Origin: Halanaerobium saccharolyticum | GTDB taxonomy: Bacteria; Bacillota; Halanaerobiia; Halanaerobiales; Halanaerobiaceae | Length of the DNA: 64,000 bases | Assembly: GCF_004362045.1 (NCBI RefSeq) | Contig: NZ_SNWX01000003.1 | Location: 1 to 64,000 of the forward strand | Reading direction: 5' to 3' | Shown here: piece by piece, positions 1 to 64,000 of the stretch | How the letters are laid out: every line of letters starts with the position of its first letter | How positions within the stretch are numbered: position 1 is the first letter of the stretch | Notes under the pieces: model-generated | The model's database searches: none | The model's input: only the letters and a program-made list of their open reading frames with translations | What the model was told of the DNA's origin: nothing | Position numbers and translations under genes: made by a program

Positions 1-96
1 TCAAATATCACCGGACAGATGTCCTAATACCATTATTTAATTTTTTAGATTTTTATTTTTTGAATTATTTTAGACTTTTCGCAGTGCAATCATATT
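1..96. other. Probable end of a mobile element abutting the AOR gene
   Basis: These bases do not continue the aldehyde oxidoreductase reading frame: the frame has a stop at 61-63, and recognisable family sequence (IIFEGKAERP) begins only at about 94-100. Read on the minus strand, the stretch next to the junction contains GATTGCACTGCGAAAAGTC, which has the look of a transposon terminal inverted repeat, followed by AT-rich non-coding DNA and a small palindrome GGACAGATGTCC (13-24). The element itself would lie to the left of the window. Its family is not identified. Confidence 0.4.
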
Positions 97-1572
97 ATAA
101 TTTTTGAAGGTAAAGCTGAACGACCACTTTATCTTTCAATTAAAGGAGAAGAGGTTGAACTAAAAGATGCCTCTGATCTCTGGGGTAAGACTGTTTATGA
201 GACCACTGATCTTTTGATTGAAGAAGCCGGAGATAAAAATGCAAGAGTCAGCTGTATTGGTCCGGCCGGTGAAAACTTAGTTAAATTTGCTTCAATTATG
301 AATGAAAAAGACAGAGCTGCCGGTAGAACTGGAGTCGGTGCAGTAATGGGCTCCAAGAATTTAAAAGCAGTTGTGGTTAAAGCAGATGAAAAACAGGTTG
401 AGTATTTTAAAGATGAAATGATGAAGGTTGTCAAAAAGCAGACTAAGATGCTGAAAGAAGATGGAGTTACTGGAGAGGGATTACCTGCTTTAGGTACCAA
501 AGTACTGGATAATATTATTAATTCTACTGGTCTTTATCCGGCCCACAATTTTCAGCAGGGTACCTTTGCTGGTGTAGACGAAGTTTCGGGAGAAGCACTT
601 GTCGAAAAAGGTTATCTGCAGTCTAATAGCGGCTGTTATGGCTGTCCAATTCGCTGTGCCAGAAATACTAAACTCCCTAATGGCCAGCAGGGAGAAGGTC
701 CAGAATACGAGTCAGGCTGGGCATTTGGAGCTGATTGTGGAGTCAATGATCTAAATGCAATTACTCAAGCTAATTTCCTCTGTAATGATCTGGGCATGGA
801 TACTATTACCGCAGGTACAACTATAGCCTGTGCCATGGAGTTATATGAAAAAGGGTATATAGATAAAGATGAACTGGAAAATGGTCCAGAATTAAATTTT
901 GGTTCTTCAGAATCAATAATTTATTACACTGAAAAGATGGCTTACCGCAAAGGATTAGGTGATAAATTAGCAGAAGGTTCATATCGCCTGGCAGAGTCTA
1001 AGGGACAGCCTGAACTTTCAATGAGTGTTAAAAAACAGGAACTTCCTGCCTATGATCCCCGAGGAGTTCAGGGCCAGGGACTTAATTATGCAACTTCTAA
1101 CCGCGGCGGCTGTCATGTTCGAGGTTATATGATCTCACCTGAGGTTTTAGGTTCTCCCGAAAAACTGGATCCACAGGAACTGGAAGGTAAAGCTGGCTGG
1201 GTTAAAACATTCCAGGATTTAACAGCTGTTATTGATTCGGTTGGAATGTGTCTTTTTACTTCCTTTGCGCTGGGACTTGATGATTACAGAGAGATAGTTA
1301 ATGCCGGGACCCAATTTGACTATACTTCTGATTCCTTACTTGAAGCCGGGGAGAGAATCTATAACTTAGAGCGTCAGTTTAACCTGGAAGCTGGAATTTT
1401 GCCAGAGGAAGATAAATTACCTGCCCGTTTTGATGAACCACTACCTGAAGGCCCTCAAAAAGGTAAAAAGTCAGAGTATAGACAAATTTTACCGGAGTAT
1501 TATGAGGTCAGAGGCTGGCAGGAAGATGGCTGGATTAGTGATCAGAAATTAACTGAGATGAAGATTAAATAG
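97..1572 (+). pseudogene. 5'-truncated tungsten aldehyde:ferredoxin oxidoreductase (AOR family)
   Basis: AOR enzymes oxidise aldehydes to acids using a tungstopterin and one 4Fe-4S cluster, passing electrons to ferredoxin in the cytoplasm. The frame is open from about 64 and matches the family from about 97 to the stop at 1572. The cluster ligands are visible as CYGCPIRC with a later cysteine in GMCLF, and pterin-binding segments are visible as NDLGMDT and DPRGVQGQGL. Family members are usually about 600 residues; about 490 remain, so roughly the first 110-130, including the start codon, are missing. The sequence changes abruptly near 95, which suggests insertion of a mobile element. A TTG at 214 could only start an even shorter protein. 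The MoaD-like and MoeB-like genes downstream suit cofactor supply for this enzyme. Confidence 0.75.
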
Positions 1573-1620
1573 TCGAAAAATAAATTGCAGTCTAGATTAA
1601 ATTAACTTAGCCTCGTAAAT

Positions 1621-1656
1621 CCATCCAGTTCTCCGCCGGGAACTGGGTGGAATTTT
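1621..1656 (+). terminator. Hairpin after AOR, possible weak terminator
   Basis: CCATCCAGTT pairs with AACTGGGTGG (one G-U pair) around an 8-10 base loop, followed by AATTTTAATAT. The T-run is poor, so partial termination or mRNA processing between AOR and the cofactor genes is more likely than a full stop. Confidence 0.45.
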
Positions 1657-1676
1657 AATATTAAAGGGTGATAAAT

Positions 1677-1961
1677 ATGGCATTAAAAGTTAAACTTTAT
1701 TCCTTATTTAGGATTAATTTGAATACAAAGAGTGTTGAATATGAACTTGAAAGTGATATTACTATTACTGAGTTAATCAAAAAATTGGATCAGGATTTTG
1801 AAGGCTATTTTACCCAGAAATTACTGAAGAAAGATGGCAGTATTGCTCGAGGAACAATAATTTTAGTAAATGGTCAAAATATCTTTCATCTTAATAAACT
1901 TGAGACAAAAGTTTCTGATGGAGATGTTGTTACTCTTTTTCCTCCATCGGCAGGAGGTTAA
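1677..1961 (+). CDS. MoaD/ThiS-family sulfur carrier
   Basis: A 94-residue beta-grasp sulfur carrier ending in PPSAGG; the terminal Gly-Gly is the residue pair that is adenylated and thiocarboxylated in this family. It most likely supplies sulfur for molybdopterin/tungstopterin of the upstream aldehyde oxidoreductase. A GTG at 1668 is in frame, but it lies inside the ribosome binding site (AAAGGGTG), and the ATG at 1677 is correctly spaced behind it, so 1677 is chosen. The next gene, an E1-like adenylyltransferase, begins three bases after the stop, the usual MoaD-MoeB pairing. Several MoaD-like proteins are AOR-specific; this may be one of them. Confidence 0.85.
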   Translation: MALKVKLYSLFRINLNTKSVEYELESDITITELIKKLDQDFEGYFTQKLLKKDGSIARGTIILVNGQNIFHLNKLETKVSDGDVVTLFPPSAGG

Positions 1962-1963
1962 TT

Positions 1964-2635
1964 ATGAAAGATTATCTAAAAAGACAGCAGAAATTATTTA
2001 CTGCAGCACAGCAGCAGAGGCTGGAAGAATTAAATATTATGATTGCCGGTACCGGGGGCCTGGGTACCAATCAGGCATTACAGCTGCAGCGGATTGGGAT
2101 CAATAAAATTTATCTCTATGATTATGATCAGGTGGAAGTCAGTAACCTCAATCGACAGCTCTGTTATGGGAAAAAGGATATTGGCCGCTTAAAAGTAGAG
2201 GCAGCAGCTGAATTTTTAAATGAATTTGATTTAGAGACTGAGATTATTGCCAGAAATGAAAAGATAACTCTGGAGACTGAAGTTCCAGAAGATATAGATA
2301 TCATTTTTGACGGCATGGACAATTTTGAGTCGCGCTTTATTTTAGATCAGCTGGCCGTAGAAAATGAGCTTCCCTTTATCCATGCCGGGATAGAAGAATT
2401 TTTTGCCCAGATCATGCTGGTACTGCCCGAAAGTGAGCTGCGCTTAAAAGATGTTTTTACCGGTTCAGATAAGCAAGAAGCCCCCGCAGTTTTTTCCCCG
2501 GCTGTAACAGTTACAGCTTCGATTCAGGTGCTGGAAGCTTTAAAGTATCTGCTTGCTTTTGATGATTATCTAGAAAATCAGCTTTTGCACATTGATCTAT
2601 TGAGCAGTCAAATGGAAAAAATAGATTTAAAATAA
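1964..2635 (+). CDS. ThiF/MoeB/HesA-family adenylyltransferase
   Basis: An E1-like enzyme of 223 residues expected to adenylate the C-terminal glycine of the MoaD-like protein encoded immediately upstream. The nucleotide-binding glycine motif is visible near residues 28-35 (AGTGGLG), followed by DYDQVEVSNLNRQ, which matches the family's D-x-V-x-x-S-N-L-N-R-Q signature, and then a GMDNFESR segment. It is at the short end of the family and shows no paired CxxC zinc motifs. It has a strong AGGAGG and overlaps the upstream control region, so the two genes are probably translated together. It could in principle serve thiamine or cysteine synthesis, but the AOR context favours pterin cofactor synthesis. 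Confidence 0.85.
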   Translation: MKDYLKRQQKLFTAAQQQRLEELNIMIAGTGGLGTNQALQLQRIGINKIYLYDYDQVEVSNLNRQLCYGKKDIGRLKVEAAAEFLNEFDLETEIIARNEKITLETEVPEDIDIIFDGMDNFESRFILDQLAVENELPFIHAGIEEFFAQIMLVLPESELRLKDVFTGSDKQEAPAVFSPAVTVTASIQVLEALKYLLAFDDYLENQLLHIDLLSSQMEKIDLK

Positions 2636-2741
2636 TTTGAAAGCTGCCAGAATAAAATATATTACTTTTAAAACGAATTGTAATTTCTACACTTGATAAA
2701 ACAAAATTTCTTTGTTAGCCTTAAACTCAGGAGATGATAAT

Positions 2742-3494
2742 ATGCAGACAGAAATATATCATTTGTTTCACAGTGGAACCGCAGTTAGAGTTGAAAATAA
2801 ATTATTTATATTTGATTATTATAAAGATCAGCCCCAGCAGGAAAAGACTCTGCAGAGTTCTCTGGAAAAAGGAATAGTGAGAGAAGACAGCTTTAAAAAT
2901 ATAACAGAAGCCTATGTTTTTGTTTCTCACAGTCACCACGATCACTACAATCAGGTTATATTTGATTGGGAAAAATATTGTAATCAGATAAATTACATTT
3001 TAGCAGCTGAGGTAGAACCAGCTACAGAGCTAAAAAATAAGGATAACCTTTATTTAATGGAAAAAGACGAAAAACTGCAGCTGGAAAATATTAATATTTC
3101 AAGTTATGGCAGCACAGATAAAGGTGTTTCTTTTCTGGTTGAGCTTGAGGATTTATCAATTTTTCATGCCGGAGATTTAAACTGGTGGAAATGGAAGAAA
3201 TTTACCGAAAAAGTTCAAAAAAGAGAAGCAAGAGAATATAAAAGAGAAGTAGAAAAATTTAAAGATAAGCAGATAGATATTGCTTTTGTTCCGGTTGATC
3301 CAAGATTAGAGGAGCATTATTATCTGGCAGGAGAGTATTTTATTGATCAGGTTAAGCCGGCGCTTTTTGTGCCAATTCATTTTGCTGATAATTATGATGT
3401 GACAAAATTTTTTCGAGATCGATTTAATTCAAATCAGACCCGAGTTGCTGAGATCACTGAGCCGGGAGAGAAGATACTGTATACCAGAAAATAA
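2742..3494 (+). CDS. Metallo-beta-lactamase-fold hydrolase (UlaG-like)
   Basis: A cytoplasmic 250-residue protein with the metal-binding signature HSHHDHYN near residue 68 and further candidate ligands in HAGDLNWW and PIHFAD, placing it in the metallo-beta-lactamase fold. The compact form resembles UlaG-type or uncharacterised MBL hydrolases; the substrate cannot be told. Translation is taken from the ATG at 2742, which has CAGGAG at 2728-2733; an in-frame TTG at 2712 has no such site. It stands alone between the AOR cluster and the sugar locus, with a hairpin after it. Confidence 0.8.
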   Translation: MQTEIYHLFHSGTAVRVENKLFIFDYYKDQPQQEKTLQSSLEKGIVREDSFKNITEAYVFVSHSHHDHYNQVIFDWEKYCNQINYILAAEVEPATELKNKDNLYLMEKDEKLQLENINISSYGSTDKGVSFLVELEDLSIFHAGDLNWWKWKKFTEKVQKREAREYKREVEKFKDKQIDIAFVPVDPRLEEHYYLAGEYFIDQVKPALFVPIHFADNYDVTKFFRDRFNSNQTRVAEITEPGEKILYTRK

Positions 3495-3522
3495 ATTTAA
3501 GGGAATTTATTATTTTTATTAT

Positions 3523-3600
3523 GAGCCATAGTTAAAACCTTCAAATGATTTGCTTTGGTCCTTATATCAGAACAGGTTTTAGCTGCGGCTCTAAATTTTT
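3523..3600 (+). terminator. Long hairpin with T-run after the MBL hydrolase
   Basis: Two collinear paired blocks, GAGCC with GGCTC and TAAAACC with GGTTTTA, form an interrupted stem from 3523 to 3591, followed by TAAATTTTTG. This is consistent with a terminator. The rest of the 3495-3664 gap shows no gene. Confidence 0.5.
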
Positions 3601-3664
3601 GTCTGTTGTATTTAATTTTACAGGGAAGTATTTCATTAAAGAACTAATTAATTTTGGAAATTGC

Positions 3665-3693
3665 TTGACAATTATAATTAATTAATTTATACT
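3665..3693 (+). promoter_or_regulatory. Sigma-A type promoter upstream of the lacI-family gene
   Basis: TTGACA at 3665-3670, 17 bases, TATACT at 3688-3693. Transcription would start near 3700, placing the operator at 3726-3747 about 25-45 bases into the transcript, where a bound repressor could block elongation. Confidence 0.7.
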
Positions 3694-3725
3694 TAAAATA
3701 CGTTGAATCAATATTTTTTTAAAAG

Positions 3726-3747
3726 TTTTTGCACACGTGTTCAAAAA
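3726..3747 (+). promoter_or_regulatory. LacI-family operator 1
   Basis: A nearly perfect 22-bp palindrome with core TTTTGCACACGTGTTCAAAA lies between the promoter and start of the lacI-family gene. The same sequence in the opposite orientation (GAACGCGTGTGC core) occurs at 4814-4835. Two matching palindromes bracketing a lacI-family gene strongly suggest its binding sites and autoregulation. Confidence 0.8.
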
Positions 3748-3795
3748 GTTGATATATAAGTTTATAATTTACATAAGACTAATGAGGTGTTTTAG

Positions 3796-4803
3796 ATGAC
3801 AACTATGAAAGACATTGCAGAAAAAGCAGGGGTATCACGTTCTACAGTATCTAGAGTTATTAATGGTCATGATTCAGTGAAGGAAGAAAAAAGACAAAGA
3901 ATACTAAAAATAGTTAAAGAGCTGAACTTTAAGCCAAATAAAGTTGCTCAAAGTTTAGTTAGCAATCAATCTTATTTAATAGGTGTCATTGCACCTAATA
4001 TTTCTAACCCATTTTACAGTGAAATTATTGAAGCACTTGAGATTGAGGCAAATAATAAAGGATATAATATTATTGTTTGTAATTCTGCTGGTGATATAAA
4101 AAAAGAAGAAAATTATATTGATATTTTATTTGGTCGTCAGGTAGATGGAATAGTTATTATTCCTTCAAAATTTAAGCTAAGTCATTATGAGGAATTAAAA
4201 GATAATGATATTCCTGTTGTAACCTTAACTAAAGATATTAATAAATTTGATTCAGTTTTAATTTCTCATCAAAAAGGTGGGGCTCTGGCTGCAAAACATT
4301 TTATGGAAATGGGACATCAACAATTTGCTTTTATTGGCCCACATCCAGATTTAGAAGGGAAACTTAAAGGTTACGAAAAAGAATTAGAGAAGAAGAATAT
4401 TTCAATTGATAAAAAAAATTATATAGAATGTAATTTTTCTGGAAGATCCGCTTCTCAAAAAGTTTATAATGCAGTTAGTAAATATCTCAATGATTACGGA
4501 CTTAAGGCTACCGCTTATTTTGTTGGCAATGACCTTGGAGCTTTTGGAGCTATCCATGCTTTTTATGATGCCGGGTATAAGATTCCAGATGATTTATCAA
4601 TTGTAGGTTTTGATAATACATTTTTTGCTTCTGAAAGTAGGCCAACTTTAAGTTCTATTGCTCAACCAATTGATAAGATGGTAAAGGTTACTATTGATAT
4701 ATTACTAAGAAGATTAAAGGACAAAGACAACTTAAATTTTGAACATAAGTTTTTAGAACCAGAGTTAATTGTTAGAGAATCAAGTGATTATAAAATAAAA
4801 TAA
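3796..4803 (+). CDS. LacI/GalR-family transcriptional regulator
   Basis: A 335-residue repressor-type protein. Residues 1-50 carry the typical LacI helix-turn-helix (DIAEKAGVSRSTVSRVING) and hinge helix (PNKVAQSLV); the rest is a periplasmic-binding-protein-like sensor domain (LIGVIAPNISNPFYSEI, VDGIVIIP, SIVGFDNT). It probably binds the two palindromes at 3726 and 4814 and controls itself and the ABC transporter/fructosidase operon downstream. The inducer is unknown; a fructose-containing sugar is inferred from the GH32 enzyme and fructokinase. Its DNA appears more AT-rich than the genes to its left. Confidence 0.93.
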   Translation: MTTMKDIAEKAGVSRSTVSRVINGHDSVKEEKRQRILKIVKELNFKPNKVAQSLVSNQSYLIGVIAPNISNPFYSEIIEALEIEANNKGYNIIVCNSAGDIKKEENYIDILFGRQVDGIVIIPSKFKLSHYEELKDNDIPVVTLTKDINKFDSVLISHQKGGALAAKHFMEMGHQQFAFIGPHPDLEGKLKGYEKELEKKNISIDKKNYIECNFSGRSASQKVYNAVSKYLNDYGLKATAYFVGNDLGAFGAIHAFYDAGYKIPDDLSIVGFDNTFFASESRPTLSSIAQPIDKMVKVTIDILLRRLKDKDNLNFEHKFLEPELIVRESSDYKIK

Positions 4804-4813
4804 TTTTTTTCAA

Positions 4814-4835
4814 TTTTTGAACGCGTGTGCAAAAA
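4814..4835 (+). promoter_or_regulatory. LacI-family operator 2
   Basis: A palindrome with core TTTTGAACGCGTGTGCAAAA lies between the lacI-family stop and the transporter operon. It is the reverse complement of operator 1 apart from one base (CACGCGTTC versus CACGTGTTC). It lies about 80-100 bases before the solute-binding protein start. No convincing -10 box was recognised next to it; the operon promoter may lie in the end of the regulator gene. Confidence 0.78.
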
Positions 4836-4917
4836 CAATGGAGGTGATTAAAAAATATCTTTAAAATTATAATTTTTAGATTGAAATTAGTTAATAAAAA
4901 AATTTAGGAGGAAAATA

Positions 4918-6801
4918 ATGAGTAAAAAATTATTAGTTTTTATGCTTTTAGTTTCTGTATTATTGGTGGGACAAACTGTTATGGCGGCAGATTTTAATCA
5001 ATCACCTGTATTAGATGAAAAAGTTGAGAGTGGTGATCTACCTGGAATAGAGAATAGACTACCAGATCAACCTTTTGTAGTTCAGACTGGAACCCAGGTA
5101 CCCGAAAAATATCTAGACTATCAGATAGGTGAATATGGGGGGACCCTTAACCTTGTTTCTGTAGATGCAGTAGTGCATGAATTGTTTTTAGGATTTGGAA
5201 CTCCTGTTTTGAGAGCTCCCGGTCAAACGACTGAAAATCCTAAACCTGCGATTGTAAGTGAATATAAGCATAATGAAGACTATACAGAATTTGAGTTTAA
5301 AATCCGTGAAGGATTAAGATGGTCTGATGGAGTAGAAGTTACAACTGAAGATGTCAGATTTGCTTTTGAAAATTTTTATGCTGACGAAGATGTTGCTGAG
5401 CAATTTCCTGCCATGTTAAAAGATCCAAATGGCAACCCCGGTCAGCTAGAAGTGATTGATAAATATCGTTTTAAAGTTAAGTTTTCAGAAGAATTCGGCT
5501 GGTTTGAAACTCAGTTAGCTTCCTGGATTACTGACTATACAAAAATATTCAAACCTGCTCATTATTTAAAACAATTTCACAAAGATTTTACTCCAGTAGA
5601 AGAAATGCAGGCAGAAATTGATGAGGAAGGTTTAACAAGCTGGTCAGAATTATTAACCCTGAAAGATATAAACCACTGGGAATTAAATCAACCATATTCT
5701 ATTGGAGCACCAGTACTTACAGCCTGGATGCCTGTACAAATTGATTCTAATGTAATGAAGTATCAAAGAAATCCATATTACTGGAAAGTTGATCAAGAGG
5801 GAAATCAGCTTCCATATATTGATAACATAAAGGTAGCAAAAGTTAATAAACAGGAATCAATTGATATGAGAGTCATCTCTGGCAATGTTGATCTTCTTTC
5901 TCAGAGTGCAACCTTAAATAAAATGTCGTTATATAAGCAGAATGAAGTAAAAGGGAATTACAATACTATTCTTACTGGTTCAATAAATAATCCTCCCCTT
6001 CTCTTTTTAAATCAAGATTACAATTATCAAAAAGAAGATAGTGTCTGGCAGGATTTAATGCAGGATCCAGATAAGAGATTCGCAAAAGCATTGGCCTTAG
6101 CTATTGACTCTGAAGATGTGAATAACAGTATTTATTTTGGTCGTTATGGCAAAAAAGGTTTAACTGCAACTCATGATCCTGAAAAAGCAAGAAAATTATT
6201 AGCTGAAATTGGGATGGATAAATTTGATGATGAAGGTTATAGACTGGCACCTGATGGCAGCAAATTTGAGTTTGTGATTTCCGTTACTGATCATGCTCCA
6301 GATATTGTGCCACTATCTATACTTTTAAAACAGCATATTGAGAATATAGGAATTAGAACTACAGTTGATCAAATGGGTATAGATTTATGGTGGCAGCGAA
6401 ACTATAATAATAAATTTATGGGCTCAATTCACTGGAATGATGGTCCAATCTGGCCTTCCGGAATTTCCGAAGATTATCTGCCGGATTTTAAAGGTTCCTG
6501 GGCTCCAGCTTCTTATGATAACTATCTTGGTTTGGGAGGCAGAACACCACCAGAATATTTGCAGAAATTCTTTGATATCCATACAGCAAGAAAGAAATAT
6601 CCTGCTCAATCTAAAAAAGGTAAAGAATTATTTGCGAAACTGGAGAACTGGTTTGATAACAATTTTGTAATGCTCTATCCTGTAGCAGACGTTACAAGTC
6701 CTAATATTATTTCAAAAGATTTAGGAAATGTGCCTGCTGAAGGTTATCCATGGGGACTTGATATTCCAAGAAATATTGATCAGTTATATTTTAAAAAATA
6801 G
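4918..6801 (+). CDS. Family 5 (peptide/oligosaccharide-type) ABC solute-binding protein
   Basis: A 627-residue periplasmic binding protein of the SBP_bac_5 (Opp/Dpp) family. A Sec signal peptide is clear (KKLLVFMLLVSVLLVGQTVMA, roughly residues 3-23) with a predicted cut after VMA; there is no lipobox cysteine, which fits a free periplasmic protein in a diderm. Family features include YKHNEDYTEFEFKIREGLRWSDG-like sequence near residue 115. It is followed by two permeases and two ATPases, then GH32 and fructokinase genes, so its ligand is more likely an oligosaccharide containing fructose than a peptide. Opp-type sugar importers are established in Thermotoga. Ligand not proven. Confidence 0.9.
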   Translation: MSKKLLVFMLLVSVLLVGQTVMAADFNQSPVLDEKVESGDLPGIENRLPDQPFVVQTGTQVPEKYLDYQIGEYGGTLNLVSVDAVVHELFLGFGTPVLRAPGQTTENPKPAIVSEYKHNEDYTEFEFKIREGLRWSDGVEVTTEDVRFAFENFYADEDVAEQFPAMLKDPNGNPGQLEVIDKYRFKVKFSEEFGWFETQLASWITDYTKIFKPAHYLKQFHKDFTPVEEMQAEIDEEGLTSWSELLTLKDINHWELNQPYSIGAPVLTAWMPVQIDSNVMKYQRNPYYWKVDQEGNQLPYIDNIKVAKVNKQESIDMRVISGNVDLLSQSATLNKMSLYKQNEVKGNYNTILTGSINNPPLLFLNQDYNYQKEDSVWQDLMQDPDKRFAKALALAIDSEDVNNSIYFGRYGKKGLTATHDPEKARKLLAEIGMDKFDDEGYRLAPDGSKFEFVISVTDHAPDIVPLSILLKQHIENIGIRTTVDQMGIDLWWQRNYNNKFMGSIHWNDGPIWPSGISEDYLPDFKGSWAPASYDNYLGLGGRTPPEYLQKFFDIHTARKKYPAQSKKGKELFAKLENWFDNNFVMLYPVADVTSPNIISKDLGNVPAEGYPWGLDIPRNIDQLYFKK

Positions 6802-6819
6802 AACAGTAATTTAATAAAG

Positions 6820-6846
6820 TAGCAGCTGGGTTCGACCTGGCTGCTA
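6820..6846 (+). other. Intercistronic hairpin between binding protein and permease genes
   Basis: TAGCAGCTGGG pairs with CCTGGCTGCTA around a TTCGA loop. There is no T-run after it. Stems in this place commonly stabilise the upstream mRNA, which would give more binding protein than permease. Confidence 0.6.
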
Positions 6847-6876
6847 TTAAATAAAATTTAAAGAGGGGGAGAAGAG

Positions 6877-7863
6877 TTGGGTAATTATATTTTACGAAGA
6901 TTTTTAGTGATTATTCCCTTACTAGTAGTTATTTCAGTTATTTCTTTTATAGTAGTTCAATTACCGCCTGGAAGTTATGTTGAAACATATATTCAGAATT
7001 TAAAAAATCAGGGATATCAACCTGATGAAAAAGAAATAGAAAGGCTTCAAAGTAGATATGGACTAAATCAGCCGGCCTATATACAATATTTTACCTGGAT
7101 GAAAAACATGATTTTTGAAGGTGATATGGGGAGGTCTTTTGTCTATAAACAGCCGGTCAGCGAAATCATAGCTGAGCGAGCACCAATGACAATTATGATT
7201 TCTATGATGGCAATGTTATTGCAGTGGATTGTAGCTGTCCCAATTGGAATATTTTCAGCTCGTTATCAATATTCAATTTTTGATTATATTGTCACTTTTT
7301 TTGGTTTTATTGGTCTGGCTTTACCAAACTTTTTATTTGCACTTGTCTTAATGTATTTTGTTTATGTTCATACAGGCTGGGCAGTTGTTGGTATATTCTC
7401 ACCTGAATTTGTTGATGCATCCTGGTCTTTTGCTAAATTATTGGATATGATGAAAAACCTCTGGATTCCACTGGTAGTAATTGCTACAGCTGGAACTGCA
7501 GGTTTGATAAGAACTTTAAGAGGAACCCTGCTTGATGAATTAAAAAAGCAGTATGTTACCACAGCCAGAGCAAAAGGGATGAAAGAAAGAAAATTGATTT
7601 TAAAGTATCCTGTTCGAGTTGCAATAAATCCTTTAATTAGTACAATTGGCTGGATGCTTCCGGCAATTGTCGGGGGAGAGGTTGTTGTATCTCAGGTATT
7701 AAATTTAAAAACACTTGGACCAGTATTATTGGGTTCAGTTAAAAGTGAAGATATGTATCTTGCAGGTGGAATTATAATGATCTTAAGTTCACTGACGGTA
7801 ATTGGAACTCTGCTGTCAGATATTTTATTAGCCTGGGTAGATCCAAAAGTAAGGTATAAATAA
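6877..7863 (+). CDS. ABC transporter permease, DppB/OppB type
   Basis: A 328-residue inner-membrane permease with about six membrane segments; the first is at residues 9-29, and the conserved cytoplasmic EAA-type loop is visible around RAKGMKERKLILKYPVRVAINP. Partner of the DppC-like permease that follows at a 19-base gap. The start is TTG at 6877, set by AAAGAGGGGGA just upstream; no ATG fits the conserved N-terminus (GNYILRRFL). Together with the binding protein and two ATPases it completes a peptide-type importer probably dedicated to an oligosaccharide. Confidence 0.93.
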   Translation: MGNYILRRFLVIIPLLVVISVISFIVVQLPPGSYVETYIQNLKNQGYQPDEKEIERLQSRYGLNQPAYIQYFTWMKNMIFEGDMGRSFVYKQPVSEIIAERAPMTIMISMMAMLLQWIVAVPIGIFSARYQYSIFDYIVTFFGFIGLALPNFLFALVLMYFVYVHTGWAVVGIFSPEFVDASWSFAKLLDMMKNLWIPLVVIATAGTAGLIRTLRGTLLDELKKQYVTTARAKGMKERKLILKYPVRVAINPLISTIGWMLPAIVGGEVVVSQVLNLKTLGPVLLGSVKSEDMYLAGGIIMILSSLTVIGTLLSDILLAWVDPKVRYK

Positions 7864-7882
7864 TTAGGAAAGGAGTGTTGAA

Positions 7883-9055
7883 ATGGCTGAATCTAAAAGT
7901 TCTATTTTCAAAAAGTTTCTCAGTTATATTAAAAATATATTTTCTAAAAATAAAAAAGAAGAATATAGGAGTTTAGAATATGCATCGCAAAGTCAGCTGA
8001 TCTGGTACCGTTTTAAAAAACATAAACTGGCGTCGCTTGGTTTGACAGTTCTTGCAATTTTATATGTCACATCCATTTTTGCGGGCTTTGTGGCTCCCTA
8101 TGCTCATACTGAAAGAATTGATGATTATAAATATGCTCCACCAACTGAAATTCATGTAATAAGTGAAGAAAATGGTTTAAGAACTCCCTTTGTTTACAGC
8201 TACAGTAAAGAATTAGATACCGAAACTTTTCAGTATGAATATGTAATTGATAAAACTAAAGAATATTCTCTTAAACTATTTGTAAAATCTGAGCCCTATA
8301 AATTATTGGGCTTTATACCAATGGAACATAAACTATTTGGAACCGGAGATAAAGATGCACCTGTATTTTTATTTGGTACAGATAATTTGAGCCGTGATAT
8401 ATTTTCTAGAATTTTATTTGGTGGTCGTGTTTCATTATTTGTTGGTTTTGGAGGAGTATTTTTAAGTTTTATTATAGGTAGTTTACTTGGAGGTATTTCA
8501 GGCTATTTTGGTGGAGTTATTGATGAAATAATTATGAGGGCTGTTGAATTATTGATGAGCATACCTAAAATTCCTCTCTGGATTGCTTTTTCTGCAGCTG
8601 TACCCAGAGACTGGACTGCTGTTCAAACTTATCTTGCGATTACTATGATTTTAGCTTTAGTGGGCTGGACAGGTCTGGCGAGAGTTGTTCGCGGTAAATT
8701 AATGTCTTTAAAAAATGAACAGTTTGCAATGGCGGCAAGGGCTGCAGGGGCCAGTGATTTCAGAATCATCACCAAACATTTACTTCCTGCATTTATCAGT
8801 TATTTAGTTGTTCACCTTACTCTAGCAATTCCAGGAATGATTTTAGGCGAAACTACCCTGAGTTTTCTGGGGCTCGGTATTCAGCCTCCTGCTGTCAGCT
8901 GGGGAACACTGCTGCAGGACGCACAGGATCTTACAGTCTTAGCAGATTACCCCTGGCATCTAATTCCAACTGTTTTTGTAATCGTAACAGTTTTAATGTT
9001 CAACTTTATTGGCGATGGACTCAGAGATGCTGCCGATCCATATTCCAGCAAATAG
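7883..9055 (+). CDS. ABC transporter permease, DppC/OppC type, with enlarged periplasmic loop
   Basis: A 390-residue permease, about 90 longer than typical DppC. After an N-terminal cytoplasmic tail of about 50 residues and the first membrane helix there is a periplasmic stretch of roughly 100 residues before the usual GTDNLSRDIFSRILFGGRVS segment. The EAA loop is present (ARAAGASDFRIITKHLLPA), as is the conserved LSFLGLGIQPP ending. Enlarged loops of this kind occur in Opp-type sugar transporters, supporting oligosaccharide transport here. ATG start with AGGAGTGTTG upstream. Confidence 0.93.
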   Translation: MAESKSSIFKKFLSYIKNIFSKNKKEEYRSLEYASQSQLIWYRFKKHKLASLGLTVLAILYVTSIFAGFVAPYAHTERIDDYKYAPPTEIHVISEENGLRTPFVYSYSKELDTETFQYEYVIDKTKEYSLKLFVKSEPYKLLGFIPMEHKLFGTGDKDAPVFLFGTDNLSRDIFSRILFGGRVSLFVGFGGVFLSFIIGSLLGGISGYFGGVIDEIIMRAVELLMSIPKIPLWIAFSAAVPRDWTAVQTYLAITMILALVGWTGLARVVRGKLMSLKNEQFAMAARAAGASDFRIITKHLLPAFISYLVVHLTLAIPGMILGETTLSFLGLGIQPPAVSWGTLLQDAQDLTVLADYPWHLIPTVFVIVTVLMFNFIGDGLRDAADPYSSK

Positions 9056-9071
9056 AAGGGGGGAGTTTATA

Positions 9072-10079
9072 ATGAATAATAATGAAAATATTTTAGAGAT
9101 GAAAAATTTAAAAACACATTTTTTTACCGATCGCGGTACGGTCAAAGCAGTGGATGGAGTTAATTTAAGTGTTAAAAGGGGTAAAACTCTGGGGATTATT
9201 GGAGAAAGTGGTTGTGGTAAATCTGTAACTGCTCATTCCATTTTAAGATTAATCCCATCTCCTCCCGGTCAAATTGTCGATGGAGGTATTCAATATCAGC
9301 AGAAAGATAATAATATTATAGATCTGGCCAAATTGGATGCCAGAGGAGATACGATCAGAAAGATAAGGGGAAATGAGATTTCAATGATCTTCCAGGAACC
9401 GATGACATCTTTTGGTCCTCAATATACAATTGGTTATCAGATAATGGAAGCTATATTGATTCATAATCCTGAAATGGCAGAAACGAAAGCAAAAAATAAG
9501 ACAATCAATTTATTAGATCAGGTAGGTATTCCAAAGGCAGAAGAGAGGATAGATTCCTATCCCCACGAGTTTAGCGGAGGTATGCTGCAGAGAGCGATGA
9601 TTGCCATGGCTCTATCCTGTTCACCAAGACTTTTAATCGCTGATGAGCCCACAACTGCTTTAGATGTAACAGTTGAGGCCCAAATACTAGAATTATTAGA
9701 AGAACTGCAGGATGAAACCGGAATGTCGATTATTATTATTACTCACAACCTGGCGGTTGTTTCCGAAGTGGCCGATCAAATTGCAGTAATGTATTTAGGT
9801 AGAGAAGTTGAATTTGCCGATTCAGACCAAATTATAGATAATCCACTTCATCCTTATACTAAAGGCTTATGGAATTCAATTCCTTCTTTAGATGGTGAAT
9901 TGGAAGAATTAAAGCCGGTAAAGGGGACAGTTCCTGATCCTATAAATATCCCTGCTGGATGTCCTTTTGCTGATCGCTGTCCGGAAATGATGGCTGGAGT
10001 TTGTGATCAGGGTAATCCACCAGAAAAAATCGAGGTGGAAGAAGGCCACTTTGTTCGATGTTTTCTGTATAGTGAATAA
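9072..10079 (+). CDS. ABC transporter ATPase, DppD/OppD type
   Basis: A 335-residue ATPase with Walker A GESGCGKS, signature FSGGM and Walker B LLIADEPTTALD, plus the C-terminal oligopeptide-transporter extension with cysteines (CPFADRCPEM and CDQGNPP) typical of DppD/OppD. A longer in-frame opening at 9009 overlaps the permease; the ATG at 9072 behind GGGGGGAG is the natural start. It would pair with the next ATPase to energise the two permeases. Confidence 0.94.
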   Translation: MNNNENILEMKNLKTHFFTDRGTVKAVDGVNLSVKRGKTLGIIGESGCGKSVTAHSILRLIPSPPGQIVDGGIQYQQKDNNIIDLAKLDARGDTIRKIRGNEISMIFQEPMTSFGPQYTIGYQIMEAILIHNPEMAETKAKNKTINLLDQVGIPKAEERIDSYPHEFSGGMLQRAMIAMALSCSPRLLIADEPTTALDVTVEAQILELLEELQDETGMSIIIITHNLAVVSEVADQIAVMYLGREVEFADSDQIIDNPLHPYTKGLWNSIPSLDGELEELKPVKGTVPDPINIPAGCPFADRCPEMMAGVCDQGNPPEKIEVEEGHFVRCFLYSE

Positions 10080-10097
10080 GCGAAAGGAGGAAAATTA

Positions 10098-11114
10098 ATG
10101 CAGCAGGATACATTAGTTGAAATTGATAATTTAAAGCAATATTTTGCTATAGAAAAAGGGATTTTTAATCGTAAGGTTGGTGAGATTAAGGCAGTAAATG
10201 GAGTTAATTTAAAAATAAAAAGGAGAGAAACACTGGGCCTCGTTGGAGAGAGTGGTTGTGGTAAATCTACTTTAGGTAGGGCAGTCTTAAGACTGCAGGA
10301 GCCAACTGCTGGTGATGTTTATTTTAATCAGGAAAATGAAAAAGTTTCAGTTCTTGAGTTAAATAAAAAGGAGATGCGTAAAGTTCGGGCCAATATGCAG
10401 ATGATTTTTCAGGATCCTTTTTCATCACTAAATGAAAGAATGACAGTAATGGACAATATTATTGAGCCGCTTGTGGTTAACAAGATAGGGGATAAAGCCA
10501 GTCGAAAAAAGAGAGCAGGAGATTTATTAGAAGAGGTTGGTTTAAGAAGAGAATATTTAAGTCGTTATCCTCACAGTTTTAGTGGAGGTCAGCGCCAGCG
10601 GGTTGGAATAGCCAGAGCCCTTTCTATTAAACCACAGTTTATTGTTGCCGATGAACCTGTTTCTGCACTTGATGTTTCAGTTCAGGCTCAAATATTAAAT
10701 TTATTAAAAAAACTACAGAAAGAACTTGATCTTACATTTTTATTTATTTCTCATGATCTGGGAGTTATTCGTTATGTTTCAGATAGAATTGCTGTTATGT
10801 ATATGGGAAATATTGTGGAGATTGGAGAAAGGGAAGAGTTGTTAAGAAACCCTCATCATCCTTACACTGAAGCGCTTTTATCTGCAGTTCCAAGGGCAGG
10901 ACAGAGCAGAAATAGAATAGTGCTAGAGGGTTCTACACCTGATCCTATTAACTTACCATCAGGATGTATTTTCAGGACACGCTGTCCTTATGCGGAAGAG
11001 AAGTGTGCGGAGCAAAAACCTGAGTGGGAAAATATTAAGGGAGAGCATTTTGCGGCCTGTCATTTCAAAGATTCACTTGAATTAAAAGGAATAAAAAATA
11101 GAAAAAGAGCATAA
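10098..11114 (+). CDS. ABC transporter ATPase, DppF/OppF type
   Basis: A 338-residue ATPase partner with Walker A GESGCGKS, Q-loop MIFQDPFSSLN, signature FSGGQRQRVGIARAL and Walker B FIVADEPVSALD, followed by the DppF-type C-terminus (CIFRTRCPYAEEKC). It begins 18 bases after the DppD-like gene with GAAAGGAGG, so it is co-translated. In this operon it is the last transporter gene, directly followed by the GH32 fructosidase. Confidence 0.94.
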   Translation: MQQDTLVEIDNLKQYFAIEKGIFNRKVGEIKAVNGVNLKIKRRETLGLVGESGCGKSTLGRAVLRLQEPTAGDVYFNQENEKVSVLELNKKEMRKVRANMQMIFQDPFSSLNERMTVMDNIIEPLVVNKIGDKASRKKRAGDLLEEVGLRREYLSRYPHSFSGGQRQRVGIARALSIKPQFIVADEPVSALDVSVQAQILNLLKKLQKELDLTFLFISHDLGVIRYVSDRIAVMYMGNIVEIGEREELLRNPHHPYTEALLSAVPRAGQSRNRIVLEGSTPDPINLPSGCIFRTRCPYAEEKCAEQKPEWENIKGEHFAACHFKDSLELKGIKNRKRA

Positions 11115-11161
11115 ATTAAATGAAAAAATGGATATTATTTAAAATATGAAGGATGGATAAA

Positions 11162-12634
11162 ATGATTGCAAATAATTTATATAAGGAAAAATACAGACTG
11201 CAGTATCACTTTAGCCCGGAAAAAAACTGGTCAAATGATCCAAATGGAATGGTATATTATCAGGGAGAATACCACCTTTTTTATCAGTATAACCCAGCAG
11301 ATGTTGTCTGGGGACCAATGCACTGGGGACATGCTGTCAGTAAAGACTTAATTCACTGGGATCATTTACCGGTTGCACTTGAACCTGATGCTGAACTTGG
11401 TATGATTTTTTCGGGGTCTGCAGTTGTAGATAAAAATGATACTACCGGATTTTTTGATGGTGGTGAGGGACTTGTAGCAGTTTATACCACTCATCTTGAA
11501 AGAGAAGAAGGTCCATTACAGCAGCAGGCAATTGCCTACAGTAAGGATAGTGGCCGCAGCTGGATAAAATACGAAGGAAATCCTGTTATCAGAAATTATG
11601 GGGTTGAAGATTTTCGTGATCCTAAGGTCTTCTGGCATCAGGAAACTGAAAAGTGGGTAATGGTTATTGCCTGTTATGATAGAGTTAGATTTTATAATTC
11701 TCCAGATTTAAAAAAATGGAAATATTTAAGTGAGTTTGGTTCCGAACTGGGGAGCCATGGTGGAGTCTGGGAATGTCCTGATCTATTTAAACTTCCAGTT
11801 GAAAAGAAAAATAAAATTGAAGCCAGTAATAACGAAAAAGAGAAATGGATTTTACAGATTGGAGACCAGCAGGGGGGAGAAGCAGGAGTTTCCACCCAGT
11901 ACTTTATCGGAGAATTTGATGGTATGAGATTTAAAGCTAATGAAGAAAAAAGTTATAAAGTAGATTTTGGTCAGGATTTATATGCTCTGCAGAGCTGGTC
12001 TAATATGCCTGATCAAAGAAGAATCTGGCTAGGTTGGATGAATAATATTGCTTATGCTGAAGACATTCCAACAGATGGATGGAAAGGGATGATGTCAATT
12101 CCCAGAGAGCTGTCGTTAAAAGAAACTGAGGCTGGATTGAGGCTAATTCAAAAACCAGTAAAGGAACTGAAACAGCTTAAAGAAGAATTTTATCATCAAG
12201 AAAATTTTCTCTTAAAAGATAAGCTTTCGATTCCCTGTGATTTACAAAGCTATCATCTAAAAGCACAATTAGAGATAAGTGATGAGAGCAGTTTCAGTCT
12301 TGCCCTACATAAAAAAGATGAGCAGCAGTCACTATTAAATTATGATGGGAAAACAAATACTTTTACCCTGGATTTAAGTAAAACTGGGCTGGTGAATTTT
12401 AATCATAATTACTTGAAACAGAAAAAAATTAATAGAATCAGCAGCAGTAATAATTTAATAGTAGATATTTTAGTTGATCAATCGTCACTAGAGATTTTTA
12501 TTGACGAGGGTGAAATTTCAATTACTGATTTAGTTTTTCCAGAGGAAAAATCAAATGAAATTGAACTAATTGCAAATAAATCTGAAATTAAAATAAACAG
12601 TTTTAATGTGCTTAAAATTAATAGTATATGGTAA
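11162..12634 (+). CDS. GH32 beta-fructofuranosidase / sucrose-6-phosphate hydrolase
   Basis: Hydrolyses a terminal fructose from sucrose, sucrose-6-phosphate or fructo-oligosaccharides. All three GH32 catalytic motifs are present, numbered from the start used here: nucleophile Asp26 in WSNDPNG, Asp153 in FRDP, and acid/base Glu204 in ECPD. A five-bladed propeller is followed by a beta-sandwich, total 490 residues, the usual length. No signal peptide, so it acts in the cytoplasm on imported sugar. The ATG at 11162 is preferred over 11153 because GAAGG at 11148-11152 is correctly spaced only for 11162. There is no PTS gene nearby, so unphosphorylated sucrose or short fructans are likely substrates. 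Confidence 0.93.
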   Translation: MIANNLYKEKYRLQYHFSPEKNWSNDPNGMVYYQGEYHLFYQYNPADVVWGPMHWGHAVSKDLIHWDHLPVALEPDAELGMIFSGSAVVDKNDTTGFFDGGEGLVAVYTTHLEREEGPLQQQAIAYSKDSGRSWIKYEGNPVIRNYGVEDFRDPKVFWHQETEKWVMVIACYDRVRFYNSPDLKKWKYLSEFGSELGSHGGVWECPDLFKLPVEKKNKIEASNNEKEKWILQIGDQQGGEAGVSTQYFIGEFDGMRFKANEEKSYKVDFGQDLYALQSWSNMPDQRRIWLGWMNNIAYAEDIPTDGWKGMMSIPRELSLKETEAGLRLIQKPVKELKQLKEEFYHQENFLLKDKLSIPCDLQSYHLKAQLEISDESSFSLALHKKDEQQSLLNYDGKTNTFTLDLSKTGLVNFNHNYLKQKKINRISSSNNLIVDILVDQSSLEIFIDEGEISITDLVFPEEKSNEIELIANKSEIKINSFNVLKINSIW

Positions 12635-12744
12635 TAACTTAATAATTCTCATCTCAGCGGTCAAATCAACAGCGGATTTTAGTTCAGATTAAAAATAACT
12701 GAGCGAAAAAATTATCCCTAAAAATGTTGATTTGGCTCTATTTA

Positions 12745-12753
12745 TGTTATAAT
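12745..12753 (+). promoter_or_regulatory. Extended -10 promoter of the fructokinase gene
   Basis: TGTTATAAT gives an extended -10 element (TGn before TATAAT at 12748-12753). Upstream TGTTGATT provides only a weak -35. It implies that the kinase can be expressed apart from the transporter operon. Confidence 0.55.
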
Positions 12754-12792
12754 AAAGGAAATATTATTCAATTTAATAAGGAGGACTTTTTA

Positions 12793-13734
12793 ATGCAGGG
12801 AGTAATAACTTTAGGTGAAGCCTTAATTGACTTTACACCATTAGATGATCAAAATAGGGACTTTCGTAAAAATCCAGGTGGAGCACCCGCCAATGTTGCT
12901 GTTGCTTTAAGCAGACTGGGAGTAAATACAAGCTTTATTGGTAAAGTGGGAGATGATGTTTTAGGTAAATTTTTGGCTAAAAAGTTAGAGTCAGAAAAAG
13001 TTAATATTGATAATTTAATTTTAACTAATGAGGCAAAAACTGCAATTACTTTTGTCACTTTAGATCAGGATGGAGACCGCAGCTTTGATTTTTACATAGA
13101 TCCCAGTGCTGATAGATTTTTGCGGGCAGATGAGATTGACACTGAGCTTTTTGAGCAGAATAAAATTTATCATTTCGGTTCAATTTCCTTGATTGATGAG
13201 CCGGCAAGATCAGCAACGAAAAGAGGGATAGAGCTGGCACGTCAGAATGAAATGCTGATCTCATATGATCCTAATTTAAGAGAAATGCTCTGGGATTCTC
13301 TGGCTGAAGCAAAAGAAATGATCTTATCTGTAATGGATGAGGTGGATATCGTTAAAGTTTCTGAAGAAGAGTTAGAGTTTTTAACTGGAGAAGAAGATAT
13401 CAAAAAGGGTGCCGAAAAACTAAAGGCAGAGTATAAAATACCTATTTTATTTATCACCTGCGGCAGTAAAGGCTCTTATTATTTTTTAAATGATTTAGGT
13501 TTTGTCGATGCTTTTGAGGTAGATGCAGTTGATACAACTGGAGCTGGTGATGCTTTTATGTCAGGAGTATTATATAATTTTAATCAGGTTGATTTAACCC
13601 TGGCAGAAATTGATAACAAATTTTTAGAAAAAACGCTTAAATTTGCAAACTATTCCGGTTCTCTTGCTGCTTCAGCTACCGGAGCAATGGCAGCACTGCC
13701 AACTCTGGCAGAGGTTCAGGAATTAGAATTATAA
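12793..13734 (+). CDS. scrK: Fructokinase (PfkB family)
   Basis: Phosphorylates fructose to fructose-6-phosphate with ATP. The 313-residue protein has the PfkB N-terminal signature (NPGGAPANVAVALSRLG, residues 27-43) and the C-terminal signature DTTGAGDAF (247-255) with catalytic Asp253. The adjacent GH32 enzyme would release its substrate. Start at the ATG after AAGGAGGAC; a longer in-frame stretch from 12724 runs through the promoter and is not coding. Ribokinase-like sugar kinases of other specificity cannot be excluded, but context supports fructose. Confidence 0.88.
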   Translation: MQGVITLGEALIDFTPLDDQNRDFRKNPGGAPANVAVALSRLGVNTSFIGKVGDDVLGKFLAKKLESEKVNIDNLILTNEAKTAITFVTLDQDGDRSFDFYIDPSADRFLRADEIDTELFEQNKIYHFGSISLIDEPARSATKRGIELARQNEMLISYDPNLREMLWDSLAEAKEMILSVMDEVDIVKVSEEELEFLTGEEDIKKGAEKLKAEYKIPILFITCGSKGSYYFLNDLGFVDAFEVDAVDTTGAGDAFMSGVLYNFNQVDLTLAEIDNKFLEKTLKFANYSGSLAASATGAMAALPTLAEVQELEL

Positions 13735-13753
13735 ACAGGGATGGTGATAAATT

Positions 13754-15103
13754 GTGCAGGGCTTATATAAATATTTAGAGGGCAGTAGTTCTACTCTAGA
13801 TGCAGAGGTTTATACAAAGGCTTCGATGATAGCGATGTCTCATTCTGTAGAAAAAGTGGTAAAAGAATATGACTTATATGCTGATATTTATGTTCTATTT
13901 CAAGAATATAAATTCTTTTTATACGAAAGAGAACGTTACTTAGAGCTGGATAATCTCTGCCGCCAGATTTTTGTATTTGCAAAAGACATTCCAGATAATG
14001 CTGCACAGGACTTTGAAAACACAACTTTTATTAATCTCAGCGATGATTCACCACTGCTCAAAGAATGGTCAGTGATTGTAGTTCATCCAGATTATTCGGC
14101 AGTGCTGGCCACAAAAGAAAAACCTGAACTGCAGAAAATTAATAAAGATGATTACCGTATTTTTAAAGGCTTTTTAAGTTTAGAGGCAGAAGTTGCCGAA
14201 GATTTGGCTAAATATTATCATAACTTACTGGAGCAGCAGAGGGTTTCTTATCAGAAGGAAGACTGGCAGCCGGAAGAATTAAATAATAAAAAGCCTGAGC
14301 TGAAGAAATTAATTTCCCTATTTATTAATGATTCTCTTTTTGAACTTGAAGATAAACTGAGGAGTCTGGAAGAAAAGGAAATGCGTTTAGATGCAATGGT
14401 AGCCGATAATAAGGAACTCAGTCGGGAGATTATGCAGAAACTCTGTGAGGCGGGAGAATTTAGAGACGAGGACAGTCTTTTCCATATTTTAAGAATTGGT
14501 TTTACTTCAGCTTTGATTTTTAGAGAATTAGGAGCATTTGAGAAGGAAATCGAAAATATTTTTTTTGCTTCTCTGCTGCATGATCTTGGTAAAATTGGAA
14601 TTCCGGATTCAATACTGCAGAAGCCCGGCAAACTGACTGCTGAGGAATATGAGGTAATGCAGAACCATCCGGAGATCGGAGCCAAAATACTGGCCGGTTC
14701 TCATTCAGAAGTATTAAACATGGCCTACAATATTGCCTATTCTCATCATGAAAAATGGGACGGCAGCGGCTACCCCCAGGGACTCAAGGGAAAAGAAATT
14801 CCAGTCGAAGCCAGAATCGTTGGCCTGGCAGATGTTTTTGATGCTCTTTCTTCCAAAAGAGTTTATAAAGATGCTTTTTCTCGCGAAAAATGTGTAGAGA
14901 TTGTAAGCAGTCAAAGAAATCAGCATTTTCAGGGGGAGATTCTGGATATTTTACTGGAGCATTTAGATGAAGTTTATGCTTTTCGCAGAGATCTAAAAGA
15001 ATTTTCGGAAGCAAAAACAACCAGAGAAGTTTCTGATTACTTTTTCTCAGTTGATTTCAGTATTTTTGAATTTTTAAAGATGAGAGAAATGATTAGTTCT
15101 TAA
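13754..15103 (+). CDS. HD-GYP cyclic-di-GMP phosphodiesterase with N-terminal DICT-like domain
   Basis: A soluble 449-residue signalling protein. Residues 1-120 resemble the DICT sensory domain (FQEYKFFLYERERY, SVIVVHPDYSAVL). A helical linker at about 190-225 looks like a coiled coil. The HD-GYP domain is complete: HDLGKIGIP with the HD pair at 276-277, the downstream NHPEIG, and HHEKWDGSGYPQGL around 331. Such domains degrade c-di-GMP. Start is GTG at 13754, preceded by GGGATGGTGAT. It follows fructokinase at a 19-base gap and may share its transcript. Confidence 0.88.
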   Translation: MQGLYKYLEGSSSTLDAEVYTKASMIAMSHSVEKVVKEYDLYADIYVLFQEYKFFLYERERYLELDNLCRQIFVFAKDIPDNAAQDFENTTFINLSDDSPLLKEWSVIVVHPDYSAVLATKEKPELQKINKDDYRIFKGFLSLEAEVAEDLAKYYHNLLEQQRVSYQKEDWQPEELNNKKPELKKLISLFINDSLFELEDKLRSLEEKEMRLDAMVADNKELSREIMQKLCEAGEFRDEDSLFHILRIGFTSALIFRELGAFEKEIENIFFASLLHDLGKIGIPDSILQKPGKLTAEEYEVMQNHPEIGAKILAGSHSEVLNMAYNIAYSHHEKWDGSGYPQGLKGKEIPVEARIVGLADVFDALSSKRVYKDAFSREKCVEIVSSQRNQHFQGEILDILLEHLDEVYAFRRDLKEFSEAKTTREVSDYFFSVDFSIFEFLKMREMISS

Positions 15104-15120
15104 TTAAATTTTAAAATCTC

Positions 15121-15149
15121 TTGCAATCAGCAAACAAATACTATATAAT
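15121..15149 (+). promoter_or_regulatory. Promoter of the argGH T-box transcript
   Basis: TTGCAA at 15121-15126, 17 bases, TATAAT at 15144-15149. Predicted start near 15156, just before the T-box leader. Confidence 0.65.
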
Positions 15150-15155
15150 ACAAAA

Positions 15156-15396
15156 AAATAAACAAAACTAAACCTGTGAACAGAAGAGTAGGAAATTGAG
15201 TGGAATCAGCGAATCGAGGATAGTGAGAGCTCGAGCAAAACTTAATTCTGAACCGCATCTGTGAGGTTTTTTTCTGAACTCAGTAGGAAAAAACGTAGAA
15301 CTGCGTTAAATTAGCTGAAAGTGGATAAATTATTTTATCAAGCAGAGTGGTACCACGGATCTTAACCTGTCTCTATTATATGGAGGCGGGTTTTTG
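15156..15396 (+). ncRNA. T-box leader (arginine type) controlling argGH
   Basis: A T-box riboswitch that reads the charging state of a tRNA. The highly conserved T-box sequence AGAGTGGTACCACGGA is at 15344-15359. A terminator follows: ACCTGTCTC (15365-15373) pairs with GAGGCGGGT (15383-15391) and then TTTTT. In stem I the bases GAAC-CGC-A at 15250-15257 fit a specifier loop; CGC is an arginine codon, matching argininosuccinate synthase and lyase downstream. When uncharged tRNA-Arg binds, the antiterminator should form and argGH be transcribed. The T-box identity is near certain; the exact specifier is inferred. Confidence 0.93.
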
Positions 15397-15503
15397 TAGT
15401 TTTTTAGCAGTTTTTTTGCTGAAAATATATTTAAATAAAGATTGTTAGTGCTGATTTGATGAGGATTGAAAAGAGAGCAGAAAATCTAAGGAGGAATTTT
15501 AAA

Positions 15504-16718
15504 ATGGCAGAAAAAGAAATTAAGAAAATTTTGTTGGCGTATTCAGGTGGACTTGATACTTCAGTGGCGATTAAGTGGCTGCAGGATAAATATGATGCGG
15601 AAATCATTACTTATACCGCTCATTTAGGACAGCCTCAGGATTGGGATGCAGTGGAAGAAAAGGCAATGGCAACAGGTGCTGCAAAAGCTTATATTGATGA
15701 CATTAGAGAAGAATTTATTACCGATTATGTATATCCTGCTTTAAAAGTTAATGCAATGTATCAGGAAAAGTATCCCCTGGCAACAGCACTGGCCCGTCCT
15801 TTAATTGCTAAAAGAATGGTCGAGGTTGCAAAAAAAGAAGGTGTAGATGCTTTAGCTCACGGCTGTACAGGTAAGGGAAATGACCAGGTTCGTTTTGAAG
15901 TTTCTTTTAAAGCTCTGGCTCCGGAGATGGAAATCATTGCACCTTTAAGAGACTGGGAGTTTGTTTCTAGAGATGCAGAAATTGAGTATGCTGAAGCAAA
16001 TGGAATTCCGGTTAAAGCAACTAAAGACAGTCCTTACAGTATTGATCAGAATCTGTGGGGAATCAGTATTGAATGTGGTGTTTTAGAAGATCCCTGGAAT
16101 GAGCCACCTGCAGATGCCTATCAGTGGACCAGAGATGTAGATGATACTCCAGATGAAGCTAAATATATTACAATTGACTTTGAAAAAGGGGTTCCAGCAG
16201 CTCTTGACGGCGAAAAAATGGAGCCGATTGCTCTGGTTGAAAAATTAAATGAGCTGGGTTCTGAATATGGAGTCGGCAGAATTGATATGGTAGAAGACAG
16301 ACTGGTTGGAATTAAATCGAGAGAGATTTATGAAGCACCAGCCGGTGAAATTTTAATTACCGCTCATAAAGCACTGGAAGATTTGACTCTAGATCGGGAT
16401 ACTAAAAATTACAAAGCTGAAATGGCTGCTAAATATGCCGAGTTGACCTATAATGGTCTCTGGTTCTCTCCTTTAAGAGATGCGCTGGATGCCTTTGTTG
16501 ACAAATCTCAGGAGACTGTTACTGGTACAGTTAAAGTAAAATTATATAAAGCTAAATGTACTCTTGCCGGTAGAAAATCTGAGTATTCATTATATGAACA
16601 CGGACTGGCAACCTATGATGAAAGTGATAATTTTGATCATAAATCAGCTCCAGGATTCATTAATCTCTGGGCTCTACCTCTGCAGGTAGCAAATCAGAAA
16701 AAGAGAGAAGATCAATAG
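15504..16718 (+). CDS. argG: Argininosuccinate synthase
   Basis: Joins citrulline and aspartate with ATP in arginine synthesis. The 404-residue protein has the PP-loop ATP motif AYSGGLDTS near residue 14 and the characteristic HGCTGKGNDQVRFE segment. The start is the ATG at 15504 behind AAGGAGGAAT; a longer in-frame opening from 15456 lies in the leader. It is directly controlled by the upstream T-box and is followed without a gap by argH. Confidence 0.97.
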   Translation: MAEKEIKKILLAYSGGLDTSVAIKWLQDKYDAEIITYTAHLGQPQDWDAVEEKAMATGAAKAYIDDIREEFITDYVYPALKVNAMYQEKYPLATALARPLIAKRMVEVAKKEGVDALAHGCTGKGNDQVRFEVSFKALAPEMEIIAPLRDWEFVSRDAEIEYAEANGIPVKATKDSPYSIDQNLWGISIECGVLEDPWNEPPADAYQWTRDVDDTPDEAKYITIDFEKGVPAALDGEKMEPIALVEKLNELGSEYGVGRIDMVEDRLVGIKSREIYEAPAGEILITAHKALEDLTLDRDTKNYKAEMAAKYAELTYNGLWFSPLRDALDAFVDKSQETVTGTVKVKLYKAKCTLAGRKSEYSLYEHGLATYDESDNFDHKSAPGFINLWALPLQVANQKKREDQ

Positions 16719-18128
16719 ATGAGCAAAAGCAAATTATGGGGAGGTAGATTTGAGGCCGGCACTTCGGAGCTGATGGACCGGTTTAATGCCTCTCTTCCCT
16801 TTGATATTAACTTAATGGAATATGATATAGAAGGCAGTCTGGCCCATGTTAAAATGCTGGGCAGACAGGATATTTTAACCGCAGCTGAAGTAGAAGAAAT
16901 TACTGCAGGTTTAAAAGCTGTTAAAAAAGATCTGCAGGCTGAATTAGAGGCAGGAGATTTTGATTTTAATGAAGCTGAAGATATTCACAGCCTGGTGGAA
17001 GCCAGGTTGACTGCTAAAATTGGTGAACTGGGAGGTAAGCTGCATACCGGCCGCAGTCGTAATGACCAGGTTGCTGTTGATCTGCGTTTATATCTTAAGG
17101 ATCAAACCGAACTGATAAGAGAAATGATCCTTAAATTTATGCAGGTGCTGCTTGATCTGGCAGAAGAACATACGGAAACTGTAATGCCCGGTTATACTCA
17201 TCTGCAGCGGGCCCAGGCCTTAACCTTTGGTCATCACCTGCTGGCCTATTACTTTAAGTTAAAACGGGATTATGAGCGTTTTGGAGATGCCTTAAAACGG
17301 ATCAATGTTTCACCTCTGGGTTCGGGTGCCCTGGCAGGCAGCTCTTTTAACTTAGATCGTGATTTTACAGCCCAGGAACTTGGTTTTGAGAGAGCCTGCG
17401 AAAATTCGATGGATGGAGTCAGTGATCGGGATTTTGTTTTAGAATTTCTTTCGGTTGCTTCAAATTTGATGCTGCATTTAAGCCGCTTAAGTGAAGAAGT
17501 GATTTTATGGAATTCTAAAGAATTTTCATTTATCGAGCTTGCTGATCAGTACACAACCGGCAGTTCGATAATGCCGCAGAAGAAAAATCCTGATCTGGCT
17601 GAACTGGTGCGGGGTAAAACCGGTAGAGTAATCGGCAGTTTAAATCAATTAATGCTGACCATTAAGGGACTGCCTCTGGCTTATAATAAAGATCTGCAGG
17701 AGGATAAAGAAGGCCTGTTTGACAGTGTAAATACAGTTAAGATTATTTTAGAATTATATCCTGAGATGCTGAAAACTATGACTGTTAAAAAAGAGACAAT
17801 GGAAAAAGCCGCTGCTACAGGATTTTTAAATGCGACTGAACTGGCAGATTTTCTGGCAGATAAGGGAATCCCCTTCCGTCAGGCCCATCAGATTGTGGGC
17901 GAGGCCGTATTATTTGCTTCTAAAAAAGAAAAAGAGCTTGACCAGCTGCAGCAAAAAGAATGGGAAAAAATTCTCGGACAGTATCTAAAAGTTGATGCCG
18001 GAGAATTAAAAGAGAAACTTTCTGTTAATGCTGCAGTTAACTCTCATGCAACTAAAGGTGGACCTGCATTTGAGGAAAGCAGAAGAGTTATTATAAAAGA
18101 AAAAGAATTTTTAGCTCAAAAAGAATAA
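16719..18128 (+). CDS. argH: Argininosuccinate lyase
   Basis: Splits argininosuccinate into arginine and fumarate, the last step of arginine synthesis. The 469-residue protein carries the fumarase/aspartase superfamily signature GSSIMPQKKNPD and the TGRSRNDQVA segment. Its ATG follows the argG stop directly, indicating translational coupling. A strong terminator follows. The fumarate made can be used by the fumarase encoded at 30600, although that gene is on a separate transcript. Confidence 0.97.
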   Translation: MSKSKLWGGRFEAGTSELMDRFNASLPFDINLMEYDIEGSLAHVKMLGRQDILTAAEVEEITAGLKAVKKDLQAELEAGDFDFNEAEDIHSLVEARLTAKIGELGGKLHTGRSRNDQVAVDLRLYLKDQTELIREMILKFMQVLLDLAEEHTETVMPGYTHLQRAQALTFGHHLLAYYFKLKRDYERFGDALKRINVSPLGSGALAGSSFNLDRDFTAQELGFERACENSMDGVSDRDFVLEFLSVASNLMLHLSRLSEEVILWNSKEFSFIELADQYTTGSSIMPQKKNPDLAELVRGKTGRVIGSLNQLMLTIKGLPLAYNKDLQEDKEGLFDSVNTVKIILELYPEMLKTMTVKKETMEKAAATGFLNATELADFLADKGIPFRQAHQIVGEAVLFASKKEKELDQLQQKEWEKILGQYLKVDAGELKEKLSVNAAVNSHATKGGPAFEESRRVIIKEKEFLAQKE

Positions 18129-18142
18129 GCTTTAACAACTAA

Positions 18143-18190
18143 CCCCTGATTTAGTTTTGAAAATAATTCTAAATTAGGGGTTTTATTTTT
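18143..18190 (+). terminator. Terminator of argGH
   Basis: CCCCTGATTTAG pairs with CTAAATTAGGGG (one G-U pair), followed by TTTTATTTTT. Confidence 0.85.
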
Positions 18191-18248
18191 ATTAAAAAAG
18201 TAATACAATAATTATATAACTAAGCTGCTTAAGATTGGAGGTTTTAAA

Positions 18249-19472
18249 ATGAAAAGAATTAATTTATCATCAAATAAATTTTTGATAGTAGTTTTGACAG
18301 TATTTTTAGTCACTACAGCTGCTTTTACAGCTTCAGCTTTTTCTGAATATGAGGAGGATGTTGCTGCAAGATTATATGAGGATTTAGATCAAAAATACAG
18401 GATTACAGAATTTAAAGCCGGCAGTCTGGAATATAAAACTTTACAGAGACTGGAAGCAAATATAATTAAATCTGGTTTTAAAGATGAAGAATTTAAGTTG
18501 CATCATATTCACGATCAGCTAATCAATGCTTATTACATCGGTAATGGTAATATTATGCTTTTTGAAGGTCTGCTGGAGAAATTAAAGACAGAAGATCAGC
18601 TGGCAGGTTTAGTTGCCCATGAGATGGGCCATGCTGTTAATAAACATTTAACTGAAGACCTAAAAAGAAATTTGGAACTTTCAATTTTGAATCTGTTATT
18701 TAATCAATTTACAGATAATGAATATCAGACAATGACAAATGTAGCTCAGAATTTAATTGCCAATGGTTATTCCAGAGAACAGGAACAGGAATCTGATATT
18801 TATGCAGTTGATTTAATGATGCGCAGTGGTTATGATCCTCAGGGTTTGATAGAGTTAATGAAAATTTTTAAAGAAAACACCAACAGTTTTAAGCTTTTAG
18901 AGTTTACTCAGACTCACCCCATACCTGAGAGCAGAATTGAATATTTAGAAGCTTATATTGCTCAGAAAAAGGCAAAAACCGGTTCGGAAAATAGCAATTC
19001 TGCAGGGCAAAATAACACTCAGAAGCAGCCGATAATGGTTAAGAGGCAGAAGTTTGAGAATGATCTGCTTGTATTTACCTATCCGGAAGGCTGGGAATTT
19101 AGTCAGGAAAAGGCTGTAAAAGAAGAAATTAAATTTAGATATCAACTTGAGGCGGAAAAAGTTAAGGGCGAAATATTTTTGCAGGATTTAAGCGGCAAAA
19201 CTTTTATGGAGACCAGCAGAAAATATTTCAATTATGCTGCAATTACGGCTGCAGAAAATGGATTTGAAGTAGAAAGAAGAAATCTAAGCACTGAGCAGCT
19301 TGATATTTATCAGCTGCAGCTGCAGCGGAAAGAAGAATTAAGCCTGAAGTACTTTATTAATCAAAAAAATGAACAGCAGATGCTAAAATTAAGTTTTGAG
19401 ATTACAGGCAGCAGTAAGCTTCAGCAGCGTAAATTAATAGAACAGTTGATTAACAGTATCAAATTCAAATAA
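18249..19472 (+). CDS. Secreted M48-family metalloprotease
   Basis: A 407-residue protein exported by an N-terminal signal (hydrophobic residues 11-30 ending ASA). The zinc motif HEMGH is at 124-128 with the third ligand probably in REQEQESDIYA near residue 181. This is the BepA/YggG-type M48 arrangement found in periplasmic quality control of outer-membrane proteins. After a Gln/Asn-rich linker (about 240-260), a C-terminal domain of about 145 residues is not recognised. A periplasmic role in envelope maintenance is inferred. Confidence 0.87.
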   Translation: MKRINLSSNKFLIVVLTVFLVTTAAFTASAFSEYEEDVAARLYEDLDQKYRITEFKAGSLEYKTLQRLEANIIKSGFKDEEFKLHHIHDQLINAYYIGNGNIMLFEGLLEKLKTEDQLAGLVAHEMGHAVNKHLTEDLKRNLELSILNLLFNQFTDNEYQTMTNVAQNLIANGYSREQEQESDIYAVDLMMRSGYDPQGLIELMKIFKENTNSFKLLEFTQTHPIPESRIEYLEAYIAQKKAKTGSENSNSAGQNNTQKQPIMVKRQKFENDLLVFTYPEGWEFSQEKAVKEEIKFRYQLEAEKVKGEIFLQDLSGKTFMETSRKYFNYAAITAAENGFEVERRNLSTEQLDIYQLQLQRKEELSLKYFINQKNEQQMLKLSFEITGSSKLQQRKLIEQLINSIKFK

Positions 19473-19505
19473 TAAAAAATACAAAAATAATATGGAGTGA
19501 GTATT

Positions 19506-20051
19506 TTGAAAAACCAAACACGAAAGTTAGTCTGGGCAAGTTTTTTACTGGTTTTAGGAATTATTTTACCAAGATTGGTTAATCTGACAGGCAGTATGAC
19601 ACTGGGGAATTTAATTTCTCCAATGCATATTCCGGTGTTTTTGACAGGGTTGATTTTAGGACCTTTTTATGGAACTCTTGTCGGTTTTATCACACCTTTA
19701 TTTAGTACCCTGCTTTTTGCGATGCCTCCAATGATGCCCCCAATTGCGGTTTTGATGGCTTTTGAACTGGCAGCATTTGGATTGATTTCGGGTTATCTAT
19801 ATTCAAACAAGTTTAAAAATATATATTTTAGTTTAATTGCAGCAATGATTCTGGGACGTTTAGTTTATGGACTGGCCTTAATTGCTGTGGGTCCACTTTT
19901 TAATTTTAATCCTCCCTTTATTCCTTTTATGCAGGGAGCCTTTTTGACTGGGATTCCCGGCATGGTAATCCAGCTGGTTATTATTCCACCGATTGTCGAA
20001 AAAATCAAGCCGATCAAAGAATTTACAGAGTTTAATAGAAAGGTTAAATAG
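19506..20051 (+). CDS. ECF transporter S-component-like membrane protein
   Basis: A 181-residue protein with about five or six hydrophobic segments and the motif HIPVFLTGLILGPFYGTLVG, typical of substrate-binding S components of energy-coupling-factor vitamin transporters. No ECF ATPase or T component is nearby, so it would rely on a shared module elsewhere. The vitamin is not identifiable; conserved MPPMMPP near residue 75 may help classification. The start is TTG at 19506, placed 8 bases after GGAG at 19494-19497; an in-frame GTG at 19497 overlaps that site and is less likely. Confidence 0.75.
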   Translation: MKNQTRKLVWASFLLVLGIILPRLVNLTGSMTLGNLISPMHIPVFLTGLILGPFYGTLVGFITPLFSTLLFAMPPMMPPIAVLMAFELAAFGLISGYLYSNKFKNIYFSLIAAMILGRLVYGLALIAVGPLFNFNPPFIPFMQGAFLTGIPGMVIQLVIIPPIVEKIKPIKEFTEFNRKVK

Positions 20052-20075
20052 CTTCTATTAGCGGTGTAAAAAAAT

Positions 20076-20084
20076 TGGTATAAT
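20076..20084 (+). promoter_or_regulatory. Extended -10 promoter of the PfkB kinase gene
   Basis: TGGTATAAT: TGn followed by TATAAT at 20079-20084, with no good -35 element. Confidence 0.5.
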
Positions 20085-20147
20085 CTAGATAAAAATTATT
20101 TACACTAAACTCAAATAAAGTTGATAGTTATTGGAGGGGGAAAATTT

Positions 20148-20990
20148 ATGGAATATGATATATTTTCTGTAGGAGATAATATAGCTGATTATTATCCTGA
20201 AGACAAAAAAGTTTATGCCGGTGGAGGCGCCTATAATACAGCTGTGATAGCAAAAAGGCTGGGAGCTAAGGCTGCTTATTATGGGGTTTTTGGTACAGAT
20301 GAAAATGCTAAATTTTTATATGATACTTTAAAAAAGGAAAAGGTTGCCTATCCAGCTAATGATATTCGCAAAGGGCGGAATGCTGTTTCTATTATAAAAA
20401 AAGAAGGTTCAGAAGCTCAGGTTGAGGCAGTTGATAAGGGTGTTTATAAAAATTTATCGATTAACAAAAATGTACTTGCGATAATTAAAAATTCAAAAAT
20501 AGTGCACAGCAATATTTATGCTTATTTTGAGGACTATCTGCCAAAACTTCATTATAAAACCAGACTATCTTTCGATTTTTCTTATTTCAGAAATAAAAGT
20601 TATATTGAGGATATTATTCCTAAAGTGGATATTGCCTTTTTCTCTGAAAGTAAAAAAGCAGAAAATCCGGAAGAATTTTTAGAATGGATTTCAAAACAGG
20701 GAGTTGAAGCTGCTGTTTTAAGTCTGGGAGCAGAGGGAGTCTTAATGAAAATTGGAGATCAATTAATTAAAGAAGAGGCTTTACCAGTAGATGCTGTCGA
20801 TACTTTAGGTGCGGGAGATGCACTGATAGCCGGGTTTTTAACTTATTTAACTAAAGAAGAAAAAAATTATCAAAAAGCTCTGGCCGAAGGGTTGAAAACT
20901 GCAGCTAAATACTGTAAAGTAAGGGGTGCACTGGGTGTTTTTGAGCCCAGAGAAGAGGAAGTAAAAATTTATAATAATGTCCACGGGTAA
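20148..20990 (+). CDS. PfkB-family carbohydrate kinase
   Basis: A 280-residue ribokinase-like sugar kinase with the N-terminal GGGAYNTAVIAKRLGAKA segment and the C-terminal DTLGAGDALIAGF signature carrying the catalytic aspartate. It is shorter than the fructokinase at 12793 and clearly different from it; the sequence resembles fructoselysine-6-kinase-like or general PfkB proteins, but its substrate cannot be assigned. ATG at 20148 follows GGAGGGGG. A possible start at 20121 lies upstream of this binding site and is rejected. Confidence 0.82.
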   Translation: MEYDIFSVGDNIADYYPEDKKVYAGGGAYNTAVIAKRLGAKAAYYGVFGTDENAKFLYDTLKKEKVAYPANDIRKGRNAVSIIKKEGSEAQVEAVDKGVYKNLSINKNVLAIIKNSKIVHSNIYAYFEDYLPKLHYKTRLSFDFSYFRNKSYIEDIIPKVDIAFFSESKKAENPEEFLEWISKQGVEAAVLSLGAEGVLMKIGDQLIKEEALPVDAVDTLGAGDALIAGFLTYLTKEEKNYQKALAEGLKTAAKYCKVRGALGVFEPREEEVKIYNNVHG

Positions 20991-21025
20991 AATTTAGCTA
21001 TTTATTGGAGGAAGGATTTTATACT

Positions 21026-22081
21026 ATGCGTTTAGTTTTAACAGAGAATTTAAAAGAGGATATGGAACTGGCTAAGCCAATTTATGAAAATGGGAATATC
21101 CTTTTAAATAAAGGTGTAAAAAACCTATATAAATATAAAAAGAAACTTCTGGAAATGGGAATTAAACATCTTTATATTGAGGATAAGTATTCATATAATA
21201 TTGAAATTAATGAAGCAATTAAAGACAGCACCAGACGTAATGGCAAAAAAATTGTGACCAATACCTTTGACAGAATTAAGAATGGATTTTTAGATTTAAA
21301 CACTCAGGATTTAAAAGGTGTGGTTGAAGACATCACGGATGAACTGGTTTTAAATGAGGATGTATTATTAAATCTGGTCAGTTTAAAGAGCACCAGCAAT
21401 TATACTTATGAGCATTCAGTAAATGTCAGTGTTGTCTGTATTGCTCTGGGTAAGATGCTGGGCTACAGCAAAAATGAACTTTTTAAACTGGGAATGGGGG
21501 GAATGCTGCATGATGTTGGAAAAACTTTAATTCCTGAGGAAATCTTAAATAAGCCCGGCAGCCTGACCGATTATGAATATCAGGTAATGAAAAATCATCC
21601 GGAACTGGGTTTTAATTATCTGCAGCAGATTGAGTCGATCAGTCCTCTCTCGCGAATTGTTGTTTATTCTCACCATGAGCGGGTAGATGGATCCGGTTAT
21701 CCCCGGGGGTTAAAAGAAGACAAAATCCACGAATTTGCCAGAGTAGCTGCAATTGCAGATGTTTTTGATGCCCTGACCAGTGATCGTGTTTATCGAGACA
21801 GATGGCCTACTTATAAGGCTGCAGAATACATCATGAATCATACAGAAGAACTGTTTGATTATCAGCTGGTTAAAAAGTTTTTACCCCAGGTATCTTTTTA
21901 TCCCAATGGTTCCGAAGTTATTTTAAGCAGTGGACATCGGGCAGTGGTCAAAGATCAGAATGTGGGTTTTCCTACCCGGCCTGTGCTTAGATTAATTGAA
22001 GATGATGAAGGTAATGAGCTTGATAAGGAATTAGATCTTTTAAAACATATGAATATTGTAATTACCAAGGTGATTGTTTAA
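21026..22081 (+). CDS. HD-GYP domain phosphodiesterase
   Basis: A soluble 351-residue protein. The first about 70 residues contain a motif (LAKPIYENGNILLNKGV) found before many HD-GYP domains. The HD-GYP domain has the HD pair at 162-163 in LHDVGKTLIP, NHPELG, and SHHERVDGSGYPRGL, so the catalytic residues are intact. A short C-terminal domain (about residues 290-351, SGHRAVVKDQN) follows. Likely degrades c-di-GMP. The ATG at 21026 is preferred, with GGAGGAAGG upstream. A terminator follows. Confidence 0.9.
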   Translation: MRLVLTENLKEDMELAKPIYENGNILLNKGVKNLYKYKKKLLEMGIKHLYIEDKYSYNIEINEAIKDSTRRNGKKIVTNTFDRIKNGFLDLNTQDLKGVVEDITDELVLNEDVLLNLVSLKSTSNYTYEHSVNVSVVCIALGKMLGYSKNELFKLGMGGMLHDVGKTLIPEEILNKPGSLTDYEYQVMKNHPELGFNYLQQIESISPLSRIVVYSHHERVDGSGYPRGLKEDKIHEFARVAAIADVFDALTSDRVYRDRWPTYKAAEYIMNHTEELFDYQLVKKFLPQVSFYPNGSEVILSSGHRAVVKDQNVGFPTRPVLRLIEDDEGNELDKELDLLKHMNIVITKVIV

Positions 22082-22140
22082 TTTTTACATAACCAATTTA
22101 GAAAGTTAAACATAATCTTCTTTTAGCTCCTTTGTATTTT

Positions 22141-22177
22141 AAACTATCTTTCTAAGTAAATTAGGAAGGTAGTTTTC
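22141..22177 (+). terminator. Terminator after the second HD-GYP gene
   Basis: AAACTATCTTTCTAA pairs with TTAGGAAGGTAGTTT (G-U pairs included), followed by TCTTG. The rest of the gap to 22325 holds only a TATAAT at 22245-22250 that could be a -10 box for the next gene. Confidence 0.7.
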
Positions 22178-22325
22178 TTGATTTGATAAGCTTTATAACT
22201 TTTTTCTTTGATTTTTTTAAAGGGATATGAGCCTGAATATAGAATATAATTAGCAGGTAGGAAGATTAAATTGAAGAGATTTTTTAAATATTTTTCTAAT
22301 AAATGTTTATGGGAGGAATACTATT

Positions 22326-24515
22326 ATGACTGAGGAGATAACCTTTGCTCTGGATATTGGCACCAGAACAATTGTTGGAATTTTAATCAAGGAAAAGGGA
22401 AATGGATATCAAATTATTCATTCAGCTGTACGTGAACATCAGACCAGAGCAATGCTAGATGGTCAAATACATAATGTTGCTCGAGTAGCAGAAGCTGTTG
22501 CAGAAGTAAAAAGAGAGCTGGAAGAAAAATCTGGCTTAACTCTAAAAAATGTTGCAATTGCAGCTGCCGGTAGAGCTTTAAAAACTGTAACTCAGAGTCA
22601 TAACATTGAGCTGGAAAGAAGCAGATATATTGAAGAAGATGATTTAAAAACACTGGAATTAAAAACTATTCAAAAGGCTCAGGGACAGCTGAATAATAAT
22701 CAGCAGGGAAGTTCAGTTGATTATCAGGGGCTTGAGTCCAAGAAAAAGCAAAAAAATACTGTAGACTATCATTTTGTAGGATATACAGTTCGTAAATATA
22801 AGCTGGATGGAATGGAACTCGGTCATCTTTTAGGTCAGCGGGGAAAAAACATGGAAGTTGAGCTGGTGGCTACTTTCTTACCAAGAATTGTAATTGATTC
22901 TCTGCTCTCGGTGATTAATAGAGTGGGGCTGGAAGTAGAACATTTAACTTTAGAGCCGATTGCTGCCTCCCATGTGGTTATACCCGAAGCTATGAGTAAT
23001 TTTAACCTGGCCTTAGTTGATATTGGTGCTGGAACCTCTGATATTGCAATTACCAAAAGTGGATCGATATCCGGTTATGCAATGGTGCCAATTGCAGGTG
23101 ATGAAATAACTGAAGTTATCTCCGAAAAGTTTTTAATTGACTATAATAATGCAGAGCGGGTAAAATGTAATCTCTCTGAAGATAATGTACTTGAGGTCAA
23201 AACTATTTTAGGAGAAAACATTGAAATCAATAAGGATGAGGTGCTGGCTGCAATCGAAGACCAGCTTGAGTTATTAAGCAGTTCTATTGCAGAAAGTATT
23301 TTAGAAATCAATTCTAATCCACCTCAGGCTGTTATATTTATTGGAGGCGGAAGTTTAACTCCTGGTTTGAAAGAAAAATTTGCAGAGAAGATTGATATAA
23401 TTGAAAGCAGAATAGGGATTCGCAAACGTGAAGATTTAGAGAATATTGAAGGTGAGGTTGAGGGAGTTAATACAACTCAAACTCTGACTCCTCTGGGAAT
23501 TGCAGTTACAACCAGAGAAACCCAGAGTAAGGCAGTTTTTATTGAAGTTGGTGTAAATGGAGACCGGATAAATTTACTGACCCTCTCCCAGCCGACAGTT
23601 GCTGATTCGCTGCTGGCTGCAGATATCGAAATGGAACAGCTGACTCCACGTCCGGGAATGGGAATTACCGCCACGGTCAATGGTGAACTTAAAACCGTAA
23701 AAGGTGAGATGGGCAGTGCTGCTAAAATTTTACTCAATCAAGAAGCAGCAAAACTTAAAGCAAGAGTTAATAATGGTGATAACATTACTTTTAAAGCAGG
23801 AAGACCGGGGCGTAATGCAGAAGCTCAAATAAAGGATATTATTCCGGAAGAGGATTTATGTTCTTATCAGATATATTTAAATGGCAGTGAAAATAGAGTT
23901 GGAACCAGAGTTTTTCAGAACGGGAAACTGGTAAACCTGGAGGCAGATTTAGTTGATGGGGCCGAGATTAAATATACTGTACCCAGAACTCTTAGAGATG
24001 CTCTGGCTCAAATTATGGAAGTTCCGGCAGCTAGCTTTAAAAATGAAAGTATTAAATATACTTTTAATGGCCGGGAAGAAGAAACTGTCAGCTCAAATTA
24101 TTTAATTACAGCTGAAGGGCAGAAAATTGATTTAAATCAGCCTTTAGAAGAGGGTCTGGAACTGCAGATTGAGGAACAGCAGGAAAACAGTTTAACTATT
24201 AGAGATTTGCTGCAGAAAAAAGGTAATCAGGAGATCGACTTTTATTTTAACGGCAGTGAATTAACTGTTCCCGATCAGATCTGGGAAGTAGAGGTTAATG
24301 AAGAAAAAGTTGATCTGGATTACACAATTCAGGCTGGAGATCAAATCAAAGCTTTTTCGCGAACTTTAACTGCAGCAGGTGTATTTGATTACATTAACTA
24401 TGGAATTTCCGATAATCTGCAGCAGAAAATGCAGCTGATCCTGAATGGAGAACCTGTTAATCTCTCAGCAAAGATTAATCAAGGTGATAAATTAAAAGTC
24501 AGGTTAAATGCTTAA
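22326..24515 (+). CDS. FtsA/PilM-like actin-fold protein with C-terminal tandem repeats
   Basis: A 729-residue cytoplasmic protein. Residues 1-370 have the actin-fold ATPase motifs of FtsA/PilM: phosphate-1 FALDIGTRTIVGI, phosphate-2 LALVDIGAGTSDIAI, and adenosine motif VIFIGGGSLTPGL. FtsA is normally about 420 residues. The last about 320 residues contain at least four short repeats with a pattern like x-NG-x(4-8)-L-x-x-x-I-x-x-GD-x-I (for example near FNGSELTV and LNGEPVNL), which look like small beta-grasp domains. The annotation cell division protein FtsA is common for such proteins, but no ftsZ is adjacent, so a role in division is not shown. It is probably transcribed alone. Confidence 0.75.
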   Translation: MTEEITFALDIGTRTIVGILIKEKGNGYQIIHSAVREHQTRAMLDGQIHNVARVAEAVAEVKRELEEKSGLTLKNVAIAAAGRALKTVTQSHNIELERSRYIEEDDLKTLELKTIQKAQGQLNNNQQGSSVDYQGLESKKKQKNTVDYHFVGYTVRKYKLDGMELGHLLGQRGKNMEVELVATFLPRIVIDSLLSVINRVGLEVEHLTLEPIAASHVVIPEAMSNFNLALVDIGAGTSDIAITKSGSISGYAMVPIAGDEITEVISEKFLIDYNNAERVKCNLSEDNVLEVKTILGENIEINKDEVLAAIEDQLELLSSSIAESILEINSNPPQAVIFIGGGSLTPGLKEKFAEKIDIIESRIGIRKREDLENIEGEVEGVNTTQTLTPLGIAVTTRETQSKAVFIEVGVNGDRINLLTLSQPTVADSLLAADIEMEQLTPRPGMGITATVNGELKTVKGEMGSAAKILLNQEAAKLKARVNNGDNITFKAGRPGRNAEAQIKDIIPEEDLCSYQIYLNGSENRVGTRVFQNGKLVNLEADLVDGAEIKYTVPRTLRDALAQIMEVPAASFKNESIKYTFNGREEETVSSNYLITAEGQKIDLNQPLEEGLELQIEEQQENSLTIRDLLQKKGNQEIDFYFNGSELTVPDQIWEVEVNEEKVDLDYTIQAGDQIKAFSRTLTAAGVFDYINYGISDNLQQKMQLILNGEPVNLSAKINQGDKLKVRLNA

Positions 24516-24633
24516 TCTGCTTTTAATTAAGCTTAATTAGAGGTATGATAAAGCCTTAAATTAATTTGGACTAATTTTACCAAATTTTAATAATTAAACG
24601 CTAAAATTTAGCTAAATATATAGGAGGAATAAA

Positions 24634-25611
24634 ATGTTTTATCCACTAAAATTTGACCATAAATATGTAGAAAAAATCTGGGGAGGCCGCAAATTCGAAA
24701 ATTTCCGCGAGGACCTGCCTGATGGCCCGATTGGGGAAAGCTGGGATATTTCAGCTCAGGAATCAGGAATGAGTGTGGCTCAAAACGGAAAACTGGCCGG
24801 TAAAAGTCTGAAAGAGTTGACAGAGATGTATCCCCAGCAGATTCTGGGTAAGGATATTGAGGCAGATGAATTTCCTCTGCTTTTAAAAATAATTGATGCG
24901 CAATCGCAGCTTTCGATTCAGGTTCATCCTGATGATCAATATGCAGCAAAAAACCCAGGTGAAGCTGGTAAAACAGAAGCCTGGTATGTAATTGATGCAG
25001 ATGAAGATTCGCATTTAATTATTGGAACTGAAGACTGTTCAGAAAGTGAATTTAAAAAAGCGGTTAAGAATGATCAAATTAATCAGTATGTCAAAAAAGT
25101 GAGGGTCGAAAGAGGAGATGTCTTTTTTATCAAAGCTGGTCTGCTCCATGCAATTGGAGCCGGAATTATGCTGGCTGAAGTACAGCAGAGCAGTGATACA
25201 ACCTACAGAGTTTATGATTACGGACGGGGTAGAGAACTGCATTTATCAAAAGCCCTGGATGTTATTGATTTTAAGCTGCAGTCAAAAAAAAGAAAGGGAC
25301 TTAGAGTCTGTGGAGATGAATATGATTACAGCTATTTCTGTTTGAATGATAAATTTGCTCTTGATATTATTAATATCAAGGAAAGTTATCGGTCTCAGGG
25401 AGATCAGCAGAGATTTAATATTTTAACCGCTGTAGAAGGGGCAGGGAAATTAAGGTGGGATGATCAGGAAGTTGAATTAAAGGAAACAGAAAGTGTATTA
25501 ATTCCTGCCTATTCGGAAGAGTTTGAAATCAAAGGTGAATTAAAATTAATGAAAAGTTATGTTCCTGATATCGAAGAAAATCGACAGCAGATATTATCTG
25601 TTATTGAGTAA
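24634..25611 (+). CDS. manA: Mannose-6-phosphate isomerase, class I
   Basis: Interconverts mannose-6-phosphate and fructose-6-phosphate with zinc. The 325-residue cupin-type protein has KIWGG near residue 15, QVHPDD with the first zinc ligand, and GKTEAWYV with the glutamate ligand; the later HAIGAG segment contains a further ligand. The length matches the short bacterial class I enzymes. ATG behind AGGAGGAAT. It can provide mannose-phosphate for surface sugars or feed mannose into glycolysis. Confidence 0.92.
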   Translation: MFYPLKFDHKYVEKIWGGRKFENFREDLPDGPIGESWDISAQESGMSVAQNGKLAGKSLKELTEMYPQQILGKDIEADEFPLLLKIIDAQSQLSIQVHPDDQYAAKNPGEAGKTEAWYVIDADEDSHLIIGTEDCSESEFKKAVKNDQINQYVKKVRVERGDVFFIKAGLLHAIGAGIMLAEVQQSSDTTYRVYDYGRGRELHLSKALDVIDFKLQSKKRKGLRVCGDEYDYSYFCLNDKFALDIINIKESYRSQGDQQRFNILTAVEGAGKLRWDDQEVELKETESVLIPAYSEEFEIKGELKLMKSYVPDIEENRQQILSVIE

Positions 25612-25659
25612 ATGCTTATTTAATAAAATCTGGGAGAATTAAAGCGGAAAGGATTTATT

Positions 25660-26298
25660 ATGGATCAGGAAAAATTACAGCTTTATATTACTCGATTTTT
25701 TCTAATTCTGCTGCTGGCAGCTGTTGTTGGTAATCTTTTAGCAGAAAACTGGCTCAACCTTTTTACTTCCGTGCTGGCAATTATTTTAATTTATTTACCT
25801 GCCTATTTAACTGATAAGAATTATCTGCACATTCCAAATGGGCTGCAGTTGATAATTATTATCTTTATTTTTGCCTCAATGTATCTTGGTGAGCAGCAGG
25901 AATTTTACTACCTCTTCTGGTGGTGGGACAGCATGCTCCATTTAATTTACGGAATGGGTATGGGATTTATTGGTTTTGTAATGATTTATGTTTTAAATAA
26001 AAATGAGAATATTGATGTAGTTTTAAGTCCGCTTTTTGTAGCGGTATTTGCTTTTTCATTTGCAGTCACCATTGGAGTTTTCTGGGAGATTTTTGAGTTC
26101 TGGATGGATACTATATTTGGACTTAATATGCAGAAATCGGGTCTGGTAGATACAATGTTTGATCTAATGGAAGACTGTGTTGGTGCGTTTATTACTTCAA
26201 CTATCGGTTATTTTTATATCAAAACCAAAAGACCTTCCCGTTTTCAGAGATATATAAGGGAGCTTTTAGAGAAAAACAGAAAAATTCTAAAGAAATAA
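25660..26298 (+). CDS. DUF2238/YjdF-like membrane protein
   Basis: A 212-residue integral membrane protein with about five or six helices. A striking aromatic and acidic stretch (FWWWDSMLHLIYGMGMGF) and a conserved charged motif in FWEIFEFWMD lie within or beside the membrane, similar to the DUF2238/YjdF family, whose function is unknown. The C-terminus is basic and cytoplasmic (residues 187-212). It follows manA at 48 bases and may be co-transcribed. Confidence 0.6.
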   Translation: MDQEKLQLYITRFFLILLLAAVVGNLLAENWLNLFTSVLAIILIYLPAYLTDKNYLHIPNGLQLIIIIFIFASMYLGEQQEFYYLFWWWDSMLHLIYGMGMGFIGFVMIYVLNKNENIDVVLSPLFVAVFAFSFAVTIGVFWEIFEFWMDTIFGLNMQKSGLVDTMFDLMEDCVGAFITSTIGYFYIKTKRPSRFQRYIRELLEKNRKILKK

Positions 26299-26331
26299 AA
26301 TTATTATCTTAAAAAAAGGAAGGACTGAATA

Positions 26332-27108
26332 ATGGCTTCTAAAAAACCAAATCAATTGATAAAATCTTTAGATAGAGCACTTGACATCTTAGAATTAATA
26401 GTGGATCGAGAAAATGGGATGGGAGTTACCGAAATAAGCAGAGAGCTTGAGATCCATAAAAGCACTGTTTATCGCCTGCTGGACACCCTGAAATTCAGAG
26501 GCTTTTTAGAAAAAAATGAGGATAATCATAAATATATTGCAGGAATTAAGCTCTTTGAATTAAGCTCAAAGGTCTTAAATGAAATTGACAGCAGAGTTAG
26601 AGTCCGCCCTTATTTAGAAGAATTAATGCAGAAAACAGAAGAAACAATCCATCTTGGTATTCTGGATGCAGGAGAGGTTATTTATTTAGATAAGGTAGAA
26701 AGCAATGCTACTATTCGCATGTACTCTCAGGTTGGCAAAAGAGTTCCCGCTCATTCAACCAGTCTGGGAAAGGCAATTATGGCTCATCTGCCGGAAGAGC
26801 GGGTCAAAGAAATTCTGAAAGAAAAGGGTATGGAAAAAAATACTGAAAATACAATAACTGAAGTAGATAAGTTTTTAGATCACTTAGAAAAAGTAAGAAA
26901 GCAGGGTTATGCAGTAGATGATGAGGAACAGGAAGAAGATATTCGCTGTATTGCCGGTCCAATTTTTAATCATCAGGGGAAGGTAGTAGCTGCTTTCAGT
27001 ATTTCTGCACCAATGACCAGAATGACTGAGTCCAGAATGAACGAGCTGGCTGAACTGGTAGTAGAATATTCTCAAAAAATGTCCAGATCCCTGGGCCACA
27101 GCAGTTAA
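26332..27108 (+). CDS. IclR-family transcriptional regulator
   Basis: A 258-residue regulator. Residues 10-65 form the winged helix (LDRALDILELI, MGVTEISRELEIHKSTVYRLL), and the rest is the IclR effector domain, including YSQVGKRVPAHSTSLGKAIMA and the conserved DDEEQEEDIRCIAGPIF segment. Family members usually control degradation of small organic acids or sugars. Its position directly upstream of the acyl-CoA dehydratase activase genes suggests, but does not prove, that it controls them. Confidence 0.92.
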   Translation: MASKKPNQLIKSLDRALDILELIVDRENGMGVTEISRELEIHKSTVYRLLDTLKFRGFLEKNEDNHKYIAGIKLFELSSKVLNEIDSRVRVRPYLEELMQKTEETIHLGILDAGEVIYLDKVESNATIRMYSQVGKRVPAHSTSLGKAIMAHLPEERVKEILKEKGMEKNTENTITEVDKFLDHLEKVRKQGYAVDDEEQEEDIRCIAGPIFNHQGKVVAAFSISAPMTRMTESRMNELAELVVEYSQKMSRSLGHSS

Positions 27109-27191
27109 AATTTTTTGCATTTTTTATTAATTTACTATAAAATGTTTATAAATTGAAAATAAATTCTGATAAGTTTTGGAGGCATTGAAAT

Positions 27192-28238
27192 ATGAGTAAA
27201 ATGAAAATTGGGATCCCCAGAGCTCTGCTGTATTACTACTACTTTCCGTTCTGGATCAAGCTTTTTGACGAACTGAATTTAGAGCCTGTTATTTCTGATA
27301 ATACTTCCAGAGAACTTCTGGATAAGGGAGTAAAAAATTCATTATCAGAAATCTGTGTTCCCATTAAAGTCATGATTGGCCATGTTTTAAACCTTGATCA
27401 AAAAGATGTTGATTATATTTTTCTGCCGCGATTTCACTCAATTCGAAAAGGAGTAGTTTTCTGCCCGAAAATTATTGGTTTACCGGATATGGTCAGACAT
27501 TCTTTACCCCGGCTGCAGGCAGAAATAATTTCTGATCAGATTGATTCAAAAAGTGATAATATTGCCCAACTTTCCAATCATCAGCAGCTGGCAGAAATTT
27601 TATCTATTCCGAAACACAAAATGAAAAAAGCTTTAAAAGAAGCGTCTAATTTCTGGCAGCGGTATAGAAATTTACTCTATCAGGGATATTTAATTAATGA
27701 TTTTTCCAGAATTGAAGATTTGGAAGTGCTGGAGAAATTGATTTCTAAATTTGAAAATGAAAAAAAACTACCTCAGAGTCAGAGAAAAGATATAGAAACA
27801 CCTGGTAATGAAAAAATCGTTGATATTGCTTTAATTGGTTATGGTTATAATCTTTCTGATCAGTATCTAAACATGGATATTCTGAACAAGCTAAAGGAGA
27901 TGGGGGTTAGAGTCCACACATTTTCGATGGCAGCAGCGGAAATTATAGAAAAAGAGTTAGCTAAGCTGCGCAAACCCATGTTCTGGGAATTTACAAATAA
28001 ACTTTATGGAGCAGCAGAACATTATTTGAAAAATGAGCAGGTAGATGGAGTTATTTATCTGACTGCTTTTGGCTGTGGTCCTGATTCAATTCTGGGCCAG
28101 ATTTTAGAGGTTGATGCCAAAGAATATGATAAAGCCTTTATGACTTTAAGAATTGATGAACAGACAGGAGAAAGCCATATCATAACCCGAATTGAAGCCT
28201 TTATTGATCTGCTGCGACTAAAAAAGGAGAATAACTAA
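27192..28238 (+). CDS. Acyl-CoA dehydratase activase-related protein (DUF2229-like)
   Basis: A 348-residue protein beginning with KIGIPRALLYYYYFPFW, typical of the DUF2229 part of large activase-related proteins. Cysteines occur in SEICVPIK, FCPKIIG and FGCGPDS, which could bind an iron-sulfur cluster. It is the first of three genes that abut (1-base gaps) and together mirror domains often fused in one protein in other Firmicutes. It is distantly related to the 2-hydroxyacyl-CoA dehydratase subunits. The substrate is unknown. Confidence 0.8.
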   Translation: MSKMKIGIPRALLYYYYFPFWIKLFDELNLEPVISDNTSRELLDKGVKNSLSEICVPIKVMIGHVLNLDQKDVDYIFLPRFHSIRKGVVFCPKIIGLPDMVRHSLPRLQAEIISDQIDSKSDNIAQLSNHQQLAEILSIPKHKMKKALKEASNFWQRYRNLLYQGYLINDFSRIEDLEVLEKLISKFENEKKLPQSQRKDIETPGNEKIVDIALIGYGYNLSDQYLNMDILNKLKEMGVRVHTFSMAAAEIIEKELAKLRKPMFWEFTNKLYGAAEHYLKNEQVDGVIYLTAFGCGPDSILGQILEVDAKEYDKAFMTLRIDEQTGESHIITRIEAFIDLLRLKKENN

Positions 28239-28239
28239 G

Positions 28240-29322
28240 ATGAGATTATCTTTTCCTTATATGGGACCAACAATAGTATATAAAAAACTTTTAGAACTTT
28301 TGGGTCATGATGTTGTAATGCCGCCGAAGCCCAATAAAGAAATCATTGATCTGGGGGTGAAATACAGCCCTGAATTTGCCTGTTTTCCTTTTAAAGTGAT
28401 TACTGGTATCTATTTAAAGTTGATGGAAAAATGGGTAGATACCCTGGTCACCAGTGGTGGTCATGGACCCTGTCGGGCCGGATATTTTGGTGAAGTTCAT
28501 AAAAAGATTCTTCAGGATTTAGGTTATGATGTGGAAATTATCGTTATCGATTCTCCTCATGATGATTATAAATACTTTTATGAGGTTATTAAACGATTAA
28601 AAGGGGACAGCTCCTGGCTGCAGGTTGGTCGAGTGATCAAAACTGTTTATCAATTGACAAAAGTTCTGGATGAGATTGAAAAAAAAGTAGAAATTTTAAG
28701 AGCCTATAATGACAAAGGAACAATCAATAGAATCTGGATGGATGCTCAGGAAGAGTTTTATCAGATTAAAAATACTGCAGATATAAAGAGAATTAAAAAT
28801 AAATATCTAAATAAACTGGCCAAATTTGACAAGTCTATTCCAGCCGAAGCTGAACGCTATAGAATTGGCATTATCGGTGAAATTTATGTTGTGTTGGAAC
28901 AGTCAATTAACAACCAGATTGAAGAAAAAGTAAATCGTTTTGGTTTTGAAGTTGAACGTTCTCAGTATCTGACAGACTGGATTAGAGAAAATATCTTCCC
29001 TTTTACCGGCAAAGATTTAGAGGAAATCGAAAAAAAAGGAGAAGAATTTATAGAAGCTGATATTGGGGGCCATGCCCGGAGCAATATGGGGCATGCCATT
29101 GATTTTAAAGAAAAAGGATTTGATGGGATAATTCATCTTAAACCTTTTGGCTGTCTGCCGGAGCTTGTATCTCAAAGTGTAGCAGATGATCTATCAGAAA
29201 AATATGAGATACCAGTTTTAAGTATTACTATCGATGAGCAGACTGCTGATGCAAATGTACTGACCAGAGTGGAAGCTTTTCTGGATATGATCAAAGAAAA
29301 AGACTACAGGGAGGTTATGTAG
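28240..29322 (+). CDS. Acyl-CoA dehydratase-related protein (HgdB-like)
   Basis: A 360-residue protein starting one base after the previous stop. It resembles the same fold as its upstream neighbour: an N-terminal PYMGPTIVYKKLLELLGHDVV, cysteines in FACFPFK, GPCRAGYFG and FGCLPE, and the shared ending SITIDEQTADANVLTRVEAFLD, nearly the same as TLRIDEQTGESHIITRIEAF in the upstream protein. The two thus look like paralogues that may form a heterodimer around a 4Fe-4S cluster, as HgdA/HgdB do. Function uncharacterised. Confidence 0.8.
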   Translation: MRLSFPYMGPTIVYKKLLELLGHDVVMPPKPNKEIIDLGVKYSPEFACFPFKVITGIYLKLMEKWVDTLVTSGGHGPCRAGYFGEVHKKILQDLGYDVEIIVIDSPHDDYKYFYEVIKRLKGDSSWLQVGRVIKTVYQLTKVLDEIEKKVEILRAYNDKGTINRIWMDAQEEFYQIKNTADIKRIKNKYLNKLAKFDKSIPAEAERYRIGIIGEIYVVLEQSINNQIEEKVNRFGFEVERSQYLTDWIRENIFPFTGKDLEEIEKKGEEFIEADIGGHARSNMGHAIDFKEKGFDGIIHLKPFGCLPELVSQSVADDLSEKYEIPVLSITIDEQTADANVLTRVEAFLDMIKEKDYREVM

Positions 29323-30525
29323 ATGACAAATCTTTATCTGGGTGTAGATATCGGTTCAGTTAGTATAAATATTGTTGCTATCGATGAAGAAAATGAACTT
29401 GCTTTTAAACTTTATACCCGCAACTCAGGTAATCCAATAGAGCTGGTTAAAGAAGGTTTAACTAAATTTAAAGAAGAAATTGAACTGGAGGAGTATAAGA
29501 TTAGAGGAGTTGGGGTTACAGGTAGCGGCCGCCAGTTAATTGCCTATGTGCTGGGTGCAGATACAGTTAAAAATGAGATTACCGCTCATGCCCGTGCTTC
29601 AACTTACTATCATCCCGAAGCTGGTACTATCTTTGAAATCGGGGGCCAGGACTCCAAACTAATAATTGTGGAAGATGGAATTGCAGTTGATTTTGCGATG
29701 AACACTGTCTGTGCAGCCGGTACAGGTTCTTTTCTGGACCACCAGGCAGAAAGACTGGGAGTTCCAATTGAAGAATTCGGAGAACTGGCCTTAGAAGCTG
29801 ATCGAGATGTCAGGATAGCCGGCCGCTGTACGGTTTTTGCTGAATCTGACATGATTTCAAAGCAGCAGTATGGTTTTACTAAACCTGAAATTATCAATGG
29901 TCTCTCAGAAGCTCTGGTCAGAAATTATATGAACAACCTGGTCCGGAACCGAGTTTTAGAAGGAGAATATATTTTTCAGGGTGGTGTGGCAGCCAATATT
30001 GGGATTAAAGCAGCCTTTGAAGAGGAGATTGGAGCTGAAGTAATTGTACCTGAGCATCACGATGTAATGGGAGCAATTGGAATTGCCATGCTGGCCAAAA
30101 GAGATGTTAAAAGAAGTGGTCAGGAAAGCAGTTTTAGAGGTTTTGATTTAACAAGGCAGGAGTTTGAAACAACAAGTTTTGAATGTGAGGACTGTGCCAA
30201 CAACTGTGAGGTAATCAAGGTCATAGCTGATGGTAAAATAATAGCTGTTACCGGTGACCGCTGTGGTAAGTGGTCGGCTTCTCTAATTGGAGATAGTGCT
30301 GCTGCTGAGAGCAGATCCAGAAATAAAGAAAATACTGCTGCCAGAACTGCAGAAGAAGAAAATAAAGATTTTAATAAAACGGCCGAAGAGCTGGAAGTTG
30401 ATCTCTATAAAATAGATCCGGAAAAAGAAAAACAGGTAATGAAGGAATTAGAAGAGCTTGAGGAGCAGGAAGAAGAGCTGGAAGATTCCGATACAGATGA
30501 TAAAGAAGATAATGTTTATGTTTAA
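29323..30525 (+). CDS. Acyl-CoA dehydratase activase (BadF/BcrA/HgdC ATPase family)
   Basis: A 400-residue ASKHA-fold ATPase that would inject an electron into the paired dehydratase-like proteins. The phosphate motif LGVDIGSVSINIVAID is at the N-terminus; VCAAGTGSFLDHQAERLG and IAGRCTVFAESDM contain the two cysteines that form the subunit-bridging 4Fe-4S cluster in HgdC. After the activase domain comes a four-cysteine segment (ECEDCANNCEV, DRCGKW) and then an acidic, low-complexity tail from about residue 330, rich in Glu and Asp. HgdC is about 260 residues, so this is a longer, fused version. Confidence 0.85.
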   Translation: MTNLYLGVDIGSVSINIVAIDEENELAFKLYTRNSGNPIELVKEGLTKFKEEIELEEYKIRGVGVTGSGRQLIAYVLGADTVKNEITAHARASTYYHPEAGTIFEIGGQDSKLIIVEDGIAVDFAMNTVCAAGTGSFLDHQAERLGVPIEEFGELALEADRDVRIAGRCTVFAESDMISKQQYGFTKPEIINGLSEALVRNYMNNLVRNRVLEGEYIFQGGVAANIGIKAAFEEEIGAEVIVPEHHDVMGAIGIAMLAKRDVKRSGQESSFRGFDLTRQEFETTSFECEDCANNCEVIKVIADGKIIAVTGDRCGKWSASLIGDSAAAESRSRNKENTAARTAEEENKDFNKTAEELEVDLYKIDPEKEKQVMKELEELEEQEEELEDSDTDDKEDNVYV

Positions 30526-30599
30526 CTTTTAATTTTATATTTTATTGAGAGCAATTTGAATTTATAGTCTTAAAATATTTTATTTATTGGAGGTGTCAG

Positions 30600-31994
30600 A
30601 TGGATTATCGTTTAGAAAAAGACAGTCTTGGAGAAGTTAAGGTCCCTGCTGATAAACTATATGGGCCCCAGACTGCAAGGGCTGTAGAAAATTTTCCAAT
30701 CGGGGAAGAGAAAATGCCGATTGAAATAATTAGAGCTTATGGAATTGTCAAAAAAGCGGCTGTGCTGGCAAATCATGAACAGGGATTAATTAATAGAGCC
30801 AGAAGAGATTATATTTTGAGAGCAGCTGAAGAACTAACTGCAGGAGAGCTTGATCAGCATTTTCCTATTTCTCTCTGGCAGACTGGTTCTGGAACTCAGA
30901 CAAATATGAATGTAAATGAAGTTCTGGTAAATAGGATTTCGCAGCTGGCGGGAGAAGAATTGGGGAGCAAAAAACCAGTCCATCCCAATGATGATGTTAA
31001 TATGTCTCAGTCATCAAATGATACATTTCCAACTGCAATGGCTCTGGCGGCTGTAATTAAAGTAGAAGACTTTCTGCTGCCGATTTTTGCTGATTTAAAG
31101 AGTGAATTGGAAGCGAAAGCAGAAGAATATAAAGAACTTGTCAAGGTGGGAAGAACTCATCTGATGGATGCTACCCCAATTACTCTTGGGCAGGAATTTG
31201 CCGCCTTTGCAGCTCAGCTGGAAGATATAATTGAAATGCTTAAGGACAGCCTTAAGTACTTAAAAAAGCTGCCTCTGGGTGGAACTGCTGTGGGAACAGG
31301 TTTAAATACTAAAGCGGGTTTTGACGAGCTGGCAGTTAAATACATAAATCTAGAAACAGATAAAAATTTTAGGGCTGCAGCCAATAAATCTGCCGGAATT
31401 GCAGCTCATGATAGTTTTGTTAATTTAAGTGGGGTTTTGAAAACAGCAGCTTCGTTTTTAATGAAGCTGGCCAATGATACCCGCTGGCTTGCTTCCGGTC
31501 CCCGCTGTGGAATTGGAGAACTTAAAGTTCCTAAAAATGAACCTGGAAGTTCAATTATGCCGGGGAAGGTTAATCCAACTCAGGCTGAAGCCTTATTTCA
31601 GGCTGCAGCTCAGGTGATGGCAAATGATACTGCTGTCAATATTGGTGGGGGCAGCGGTAATTTTCAGCTTAATGTAACTAAACCACTGATTATTTATAAT
31701 ATACTGCAGTCAATTAGACTGCTGGGAGATGCTGCCAGTTCTTATAATCAGCGCTGTCTAAGTGGAATTGAGCCAAATGAGGAACAGATAGATAATTATC
31801 TGGAACAGTGTTTAATGCTGGTTACAGCCCTCAATCCAGTTATTGGTTATGATAAAGCTGCAGAGATTGCTCAAAAAGCATTTAAAGAAGAACTCAGTCT
31901 AAAAGAAGCGGCAGTAAGTCTTGGATATTTGAGTGCTGAGGAATTTGAAAAACACGTAGATCCTAAAAAAATGACAAAAGCAAATATAGAATAA
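30600..31994 (+). CDS. fumC: Class II fumarate hydratase
   Basis: Interconverts fumarate and malate. A 464-residue iron-independent enzyme with the superfamily signature GSSIMPGKVNPTQ, plus SGTQTNMNVNE and the HPNDDVNMSQSSNDTFPTA segment that distinguishes fumarase from aspartase and argininosuccinate lyase. ATG behind TTGGAGGTG. It stands alone with a terminator downstream. Confidence 0.93.
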   Translation: MDYRLEKDSLGEVKVPADKLYGPQTARAVENFPIGEEKMPIEIIRAYGIVKKAAVLANHEQGLINRARRDYILRAAEELTAGELDQHFPISLWQTGSGTQTNMNVNEVLVNRISQLAGEELGSKKPVHPNDDVNMSQSSNDTFPTAMALAAVIKVEDFLLPIFADLKSELEAKAEEYKELVKVGRTHLMDATPITLGQEFAAFAAQLEDIIEMLKDSLKYLKKLPLGGTAVGTGLNTKAGFDELAVKYINLETDKNFRAAANKSAGIAAHDSFVNLSGVLKTAASFLMKLANDTRWLASGPRCGIGELKVPKNEPGSSIMPGKVNPTQAEALFQAAAQVMANDTAVNIGGGSGNFQLNVTKPLIIYNILQSIRLLGDAASSYNQRCLSGIEPNEEQIDNYLEQCLMLVTALNPVIGYDKAAEIAQKAFKEELSLKEAAVSLGYLSAEEFEKHVDPKKMTKANIE

Positions 31995-32004
31995 TTATTT
32001 CCAT

Positions 32005-32063
32005 AAATCGACAGAAACGGTCAAAACCTGACAAGTACCGTCTACCTGTCGATTTTTGTTATT
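32005..32063 (+). terminator. Terminator of fumC
   Basis: AAATCGACAG pairs with CTGTCGATTT, with an inner ACGGT/ACCGT pairing, followed by TTGTTATTTTTT. Confidence 0.75.
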
Positions 32064-32187
32064 TTTTCTGGCAATTATTAGATTCTTCTAAAAACCACCG
32101 GCAAAACTAATGAATTAAGGTCTAATAGTACTTTTTTTATCAAAAAAAGAGGACTTTTGTCAAAAACATTGAATTATATTAAATAGT

Positions 32188-32202
32188 AATCTGACAGCAG
32201 AA
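32188..32202 (+). repeat. Left arm of 15-bp inverted repeat flanking the microgene
   Basis: AATCTGACAGCAGAA here is exactly complementary to TTCTGCTGTCAGATT at 32384-32398. The two arms enclose the 28-codon gene. A possible promoter lies just to the left (TTGTCA at 32157-32162 with a TTAAAT/TAAATA around 32180). Confidence 0.85.
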
Positions 32203-32234
32203 AGAGACTAGCTTAAAAAAATGAGCCTAGCTTA

Positions 32235-32274
32235 CCTTCGTAAATGAGCTTAGAAATACAAAAAACGAAGGGAG
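32235..32274 (+). promoter_or_regulatory. Hairpin that would cover the microgene ribosome binding site
   Basis: CCTTCGT (32235-32241) pairs with ACGAAGG (32265-32271). The right arm overlaps AAGGGAG (32268-32274), the likely ribosome binding site of the gene at 32286. Confidence 0.5.
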
Positions 32275-32285
32275 CTGAATCTTTA

Positions 32286-32372
32286 ATGAAGAAGCTTTAT
32301 ATTGCTATTACAACTGCTTTAATTACATTTGGTACTGCTATTACTGTATTAGCTGACACCAGTAAGTGGTAA
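32286..32372 (+). CDS. 28-residue signal-peptide-like microprotein, possible secreted pentapeptide
   Basis: The protein begins MKKLYIAITTAL, has a hydrophobic core to about residue 21, then a good signal peptidase site (VLA before DTSKW) and stops after five more residues. If cut there, the only secreted product is DTSKW. It has its own AAGGGAG and sits inside an inverted repeat, 50 bases before a membrane HD-GYP gene. Small exported peptides next to membrane signalling proteins often act as pheromones; that role is inferred here. It could instead be a leader or a small membrane peptide. Confidence 0.6.
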   Translation: MKKLYIAITTALITFGTAITVLADTSKW

Positions 32373-32383
32373 ATTTTTGACTA

Positions 32384-32398
32384 TTCTGCTGTCAGATT
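32384..32398 (+). repeat. Right arm of 15-bp inverted repeat
   Basis: TTCTGCTGTCAGATT, the exact complement of 32188-32202, lies between the microgene stop and the HD-GYP gene start. In RNA the two arms could form a long-range stem enclosing the microgene. Confidence 0.85.
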
Positions 32399-32422
32399 TA
32401 CCAACTAAGAGGTGACTAAAAA

Positions 32423-33712
32423 GTGACTAAAAAATTAAAATTTTATTTATCAACAATATATTTATCTTTTTTGATCGTATTCATTTATTTATTTTATGAA
32501 TATGGTTTTCCAAATAATTATTCGCATATTTTATTTTTATTATCTGTAACTCTTGTGCTGAATAATTATAGCATCTTTTTTAATTATATAACTGAAATTA
32601 AAACATCTATGACTTTACCAGTTTTAATAAGTTCCTTTTATTTTATTAACCCTTTTTGGGTGGGAATTATTACAGCTATAGGAACTATAACATATAAAGA
32701 AGAGATTAAATATTTTGTTTGGTATAAATTTTTGTTTAATAGAAGTTCTATTTTTTTAGCTTCAATTTCTGGAGCTTTAATTTTTAATATTACGAGGCCG
32801 GTACTTGATGGTAATTCATTTCCTTTTTTATCTATTTTGTTAGCAAGTTTAGCTTATTTTATAATTAATAATTTCTTTGTTTACACCGTAATCAATTTAG
32901 CTGATAATGATGTGAATAAAATGACACTTGTAAGTTATTTTAGAGAGCTTTCCAAAAACTTAATAACTTCCTACTTTTTAGGATTGATTCTTCTAGCTTC
33001 CTACATTTACTTCAGTAAAGTGCTTTTTGTTCTTATTATTATATTATTATTTATTATCAAAGATTTCTTTTATTCACGCTTACAGCAGATGAATTCCTAT
33101 ACTCAAATAATTGAAAGTTTTCTAAAGGTAATTGATTCTAAAGATCACTATACTGAAGGCCACTGTGAGCGGGTAGCAAAATACACCTACCATCTCTGTA
33201 ATGAGATGAACTTATCACGGGCTAAATCAGAAAAAATTATCAGCATTGCTAAAATTCATGATATAGGAAAAATCTATGTTGATGATCATATTTTGAGAAC
33301 TTCTGATAATTTAAATGATCAGGAATACGAGGAAATCAAACGACATACTGAATATGGTTATCAACTTTTAAAAGATATAGATTTAATTAACGATGAATTA
33401 GATATTATATTATACCACCACGAGCGCTGGGATGGTAAAGGTTATCCAGAAGGCTTAAAAGGAGAAGCAATACCGGTAGGAGCCAGAATTTTAACTGCCT
33501 GTGATTCTCTGGATGTAATGATCACCGGGAGAAGCTATAAGCCGCCGATGACTAAAGAAGAAGTAATAGAAGAATTCGAAAAATGCGCTGGAGGTCAGTT
33601 TGATCCCGAAATTGCTCAAAAAATAATTGAATTAATTAAAGACGGTTATTTTGATGATAAATTTAAAAGTGAAGAGAAAATAAAAGAATTAGAATTAGCG
33701 TTTGATTACTAG
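32423..33712 (+). CDS. Multi-pass membrane HD-GYP protein
   Basis: A 429-residue protein with about six or seven membrane helices in residues 8-212, a short linker helix and a complete HD-GYP domain: HD pair at 279-280 in IHDIGKI, and HHERWDGKGYPEGL around 332. The membrane part has no recognised ligand-binding domain; it could detect an external signal and control c-di-GMP breakdown inside. The start is GTG at 32423 with AAGAGGTGA 8 bases upstream. The microgene is 50 bases upstream on the same strand, making its peptide a candidate ligand. The next gene begins 34 bases after the stop. Confidence 0.88.
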   Translation: MTKKLKFYLSTIYLSFLIVFIYLFYEYGFPNNYSHILFLLSVTLVLNNYSIFFNYITEIKTSMTLPVLISSFYFINPFWVGIITAIGTITYKEEIKYFVWYKFLFNRSSIFLASISGALIFNITRPVLDGNSFPFLSILLASLAYFIINNFFVYTVINLADNDVNKMTLVSYFRELSKNLITSYFLGLILLASYIYFSKVLFVLIIILLFIIKDFFYSRLQQMNSYTQIIESFLKVIDSKDHYTEGHCERVAKYTYHLCNEMNLSRAKSEKIISIAKIHDIGKIYVDDHILRTSDNLNDQEYEEIKRHTEYGYQLLKDIDLINDELDIILYHHERWDGKGYPEGLKGEAIPVGARILTACDSLDVMITGRSYKPPMTKEEVIEEFEKCAGGQFDPEIAQKIIELIKDGYFDDKFKSEEKIKELELAFDY

Positions 33713-33746
33713 TTTTTATTTTGATTCAAAAAGGGGAGAGTTGAGG

Positions 33747-34361
33747 ATGAATACAGAGATTAAAAAATTAATTCAAGAACTTGACGGTGTTGTTTCCTGT
33801 AATTTAACCGGGGCAGATGAGATAGATGAAATACATATTATTGCTGATAAAAAGAGAGATCCCAAGCGAATTGTGAGAGATGTAGAAACAGTCTGCATGG
33901 TACATAATGATTTTAAAATTGACCACAAAAAAATAAGTATTGCCAGAATTGATAGCAGTTTTAAAAAGGCTGTTAACGACTTTTCCAGTAATCGAATAGA
34001 GTTAGTTTCCATTTATACCGAAAATAATAGCTGCCGCTGCAATGTTAAGATGTTGATTAACGAAGAAGAAATTTTTGAATCATTTGAGGCGCAAATGGGT
34101 GAAAACCTGGAAAAACTAATTGCCAGATCAGTAGTTGAAGTTATCAATAAATATTTAGATTTTAATGGTCACCTTGTAGTGGAGGATGTTTTTACCATTA
34201 AGGGCAAGGAAGAGCTTGTAATTGCTCAGGTATATAATTTTGACAGTCAGAGTAATCGACTAAAGGAAAAATTGGTTGGTGCTGTTTATTTAGATAACAA
34301 TATAGCTCTGGCAATTGCTAAAGCCTGTTTAAAGGCAGTTAACAGACAACTATCTTCTTAA
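33747..34361 (+). CDS. Conserved hypothetical protein, possibly two ACT-like halves
   Basis: A soluble 204-residue protein. The N-terminal half contains IDEIHIIADKKRDPKRIVRDVETVCMV, which I recognise as a pattern in uncharacterised bacterial proteins; the C-terminal half resembles an alpha/beta sandwich. No catalytic motif or membrane segment is seen. ATG at 33747 behind GGGGAGAG; an opening at 33702 overlaps the HD-GYP end and lacks a binding site. The short gap to the HD-GYP gene and the shared terminator suggest one transcript. Function unknown. Confidence 0.7.
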   Translation: MNTEIKKLIQELDGVVSCNLTGADEIDEIHIIADKKRDPKRIVRDVETVCMVHNDFKIDHKKISIARIDSSFKKAVNDFSSNRIELVSIYTENNSCRCNVKMLINEEEIFESFEAQMGENLEKLIARSVVEVINKYLDFNGHLVVEDVFTIKGKEELVIAQVYNFDSQSNRLKEKLVGAVYLDNNIALAIAKACLKAVNRQLSS

Positions 34362-34376
34362 GCTTAAATTTAGAAT

Positions 34377-34413
34377 AAAAAGTGTGCTCGGTTAATTTAG
34401 GGCACGCTTTTTT
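34377..34413 (+). terminator. Terminator after the HD-GYP/hypothetical unit
   Basis: AAAAAGTGTGC pairs with GCACGCTTTTT (one G-U pair), followed by TTTCTG. Confidence 0.85.
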
Positions 34414-34461
34414 CTGTGATATAGGTCACTGAAGTATAAAAAATATGATTATATAATAAAC

Positions 34462-34490
34462 TTGACAAAACAACTAAGGATTAATATAAT
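34462..34490 (+). promoter_or_regulatory. Consensus promoter of the flavodiiron gene
   Basis: TTGACA at 34462-34467, exactly 17 bases, TATAAT at 34485-34490: a perfect sigma-A consensus in both boxes. Confidence 0.85.
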
Positions 34491-34491
34491 A

Positions 34492-34521
34492 ATGTACAGA
34501 TAGAAGATTTTGTCTGTACAT
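34492..34521 (+). promoter_or_regulatory. Perfect dyad at the flavodiiron transcription start
   Basis: ATGTACAGA (34492-34500) and TCTGTACAT (34513-34521) are exact inverted copies 12 bases apart, starting one base after the -10 box. It could be an operator over the transcription start or a hairpin at the very 5' end of the mRNA. Confidence 0.7.
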
Positions 34522-34574
34522 ATTAAAATCTATAATAACTTTTAGAAGTATAAGAATATAAGGAGGAGTTTTAT

Positions 34575-35747
34575 ATGTTTAGAAAGGTTAAAGATGATAT
34601 TTATAGTGTAGGGGTTATTGACTGGCACCGCAAATTATTTGATGAGTTGATTCCTTTACCTGATGGAACAAGTTATAATTCATATTTTGTTAAAGGTCAA
34701 GAAAAAAATGCAATAATTGACACAGTAGAGCCTGATTTTGTGGAAGATTTTTTCGATAATCTGGATGATCTGGGTGTGGAGAAAATCGATTACATTATTT
34801 CTAACCACGCTGAACAGGATCATTCCGGTTCAATTCCATATCTGTTAAAGAAGTTTCCTGAAGCTGAGGTTTTAAGTTCCCAAAAGGCAAAACCAATGCT
34901 TTTAGATTTACTTGAGCTTGAGGAAGACCAAATTAGAGCTGTTGAAGATGGTGAAACTATTGATCTTGGTGGTAGAACCTTAGAGTTTATTGATACTCCC
35001 TGGGTCCACTGGCCGGAGACTATGTCTACCTATCTGCAGGAAGAAAACATTTTATTTCCCTGTGACTTTTTTGGTTCTCATTTAGCTACAAGTGATTTAT
35101 TTGTGGAAGATGAAGCAGAAGTATACAAGGCGGCTAAAAGATATTATGCAGAAATTATGATGCCTTTTAGAATGATAATTAAAAAGAATCTGGCTAAATT
35201 AGAAGATTATGAGATTGAGATGATTGCTCCCAGTCATGGTCCTGTCTATGATAATCCAGATATGATTTTAGATGCTTATCAGGGTTGGGTAAGTGATGAA
35301 GTAAAACCTGAGGTTGTAGTTCCCTATGTTTCAATGCATGGTAGTACTAAAGACTTAATTAATTACTTTATCAGCTCCTTAATTGACGAAGGAATTAAGG
35401 TTAAACCTTTTGACTTGACTGATGTTGATCTGGGTGATTTAGCAATTTCGCTGGTTGATGCTTCAACTGTAATCTTTGGTTCACCAACTGTATTAACAGG
35501 TCCTCATCCATCTGCGGTTTATGCAGCCTACCTGGCAAATGTCTTAAAGCCAAAGACTCGTTATGCTTCAATTATTGGTTCTTACGGTTGGGCCGGCAGA
35601 ATGACCGATAAACTGCTTGATTTAATGCCAAATCTAAAAGTTGATCTCTATGATCCAGTAATTGCTAAGGGTCATGGGGCAGAGGAAGACTATCAGGAAA
35701 TTGACAGACTGGTAGCAGAAATCAAAGCAGATTTAGATAATCTATAA
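34575..35747 (+). CDS. Flavodiiron protein (FprA/ROO type)
   Basis: A 390-residue cytoplasmic reductase that removes oxygen or nitric oxide in anaerobes. The first about 250 residues are a metallo-beta-lactamase domain with di-iron ligands in HAEQDH (His78, Glu80, Asp82, His83), plus CDFFGSH and SHGPVYD. The C-terminal about 140 residues are a flavodoxin domain for FMN (VSMHGSTKDL, FGSPTVLTGPHPS, SYGWAGRM). The perfect promoter and dyad suggest high, controlled expression. It is a single-gene transcript with a terminator. Choice between oxygen and NO as main substrate cannot be made from sequence. Confidence 0.94.
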   Translation: MFRKVKDDIYSVGVIDWHRKLFDELIPLPDGTSYNSYFVKGQEKNAIIDTVEPDFVEDFFDNLDDLGVEKIDYIISNHAEQDHSGSIPYLLKKFPEAEVLSSQKAKPMLLDLLELEEDQIRAVEDGETIDLGGRTLEFIDTPWVHWPETMSTYLQEENILFPCDFFGSHLATSDLFVEDEAEVYKAAKRYYAEIMMPFRMIIKKNLAKLEDYEIEMIAPSHGPVYDNPDMILDAYQGWVSDEVKPEVVVPYVSMHGSTKDLINYFISSLIDEGIKVKPFDLTDVDLGDLAISLVDASTVIFGSPTVLTGPHPSAVYAAYLANVLKPKTRYASIIGSYGWAGRMTDKLLDLMPNLKVDLYDPVIAKGHGAEEDYQEIDRLVAEIKADLDNL

Positions 35748-35802
35748 AACAAAGGTATAAGAATTTAATTTAATAAGTTTGTCCCAAATTGCCTCCAATT
35801 AG

Positions 35803-35832
35803 AACTCCTGTGTAAAAGCAGGGGTTTTTTAT
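35803..35832 (+). terminator. Terminator of the flavodiiron gene
   Basis: AACTCCTG pairs with CAGGGGTT (one G-U pair) around an 8-base loop, followed by TTTT. Confidence 0.8.
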
Positions 35833-35847
35833 ATTTATTTATGTTCA

Positions 35848-35880
35848 TTTATGTTCGCGTACCCGGTACGTGAACATAAA
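35848..35880 (+). promoter_or_regulatory. 33-bp palindrome upstream of the selenium gene cluster
   Basis: ATGTTC and GAACAT half-sites flank GTACCCGGTAC, giving a nearly perfect 33-bp palindrome (16-bp arms, one mismatch). A further ATGTTC lies directly before it at 35841. A possible -10 (TATAAT at 35892-35897) follows, so the palindrome would cover the -35 region of the cysteine desulfurase promoter. The central 11-mer recurs at 63683 and 63745. Confidence 0.6.
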
Positions 35881-35991
35881 CAAGCATTCAATATAATTAA
35901 ATCTAAGATTTTTGGTTTTAAATAAAGGTTTTTTAACTCAGAAAAAGAATTAATTATTAAGAACAGATTTTAATAAACGGAGGTTAATTTT

Positions 35992-37131
35992 ATGATATAT
36001 TTTAATAATGCTGCTACCAGCTGGCCCAAACCGGAGTCGGTTTATCAGGCAGCAGATCAATTTATTCGTAACTCAGGTATGAATCCAGGTCGTTCTGGTT
36101 CTGCAGAAACTTTAGCTCCGGCCCGGATGATATTTAGAGTTAGAGAAAATATAGCTGATTTCTTTTCAATTAAGGATTCTGCCCATTTAGTTTTTAATTC
36201 CGGGGCCACTGAATCTCTAAATACTGTTCTCAAGGGAGTTTTAAAAAGCGGAGACCATGTAATTACTTCTAAAATGGAACATAACTCGATACTTAGACCT
36301 CTGGAACGTTTAAAAACAGAAAGAGAAATAGAGGTAGACTATATAAATCTGGATTTAGAAAGTGCAGAAGTCGATTATCAGTCATTAAAAAATGCTGTTA
36401 GAGAGAATACCAAACTGATTGTAGTCTCTCATGCTTCTAATGTACTGGGGACAGTCAATGATCTGCGGCAGATTGGTGAAATTGCTGCTGCAGAAGATAT
36501 ACTATTTTTAGTTGATGCTGCGCAGACTGCGGGTGTAATTCCGATTGATGTCGAGGAAATGAAAATCGATTTTCTGGCAGTTCCCGGGCATAAATCACTT
36601 TTTGGACCACCGGGAATCGGTGCTTTATATGTCAGAGACCCGGAGTTGCTGCTGCCTCTAAAAGAAGGTGGAACCGGTACAAATTCTTTAAGTATCACTC
36701 AACCGGAGATAATGCCCGATTATCTGGAAGCAGGTACTCTTAATACTCCCGGTATTATTGGTCTGGGGGCAGGTGTTGAGTTTATTCAAAAACAGGGATT
36801 AAAAAATATTCATCAAAAGGAAATGAAGTTATTAAAAATTTTAATTGCTGGTTTAACCGCTCTGCCGGAGCTTAGAGTTTACGGCAAAAAAGATATAAAA
36901 AACAGAACGGCTGTTACAGCTTTCAATCTGGAAGGATACAGTTCCAATCAGCTCGCTTTTAAACTGCAGCATGACTATGATATTCAGCTGCGGGGTGGGC
37001 TTCACTGTGCACCATTATTACATAAATTTTTAGGCACAGCTGATCTGGGGCTGCTGCGAATTAGCCCCGGTTATTTTAATACAGAAGCTGAAGTAAATGA
37101 ATTTTTAAATATACTGGAAAATATAACTTGA
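35992..37131 (+). CDS. Cysteine desulfurase-like class V aminotransferase
   Basis: A 379-residue PLP enzyme. It has NNAATSWPKP at the start, the PLP lysine in VPGHKSLFGPPG near residue 203, and a cysteine in GGLHCAPLLH near the C-terminus that fits the catalytic persulfide position. This subgroup, distinct from IscS/SufS, is often found next to selD and yedF. It starts the cluster desulfurase-YedF-SelD-DUF3343, so it may mobilise sulfur or selenium from cysteine or selenocysteine. ATG behind ACGGAGG. Confidence 0.88.
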   Translation: MIYFNNAATSWPKPESVYQAADQFIRNSGMNPGRSGSAETLAPARMIFRVRENIADFFSIKDSAHLVFNSGATESLNTVLKGVLKSGDHVITSKMEHNSILRPLERLKTEREIEVDYINLDLESAEVDYQSLKNAVRENTKLIVVSHASNVLGTVNDLRQIGEIAAAEDILFLVDAAQTAGVIPIDVEEMKIDFLAVPGHKSLFGPPGIGALYVRDPELLLPLKEGGTGTNSLSITQPEIMPDYLEAGTLNTPGIIGLGAGVEFIQKQGLKNIHQKEMKLLKILIAGLTALPELRVYGKKDIKNRTAVTAFNLEGYSSNQLAFKLQHDYDIQLRGGLHCAPLLHKFLGTADLGLLRISPGYFNTEAEVNEFLNILENIT

Positions 37132-37149
37132 TCTAAGGAGGAATTAAAA

Positions 37150-37743
37150 ATGAAGGAGATTGATGCTAGAGGTCTGGACTGCCCCAAACCGGTTGTGCTG
37201 ACCAAAAAAGCAATGGCAGATAATGATGAAATTTTAGTGATTGTTGACAATAAAATAGCTTCCGAAAATGTAGCTAAGTTAGCTCAGAAAATGAAAGCAG
37301 AAGTCAGTATTGTAGAAGAGGCAGCTGACTATTTTAAGATTATAATAAAAAATACTGGAGAAGCTAAAGTAGAAAGTGAAAATAATAAAGCAGCAGCTAA
37401 AAATTATGAGGAGGGGAAAGTTTATTTAATTGCTTCTGATAAATTAGGTGAGGGCGAAGAAGATTTAGGTAAAATTTTAATTAAAGGTTTTCTTTCAACT
37501 CTGCTGGAAATTAAGCCCCTGCCTGAAAAAGTGATCTTTCTAAACTCAGGTGTTAAAATGGCTGTTTTAGAAAAGGATGTAACAGCGACTTTAGAAAAAT
37601 TGGAAACTGCAGGAGTTGAAATTTTAGTCTGTGGTACCTGTCTTGACTATTATGATTTAAGTGATCAATTAGAGGTGGGAGAAGTTAGCAACATGTATGA
37701 AATCGTAAACAGCATTAACAGCAGTGATTATGTAAGAGTTTAA
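37150..37743 (+). CDS. yedF: Selenium metabolism protein YedF (TusA-DsrE-like)
   Basis: A 197-residue two-domain protein. Residues 1-75 are TusA-like, with the sulfur-carrying Cys11 in GLDCPKPV. After a short linker, residues 95-197 are DsrE-like with a CGTC pair in VCGTCLDYYDL. This architecture is the YedF family genetically tied to selenium use. It begins 18 bases after the desulfurase and likely accepts persulfide or selenium from it for delivery to SelD; this is inferred from context. Confidence 0.88.
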   Translation: MKEIDARGLDCPKPVVLTKKAMADNDEILVIVDNKIASENVAKLAQKMKAEVSIVEEAADYFKIIIKNTGEAKVESENNKAAAKNYEEGKVYLIASDKLGEGEEDLGKILIKGFLSTLLEIKPLPEKVIFLNSGVKMAVLEKDVTATLEKLETAGVEILVCGTCLDYYDLSDQLEVGEVSNMYEIVNSINSSDYVRV

Positions 37744-37856
37744 TTTGCTGTTTGAATTCAATTATTATATTATTAGATAGAGAAACAAATATTATCGATA
37801 AACACATAAAGTAGTAAAAAGGTACAAAGTAATAAAAATAGAAAGTTGGTGATTTT

Positions 37857-38897
37857 ATGTCTCAAATCAAATTAACTGATTACAGCAAAACTTCTGGTTG
37901 AGCATCTAAGATGGGCCCTGGGGCTCTGGCGCAGGTTCTGCGTCGCGTTAATTTTCCTGCTGATCCAGAAAAGTTATTGATCGGCCTGGACAAGGCAGAT
38001 GATGCTGCTGTATATAGCCTGTCTGAAGAACTTGCTTTAATTCAGACTCTTGATTTTTTTACTCCCATAGTGGATGATCCCTATTTATTTGGACAGATTG
38101 CCGCTGCCAATGCCTTGAGTGATGTTTATGCAATGGGAGGACAGCCGATTCTGGCAATGAATATTGTCGGTTTTCCCTCCTGTCTGGAAGCTGAAATTCT
38201 GTCTCAAATTCTGCAGGGAGGTGCCGATAAAGTAAAAGAAGCCGGAGCCAGCCTATGTGGTGGTCATACTGTAGTAGACGAAGAACCCAAGTACGGTCTT
38301 TCTGTGACGGGAACTGTTCATCCCGACAATTTACTCAGTAATTCCGGGATCAAAGAGGGTGATTTAATTTTATTAACCAAACCTCTGGGAACAGGTGTCA
38401 TGGTTGCGGCAATTAAAGGTGGATTTTCCAAAAGTGATGAGAGCAATCCGGCAGTAAAATCAATGTTAACTTTAAATAATACTGCTTTAAAATATTTTGA
38501 CCAGTATCAGATTAATGCCTGTACAGATGTGACAGGATTTGGTTTAATTGGCCATTTATTAGAAATGTCGGAAAACAGCAGTCTGCAGATTGAAGTTGAA
38601 GCTCCGGAGATTCCAGTTTTTGAGGGTGTAAGAGACTTTGCAGAATCAGGTCTTTTACCGGCCGGTGCTTATAAAAATAGAGATAATTATCAGGAATTTG
38701 TCAGCGAAAAGGGAGAGCGAGATCAGACACTTTATGATTTAATGTATGATCCTCAGACTTCAGGTGGACTTTTGATTTCTGTTGCCGAAGCAGATGCAGC
38801 TGAGTTATTAATTGATCTTTATGCTGAAGGACTGGATGTGGCTGTAATCGCAAAAGCCAGGCAGGGAAAAAAAGGAGTAAAGATAGAATGGGAGTAA
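37857..38897 (+). CDS. selD: Selenide, water dikinase containing selenocysteine (UGA codon 15)
   Basis: Makes selenophosphate from selenide and ATP. Translation begins at the ATG at 37857 (GTTGGTGAT upstream) and reads KTSG, then UGA at 37899-37901, then ASKMGPGALAQVL. This UGA is exactly at the SelD active-site Cys/Sec position, which is followed by the conserved lysine. The total is 346 residues, normal for SelD. A hairpin CGCAG-GTT-CTGCG at 37930-37942 suits a bacterial SECIS. Later motifs (GLDKADDAAVY, LSDVYAMGGQP, CGGHTV, TDVTGFGLIGH) are intact. An annotation starting at 37911 would lose the active site. Confidence 0.93.
37899..37942 (+). promoter_or_regulatory. UGA(Sec) codon and putative bacterial SECIS element
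   Basis: UGA at 37899-37901 is followed, within the reading frame, by a stem-loop CGCAG-GTT-CTGCG at 37930-37942. The loop G lies about 33 bases after the UGA, inside the window known for bacterial SECIS elements. Confidence 0.7.
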
Positions 38898-39169
38898 ATA
38901 AAGAACATAAAGAAAAATTAATCTTATTTGAGTCAACTCATCATTCAATTAAAGCCGAGAGAGTGCTTTTTGATAATGATTTAGATTACAGGATGGCAGC
39001 TGTGCCACCCGAAATTTCTACTGACTGTGGTTCAGCAATAACTGTACCGGCTGCTCTGGATGAGTTAAAAGATCTGTTTGAGAAAAATAATATTTTGGTT
39101 AAAGCTGTTTATGAATTTAAAAAAGAAAACAGGAAAAAAGAATATAAAAAAATATACAGCAGAGATTGA
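38888..39169 (+). CDS. DUF3343 protein linked to selenium metabolism
   Basis: A 93-residue cytoplasmic protein with the DUF3343 pattern: an N-terminal LILFESTHHSIKAERVL and then PPEISTDCGSAI, where one cysteine is conserved. It overlaps the end of selD by 10 bases, so it is translationally coupled. DUF3343 proteins commonly accompany selD/yedF; a role in selenium or sulfur handling is inferred. A strong terminator ends the cluster. Confidence 0.85.
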   Translation: MGVNKEHKEKLILFESTHHSIKAERVLFDNDLDYRMAAVPPEISTDCGSAITVPAALDELKDLFEKNNILVKAVYEFKKENRKKEYKKIYSRD

Positions 39170-39176
39170 TCTATTA

Positions 39177-39214
39177 AAAGACTTTCCTCATTCAAGTTAG
39201 GAAAGTCTTTTTTT
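39177..39214 (+). terminator. Terminator of the selenium cluster
   Basis: AAAAGACTTTCCT pairs exactly with AGGAAAGTCTTTT around a 9-base loop, followed by more T residues. Confidence 0.92.
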
Positions 39215-39332
39215 AATAAATTAACTATCTATGGACTAAATTATAATACTTATAATCTATTTATGAAGGTTTAAATTAAAACATCTAGAATATTTATAAT
39301 AAGGGTTTTTAAAAATATTTATAATTTTGTTT

Positions 39333-41207
39333 ATGAAATTTTTAAAGTTGGGAAAGGAGGGTCTTATAGAGTTATCTTTATTGCTCTATAAAAATAAGAT
39401 GAAAAACAAAAAATATAGGTCTATAAAATTTTACAGATATTTTTTATTAATTTCAGCAATGGTTTATTTTTTCTTTGCTATGATTTTTTATTATTCAAGA
39501 ACAATTCAAGATCCAATGCCTATAGAACAACGACTTTTGACCGGTTTTATATTTTTCGGATTATATATATTAACCCAGTTAAGCCACTGCTTTGAAGAAC
39601 GAATAGATCGAATTGCTTATTTCTCGGCAATATTTGTAATAGTTCAACTGATTTATCTTAGTTATGTACAAGGATTTGAATTTGAAGTTTCTATTAATAT
39701 CCTACTTATTTTAGCAATTATAAATTTAATTTTTAAAGGAGACCGATTAGCTCTATATACTAATATAATACTTGCTTTACTGTTAGGAGTTGCCCTGTAC
39801 TTTACAGATAATCCTCAGCACTCTCTTTTTAGCTTTTTTGTGGGTTACTTAGTTATTGCAGGTTTGACATATTATATTAGTAATCAAAATTACAAAACAG
39901 CTCAAGTTCTACAGGCTAGTGAACAAAGATATAGAACAATTTTTAATACTGCCCCTTTTGGTATATTACTTGAAGATAAAGAAGGAACTATCTTAGAGGT
40001 AAATAAAACTTTATGCGAAATTTCAGGTTATAATAAAAAAGAATTAGAGGGAGCTAAAATAACTGATAACCTTGTAGCTTCTGACCAGTTTGAAATTTCA
40101 AAACAACACATAAAAGAAGTTTTAGAGGGGAAGGAGTTAGAATTTGATACCATAAGTATCACAAAAAATAATGAAAAAATTTATACTCATATAAAAGAAT
40201 CACCTATTATATTGCCTGGGGGAGAGCAAGGAATATTGTCTATGCAAATAGATATCACGGAAAGAAAAAAACAGGAAGAGATTATAAAACAGCAGCGAAA
40301 TATTATCGAACAACTGCATTCTACAGCCTTAAAATTCATGGAACTTGAAAGCGAGACAGAAGTATTAGAAATGACTATAGAAGCTGCACATGACTTATTG
40401 GATTTTGAATTTTGTAATATTAGATTTTTAAAGAATGATAAACTGGTAGGTAAAGTATCATCTTCTGAAGTCCTCAAACCTATTTCTAAAAATGAAGGAA
40501 TAGCAGGAAAAGCTTTTAGGGAAGGCAAAAGTATAATTATTGATAATTTTGACGATTTTCCTAATCTTGAATCAGAAAATAAAAATTATAAATCTGGTAT
40601 GAGTATTCCTATAAAAAATTTAGGAGTTTTTCAGGCAATTTCTAAAGAGAAAGCAGCTTTTAGTAGCGAGGATCTAAAATTGGCAGAACTTCTTATTTCT
40701 CATACTGCTTCATCCCTGGAAAGAATTTATGCAGAAGAAGAGATAAAATATAAAACTTTTCATGATAAACTAACCGGTTTATATAATAGAAGATTTTTTG
40801 AGGAAGAATTGGAAAGGCTGGATACTAACCGCCAATTACCATTAAGTATAATTATGGCTGATATTAATGGATTGAAAAAAATTAATGACACATTAGGACA
40901 CAAAAAGGGTGATGAGTTACTAGTTAAGACAGCTAATATTTTAAAAAAAGTTATCAGGGACGAAGATATATTAGCTCGTTGGGGTGGAGATGAATATGTT
41001 ATTGTGCTTCCAAAAACAAGTAATGAGGAAACAAAAAAAGTTATAAAGAGGATACATGAGAAAACTTCAGAAACTAAAGGAGACCAATTAACTGTTTCTT
41101 TAGGAATTGGTTCGGCTATTAAAAATACAAAGGAGCAGGATATTACAAAAATTCTAAAACAGGCAGATAAAGTTATGTATAAAGATAAATCTTCTCATAG
41201 AAAATAA
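39333..41207 (+). CDS. Membrane PAS-GAF-GGDEF diguanylate cyclase
   Basis: About 624 residues. Six membrane helices occupy residues 35-195, followed by a PAS domain (about 200-315, TIFNTAPFGILLEDKEG), a GAF domain (about 335-470) and a C-terminal GGDEF domain. The active site is GGDEY, a tolerated variant, and RDED five residues before it is the product-inhibition I-site. It should make c-di-GMP in response to a small ligand or redox state. The start is uncertain: the ATG at 39333 has only weak upstream complementarity, whereas AAGGAGG at 39354-39360 has no ATG, GTG or TTG at proper spacing (an in-frame ATA is at 39366). The gap 39215-39332 shows nothing else. Confidence 0.85.
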   Translation: MKFLKLGKEGLIELSLLLYKNKMKNKKYRSIKFYRYFLLISAMVYFFFAMIFYYSRTIQDPMPIEQRLLTGFIFFGLYILTQLSHCFEERIDRIAYFSAIFVIVQLIYLSYVQGFEFEVSINILLILAIINLIFKGDRLALYTNIILALLLGVALYFTDNPQHSLFSFFVGYLVIAGLTYYISNQNYKTAQVLQASEQRYRTIFNTAPFGILLEDKEGTILEVNKTLCEISGYNKKELEGAKITDNLVASDQFEISKQHIKEVLEGKELEFDTISITKNNEKIYTHIKESPIILPGGEQGILSMQIDITERKKQEEIIKQQRNIIEQLHSTALKFMELESETEVLEMTIEAAHDLLDFEFCNIRFLKNDKLVGKVSSSEVLKPISKNEGIAGKAFREGKSIIIDNFDDFPNLESENKNYKSGMSIPIKNLGVFQAISKEKAAFSSEDLKLAELLISHTASSLERIYAEEEIKYKTFHDKLTGLYNRRFFEEELERLDTNRQLPLSIIMADINGLKKINDTLGHKKGDELLVKTANILKKVIRDEDILARWGGDEYVIVLPKTSNEETKKVIKRIHEKTSETKGDQLTVSLGIGSAIKNTKEQDITKILKQADKVMYKDKSSHRK

Positions 41208-41287
41208 AATTTAAATTGAATATTGACTATTATTCTAAATGATTCTAACTATTACAAATATTGGTAAATATTAAAGGAGGTCCTTTG

Positions 41288-42739
41288 ATGTATGATGTCA
41301 GTATCATAGGAGCAGGTGTTGTTGGTTCGGCAATTGCCAGAGAACTTTCTAAATATAATCTTTCGGTGGCTCTAATTGAAAAAGAGTCAGATGTTTCTAC
41401 CGGTGCTTCCAAAGCTAATACCGGAATTGTTCACGGTGGTTATGTCGCAAAAGCAGGAACCTTAAAAGGCGAGCTCTGTATTCGGGGAAATGAAATGTAT
41501 GAAAAATTAAATGAAGAGCTTAATTTTGGTTATAAGAAAACTGGTGGACTGGTACTTGCCTTTGATGATCAGGACCAAAAAGCTTTGAAAAAAATATATC
41601 AAAATGCCTTAGAAGTTGGTCAATCAGAAGAGGAAATAGAAATTATTGATGCTGAGCAGATTAAAGAAATTGAGCCTCATGTCAGTGATCAGGTAGAGTC
41701 GGCTTTTTACTGTAAAACTATAGGAGTTACCTCTCCTTATGAATTTACCATTGCCCTGGCAGAAAATGCTGTCGATAATGGTGTTGACTTAAAATTAGAG
41801 TCAGAAGTAATAAATATTGAGAAAGATAATGATTATTTTGAAATAGAAACGGTTAAAGAAAAAGTTGAAAGCCGTTATCTTGTCAATGCAGCCGGAATTT
41901 ATGCAGATAAAGTTTCTAATATGCTGGATGCTGCTGATTTTAAAATCTATCCAATGCGGGGAGAATATGTAGTTTTCAGTAAAAGTCAGAGTCATCTGGT
42001 TAATTCAGTAATTTTTCAGGCTCCAAATCCAGAGACCAAGGGAGTAGTAGCAACTACAACTACCCATGGTAATTTTATGATTGGCCCCAATGCCGAAGAA
42101 ATAGATAAGAAAAATGATGTGAGTACAAGTTTTAAAGAAATTAAATATGTCATAGATCAGGCTCGCAGATCAATCCCGGATTTTGATACTAATAGAATGC
42201 TTACAACTTTTGCTGGCTTACGACCTAAAAGTACCAGAGAAGATTTTATAATTGAAGAGACAGAGGTCAAGGGTTTTGTCCAGGCAGCCGGAATTGACTC
42301 ACCAGGTCTTACCTCGTCTCCCGCGATAGCCGAAAAAGTAGTAAAGATTTTAAATGAGTCAGGACTGGAGCTAAAGAAAAAAGAGGATTTTAATCCTTAC
42401 AGACCAGCAATAATTGTTGAAAAAGATGAAGGCTTTGCTGGTGAGATAGAGCATCAGGATCCTGAAAAGCATATTATCTGCCGCTGTGAAGATGTTACTG
42501 AAGCTGAAATCCTGGATGCTTTAAGCCGATCAATACCAATAAAAACTACTGATGCAATTAAAAGAAGAACCTGGGCTAAAACCGGAGAATGCCAGGCAAA
42601 CTTTTGTGAGAGCAGAATTAAAAAGATCTTAAGCCGAGAATTAAATATTCCAGTGGAAGAAGTAGAAAATCGGGATGAAGATTATGTGCCTGAGCGAATT
42701 GATATCTATGAGCTTAAAAAGAGGTTAAGAGATCAGTAA
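41288..42739 (+). CDS. FAD-dependent oxidoreductase with BFD-like [2Fe-2S] domain (GlpA-like)
   Basis: A 483-residue protein. The N-terminus has the FAD motif IIGAGVVGSAIARELS; the middle resembles the glycerol-3-phosphate dehydrogenase/DAO fold (STGASKANTGIVHGGY). The C-terminal about 95 residues carry four cysteines (CRCEDVT, GECQANFC), the BFD-like iron-sulfur domain of anaerobic GlpA. No glpB, glpC or glpK is adjacent, so the substrate could be glycerol-3-phosphate, 2-hydroxyglutarate or another hydroxyacid. ATG behind AAAGGAGG; an in-frame start at 41261 is upstream of it. Confidence 0.86.
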   Translation: MYDVSIIGAGVVGSAIARELSKYNLSVALIEKESDVSTGASKANTGIVHGGYVAKAGTLKGELCIRGNEMYEKLNEELNFGYKKTGGLVLAFDDQDQKALKKIYQNALEVGQSEEEIEIIDAEQIKEIEPHVSDQVESAFYCKTIGVTSPYEFTIALAENAVDNGVDLKLESEVINIEKDNDYFEIETVKEKVESRYLVNAAGIYADKVSNMLDAADFKIYPMRGEYVVFSKSQSHLVNSVIFQAPNPETKGVVATTTTHGNFMIGPNAEEIDKKNDVSTSFKEIKYVIDQARRSIPDFDTNRMLTTFAGLRPKSTREDFIIEETEVKGFVQAAGIDSPGLTSSPAIAEKVVKILNESGLELKKKEDFNPYRPAIIVEKDEGFAGEIEHQDPEKHIICRCEDVTEAEILDALSRSIPIKTTDAIKRRTWAKTGECQANFCESRIKKILSRELNIPVEEVENRDEDYVPERIDIYELKKRLRDQ

Positions 42740-42772
42740 AAATTACACCTTCAAATTTTATATATTTAAAAA

Positions 42773-42801
42773 TTGACAGATAACTATTATACTGTTATAA
42801 T
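42773..42801 (+). promoter_or_regulatory. Consensus promoter of the tetR-family gene
   Basis: TTGACA at 42773-42778, 17 bases, TATAAT at 42796-42801, with a TG one base before the -10. The TetR palindrome begins one base after the -10, so repressor binding would cover the transcription start. Confidence 0.85.
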
Positions 42802-42802
42802 A

Positions 42803-42820
42803 TGAATGAATATTCATTCA
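42803..42820 (+). promoter_or_regulatory. TetR operator 1 (autoregulation)
   Basis: Perfect 18-bp palindrome TGAATGAATATTCATTCA between the promoter and the tetR-family start. The same sequence recurs at 44229-44246 and a variant at 43778-43795. Confidence 0.85.
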
Positions 42821-42834
42821 AGGAGATGATTTAA

Positions 42835-43407
42835 ATGGCTCAGGAAACTAGAAATAGAATTAGAAAAGCTGCAGTAAAAGTAATTTCTCGAGAAGGATTT
42901 TTTAATACTAGAATGCAGGATATAGCTGATCAGGCCGGACTGGCAGTCGGCACAATATATAATTATTTTTCCAGCAAAGATGAGGTTCTGGCTTATATCT
43001 TTAAATATGAAGTGGAAAGAAGAAGAGAAATAATGTCTGAGTTAAAAAAGAGGGATCTGTCACTGAAGGAGTTATTAGTCCACTTTTTAAATCGACATTT
43101 TTCAGTTTTAAGAGAAAACCCAGAACTGGGCAGAGTTTTGGTTAGAGAAAAGGACTTTTCCAGGGCTAAAAAAGATGGGGAAATAAAGGCACACAGAAAT
43201 TTCTTGATCAAAATGCTGGAGAATCTTTTTGAGAGAGGTGTCAAAGAAGGTGAAATTAAGGAAGTGGATACTCACTTGCTGGCCGTATACTTTTTGGGCT
43301 CTATTCAGGGGATTATTGAACATGCTCTAACTCAGCCAGAAATGAACCTTTTAGAAAAGGCACCTGATTTTGTCTGGCAAAGAATTGAACATATTTTTAT
43401 TGAATAA
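42835..43407 (+). CDS. TetR-family regulator
   Basis: A 190-residue regulator with a helix-turn-helix in residues 20-50 (MQDIADQAGLAVGTIYNYFSSKDE) and a ligand-binding helical domain. Subsequent features (LFERGVKEGEIKEVDTHLLAVYFLGSIQG) resemble FadR/KstR2-type TetR proteins. Three matching palindromes, in front of its own gene, the cupin and the efflux operon, define a likely local regulon. The inducer may be an efflux substrate or a fatty acyl compound; not determined. Confidence 0.92.
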   Translation: MAQETRNRIRKAAVKVISREGFFNTRMQDIADQAGLAVGTIYNYFSSKDEVLAYIFKYEVERRREIMSELKKRDLSLKELLVHFLNRHFSVLRENPELGRVLVREKDFSRAKKDGEIKAHRNFLIKMLENLFERGVKEGEIKEVDTHLLAVYFLGSIQGIIEHALTQPEMNLLEKAPDFVWQRIEHIFIE

Positions 43408-43436
43408 AAGTACCGAGAAAAAAGGAGGGGACACCA

Positions 43437-43682
43437 GTGGCAGTATTTATTAATTTAATCGCTTTAGCTGCTCTTCTAATTTCTATTTTTTGCAGTCAAA
43501 CTAAAACAAAACAGGGGATCAAAAAAGCTCTAATCAAAGCATTAGGACTGGCTCCCCAGATGCTGATTATAATTACTGCCATCGGTCTGGTATTTGCTTT
43601 TCTGCGTTTTATTTTTACTTTAATTTCGGTAGTTTTAATGGGATTGATAATAGAGAGACTTGTAGATGAGAAAACTCTTTGA
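43437..43682 (+). CDS. Small two-helix membrane protein
   Basis: An 81-residue protein with hydrophobic segments at about 2-20 and 40-75. The middle (KTKQGIKKALIKALGLAPQMLIII) is reminiscent of part of a YraQ/DUF318-type permease, but the length is only a fraction of that family. The start is GTG at 43437, supported by AAAGGAGGGG. It lies 29 bases after the tetR-family stop and shares its transcript, so it belongs to the TetR-controlled unit. Function unknown. Confidence 0.65.
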   Translation: MAVFINLIALAALLISIFCSQTKTKQGIKKALIKALGLAPQMLIIITAIGLVFAFLRFIFTLISVVLMGLIIERLVDEKTL

Positions 43683-43777
43683 ATTTTTAATTTTGACTCT
43701 GATCAGCTGGTAGGTAAATGATTTAGTGTGAGCTGGATCACTGAACTAAATAGATCAAAGTATTATACTTATATCAA

Positions 43778-43795
43778 TGAATGAGCGCTCATTCA
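43778..43795 (+). promoter_or_regulatory. TetR operator 2 (cupin)
   Basis: Perfect palindrome TGAATGAGCGCTCATTCA. It keeps the outer TGAATGA/TCATTCA of operators 1 and 3 and differs in the centre. A -10 box TATACT at 43764-43769 lies just before it (weak -35 CTGAAC at 43741). Confidence 0.82.
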
Positions 43796-43852
43796 TATTC
43801 TTGTTTTTTAATATAGACAATAAATAATTATCAATTGAAAGGGATGATTTAG

Positions 43853-44170
43853 ATGGAAATTATTAAACTAAGTGAGTTAGAAGCAAAGAAAAACAAAAGA
43901 GGAGTTATTGCTAAGTCAGTTTTTAAACATGAGAATGCTCAGGTAATGAACCTTGTTTTAAGTCCAGGAGATAGAGTTCCTGGACATCAGGTGCCGGTTG
44001 ATGTTTTCTTTTATATCAAAGAAGGGAAGGGTACATTAAGAATCGGAGAAGAATCCAATGTTGTAGAAGCAGGTACAATCGTAACCTGTCCTCCCAATAC
44101 TGAAATGGAATTAAATGCTGACCAGGGAGAAAAATTTGAAGTATTAAATGTTAAGACTCCATCACTTTAA
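43853..44170 (+). CDS. Small cupin-domain protein
   Basis: A 105-residue single-domain cupin. The barrel motifs are partly visible as PGHQVPVDVFFYIKEGKGTLRIG and VVEAGTIVTCPPNTEMEL; the histidine in GHQ and the glutamate in KEG are candidate metal ligands, but the normal HxH is reduced. It has its own TetR operator and terminator. Cupins near drug-efflux genes often bind small aromatic or acyl compounds; the role here is unknown. Confidence 0.8.
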   Translation: MEIIKLSELEAKKNKRGVIAKSVFKHENAQVMNLVLSPGDRVPGHQVPVDVFFYIKEGKGTLRIGEESNVVEAGTIVTCPPNTEMELNADQGEKFEVLNVKTPSL

Positions 44171-44191
44171 AAATAAAGATAGAAAATAATG

Positions 44192-44217
44192 CCGGCTGTG
44201 AGAGCAGCTGGATTTTT
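44192..44217 (+). terminator. Terminator of the cupin gene
   Basis: CCGGCTG pairs with CAGCTGG (one G-U pair), followed by ATTTTTATC. Confidence 0.7.
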
Positions 44218-44224
44218 ATCTAAA

Positions 44225-44250
44225 TTCATGAATGAATATTCATTCATGAA
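44225..44250 (+). promoter_or_regulatory. TetR operator 3 (efflux operon)
   Basis: A perfect 26-bp palindrome whose core is TGAATGAATATTCATTCA (44229-44246), the same 18 bases as operator 1. It lies 40 bases before the first efflux gene. No promoter with good boxes was recognised around it. Confidence 0.82.
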
Positions 44251-44289
44251 GAGTTTGGATTTATGAAATTAAAAGGAGGTTTAATTTAA

Positions 44290-45363
44290 ATGACTAAGAA
44301 AAAATTATTTATATTTTTGACTGTTACTCTTCTGATTGTATTTACAGTACCTGCAGCAGCTGAATACAGCTTTAATCTTAAGCAGTATCTAGAAAAATCC
44401 CTATCTGAGAACAGAGAAGTTAAAGAAGCAAAGATTAATTTGGAGGCAAAAAAAATTGCTCTGGTTAGAGAAAAAGCAGAGCAGGAGTTAAGACCTTCAC
44501 CACTGTTTTTAAAAAAAGCTGAAGCTGAGATGGATATTGCAGAGAGAAATTTAGAAATTACAAGGGATCAGGTAACGGAAAAACTAATCAGTGATTTTTT
44601 CAGTTATTACAAGGCAGAGAATTCTATTGCTATTCACAAAAAATATAGAAAAATTTTAGAAAAAGAATTAGAAAATATTAAAGAAAAGTATAAGCAGGGG
44701 AGTATAATAAAAAGTGATGTGATGCAGGCGGAGGTAGAACTAAAAAGTACAGAAAGTAATTTAAAAACAGCGATCAACACTAAAAAAAGAGCAGCTTTTA
44801 AATTAAAACAGAATTTAAATTTGAATTTTAATGAACAGCTGAAAATTAATTTTAATGTAAAAGAACTGAAAAATTGGGAACTTAATAAAAGTTTGAATGA
44901 GCTTTTTAATATAGCTTTAAATAAAAGGATTGAAATCCAAGAAGCAGAGACCAATATAGCACTTCAAAAAATTAACTATCAGATTGCTTCAGCAGATTAT
45001 AGTTCAAAATTAGAAGCAGAGCAGGCAAAAAATGAATTAAAAAAAGCAGAAAATCAGCTGAAACTAGTTAAAGATAGGATTAAGCTTGATGTTAATAATA
45101 AGTATCTTGATCATCAGAATAGCATAGCAGAAATTGAGCGCTATAAAAAAGTTATTGAAAGTTTAAAGGAAGCACTCAGGGTAAAAAAATTATATTTTGA
45201 AGAAGATTATATTACAGGGACAGAGCTTTTGGAGACTCAGGTTGACCTCTATCAGAGTGAAATAAATTATTCTCATGCTAAAATTAATTATTATTTAAGT
45301 CTGGCTGAACTGTATCTAAGTACTGGAAATTTTAAGGAGATGGTAGATTATGAAACTAAATAA
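44290..45363 (+). CDS. TolC-like protein lacking the beta-barrel segments
   Basis: A 357-residue exported protein (signal near residues 4-24 ending AAA). It has the two-fold helical repeat of TolC-type outer-membrane factors, but where such proteins have membrane strands (about 40-60 residues in each half), only short links appear: ELRPSPLFLKKAEA in the first half and ASADYSSKLEAEQ in the second. Helical segments are rich in Lys and Glu with strong coiled-coil character. Standard TolC proteins are about 430-480 residues. It overlaps the next gene, a normal TolC-like protein, by 14 bases. It probably cannot form a barrel and may act as a periplasmic partner. Confidence 0.75.
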   Translation: MTKKKLFIFLTVTLLIVFTVPAAAEYSFNLKQYLEKSLSENREVKEAKINLEAKKIALVREKAEQELRPSPLFLKKAEAEMDIAERNLEITRDQVTEKLISDFFSYYKAENSIAIHKKYRKILEKELENIKEKYKQGSIIKSDVMQAEVELKSTESNLKTAINTKKRAAFKLKQNLNLNFNEQLKINFNVKELKNWELNKSLNELFNIALNKRIEIQEAETNIALQKINYQIASADYSSKLEAEQAKNELKKAENQLKLVKDRIKLDVNNKYLDHQNSIAEIERYKKVIESLKEALRVKKLYFEEDYITGTELLETQVDLYQSEINYSHAKINYYLSLAELYLSTGNFKEMVDYETK

Positions 45364-46747
45364 AATAATTTTATTTAGTATTATATTGATAGTTATCAGC
45401 GGCTTTATACCGGTCTCTATGGTGGCAGCTGAGATAAATTTAGATGCAGTGTTAAAGTCAGCTTTAGAAAATAATAATACGCTAAAATCTGCCAGAGAAA
45501 GATTGAAAGCAGCTGAAATGCAGAAGAAAGCATCTGACAGTATAATGAATTCAAAATTAAGTGGTGAACTTTCCTGGCAGGATGAAGAATTAACTGAGGA
45601 TGGGAGTATTTTCAGTACAATCAATTACAGCAAGTTCCTGGCTGAATCTTCGGGTACAGAAGCTCAACTTGATAAAGCAGATCTTAAATATTATATAGCT
45701 GAATTAGAATACAAAAAAACAAGAGAAGAAGTTTTAGCAGCTGTAATTAAACAGTACTATAACTTTTTAAAAATAGAAAATTTAATTAAGAGCCAGAAAT
45801 CAGCAGTTGCTGAAGCGGAAGCATTATATCAAAATGCTAAAAAAAGACATGCAGATAATTTGATTACGGATGCTGATTTATTGAGAACAAAAATAAACTT
45901 GGAAAAAGTCAGAGAGGAACTAAAAAGTCTTAAAAGTGACAGAATTAAGGCTAAAGAAGAGCTGATTTTATTAACGGGTATTAATGCAGCAGAATTGAAA
46001 TTGGTGGATAGAAAAGTCACCAGTTTAGAGAGTAATTTTGAATTTAAAAAAGAATTACTTTTAAAAAAGGCCTATAAAAATAGAAGTGATTATCAGATAA
46101 AAAAGTTAAATGCAGATCTTATTCGGGCGGACATTAAATACCTTAATTCGAAAGATGATCCAGTATTTTTTCTTGGCGGAGAATATCTTTTTGAAGATGG
46201 TAGAGTTAAAAGTTCTTTAAATAGTAAGTATCAGTTTAATTTAAGCGCCAGTGCTGATACTCGGGAGCAGAATGAAAAATATATTTCAGTTAAAAACTTG
46301 GAGCTATTAGAAGAAAGTGAATGGAAGGTAACAGCTGCTTTGAGTTATCAGTTTTCTGATGGAGGTAAAAATAATGCAGAAATTAAAGCAGCAGAAGCCA
46401 GATTAAAGGAAAGTGAATTCGGCTTAAAAAATCTTGAAGCACAAATAAAAATTGAAGTGTCAAACCTCTTAAGAGAATTGAACTTAGCAAAAAATAGAGT
46501 GGATACTGCTGCTCAAAATTTAAAGAGAGCCAAATTAGAATATCAGAGCACAAAAAGCAGATATCAAAAAGGTGCAGTTATTGAAAGTGAATTAATTTCT
46601 GCTCAAAAGCTGGTGGCTGAGGCTGAAGCTAATCTGGCTGCAGCAGAATATGCAGTCCAGTTAAAAAGGACCGAGATTTTGGCTGCAGTGGAGAACATCC
46701 ATAAAAGCTTTACTACAGGAAAACTGGGAGGAGATAGCAGTGAATAA
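45350..46747 (+). CDS. TolC-family outer membrane factor
   Basis: A 465-residue exported protein (signal near residues 4-27). Two OEP-type repeats are seen, each with long helices and, in contrast to the gene before it, strand-rich segments (about residues 60-95, SGELSWQDEEL and IFSTINYSKF, and about 265-340, FFLGGEYLF and VTAALSYQFSDGG). It would form the outer-membrane channel for the RND pump encoded next. Start overlaps the upstream stop, giving translational coupling. Confidence 0.9.
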   Translation: MKLNKIILFSIILIVISGFIPVSMVAAEINLDAVLKSALENNNTLKSARERLKAAEMQKKASDSIMNSKLSGELSWQDEELTEDGSIFSTINYSKFLAESSGTEAQLDKADLKYYIAELEYKKTREEVLAAVIKQYYNFLKIENLIKSQKSAVAEAEALYQNAKKRHADNLITDADLLRTKINLEKVREELKSLKSDRIKAKEELILLTGINAAELKLVDRKVTSLESNFEFKKELLLKKAYKNRSDYQIKKLNADLIRADIKYLNSKDDPVFFLGGEYLFEDGRVKSSLNSKYQFNLSASADTREQNEKYISVKNLELLEESEWKVTAALSYQFSDGGKNNAEIKAAEARLKESEFGLKNLEAQIKIEVSNLLRELNLAKNRVDTAAQNLKRAKLEYQSTKSRYQKGAVIESELISAQKLVAEAEANLAAAEYAVQLKRTEILAAVENIHKSFTTGKLGGDSSE

Positions 46748-48026
46748 AAAAGCAAAAATGGGTTTAACAATTTTACTAATCATTATAATTGGTGCTGCTG
46801 CTTTAATTTTTATCAGACAGCTCAAGAATAGAGAGGCGCAAATGGATGAAGAACAAAATTTGGGAGTTCCTGTGGAAACAACTGAAGTAAAAAAAGATGA
46901 TTTTCAAATTATATATAATTACAGCGGTACTGTAGAATATGCAGGAAAAAGGAAAATATCTGCCCAAATTGGCGGAGAGATAACAGATATTTATGTTGAA
47001 GAAGGAGATGAAATAAAAAAAGGAGAGCTTTTAGCAAAAATAGATGATGAGGAGTTAAAAAACAATTTAAATTCTGCTCAGGCAGCTGTTAAGGAAGCAA
47101 AAATCGCTTTGAAAAAGACCAAATTATCAAAAGAAATTTCAGAAAATAATTTGATTGAAAGCAGGGCAGCTTTAAATGAAGCTCAGAGTAATTACTCACA
47201 GTGGAAAAGTGATTATGAGCGTGATAAAAAACTTTATCAAAAAAATGCTATAGCAGAAGCTAAATTTGAGCAGACCAAAACCCAATTCAAAAAGGCAGCC
47301 GCTCAGGTAGAAAGAATGAAGGCAGCAGCTGCCAGTGCTGAAAAGTCAGTAGAAATTGCAGAATTAAATATTAAAAACAGCAGAGAAAAGCTTAAAAAAG
47401 CAGAGAATGAGTTTGAAAATGCCAGACTTAAATTAAAGGATACAGAGGTCAAATCGCCAATTACAGCTAAAGTTGTTAGAGAATTTGCAGAAGAAGGAGA
47501 ATTTACCGGTGTGGGGCAGCCTCTTTTTGAGATAGCTCAGCCTGACCGGTTTGAAGTTAAGGTTCAGGTGGGAATGCAGGATCTCAACAAACTAAAAATA
47601 GGTACTAAAGCTTTAATTTCCTCACCTGTGCTTGAAAATGAAAATTTGAAAGCAGAAATTTCGGAGATTGCTTCTGCAGCTGATCCTAGAAGCAGAACTA
47701 CAGAAGTGACAATTAGTTTAAAAGTAAATAATTTATCTTTAAAAGATGGGGACTTTGTATCGGCTGCCCTAGTTGCTGAAAGTTATAAGGATGTATTAAT
47801 TATACCTGAAAAAGCAATTTTTAATTATCAAAACAAATCTTATGTGTATTTAATTGAAGAAGGTAAAGCTGTTCGTAAAAAGATTAAGAGAGGTGCCAGC
47901 AACGGTTATTACACTATTGTGAAATCCTCTCTGGCAGCAGGAGATAAAATAGCAGTAAGCAATCTCAATGATCTACAGGATAATGTAAAGGTTTATTTAT
48001 CCGAGCAGGAAAATGGAGATGATTAA
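46740..48026 (+). CDS. RND periplasmic adaptor (membrane fusion protein)
   Basis: A 428-residue HlyD/AcrA-type adaptor with an N-terminal membrane anchor (residues 6-25), a split lipoyl domain (GGEITDIYVEEGDEIKKGELLAKID and later VKSPITAKVVREFAEEGEFTGVGQPLF), a helical hairpin of about 130 residues, and beta-barrel and membrane-proximal domains. It links the inner-membrane pump to the TolC-like channel. The start is GTG at 46740, overlapping the upstream stop by 8 bases. Confidence 0.93.
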   Translation: MNKKAKMGLTILLIIIIGAAALIFIRQLKNREAQMDEEQNLGVPVETTEVKKDDFQIIYNYSGTVEYAGKRKISAQIGGEITDIYVEEGDEIKKGELLAKIDDEELKNNLNSAQAAVKEAKIALKKTKLSKEISENNLIESRAALNEAQSNYSQWKSDYERDKKLYQKNAIAEAKFEQTKTQFKKAAAQVERMKAAAASAEKSVEIAELNIKNSREKLKKAENEFENARLKLKDTEVKSPITAKVVREFAEEGEFTGVGQPLFEIAQPDRFEVKVQVGMQDLNKLKIGTKALISSPVLENENLKAEISEIASAADPRSRTTEVTISLKVNNLSLKDGDFVSAALVAESYKDVLIIPEKAIFNYQNKSYVYLIEEGKAVRKKIKRGASNGYYTIVKSSLAAGDKIAVSNLNDLQDNVKVYLSEQENGDD

Positions 48027-48028
48027 TT

Positions 48029-51000
48029 ATGAGTTTAGTAGATTTTGCAGTTAAGAAAAAATATACAACAACTGCAGCAGTTCTGGCAGTTATTCTTTTA
48101 GGTGCTGCAGCTCTTTTAACTTTAAACATCCAGCTTAATCCGGATACTGAGCCGGTTGTAGTAAGTATTCAAACTCAATATAAAGGTGTTAGTGCCTCAG
48201 ATATTGCTGAAAAGATAAATGAGCCTTTAGAAGAAGAGCTGGGAAGCATTGAAGGAGTAGAAAGTATTAGCTCTGATGCTATGGAGGGTGTGTCCTTAGT
48301 TAGTGTTGAATTTGGTTATGATAAAAACATAAATACGGCAGCTGTGGATGTTCAGAATGTAGTTAGTAGAATAAGAAATGAACTACCATCAGATATTGAA
48401 GAGCCTAAGGTTCAGAAATTTTCTAAATCTGATCGTCCGATTTTAACTCTTGCAATTAGTGGTCCACGCAGTGATACACAGCTTAGAACCCTTGCAGATA
48501 ACCAGTTAAAAAATAGACTGCAGTTAGTTAATGGAGTTGCAAATGTGGATGTTTATGGGGGAAAGAAAAGAGAAATACAGATCAATGTTGACCGCGAGGC
48601 GATGGCGGCTTATGATATTTCTATATCTCAGATCACCAGAAGACTGGACCAGGAAAATATCAACTTTCCAGGAGGGCGACTGACAACAAAAGATCAGGAA
48701 TATCTGCTGCGTATTGTTGGGGAATATGAAAATTTAGAAGAAATTAGAAATTTAATAATAACTTCTACTCCTGAGGGCAAAATATATTTAGAAGATCTGG
48801 CAGAAGTTAATGATAGCTTTGCAGAAGTCAGAAGTAAATTCAGGGTTGAAGGTGAAGAAACTGTAGCTTTAAATATTTTAAAACAGCAGGATGCAAATAC
48901 TGTTCAGGTAGTTGATAATGTCAAAAAAGCTGTAAATGAAATGAAGGCAGAATACCCGGAACTTAATTTTCAGATTACAGAAGATCAGTCAGAATTTGTT
49001 AAACTGGCAATTTACAACATGGCAAACACCCTGTTTATAGGAATTATTTTGACCATTATAGTAATTTTCTTGTTTCTGGAGAACTGGCGGAGTACTCTGG
49101 CTGTTTCAATCTCTATACCGGTGACCTTTGTTTTAACTCTGGCACTGCTAAAGGCATTTAATTTGAGTTTAAATACAGTAACTATGACTGGTCTTATTCT
49201 TTCAATTGGAATGCTGGTTGATAATTCGATAGTTGTGATTGAAAATGTGACCCGTCATTTTGAAGACTTAGGTAAATCTGCATTTAAAGCAGCAGTAGAA
49301 GGAACAAATGAGATGATTTTAGCTGTTATTGCAGGAACTACTACTTCAATGATAGTGTTAGTTCCAGTTATGTTTATTGGTGGTTTTGTGCAGCAGATGT
49401 TTAGACCACTTTCAATGACACTTTTATTTGCCTGGACGGGTTCGGTTATTAGTTCTTTTACAATTGTACCCCTTGTTTTATCAATGGTATTAAAGGCAGA
49501 AGAAAAAAAGAAATCTTTTAAGGTATTAGCCTTTTTTAAAAATATAGTAGCTTTATTTACTAAACTTCTGGAAAGTTCCAGGAAATATTATTTAAAATTG
49601 CTGGAGAAATCTTTAAACAATAGGGCAATTGTTATTACAACAGCGGTAGTATTATTATTGGTAACTTTAAGTTTAATTCCTTTAATTGGAGCAGAGATGA
49701 CACCGGTTATGGACAGCGGCCAGAGTTATATTTCTATAGAAACAGAAGCTGGCTCCTCACTTGCTAAAACTGAAGAAGTGGCTAAGAAAGTTGAAAAAAT
49801 AGTAGAATCTGTTCCCGAACTGTTAATTTATTCAACTCAGCTTGGTTTTGAACCGGGAGCAAGTACTCAGGCAACCACAGGAGCCAATGGGGTACAGCAG
49901 GCCTTTATGTCTCTGACTTATAAAAATAGAAATAATAGAGAAAGATCAATCTGGGAAATACAGGAGGAATTGAGAAATAAAATAGCTAAAGTACCCGGTA
50001 TTAGAGCCTATGTAGTTGAAGAAGCAGGGGCAACCTCTGTTTCTACAACCCAGGCACCTTTAGTAATTCGATTGAGTGGAAAAGATCCAGAGATTTTATA
50101 TAATTTTGCTCAGGGACTGGCAGAAAAAATCAAGAAAGTTCCAGGAGCAGTTAACATCAATTTGAGATGGGCTCTCAATAGTCCTGAGTATCACATTAAT
50201 ATAAATGAAAAAAGAGCGGCTGAACTAAATTTAAGCACCAGAGAAATTTCTCAGCAAATTTCAGCTGCAGTTAGTGGTATTGATGCTTCTCAAGATTTTT
50301 CTCTTCCTGAGCAGGATGATCTAAATATTTTAGTTAAATATAAAGATAAGCAGATGGTTTATAAAAATGATTTAAAAAATTTAATAATTATCAGTCCTGG
50401 GGGTAAAAATCTGCCTCTTCGGGAAATTGCAACAATCAAAACGGAAAAAGGACCTAATTTGATTAGCAGAGAAGATATGCAGTATACCCTTGATATTCTA
50501 GGCTTCAGTAAGGATAGAGCTTTAAGTAAAATTAATCAGGATATCAAGGCAGTTATTGCTGATTATCAGCTGCCGGCTGGCTATAATGCAGAGGTTACCG
50601 GTCAGCAGGATGATATGAATGAAGCTCTTAGCAGGTTAGGAGTTGCCCTTGTTTTTGCAGTGGCCTTTATTTATCTGCTTTTAGTATCGCAGTTCAAATC
50701 ACTGCTGCATCCGATTACAATTATGATCTCTATTCCTTTAGAATTGGTAGGGGTAGTAGCAGCTCTCCTGCTTACCAACACCTATCTTTCGATGCCTGCT
50801 ATGATGGGACTAATATTACTTTCCGGTATTGCGGTTAATGATGCTATTCATCTAATTGATTTTGTTATCGAAGCAGAAAAAGAAGGAAAAAGTACTAAAG
50901 AGGCAATTTTAGAAGGAGCACGTTTGAGGTTCAGACCAATTTTAATGACTACCTTTTCTACACTTGCCGGTATGACACCACTGGCCTTAGAATTAGCTGT

Positions 51001-51136
51001 GGGTACAGAACAGTATTCGCCGCTGGCAAAGGTAGTTATGGGAGGCCTATTTTCTTCCACCATGCTGCTGCTGATATTTGTTCCTGTAGTTTATAGTTTG
51101 TTTGAAGATTTAAAAGAAAAAATTTATAATAATTAA
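48029..51136 (+). CDS. RND efflux transporter (AcrB/MexB superfamily)
   Basis: A 1035-residue inner-membrane proton-driven exporter of the HAE1-like group, with 12 predicted membrane helices and two large periplasmic loops. The helix-4 motif reads GMLVDNSIVVIEN, where the first Asp of the AcrB Asp407-Asp408 pair is kept and the second is Asn; in helix 10 the sequence GIAVNDAIHLIDF replaces the AcrB lysine. This variant pattern is common in one large RND branch. Substrates could include drugs, detergents or fatty acids. Probably repressed by the TetR-family protein through operator 3. Confidence 0.95.
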   Translation: MSLVDFAVKKKYTTTAAVLAVILLGAAALLTLNIQLNPDTEPVVVSIQTQYKGVSASDIAEKINEPLEEELGSIEGVESISSDAMEGVSLVSVEFGYDKNINTAAVDVQNVVSRIRNELPSDIEEPKVQKFSKSDRPILTLAISGPRSDTQLRTLADNQLKNRLQLVNGVANVDVYGGKKREIQINVDREAMAAYDISISQITRRLDQENINFPGGRLTTKDQEYLLRIVGEYENLEEIRNLIITSTPEGKIYLEDLAEVNDSFAEVRSKFRVEGEETVALNILKQQDANTVQVVDNVKKAVNEMKAEYPELNFQITEDQSEFVKLAIYNMANTLFIGIILTIIVIFLFLENWRSTLAVSISIPVTFVLTLALLKAFNLSLNTVTMTGLILSIGMLVDNSIVVIENVTRHFEDLGKSAFKAAVEGTNEMILAVIAGTTTSMIVLVPVMFIGGFVQQMFRPLSMTLLFAWTGSVISSFTIVPLVLSMVLKAEEKKKSFKVLAFFKNIVALFTKLLESSRKYYLKLLEKSLNNRAIVITTAVVLLLVTLSLIPLIGAEMTPVMDSGQSYISIETEAGSSLAKTEEVAKKVEKIVESVPELLIYSTQLGFEPGASTQATTGANGVQQAFMSLTYKNRNNRERSIWEIQEELRNKIAKVPGIRAYVVEEAGATSVSTTQAPLVIRLSGKDPEILYNFAQGLAEKIKKVPGAVNINLRWALNSPEYHININEKRAAELNLSTREISQQISAAVSGIDASQDFSLPEQDDLNILVKYKDKQMVYKNDLKNLIIISPGGKNLPLREIATIKTEKGPNLISREDMQYTLDILGFSKDRALSKINQDIKAVIADYQLPAGYNAEVTGQQDDMNEALSRLGVALVFAVAFIYLLLVSQFKSLLHPITIMISIPLELVGVVAALLLTNTYLSMPAMMGLILLSGIAVNDAIHLIDFVIEAEKEGKSTKEAILEGARLRFRPILMTTFSTLAGMTPLALELAVGTEQYSPLAKVVMGGLFSSTMLLLIFVPVVYSLFEDLKEKIYNN

Positions 51137-51142
51137 ATTATA

Positions 51143-51188
51143 TTTACTGCGGAAAAGTTTAGTTTTTTATGATTTTTCCGCAGTAAAA
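51143..51188 (+). terminator. Hairpin after the efflux operon
   Basis: TTTACTGCGGAAAA pairs exactly with TTTTCCGCAGTAAA around an 18-base loop. The stem is strong, but the downstream T-run is interrupted (AAACTTTTA). Confidence 0.7.
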
Positions 51189-51230
51189 ACTTTTATTTAA
51201 AAATATTTGATTTTGCTCGGGGGTGAAGAA

Positions 51231-52076
51231 ATGAATAATATTTATGTGCCAATAATTATATTTCTTAATGCAGATAATAAAATAAAATATGAAAGAACTT
51301 CTGAAATGATATCTAAATATAAAAATATGGGTATTAAAAATTTTTTTATTGAAAGTGATAATTATAATACATCTAATCTTAACTGTTTAAATTATTATAA
51401 TAAGATATTTAAAATTTTACCTGAAAATTCAAATGTAATTATTGACTTGGTGTTAAACCAATATTTTGATTTAGATGAAATTATAAAGAAAATAGAAAAC
51501 CATAATAATTTAGTTTTTTCTTTAAATATATCAGCTAAATTTGTTGAAGATTATAAAAAAAATAAAAATTATATTTCCAAGTATTTAAATAAAAATATAA
51601 CTTTATATTTAGAAATGGCACCTCAAGCTCTTAAACATATAGAAGTGAATAATTTAATTAGAAAAACCAATATTAAAGGAATTATTTTACTAACTGATTA
51701 TGACACTGATTTCGATATAACAAAAATAGAGATTTATAAGAAAAACAATAAAAATCTTGAAATAATTTATAAATCAGATGATTTATTTTTAACAGCATTA
51801 AGAAATAATAATTCTATTATTAGTAGTTATTCATTTATTTTTATAGAAGAATTTAATAAAATATGGAATAGCTATAAAAATGAAAATAATATAAAAGCAG
51901 TTTTTTTTCAGGAAAAATTAAATAAGAAATTAAAAGTACTAAAAAAATTTGATTATTATGAGGTTTTAAAATTTTATTATGAGAAAAGTGGAGAATGTTT
52001 TTTAAAAGAAGTGGATTGCTGTAGCGTAGAATTAAATAGAAAAGAAAAAAACAGATTAATAAAGATATTTAATTAG
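51231..52076 (+). CDS. Divergent DHDPS/NAL-like protein, very AT-rich
   Basis: A 281-residue protein whose layout recalls dihydrodipicolinate synthase/N-acetylneuraminate lyase TIM barrels: an opening IIIFLNADNKIKYERT, a late LFLTALRNNNSIISS segment that matches the family's SGDDSLLLPALALGADGVIS region. The position of the Schiff-base lysine seems to be Ile (GIILLTDYD), so normal lyase chemistry is unlikely. The gene uses mostly A/T-ending codons and is rich in Asn, Lys and Ile compared with its neighbours, suggesting recent transfer or relaxed selection. ATG at 51231 behind GGGGGTGA. Assignment is tentative. Confidence 0.5.
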   Translation: MNNIYVPIIIFLNADNKIKYERTSEMISKYKNMGIKNFFIESDNYNTSNLNCLNYYNKIFKILPENSNVIIDLVLNQYFDLDEIIKKIENHNNLVFSLNISAKFVEDYKKNKNYISKYLNKNITLYLEMAPQALKHIEVNNLIRKTNIKGIILLTDYDTDFDITKIEIYKKNNKNLEIIYKSDDLFLTALRNNNSIISSYSFIFIEEFNKIWNSYKNENNIKAVFFQEKLNKKLKVLKKFDYYEVLKFYYEKSGECFLKEVDCCSVELNRKEKNRLIKIFN

Positions 52077-52127
52077 TTGTTAGTTATATATTACTCAATC
52101 CATCTAAATAGGAAGTACAGAGAAAAA

Positions 52128-52177
52128 AATCCCCACTATTTCTCAAAATAATTATTTTTGAGTTAATAGTGGGGAAT
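52128..52177. terminator. Bidirectional terminator between convergent genes
   Basis: CCCCACTATT pairs with AATAGTGGGG, and inner bases CTCAAAA pair with TTTTGAG. A-rich on the left and T-rich on the right, so it can end transcripts from both the DapA-like gene and the minus-strand aldo/keto reductase. Confidence 0.85.
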
Positions 52178-52191
52178 TATTTTACTATATT

Positions 52192-53007
52192 TTAATCAAA
52201 ATCAGGATAACCGGGATCTATCAATCGATTATTTTGATCAAGAAGTTCCATTTCTCGGGCTGCTTCAACCGGAAAATTCCAGTCAAAAACATCTAAATTG
52301 TTTTTTAGATGTTCTTTAGAGCTTGCTCTGGGAATAGCAGCAATATTTTTTTCAATTAGCCATCTTAAAGCAAGCTGTGCTGGTGTTTTATCATATTTTT
52401 CTCCCAGAACTTTTAAGACACTGTTATTGAAGACTTCTCCCTGAGCCAGGGGACTATAGGCAGTTAAAATAACATCATTTTTAAAAGCAAAATCCAGAAG
52501 TTCTTTTTGATAAAGTGTTGGATGAAATTCTACCTGATTAACAGTAATTAAATCAGGATAAGCATCCAGGGCCTCTTTTAGAAGTGGAATTGTAAAATTG
52601 CTGACCCCAATATTTATGGCCCTGCCGTCTGCTTTTAATTCCTGCATTGCTTTTAGCGATTCTTCAACCGGGATATCCGGATTCGGCCAGTGAATTAAGA
52701 GCAGATCAAAATATTTAAGATCCAGTTCAGTTAAAAGTCGGGCAGCAGATTTAAATAGCTGCTTATATTCTAAATCTTGACTCTGGATTTTAGAGGTAAT
52801 AAAAAGCTGGTCTCTATCAATATCAGTTTCGTTTAAGGCTCTAGCAATTGCCTGATGGTTTCCATACATATCAGCAGTGTCAAGATGACGATAACCAAGC
52901 TCAAGGGCCTGTTTAACAACCTCAGTACATTCTTTTCCTTTTAAACCGGAAGTGCCAAGGCCCAGGGCCGGTATTTTATTTTCATTTTTAAGCTCAATTT
53001 CTTTCAT
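52192..53007 (-). CDS. Aldo/keto reductase (AKR5-like)
   Basis: A 271-residue NADPH-dependent carbonyl reductase. The catalytic tetrad is visible: Asp43 and Tyr48 in HLDTADMYGN, a lysine in FITSKI and a histidine in LLIHWP. The family's cofactor region near the C-terminus (IPRASSKEHLKNN) is present. The ATG at 53007 is chosen because AGGATGA lies upstream; the longer in-frame start at 53025 does not have one. It may detoxify aldehydes such as methylglyoxal; the true substrate is unknown. Confidence 0.92.
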   Translation of the reverse strand: MKEIELKNENKIPALGLGTSGLKGKECTEVVKQALELGYRHLDTADMYGNHQAIARALNETDIDRDQLFITSKIQSQDLEYKQLFKSAARLLTELDLKYFDLLLIHWPNPDIPVEESLKAMQELKADGRAINIGVSNFTIPLLKEALDAYPDLITVNQVEFHPTLYQKELLDFAFKNDVILTAYSPLAQGEVFNNSVLKVLGEKYDKTPAQLALRWLIEKNIAAIPRASSKEHLKNNLDVFDWNFPVEAAREMELLDQNNRLIDPGYPDFD

Positions 53008-53099
53008 AAAAATCATCCTTTCCAAAAGCAGTAATATTGTAGTTTTAACTGCGCAGTTGAAGTTTGATAGTACTAGATTCTACTGTTTTGAATAATTAA

Positions 53100-53381
53100 T
53101 TAATTAAGACCAAAGAAAGTACCGAATACTCCCAGAAATTTATATTCTTCCCCATTTTCCTGGATAGTGAAAACTGTAAAGAAAACATAATCACTGATTT
53201 CTGTCTGTACTTCTTCCACTGGTTCTGAAACTGTACCACCGAATATTCGTTCTATATCACTTGCAGATTGACCTCTAATTTCTGCAACTCCCCAGTTGAT
53301 AAATTCTTCTTGATTAGGTTTGCTAATTGTTGCAGTTACTAAAATTGCAAGAACAACAATGACTGTAATTAAAATTCTCAT
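53100..53381 (-). CDS. DUF4359-like small exported protein
   Basis: A 93-residue protein with an N-terminal hydrophobic helix (ILITVIVVLAILVTATI), then a short domain with NWGVAEIRGQ and a C-terminal FLGVFGTFFGLN, resembling DUF4359 proteins of unknown function. The ATG at 53381 is preferred over the GTG at 53390 because AAGGAGGTG is 8 bases upstream of the ATG and overlaps the GTG. It is 18-27 bases after the TPR gene on the same strand and probably in the same transcript. Envelope location inferred. Confidence 0.7.
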   Translation of the reverse strand: MRILITVIVVLAILVTATISKPNQEEFINWGVAEIRGQSASDIERIFGGTVSEPVEEVQTEISDYVFFTVFTIQENGEEYKFLGVFGTFFGLN

Positions 53382-53408
53382 TTTAATCACACCTCCTTTT
53401 AGAAGTTT

Positions 53409-54608
53409 CTAATTGCTGCTTAACTTTCTTTCGATTTTTTCTAATAAGTCTCTTGCTTCCGGAAATCTATCATTAATATGCAGTGTTTTTCTAAACTCAG
53501 CCGCAGCTTCTTTTAGCATACCAGCCTGATAATAGGCTCTACCTAAATAATAATGACTTTCTGCATAATCCGGATTTTTTTCTACCGCTGTAGAGAAACT
53601 AGAAATGGCATTCTGATATTCCTCTCTTTCTAAGTAAAGCTGTCCTTCCCCCAGATAGGCTTCTACATAATCAGGATTATATTTGAGAGACTGCTTATAA
53701 TAAATGAAAGCCTGCCTATCATTTCCTCTCTTTTTTTCAATATTACCCAGTAAGAAGTATCCATAATATGAATTTTCATTGATTTCTACTGCTTTTTCCA
53801 GGGCTTTTCTGGCTTCAGTATAGTTTTCCAGATTAAGATAACTTTCGCCCAGGCCTATATATAAAGCTGCAAAGTTACTTCTTTTTTCAATTCCTTCTTT
53901 ATAAACAGCAATGGCAGAATCGTAATTTTCTAATTTTTGATATAAATTACCTAAATTTAAATATAAGCCAGCTCGATTTCCATTCATCTCTATGGCCTTT
54001 TTGTAATACTCAACAGCTTCATTTAGCTGATTCTGTTTTTCTTTAATTCTTGCCAGATTGGAATAGTCAGAACTTGTTGCATTTTCTTTGATTACTGCTT
54101 TATATATTTTTTCTGATTTCTCAAGTTTCTGGGTTTCTAGATAGGCAAAAGCAAGATCTCTCTTAAATGGTAGTTTATCAAGTCCGAGTTCTTCTGCTTT
54201 TTTGAGATATTCTAGTGCTTTTTCAAAATTAGCACTATCAAATTGGCCATCTTTGTTTAAAAATAATTCTCCGATTTTCCAGTTTAAATTGGAATCCTGA
54301 AATCCAGCCTGATTAAATTGTTCCAGATAGTCAATCGCCTGAGCAGTCTGATATCTTTTAATAGCGGTCATAGTAGAGTAATATAAGACACTAAATCTAA
54401 GGTCTTCACTCAAATTATTTCTTGCCAGTAAAGATTGGAATTTTTCAGCTGCTGAATTGTAATTTTCCTGATTATAATCTTCTAAAGCTAAAGTGAAAAC
54501 GTCTTGCGCTGGAACCTGATTATTGTCAGTATTCTGAGCTAAAATTAGTGATGAGCTTGAAAGAATTATTAATACAACTAAACTAAAATACAAACCCTTT
54601 TTAATCAT
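53409..54608 (-). CDS. Secreted TPR-repeat protein
   Basis: A 399-residue exported protein: signal at residues 5-25 (LYFSLVVLIILSSSSLILA, no lipobox), followed by about nine tetratricopeptide repeats with the W/L-G-Y-A-P pattern, for example YLNLGNLYQKLENYDSAI and YIGLGESYLNLENYTEAR. TPR domains hold protein complexes together. In this diderm it is likely a periplasmic scaffold. ATG behind GGAGGG on the minus strand. No clear partner is adjacent. Confidence 0.9.
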   Translation of the reverse strand: MIKKGLYFSLVVLIILSSSSLILAQNTDNNQVPAQDVFTLALEDYNQENYNSAAEKFQSLLARNNLSEDLRFSVLYYSTMTAIKRYQTAQAIDYLEQFNQAGFQDSNLNWKIGELFLNKDGQFDSANFEKALEYLKKAEELGLDKLPFKRDLAFAYLETQKLEKSEKIYKAVIKENATSSDYSNLARIKEKQNQLNEAVEYYKKAIEMNGNRAGLYLNLGNLYQKLENYDSAIAVYKEGIEKRSNFAALYIGLGESYLNLENYTEARKALEKAVEINENSYYGYFLLGNIEKKRGNDRQAFIYYKQSLKYNPDYVEAYLGEGQLYLEREEYQNAISSFSTAVEKNPDYAESHYYLGRAYYQAGMLKEAAAEFRKTLHINDRFPEARDLLEKIERKLSSN

Positions 54609-54772
54609 TATTTTTCCCTCCTGATTTAAATTAAGTTTGCGCTCTTTACATTTACAAATTTATCATATACTGTTCTAAATATTCTATAAATAATATTAAG
54701 CCATTTAACAGGTAATTTATATTAACCGTTTAACACTTTTTTTGCTTTATTTGAGCAAATTAGCCAAATAGC

Positions 54773-54801
54773 TTGATTCAACTACTTTAATGCGATAAAA
54801 T
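54773..54801 (+). promoter_or_regulatory. Promoter of argCBD
   Basis: TTGATT at 54773-54778, 17 bases, TAAAAT at 54796-54801. No T-box-like sequence is found in the 67 bases that follow before argC. Confidence 0.55.
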
Positions 54802-54868
54802 AAGCCAAAGATATAATTTAAAAGCCCCAGTTTTTTGCAGGTATTTCAGGATTAAAGGAGTTGAGCAG

Positions 54869-55963
54869 ATGATTAATGTTTCTATAGTTGGAGCCACTGG
54901 CTATGTTGGAATCGAGTTAATGCGGCTTTTACATCAGCATCCAGAAGTTGAAATCAAAGATTTAGTTTCCAAAAGTAGTGCCGGACAGAGACTGGTTGAT
55001 CTTTATCCTCAGTTCAGGGGTTCGAGTTTAAATGATTATCAGCTAAGAGCAATGGAAGATTTTGAGCCGGCAGCAAGTGATCTGATTTTTACAGCTCTAC
55101 CCCATGGAGTTTCGCAGAATGTTGTGGGAGAACTTTACGGTAAAGGTCCAAAAATTATAGATTTAAGTGGTGATTTTCGCTACCATGATGTAGATATTTA
55201 TCAGGAATGGTATGGAGTTGAGCATCAGCATCCTGAGCTGGCAAAAAAAGCTGTCTACGGGCTGGTGGAATTAAATCGAGAAAAGATTAAAGAGGCTGAT
55301 TTAGTGGCCAATCCCGGCTGTTATGTTACAGCATCTCTGCTTGGAATTTTACCACTGCTGCAGTTTTCAAAGGCTGATCTCAGTTCGATTATTATTGATG
55401 CTAAATCCGGGGTCAGTGGAGCCGGCCGCAGTTTAAAACAAAATTTACTTTTTACAGAGACTCATAACACAATTAAAGCCTACAGTCCGGGGGTCCACAG
55501 ACACAGTTCGGAAATTGAATATATTTCAAATCAGTTTTTAGCAGGAGAATATGAGCTGGAGCCAGGGAAATTAAATTTTGATAAATTAGCAGCAAAAAGA
55601 AGAGCTCAGGTTTTATTTACACCGCATCTGGTTCCAATAAAAAGAGGGATTCTGGCAACTATTTATCTTAATCTAAAGGAAAGCAGTTCTAAGACAGAAA
55701 TTTTAGAACTTTATCAGCAGGCCTACAATCAGGAAGGATTTGTAGAGGTGCTGGTAGATGAGCTGCCGGAAATAAAAAATGTGGCCGGTTCGAATTTTGC
55801 TCAGATTGGTTTTAAATATGATCAGCGCACAGATAGAATAATAATTGTTTCTGCTATTGATAATATGCTCAAGGGAGCAGCCGGACAGGCAGTACAGAAT
55901 CTGAATCTTATTTTTGGGTTTCCTGAAAACACCGGTCTTAAAGCAACAGCATTATTTCCTTAA
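54869..55963 (+). CDS. argC: N-acetyl-gamma-glutamyl-phosphate reductase
   Basis: Third step of arginine synthesis: reduces N-acetylglutamyl phosphate to the semialdehyde with NADPH. The 364-residue protein has the NADPH-binding VGATGYVGIELMRLL near the start and catalytic Cys151 in NPGCYVTAS, and HTVHSSEIEY-like VHRHSSEIE for the substrate. ATG behind AAAGGAG. It heads argC-argB-argD; the other early genes (argJ or argA) are not in the window. Confidence 0.96.
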   Translation: MINVSIVGATGYVGIELMRLLHQHPEVEIKDLVSKSSAGQRLVDLYPQFRGSSLNDYQLRAMEDFEPAASDLIFTALPHGVSQNVVGELYGKGPKIIDLSGDFRYHDVDIYQEWYGVEHQHPELAKKAVYGLVELNREKIKEADLVANPGCYVTASLLGILPLLQFSKADLSSIIIDAKSGVSGAGRSLKQNLLFTETHNTIKAYSPGVHRHSSEIEYISNQFLAGEYELEPGKLNFDKLAAKRRAQVLFTPHLVPIKRGILATIYLNLKESSSKTEILELYQQAYNQEGFVEVLVDELPEIKNVAGSNFAQIGFKYDQRTDRIIIVSAIDNMLKGAAGQAVQNLNLIFGFPENTGLKATALFP

Positions 55964-55994
55964 AATAGTATTTAGCAGCAAGGAGGAGAGTACA

Positions 55995-56864
55995 ATAGAA
56001 GAACTAATAGAAAAGGCAAATGTTTTAATTGAAGCTTTACCATACTTTAAGGACTTTTTCGGCAAGACTTTTGTCATTAAATATGGCGGCAGTATTATGG
56101 CAGATGATGAACTAAAGGAAAAATTAATTGAGGATATTACTCTGCTTAAATATGTAGGAATCAATCCGGTTATTGTTCACGGTGGTGGTCCGGCAATCAA
56201 TAAAACTCTGGACCGTTTAAATATTAAGGCGAATTTTATTGACGGTCTGCGGGTAACTGACAAAGAGACAATGGAGATTGTTGAGATGGTGCTTTCGGCT
56301 CAGATTAATAAGGAAATCGTGGCTCTGATTAATAAAATGCAGGCCAAGGCAGTTGGGGTTTCCGGTAAAGATGGAAATTTGATCAGGGCGAAAAAGAAGG
56401 AGTTTACTGACCCGGCAAAAGATTTAGGATTTGTCGGTGAAGTCGAACAGATTAACCCGGAGCTAATAGAAAAATTGATTGAAGATGGCTATATCCCGGT
56501 AATTGCACCGGTAGGGGTTAATGATGAGGGAGAAGGTTTAAATATCAATGCTGATAGTGTGGCAGGAGAACTGGCTGCTTCCTTAAAAGCAGAAAAACTA
56601 ATCTATTTGACTGATGTTAATGGAATCCGCTATGATGCAGAAGATGCAGAGAGCAGAGTCTCTCAGCTGACATTTAGTGAGATAAAAAAATGGATTGCAG
56701 AGGGCAAGATTCAGGGGGGGATGCTGCCCAAAGTTGAAGGCTGTATGCAGGCTGTAGAAAGCGGAGTTATTAGAACTCATATTTTGAATGGTCTGGTAGC
56801 TCATCCACTGCTTTTAGAAATCTTTACTGATCAGGGAGTAGGAACAATGATTGTTCAGGATTAG
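55995..56864 (+). CDS. argB: Acetylglutamate kinase with apparent AUA start
   Basis: Phosphorylates N-acetylglutamate (second step of arginine synthesis). The 289-residue protein has VIKYGGS, VIVHGGGPAIN, and GVNDEGEGLNINADSVAGELA, all as in the family. The AGGAGG at 55981-55986 is 8 bases before an ATA at 55995, exactly where other ArgB proteins have their first Met (then EELIEKANVLIEALPYF). There is no in-frame ATG, GTG or TTG between the TTG at 55914, which is inside argC without a binding site, and an internal ATG in the kinase core at about 56097. An AUA start or an ATG-to-ATA change is the simplest reading. Confidence 0.9.
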   Translation: MEELIEKANVLIEALPYFKDFFGKTFVIKYGGSIMADDELKEKLIEDITLLKYVGINPVIVHGGGPAINKTLDRLNIKANFIDGLRVTDKETMEIVEMVLSAQINKEIVALINKMQAKAVGVSGKDGNLIRAKKKEFTDPAKDLGFVGEVEQINPELIEKLIEDGYIPVIAPVGVNDEGEGLNINADSVAGELAASLKAEKLIYLTDVNGIRYDAEDAESRVSQLTFSEIKKWIAEGKIQGGMLPKVEGCMQAVESGVIRTHILNGLVAHPLLLEIFTDQGVGTMIVQD

Positions 56865-56969
56865 TGCCCGGTGGTTTAAATTAGAAAAAGGAAACTGAAA
56901 ATTTTAGTAGTTAATTTTATCTCATTTTAGGAAAAATTATTTCTATTATTAGAAGGGAGAATTGATAAG

Positions 56970-58166
56970 ATGGAAATAGAAGAGATTGTTGAAATGGACG
57001 AGAAGCACTTTATGAATGTTTACAGCGGCAGATATCCACTCTATGTTGAGAAAGCTGAGGGAATAAAAATCTACAGCAAGGATGGTAAGGTATATCGGGA
57101 TTTTTTAGCGGGGATTGGAGTTAATGCCCTGGGTTACAGCAGCCAGCGCTTTAAAGCTGCTTTAAAGGATCAGATAGATAAAATTATTCACTGTTCTAAC
57201 CTCTATTACATAGAGCCTCAGTCGGAGCTGGAAAAGAAATTATGCCAGAACTCCTGTTATGACCGGGTCTTTTTTGCCAACAGCGGCTCGGAAGCAAACG
57301 AAGGAGCCTTAAAGCTGGCCCGCAAGTATTTTAAGAAAAAAGGGACCAATAAATTCGAGACTATCACGGCAGATAAATCTTTTCACGGTCGGACAATGTC
57401 AACTGTAACTGCAACGGGTCAGGATAAATACAAAAAACCTTTTACTCCGCTGCCAGAAGGATTTTATACAGTGCCTTTTAATGATCTGGAAGCTTTGAAA
57501 AAGGCGGTAACTGATAAAACTGCAGCAATTATGCTGGAGCCAATCCAGGGAGAAGGTGGAATTTATCCGGCAGAAAAAGAATATTTAGAAGGGGTGCGCC
57601 AGCTCTGTGACCAAAAGGATATTCTCTTAATTTTTGATGAAGTTCAGTGTGGAATGGGCAGAACCGGTGAACTTTTTGCCTATCAGAATTATGGTGTGGA
57701 AGCAGATATTATAACTCTCGCCAAGGCCTTAGGTGGTGGAGTTCCCATTGGAGCTTTTATGGCCAGAGAGGAGGTCGCTTCAGCCTTTGAACCTGGTGAC
57801 CATGGGACAACCTTTGGCGGTAATCCTCTGGCAACCAGAGCCGCCTCAGAGGTAATGGACATCATGCTGGAAGCTGGATTTCTGGAATCTGTTAAAGAAA
57901 AAGGGATTTATTTAAGAGCAGAACTGGATAAGCTGGTGGCTGAAAATGATAATCTTCTTGAAACCCGAGGTATCGGTTTAATGCTGGCTTTAGAGTTTGA
58001 CCAAAGTCTGTCAGCTAAAAAGATGACAAATCAACTTTTTGAGCGCGGTTTTCTGGTAAATGGAGTTAAAGAACATACTCTGCGGCTGCTGCCGCCCTTA
58101 GTTGTAGAAAAAGAAGATATTGATTTATTAATAAAAAATATTAAAGAGATAATTGCAGAAAAATAG
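56970..58166 (+). CDS. argD: Acetylornithine aminotransferase
   Basis: A 398-residue PLP enzyme transferring an amino group from glutamate to N-acetylglutamate semialdehyde. PLP lysine is Lys252 in LAKALGGGVPIGAF, the PLP-binding aspartate is Asp223 in FDEVQCGMGRTG, and FANSGSEANEGALKLAR provides the phosphate pocket. The length is typical. ATG behind AGAAGGGAG. It could also act on succinyl-diaminopimelate, as the E. coli enzyme does. Confidence 0.94.
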   Translation: MEIEEIVEMDEKHFMNVYSGRYPLYVEKAEGIKIYSKDGKVYRDFLAGIGVNALGYSSQRFKAALKDQIDKIIHCSNLYYIEPQSELEKKLCQNSCYDRVFFANSGSEANEGALKLARKYFKKKGTNKFETITADKSFHGRTMSTVTATGQDKYKKPFTPLPEGFYTVPFNDLEALKKAVTDKTAAIMLEPIQGEGGIYPAEKEYLEGVRQLCDQKDILLIFDEVQCGMGRTGELFAYQNYGVEADIITLAKALGGGVPIGAFMAREEVASAFEPGDHGTTFGGNPLATRAASEVMDIMLEAGFLESVKEKGIYLRAELDKLVAENDNLLETRGIGLMLALEFDQSLSAKKMTNQLFERGFLVNGVKEHTLRLLPPLVVEKEDIDLLIKNIKEIIAEK

Positions 58167-58244
58167 AATGACAAGCTAAAAGGTCTTATCTAAAATTACA
58201 GGCTAATAAAATTACAGGCTAAATATATAAGGAGTAGTTTTTTA

Positions 58245-59177
58245 ATGGATGTCTTTTTCTTCATTTTAATTAATAATATAGCACCTATCTTTTTTATAAT
58301 TGGTCTGGGCTATGTGCTGGAAAAAACATTTGAACTTGATATTTATTCATTCTCAAAAGTGAATTTTTATGTTTTCGTGCCGGCCCTGGTCCTGGTCAAA
58401 GTTTACCAGACCGAAATTCAATTTGAATTAATGAGAGCAATAGTCTATGCCTTTACTTTTTTAGCAGCAATGACTCTGCTGGCTGTTTTAATGGCAAAAT
58501 TTAGAGGCTATAAAATGGCAAGAGCAAGTGCCTTTAAAAATTCGGTTATGTTTTATAATTCAGGGAATTTTGGGATACCTCTGATTACTCTTGTCTTTGC
58601 CGGAACTGAATATGCAGTCTATGCAGTCTCAATTCAAATTATGGTCTTGATGGTTCAAAATTTGACTACAAATTCTATCGGCTTTTATAATGCCGGCCGA
58701 GGCCAGATGGATGTCAAAAACACAATTATCGCCACAGCTAAAATGCCCAGTTTATATGCTGTTATCACTGCTCTCTTATTAAAGCTGGTTCCCTTTGATT
58801 TAACTGAATTTTTTCTCTGGCCTGCTTTTGAATATATGCATGATGGCCTGATTTCGGTAGCTCTTTTGACTTTAGGTATTCAGCTTTCGCTGGCAAAACT
58901 GGAGCTGGAGGATCTGGATGTTTACCTTGCCAGTTTCAGCCGCTTAATTGGGGGCCCACTGGTTGCATTTATTTTGATTCACTTACTGGGAATTGAGGGA
59001 GTAATGGCCCGGGTTTTATTTATTTCTTCGGCAGTTCCTTCTGCAGTTAATACTGCTTTAATCGCAGTTGAATTTAATAATGAACCTGATTTTGCTTCCC
59101 AGGTTGTGTTAACAACTACCTTATTGAGTGCTGTAACTTTAACAGCAGTTATTTACCTTTCTGGAATTTTGTTTTAG
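58245..59177 (+). CDS. AEC (auxin efflux carrier) family transporter
   Basis: A 310-residue membrane protein with about ten helices in two halves. Family features are the N-terminal NNIAPIFFIIGLGYVL, central MFYNSGNFGIPLI (the intramembrane NSGNxGxP motif) and SAVPSAVNTALIAVEF in the second half. AEC transporters move organic acids or other small carboxylates. It follows argD at 78 bases, so it could share that transcript, but a link to arginine is not clear. Confidence 0.88.
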   Translation: MDVFFFILINNIAPIFFIIGLGYVLEKTFELDIYSFSKVNFYVFVPALVLVKVYQTEIQFELMRAIVYAFTFLAAMTLLAVLMAKFRGYKMARASAFKNSVMFYNSGNFGIPLITLVFAGTEYAVYAVSIQIMVLMVQNLTTNSIGFYNAGRGQMDVKNTIIATAKMPSLYAVITALLLKLVPFDLTEFFLWPAFEYMHDGLISVALLTLGIQLSLAKLELEDLDVYLASFSRLIGGPLVAFILIHLLGIEGVMARVLFISSAVPSAVNTALIAVEFNNEPDFASQVVLTTTLLSAVTLTAVIYLSGILF

Positions 59178-59228
59178 AAAATATAAGTTCCGTTATGTTA
59201 ATAATAACTTTAAATAAAGCTGCTGTTC

Positions 59229-59237
59229 TGCTATAAT
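59229..59237 (+). promoter_or_regulatory. Extended -10 promoter before the SEC-C gene
   Basis: TGCTATAAT: TGn followed by TATAAT at 59232-59237, with a weak -35. Transcription would start near 59244. Confidence 0.55.
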
Positions 59238-59272
59238 TAAAAGAGATGAAAATTTAAATAAAAAATTGATTG

Positions 59273-59311
59273 AGCTCCAGAAGCTTTTTAGCTTGATGGA
59301 GCTTTATTATT
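59273..59311 (+). terminator. Terminator-like hairpin in the SEC-C gene leader
   Basis: AGCTCCA pairs with TGGAGCT, with inner AAGCT/AGCTT pairing, followed by TTATTATTG. It lies between the extended -10 promoter and the gene start, so it is either the end of the AEC transcript or a leader attenuator. Confidence 0.6.
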
Positions 59312-59352
59312 GTAAAAAATATTAGCTCAGGTGAAGAAAGGTTGGGAAAAAG

Positions 59353-61254
59353 ATGGATAAAAGATTAAAAGGTCTAAAAGAAAGTATAGCGAAAAGACGG
59401 GAAAAAGATACGGTTCGCTCTTATAGTATTGGCCGCAATGAACCATGTCCCTGCGGCAGTGGCAAAAAGTTCAAAAAATGCTGTGCCCGCAGCAATCCGG
59501 ATCAAAGTGTCGAAGAATATTTTGAGGCAGTTAAAGAGGCAGAAAACGAGGAAGAAGTATTAAGCTTACTCAAAGAAGCTGTAGAAAATTATCCTCTGGA
59601 ACATAGATTTCTGCTCCCCTTGATTGTTTATACCTTACAGAGCAACAATTATCAGCAGGCAGGGAAATATTTAAGACATGCCTGGCAGCTGATGGGAACT
59701 GATCTGGATCAAGCATTTATTTCACCACTGGTAAATATCATGCTTGACCAGGAAGAAATTGATGAAGCGGAGTCAGTTGTGCGTCAGGCTTTAGAGGAAA
59801 AGGGAGAAAGCATTCCTCTATTGATTGCTTTAGCTGAGGTTTATAAAAAGGGACAGAACTTTCAGCGGGTTAATGACATCATTAATCGAGCAATGCAGAT
59901 TGATGCTGAAAATTTACAGCTGATTGTTTTCCGGCTGGAGACTTTAATGGATTTAGATGATGTAGTCAGTGCATTAAGCCTTTTTGAAAAATATTATGAA
60001 GAACTTAAAGAATACAGACAGATGCGGGTAATTTCATTTTTAGATAATTTTATTGAAGAGAGATTTAATCTGGCTGAAAATAAAGAACTGAAGAAAAAAG
60101 AAGCCTTATCTCAAGCAGCAGAAATATTTAATGTTTTTCAGCAGCTGGATAATCTCAAAATGAGTGCAGCTGAGGGTGAAGGTAGAGAATTATTAAACGA
60201 AATTAAAGACCTGCCTCCTAAAAATTCTCAGATAGCCCTTGATATTTTGGCTCGCTATCTGGCGGCAGAATTATATAATAATTTTTCCGAATTTGCAGAT
60301 GAACTGGCAGCGGAGCATATGAAAAACCCTGATTTCTTAAGGCTTCTATTCCTGGCTGATTCTCAGCAGGGTAAGCTAAAAGCGGCGGAAGAAAAGATCA
60401 AAACTGCTTTCACCCTTGAAAAAAGTAGAAAAGATGGCCACTTCCATAACTGGCAGGTAGCTTCTGATTATTTAAGATTTTTAGTTGAACACGGAGATGA
60501 TCAGGATTTAGCTGGATTTGTCCGGGATTTCGGTGCACTACTAGAAGAAGAGGATAATCTGCTGGCAAGTTTAATGATGTTAATTGAAAGTGAAGAGGCC
60601 AGAAATTATCAAAAACTGCTTCTCAATCAACTGCTGGAGTTAATTGATGCAGGTTTAATTGATCAAATTAAGAAAAAAGATGTCTATAATAACCGTTTAT
60701 TTATCAGTCTGGCTGCTCTGGATGGAGAGGAAACAATCTATGATCAGGGTAGAGAAATGACCACTCAGGAGTTAAAAGAAGTTATAGCAGAAGTTGAAGC
60801 TGCAGGTGTTGATACTCCAGCCTTAAGTTATGCTAAATTAAGACTCTTAAAATATAAGTCGGAACTCGAGCAGGAGCAAAAAGAAGAGTTGATTAAGGCA
60901 GTTAAGAATGCAGCTGTAGAAAGTTATTTTGATACAGTTGCTTATTATGAGACTATCCTTAGATTTGCGGATCCAGCTCCAATTTTAACAGAGATTCCAC
61001 ACGGAAAATTCTTAGATGATGAGTATCTGGATTTTTACAGACTAATTGCAGCTTTAAAGCTCAACTATTATGAAATGGGAACAGAACTTTTCCACCGTCA
61101 ATTGATGCGGGAAAGCAAGCGTAATAAGGTAATGAGCTATCTGGTTCGACTGTTCCGCTACTTTAAGGAAGATAAACTGATAGAACACTTTAAAGCAATG
61201 GAAGTTGATCAGGTAATTATCAATTATTTAAAAAAGCTGACAGAAAAAAGATAA
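59353..61254 (+). CDS. SEC-C zinc motif protein with TPR-like repeats
   Basis: A 633-residue soluble protein. Residues 26-45 form the SEC-C zinc motif (NEPCPCGSGKKFKKCC), with the four metal ligands CPC and CC. The rest consists of helical, TPR-like repeats (LLPLIVYTLQSNNYQQAGKYL; NDIINRAMQIDAENL). SEC-C occurs in SecA, where it binds SecB, and in other proteins where it may recruit partners. ATG behind AGAAAGGTTGGG. Whether it works at the ribosome or in secretion cannot be judged from sequence. Confidence 0.85.
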   Translation: MDKRLKGLKESIAKRREKDTVRSYSIGRNEPCPCGSGKKFKKCCARSNPDQSVEEYFEAVKEAENEEEVLSLLKEAVENYPLEHRFLLPLIVYTLQSNNYQQAGKYLRHAWQLMGTDLDQAFISPLVNIMLDQEEIDEAESVVRQALEEKGESIPLLIALAEVYKKGQNFQRVNDIINRAMQIDAENLQLIVFRLETLMDLDDVVSALSLFEKYYEELKEYRQMRVISFLDNFIEERFNLAENKELKKKEALSQAAEIFNVFQQLDNLKMSAAEGEGRELLNEIKDLPPKNSQIALDILARYLAAELYNNFSEFADELAAEHMKNPDFLRLLFLADSQQGKLKAAEEKIKTAFTLEKSRKDGHFHNWQVASDYLRFLVEHGDDQDLAGFVRDFGALLEEEDNLLASLMMLIESEEARNYQKLLLNQLLELIDAGLIDQIKKKDVYNNRLFISLAALDGEETIYDQGREMTTQELKEVIAEVEAAGVDTPALSYAKLRLLKYKSELEQEQKEELIKAVKNAAVESYFDTVAYYETILRFADPAPILTEIPHGKFLDDEYLDFYRLIAALKLNYYEMGTELFHRQLMRESKRNKVMSYLVRLFRYFKEDKLIEHFKAMEVDQVIINYLKKLTEKR

Positions 61255-61293
61255 GTTAAAATAAATAGAGTTTAAAAAAATCCCTAAAAACAC

Positions 61294-61322
61294 TTGTTAT
61301 TCAAGTCGATTATTATTATAAT
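61294..61322 (+). promoter_or_regulatory. Promoter of the ECF S-component leader
   Basis: TTGTTA at 61294-61299, 17 bases, TATAAT at 61317-61322. Predicted start near 61329, directly before the structured leader. Confidence 0.7.
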
Positions 61323-61328
61323 ATAGCT

Positions 61329-61425
61329 ATAACAGCAGGGGCGGAATCTTAAAATTAAGAGCTGCACCCAGTAAAAGCTGTTAAATACAATAAGTTTAGT
61401 CCACCTGGATCAATGGACTGGGATG
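61329..61425 (+). ncRNA. Structured 5' leader, possible riboswitch of unknown class
   Basis: An outer stem AACAGC/GCTGTT (61331-61336 with 61377-61382) encloses GGG-GC/GC-A-CCC (61338-61342 with 61364-61369) and an inner TCTTA/TAAGA stem. A second hairpin AGTCCA/TGGACT follows (61398-61403 with 61414-61419), directly before the ribosome binding site. Compact nested structure ahead of a vitamin-uptake type gene suggests ligand control of translation. I do not see the conserved core of TPP, FMN, cobalamin, preQ1-I or THF riboswitches. Confidence 0.5.
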
Positions 61426-61438
61426 GGAGGAAAAGAAA

Positions 61439-61960
61439 ATAAAACTCAAAACAAGACAGATTGTAATTGCTGGTATGTTGGGAGCTATTTCTATTATTTT
61501 AGGTGCTACAGGACTGGGGTTAATTCCCTGGCCCAGTGCAGCCGGTCATGCAACTATAATGCATTTACCGGCCATTTTAGGAGGTATTATTGAGGGACCA
61601 ATAGTTGGACTTTTGATTGGGTTAATCTTTGGGGTTTTCAGTTTTATCAGAGCAACTAATCCAATTTTTGCTGATCCGGTTATTGCTGTTTTGCCGCGGC
61701 TTTTTATCGGAGTTGCTGCCTATTATGCTTATCGTTCGACAAAGAACTTCAATCAGAGTACTTCTCTGATTCTGGCGGGAGCAGTTGGTACTATTGTCAA
61801 TACAGTTGGAGTTTTGTCTTTAGCTGTTTATCGGGGCTATTTACCTTCGAGTGCTGCCTGGGCAGTAGCATTTACAAATGGGATTCCCGAAATTATAGTA
61901 GCGGCGGTATTTTCTTTAATCATCGGTAAAGCTTTAATTAACTTTCAAAAAAATAGTTAA
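61439..61960 (+). CDS. ECF transporter S component with apparent AUA start
   Basis: A membrane protein of about 173 residues with five or six helices. It belongs to the ECF S-component group with GHATIMHLPAILGGIIEGPIVGLLIG and RATNPIFADPVIAVLPRLFIG. GGGAGG at 61425-61430 is 8 bases upstream of an in-frame ATA at 61439, which gives the family-like opening (I/M)KLKTRQIVIAGMLGA. The next ATG (61475) would lose 12 conserved N-terminal residues and has no binding site. The ligand is not known; vitamins such as pantothenate, folate or a queuosine precursor are possible. No ECF module genes are nearby. Confidence 0.82.
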   Translation: MKLKTRQIVIAGMLGAISIILGATGLGLIPWPSAAGHATIMHLPAILGGIIEGPIVGLLIGLIFGVFSFIRATNPIFADPVIAVLPRLFIGVAAYYAYRSTKNFNQSTSLILAGAVGTIVNTVGVLSLAVYRGYLPSSAAWAVAFTNGIPEIIVAAVFSLIIGKALINFQKNS

Positions 61961-61966
61961 CAATAA

Positions 61967-61998
61967 AAAGGCTGGAGGGCTTAACTCCAGTCTTTTTT
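61967..61998 (+). terminator. Terminator of the ECF S-component gene
   Basis: AAGGCTGGAG pairs with CTCCAGTCTT (one G-U pair), followed by TTTTG. Confidence 0.88.
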
Positions 61999-62052
61999 GT
62001 CAGTAAGATAATATATTGGTACCAAAGAAATAATTCACAATAAGCAACTTTT

Positions 62053-62082
62053 TTGACTTCATTACTCCATTTAATGTATAAT
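62053..62082 (+). promoter_or_regulatory. Promoter of the two-gene unknown operon
   Basis: TTGACT at 62053-62058, 18 bases, TATAAT at 62077-62082. Further TATAAT-like sequence follows (62082-62090). Confidence 0.65.
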
Positions 62083-62097
62083 ATAATATATAGATTA

Positions 62098-62138
62098 GGA
62101 GTTGTAATCAACTCCATTGAGGCTTGAGAGGAGGAGTT
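62098..62138 (+). promoter_or_regulatory. Leader with mutually exclusive pairings covering the ribosome binding site
   Basis: GGAGTTG (62098-62104) pairs perfectly with CAACTCC (62109-62115) around TAAT. The same CAACTCC arm can instead pair with GGAGTT at 62133-62138, which overlaps the ribosome binding site AGGAGG (62129-62134). This duplicate-arm layout could act as a small translational switch, or be chance. Confidence 0.45.
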
Positions 62139-62142
62139 AAAA

Positions 62143-62880
62143 ATGAAAGATAAGCAAAGAATTAAAGAAGTACTGGAGAATACCGAGATATTGCTTGAGC
62201 CAGACGATTTAATTTCTACCGAACATGATACAACTCTTCACTATTATGTACTCAGCAAGCCATATTATCTGGATGAATTTCCGGAGGAAGGTCCAGAAAC
62301 AAAGGTGAGAGAAGGAAAAATCACCTGGGAGAAACCAAAGCTTTTAACACCGGATTATATGATAAATATGAGCGGTTTTAGTGGTGAAGCAAAGGATGCC
62401 ATGCAGATCATAGCTCAGGAAAATCCCGATCTTGCTGGATTGCTTTATAAGATGAATTATAAAAAACAATCGATTAGTACATTTACTATTGCTAGAGAAA
62501 TTGAAGCTGCCGAAGCAGAAATAAGAGAAGATATAGATGAAGATGACAGTAGTTTAACTGTAATTATCAAGGGAGTAGATGAGCTCTGGGATGTTTCGCT
62601 GATGAAGTTTATTCAGACTCTAATGCTCAAAAGTGCCTATAAATCTCAGCTTCCTGATTATGAGGAAAAAGGATTTTTGAGCACAGATGATAAGGGCTAC
62701 TCTGTAGTTACCAGAAATCTCGAAGGACTGCCAATCGCAGCCAGTGAAGAGATCGAAAAAATGTTTGAGATGGTTAAAAATGGTGATGAGGATCCTTCAA
62801 AATTGAAAAGGGAACTTGATCGCTGGGGAGTTTTTAATGCATATCAGGATAGATTTTTTGATCTGTTTAGGGAGGACTGA
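62143..62880 (+). CDS. Hypothetical protein, acidic, unknown family
   Basis: A soluble, acidic 245-residue protein without signal or membrane segment. I do not recognise a domain. Visible features are a Tyr-rich N-terminal segment (HYYVLSKPYYLDEFPEEG), a Glu/Asp-rich middle (AEAEIREDIDEDDSS) and an aromatic C-terminus (FNAYQDRFFDLFRED). ATG at 62143 behind GAGGAGGAG. The next gene begins 2 bases after its stop, so the two are coupled and likely act together. Confidence 0.7.
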   Translation: MKDKQRIKEVLENTEILLEPDDLISTEHDTTLHYYVLSKPYYLDEFPEEGPETKVREGKITWEKPKLLTPDYMINMSGFSGEAKDAMQIIAQENPDLAGLLYKMNYKKQSISTFTIAREIEAAEAEIREDIDEDDSSLTVIIKGVDELWDVSLMKFIQTLMLKSAYKSQLPDYEEKGFLSTDDKGYSVVTRNLEGLPIAASEEIEKMFEMVKNGDEDPSKLKRELDRWGVFNAYQDRFFDLFRED

Positions 62881-62882
62881 TA

Positions 62883-63461
62883 ATGATGAAAAGTGCTTAT
62901 GAAATTGCAATGGAAAGAGCAGATGAAGTTTATGGTGCAGGAGATGAGGATGTCAATTCTTTAGAAATCAGAGAAGAGCTAAAAGAAATTATGGCTCCAT
63001 TTTTTAAAGAAGAAATGGATGCTGAAGGTTTATGGCACCAGCTGGAAGATAAAGAGCAAGAATATTTAAAAGAAGCCCAGCTGATGTTAATTGAGTCAAT
63101 TGGACTTCGTAATTCTTCTGAGCAGATAAAAAGGCGCAAAGAAGCTGTTGTTGCTGTTGAATCACTTAAAGAGGGGGGAAATACTACCTTTTTTGAAAAA
63201 CAGTTTACTCAGGCTCAGAGCCTGCAGCAGCAGTATCAAACTCAGAAGCAGCAGCTGGATGAGCAGGTAAAACAGCATCTGGAGCAGGCTCAGGGCCAGG
63301 GCCAGAATCCTCTGGCTGCTCAAGCTGGGAATGAGCAGGGCCAGAATGGAATGAATGCTCAGATGAGACAGCAGCTGGCTCAAAAGGTATCAGAATTTCA
63401 GGAAAGTTTTAATAAACGTTTCAATAAACTAATAGAAAAAATGAAAGCAGAAATAGAGTAA
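62883..63461 (+). CDS. Hypothetical protein with Gln-rich C-terminus
   Basis: A soluble 192-residue protein. The N-terminal about 95 residues are acidic and helical, beginning MKSAYEIAMERADEVYG, and the second half is rich in Gln (QQQYQTQKQQLDEQVKQ) with a GQGQNP linker and a final amphipathic helix. Long helices suggest a coiled coil. No known function. It follows the previous gene at 2 bases and ends before a strong terminator. An ATG three bases later (62886) is equally possible. Confidence 0.75.
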   Translation: MMKSAYEIAMERADEVYGAGDEDVNSLEIREELKEIMAPFFKEEMDAEGLWHQLEDKEQEYLKEAQLMLIESIGLRNSSEQIKRRKEAVVAVESLKEGGNTTFFEKQFTQAQSLQQQYQTQKQQLDEQVKQHLEQAQGQGQNPLAAQAGNEQGQNGMNAQMRQQLAQKVSEFQESFNKRFNKLIEKMKAEIE

Positions 63462-63547
63462 AGTAATTAAAGCTTTTTTTAATTATTATTACTTAGATAG
63501 AATTAGTAATATAAAATCTAGCATAAATAAAATCACTAAAGATAATT

Positions 63548-63590
63548 AAACCCTGCTCTGACTTGATAATAAGTCCGGCAGGGTTTTAAT
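63548..63590 (+). terminator. Terminator of the unknown two-gene operon
   Basis: AAACCCTGC pairs with GCAGGGTTT, with inner GACTT/AAGTC pairing, followed by TAATTT. No gene was seen in the rest of 63462-63776 besides the inverted repeat listed next. Confidence 0.88.
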
Positions 63591-63681
63591 TTATTTTAAA
63601 TATTAAAAGATATACTTAATTATCTGCTAATAAACAGGAGAACTTTAATTAAGCTAGAATATTATATTAAGAAGATATTTA

Positions 63682-63756
63682 GGTACCGGGTACTTGTAAA
63701 TTTTTGCCATATTGAGCTGAATATATTTTGGTAAAAATTTACAAGTACCCGGTACC
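63682..63756. repeat. 27-bp inverted repeat (long hairpin) before the HAD gene
   Basis: Arms at 63682-63708 and 63730-63756 are complementary over 27 bases with one G-U type mismatch. Each arm contains GTACCGGGTAC or its complement, the same 11-mer found inside the palindrome at 35848-35880. The 21-base loop can pair further (ATATT/AATAT). This may be a dispersed palindromic repeat, a bidirectional terminator or a regulatory hairpin. Confidence 0.85.
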
Positions 63757-63776
63757 ATCAAGATGGAGGCAAGATA

Positions 63777-64000
63777 ATGATTAGGAATATAATATTTGAT
63801 CTCGGTAATGTACTGCTCAATTTTGAACCTGAGAGTTATTTAAATAAATTGGGCTACAATGGGGAAATAGAAGCCCAATTAAGGGCAGAAATTTTTGAGA
63901 CAGAAGAATGGCTGCTGCTTGATCGGGGAACTATCACTCAGGAGCAGGCAGTTAAAAAATGGCAGCAGCGCAATCCTGAATTAAAAGACGAAATTGCAGC
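63777..64000 (+). CDS. HAD-superfamily hydrolase, N-terminal part (cut by window end)
   Basis: About 74 residues are present. The catalytic motif I of HAD hydrolases is clear at residues 7-11 (IFDLGNVL, with Asp8 as nucleophile), followed by LNFEPESYLNKLGY and a helical cap region beginning ETEEWLLLDRGTIT. This matches YihX-like phosphatases of about 200 residues acting on sugar phosphates. ATG behind GGAGGC at 63765-63770. The rest of the gene lies beyond the window. Confidence 0.8.
   Translation, partial: MIRNIIFDLGNVLLNFEPESYLNKLGYNGEIEAQLRAEIFETEEWLLLDRGTITQEQAVKKWQQRNPELKDEIA

Follow-up and report, generated by a model that had tools for sequence, protein, structure and literature searches.

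Introduction

The SHP/Rgg and ComS/ComR systems of streptococci are built on precursors, typically of fewer than 35 residues, that combine a hydrophobic part with a brief active C-terminal end and are encoded in most cases beside the gene of the receptor (PMC7595303). A 28-codon microgene in a 64,000-nucleotide stretch of Halanaerobium saccharolyticum DNA (the whole of which is referred to as the window) resembles these systems both in the design of its predicted precursor and in its adjacency to the gene of a candidate receptor. Furthermore, ComS ends in a Trp-rich sequence. The streptococcal receptors are, however, transcription factors of the cytosol, to which an oligopeptide importer delivers the peptide, whereas the partner here is a predicted membrane c-di-GMP phosphodiesterase, and the microgene, unlike its streptococcal counterparts, lies inside a conserved RNA. 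No gene for a cytosolic helix-turn-helix/TPR receptor of the RRNPP type was found beside the microgene, the adjacent gene being that of a membrane HD-GYP protein. In the Agr/ComD-type receptors, a polytopic membrane domain that lacks a large outer domain senses a short peptide. These receptors are histidine kinases with the processing enzymes AgrB or PCAT nearby, neither of which was seen here, where the output domain is HD-GYP.

A second group of related systems comprises SecM, MifM and CliM. The last of these, from Clostridia, is a small ORF of at least 76 residues with an N-terminal membrane or signal segment, placed upstream of a membrane-protein gene and separated from it by an RNA hairpin in which the start site of that gene is hidden (PMC13183943). 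The placement of the ORF and the intervening RNA structure are alike in the locus described here, but the Shine-Dalgarno sequence that is hidden is the microgene's own. The partner itself probably belongs by family to the MASE9-HD-GYP proteins (PF20972 and PF13487), and no ligand for MASE9 was found in the sources searched. The fold of its membrane domain appears similar to that of the S components of ECF transporters (RibU, FolT, BioY), here fused to a phosphodiesterase domain; S components bind small ligands. Thus, the kinds of component are known (pheromone-like precursors, MASE9-HD-GYP proteins, hairpins hiding a Shine-Dalgarno sequence), while the combined system is undescribed in the sources searched: no description of the peptide, the RNA or their pairing with the enzyme was found in Pfam, NCBIfam, Rfam or the mainly open-access papers covered.

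Results and discussion

A conserved microgene precedes the HD-GYP gene

The features of the locus are collected in Table 1. An earlier note on this DNA, made from the letters alone, had described a 28-codon gene with a ribosome binding site 50 bases before an HD-GYP gene, and the coordinates, the Shine-Dalgarno sequence (GAAGGGAG, read from the sequence) and the gap were found as claimed: the microgene runs from an ATG at 32286 to a stop codon at 32370-32372, followed by 50 nt up to the GTG of the HD-GYP gene. A longer alternative ORF starting at 32244 is also present, but the start was assigned to 32286 because the orthologs fix it there.

Table 1. Coordinates of the features of the locus (positions in the window) and the evidence for each
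Feature	Position	Strand	Evidence
P1 stem, 5' arm (AATCTGACAGCAGAA)	32188..32202	+	15-nt perfect complement of 32384-32398
P2 hairpin, 5' arm (AGC-TTA-CCTTCGT)	32229..32241	+	pairs with 32265-32276; consensus structure, minimum-energy fold
P2 hairpin, 3' arm, with microgene Shine-Dalgarno sequence (AAGGGAG, 32268-32274)	32265..32276	+	sequence, consensus structure
Microgene, 28-aa peptide MKKLYIAITTALITFGTAITVLADTSKW	32286..32372	+	frame conserved in orthologs, pN/pS 0.18, relatives phylum-wide
P1 stem, 3' arm (TTCTGCTGTCAGATT)	32384..32398	+	complementarity; U-tract after arm in most relatives
Membrane HD-GYP protein, 429 aa	32423..33712	+	MASE9-like membrane domain (residues ~1-220), HD-GYP domain (~235-397)
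Gene B, 204 aa, conserved neighbour, function unassigned	33747..34361	+	downstream here; upstream of microgene in other lineages

Many of 61 related genomes carry a full-length ortholog of the HD-GYP protein, and a small ORF lies at the same place, directly upstream, in 26 of the 26 loci that could be read. The reading frame is conserved as well, with a pooled pN/pS of 0.18 over eight Halanaerobium copies. The earlier note had named the lack of such an ORF in relatives, or conservation of the DNA but not of the frame, as the outcomes that would count against it, and neither was observed. Since pN was 0.08 against a pS of 0.47, it is the frame that is selected and not the DNA alone; the microgene is under purifying selection, and a chance small ORF is ruled out by this ratio together with the controls. 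The original observation is thereby confirmed, and it is much larger than first described.

The same arrangement was found outside the class by means of a peptide profile, and in other families of the phylum loci were located using gene B, the conserved neighbour, as an anchor. At all 70 gene B loci with an HD-GYP gene next to them, a microgene of 19-30 codons stands just before the membrane HD-GYP gene, compared to none of the 23 gene B loci with readable DNA and no HD-GYP gene next. In a search using only the peptide profile, the 11 freshly fetched loci all carried the HD-GYP gene next door; among these is a genus that has its best gene B match at another place and a further copy of gene B at the microgene locus. 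In total, the profile matched 72 of 299 genomes sampled, a few of these being chance matches inside long frames. Genus members without the HD-GYP ortholog (G005 and G007) also lack the RNA element described below.

Pairing of the microgene with gene B instead of the HD-GYP gene was rejected, as the microgene is missing wherever gene B occurs without HD-GYP, and the Halanaerobium gene B is placed on the opposite side. Pairing with MASE9 in general was likewise rejected: none of five other MASE9 genes in the same genomes has a microgene, which is therefore specific to one HD-GYP lineage. One convincing copy of the microgene and RNA is present per genome, including that of the window; of the candidates for second copies none was convincing, and weak matches in G044 and G039 were signal peptides of larger proteins. 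The genome holds 23 HD_5 matches, and the window contains two further HD_5 domains (14495-14938 and 21389-21865), neither with a microgene by the peptide profile. At one locus (L039:1494-2789), a tandem MASE9-HD-GYP paralog with no microgene seen before it adjoins the copy that has one.

Gene B was detected in 161 of the 398 phylum genomes and matches no Pfam or NCBIfam family, while its AF2 model resembles in part the regulatory (amino-acid binding) domain of LeuA/citramalate synthase. Several loci have it flanked by secA on one side and an hpf-like gene (ribosome hibernation factor) on the other. The large ORFs adjoining the microgene in the window encode fumarase-like, HD-GYP and gene B proteins; no transporter was recognised among those read, and no conserved peptidase or peptide exporter was seen beside the microgene. 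Elsewhere in the window, a SelD (selenide, water dikinase)-like gene at 37857-38897 is interrupted by a TGA in frame at 37899, with SGUASK as its context, and probably encodes a selenocysteine-containing SelD, the start of which is missed by standard ORF calling. A T-box leader (15167-15377, 116 bits) and a pan motif RNA (pantothenate-type leader; 61338-61430, 46.6 bits) were also detected.

The partner is a predicted c-di-GMP phosphodiesterase

The window HD-GYP protein matched Pfam HD_5 with 113.5 bits (cut-off 27.2), and H247, H279-D280, K283, H308, H332-H333, the GYP motif at 340-342 and D361 are invariant in 44 homologs. A fold search with the model of the protein matched HD-GYP structures in the PDB. 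By domain score and residues the partner qualifies as an HD-GYP c-di-GMP phosphodiesterase, and hydrolysis of c-di-GMP is predicted. The catalytic residues are thus intact, as reported earlier. In the AF2 model, which is confident (mean pLDDT 90), the membrane domain consists of five long helices and two short ones, in agreement with the 6-7 helices of the earlier note.

The window protein itself does not match MASE9 (PF20972), though 26 of the 44 homologs do, among them an ortholog 80% identical to it (G003). The nearest solved membrane folds are the ECF S components, with a TM-score of approximately 0.5-0.58 depending on the target and a weak E-value (~0.5). These data suggest that the membrane domain is MASE9-like and, more weakly, that its fold is similar to that of an S component.

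The peptide tail covaries with the membrane domain

No match over the curated cut-off was obtained for the peptide in Pfam or NCBIfam. Its length, in the relatives of the window and in the wide family, is nearly always 19-34 residues, with one of 13. A tail similar to the DTSKW of the window ends most of the 26 readable orthologs (ESSRW, ETSHWR, DSTRWG, DTTHWG, SLSRW, GDSAQFGAR), and across 88 peptides the C-terminal part follows one pattern, in which a small residue precedes an aromatic one, Lys/Arg and Trp come next, and the Trp is often followed by some additional residues. In 69 of these peptides Trp lies within the last seven residues; the remaining 19 mostly have I, L, M, F, Y or A instead. 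The signature LAGGA-x-[FYW]-[KR]-W occurs in most of the 70 gene B loci with HD-GYP, with looser matches in L148, L188, L218 and L219.

In most families the uncharged core is approximately 12 residues long and ends in GG, a length that fits a signal peptide better than a membrane anchor. In one family, however, forms of 19-20 residues have lost or reduced the hydrophobic core and kept the C-terminal Trp (L159, L160, L200 and L202), and a member of the Halanaerobiales (L028) likewise keeps the Trp with no usable core. Sec secretion therefore cannot be universal, and these forms argue against Sec export in their lineages; cleavage by signal peptidase and Sec secretion of exactly DTSKW are putative. 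With their core reduced or lost, the short forms in L159, L160, L200 and L202 amount to a natural experiment on the requirement for the leader. Two known classes of exported peptide were rejected. A cyclic AgrD-type autoinducer does not fit, the window peptide having no Cys and no AgrB among its neighbours, and Cys for ring closure is almost absent from the 88 family peptides. A double-glycine (PCAT) peptide was dismissed on the grounds that, despite the GG of the wide family, the window peptide has VLA, with no transporter recognised adjacent to it.

With HD-domain and gene B distances held constant, the distance between tails tracked the distance between membrane domains (partial r of 0.45 for n = 21 and 0.23 for n = 55, with no permutation as high), a link that is modest at n = 55 and was gauged by permutations that do not model phylogeny. 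No such link was found for the HD domain, gene B or the peptide's own leader part. The covariation could in part derive from faster evolution of the membrane domain; without amounting to proof, it is the trace that would be expected if the tail were recognised by that domain. Of the earlier proposal that the peptide is sensed by the HD-GYP membrane domain, the pairing was borne out by the strict co-occurrence and the tail covariation, while the sensing itself is something that we infer.

Both of these observations would fit equally well with a small membrane subunit, in which the peptide, uncleaved, is retained in the membrane as a regulatory subunit bound to the membrane domain of the HD-GYP protein, in the manner of CydX, KdpF or MgrB, an explanation differing from that of a ligand only in cleavage. 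The hydrophobic segment is conserved in most members, and a Trp near the end of such a segment is typical of membrane peptides. On the other hand, a membrane-spanning helix would be expected to be longer than the uncharged stretch of most families, short forms such as MKKVMRIVARLLSGGSNFMW probably do not cross the membrane, and the part that covaries is the tail and not the leader. A membrane subunit is accordingly considered unlikely, and an exported tail acting as a ligand is preferred.

The microgene is enclosed in a structured leader RNA

The stem P1 encloses the whole microgene, its 3' arm beginning 12 nt after the stop codon. The earlier note missed this RNA, although the start that it reported, 32188, is exactly the first base of the P1 5' arm. 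In an alignment of 20 orthologs, 97% of the P1 cells were paired and changes on both sides were seen in 12 of its 13 aligned pairs, a signal that was abolished by sliding the partner. The copy in the window folds 4.3 standard deviations better than shuffles. A covariance model found one copy per genome in 28 genomes (E below 1e-19), and every match for which the surroundings were read lies before the HD-GYP gene. Among the gene B loci tested, P1 was present in 44 of 49; out of 40 shuffles, no more than 3 did as well.

The fraction of T in the ten bases after the P1 3' arm was 0.62, compared to 0.30 in the next fifty, and 36 of 53 loci have at least five T in eight bases. Stem and U-tract together thus give P1 the make-up of a terminator that closes an RNA of roughly 200 nt, and by this sequence pattern P1 probably acts as a terminator or attenuator between the microgene and the enzyme. 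The structured leader as a whole suggests that production of the peptide is regulated. A simple promoter scan upstream of the element gave nothing above chance.

Neither the window's copy of the element nor the copies at 27 related loci were matched by Rfam covariance models, applied at gathering and at permissive thresholds (most at E up to 1-5), the chance-level matches lying elsewhere or below the curated score; a known riboswitch or RNA family was rejected on this basis as the identity of the leader. The leaders of most families (L127-L193) contain repeated (G/U)AGCGG motifs, which in the Halanaerobiales (32207-32255 in the window) are replaced by AGCUUA repeats. CsrA-type GGA repeats were considered as a reading of the AGCGG motifs, but Halanaerobium has AGCUUA instead.

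A different function for the peptide could lie in cis, where its synthesis, or a stall of the ribosome at the Trp codon or the stop codon, would open or close P1 and so govern the HD-GYP gene at the level of transcription or translation, as in TnaC, TrpL and CliM. Such a leader peptide would explain why the microgene is surrounded by a covarying stem, with a U-tract following ahead of the next gene, why Trp is conserved at or near the last codon, and why forms lacking a core are tolerated, given that nothing but the C-terminal end of the nascent chain would then be important. Sensing of Trp-tRNA does not fit, however, with the 19 peptides that have no Trp in the last seven residues, and a Trp attenuation leader (TrpL/TnaC) was rejected for this reason. 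Several residues may follow the Trp and the distance from the stop codon to P1 varies widely among loci, unlike in stall-site designs; P2 holds the microgene's own Shine-Dalgarno sequence and not that of the downstream gene, and the covariation of the tail with the membrane domain has no place in such a model. An arrest peptide of the SecM/MifM/CliM type was rejected on the basis of the same stem-held sequence and of the chain lengths given above, at which the chains would probably not emerge from the ribosome while being made. Overall, control in cis by the nascent peptide appears improbable.

Paired mRNA ends and a hidden Shine-Dalgarno sequence around a short hydrophobic ORF are features of AapA/Hok-type mRNAs, which the RNA around the microgene resembles. 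A small hydrophobic toxin of type I, with its mRNA kept inactive by these structures, is nevertheless a very remote prospect given the single copy per genome, the same neighbour across many families and a tail that covaries with the candidate receptor domain.

Proposed mechanism

The explanation favoured here, with about an even chance of being correct, is that the membrane domain has the exported C-terminal tail as its dedicated ligand, with the leader RNA in control. The precursor would begin with a positively charged N-terminus, continue as a hydrophobic leader and end in a tail of approximately 5-9 residues, DTSKW in the window and typically GG-A-N-F-K-W elsewhere. The tail would reach the outer face of the membrane, probably with the leader as signal peptide, and would then be released or retained at the membrane. 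There it may bind the S-component-like (MASE9-like) membrane domain of the adjoining HD-GYP protein, and binding would alter the c-di-GMP phosphodiesterase activity. Production would be set by the leader RNA, in which P2 is predicted to hide the ribosome site of the microgene, while P1, often with its U-tract, would close the RNA and may attenuate transcription before the enzyme.

Conclusions

No ligand is known for many of the membrane sensors found in c-di-GMP enzymes, and here a candidate ligand is encoded next door, so that the ligand question can be tested with synthetic peptides of 5-9 residues. The RNA class and the microgene family are absent from the databases searched and occur in roughly a quarter of the phylum genomes sampled. 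Tentatively, and at slightly less than even probability, the locus may represent a widespread and undescribed peptide-gated c-di-GMP phosphodiesterase system. A membrane receptor joining an S-component-like part to HD-GYP would then have a short Trp-ended peptide from an RNA-enclosed microgene as its cognate ligand outside the cell, and the breakdown of c-di-GMP would be coupled directly to signalling between cells or of a cell to itself.
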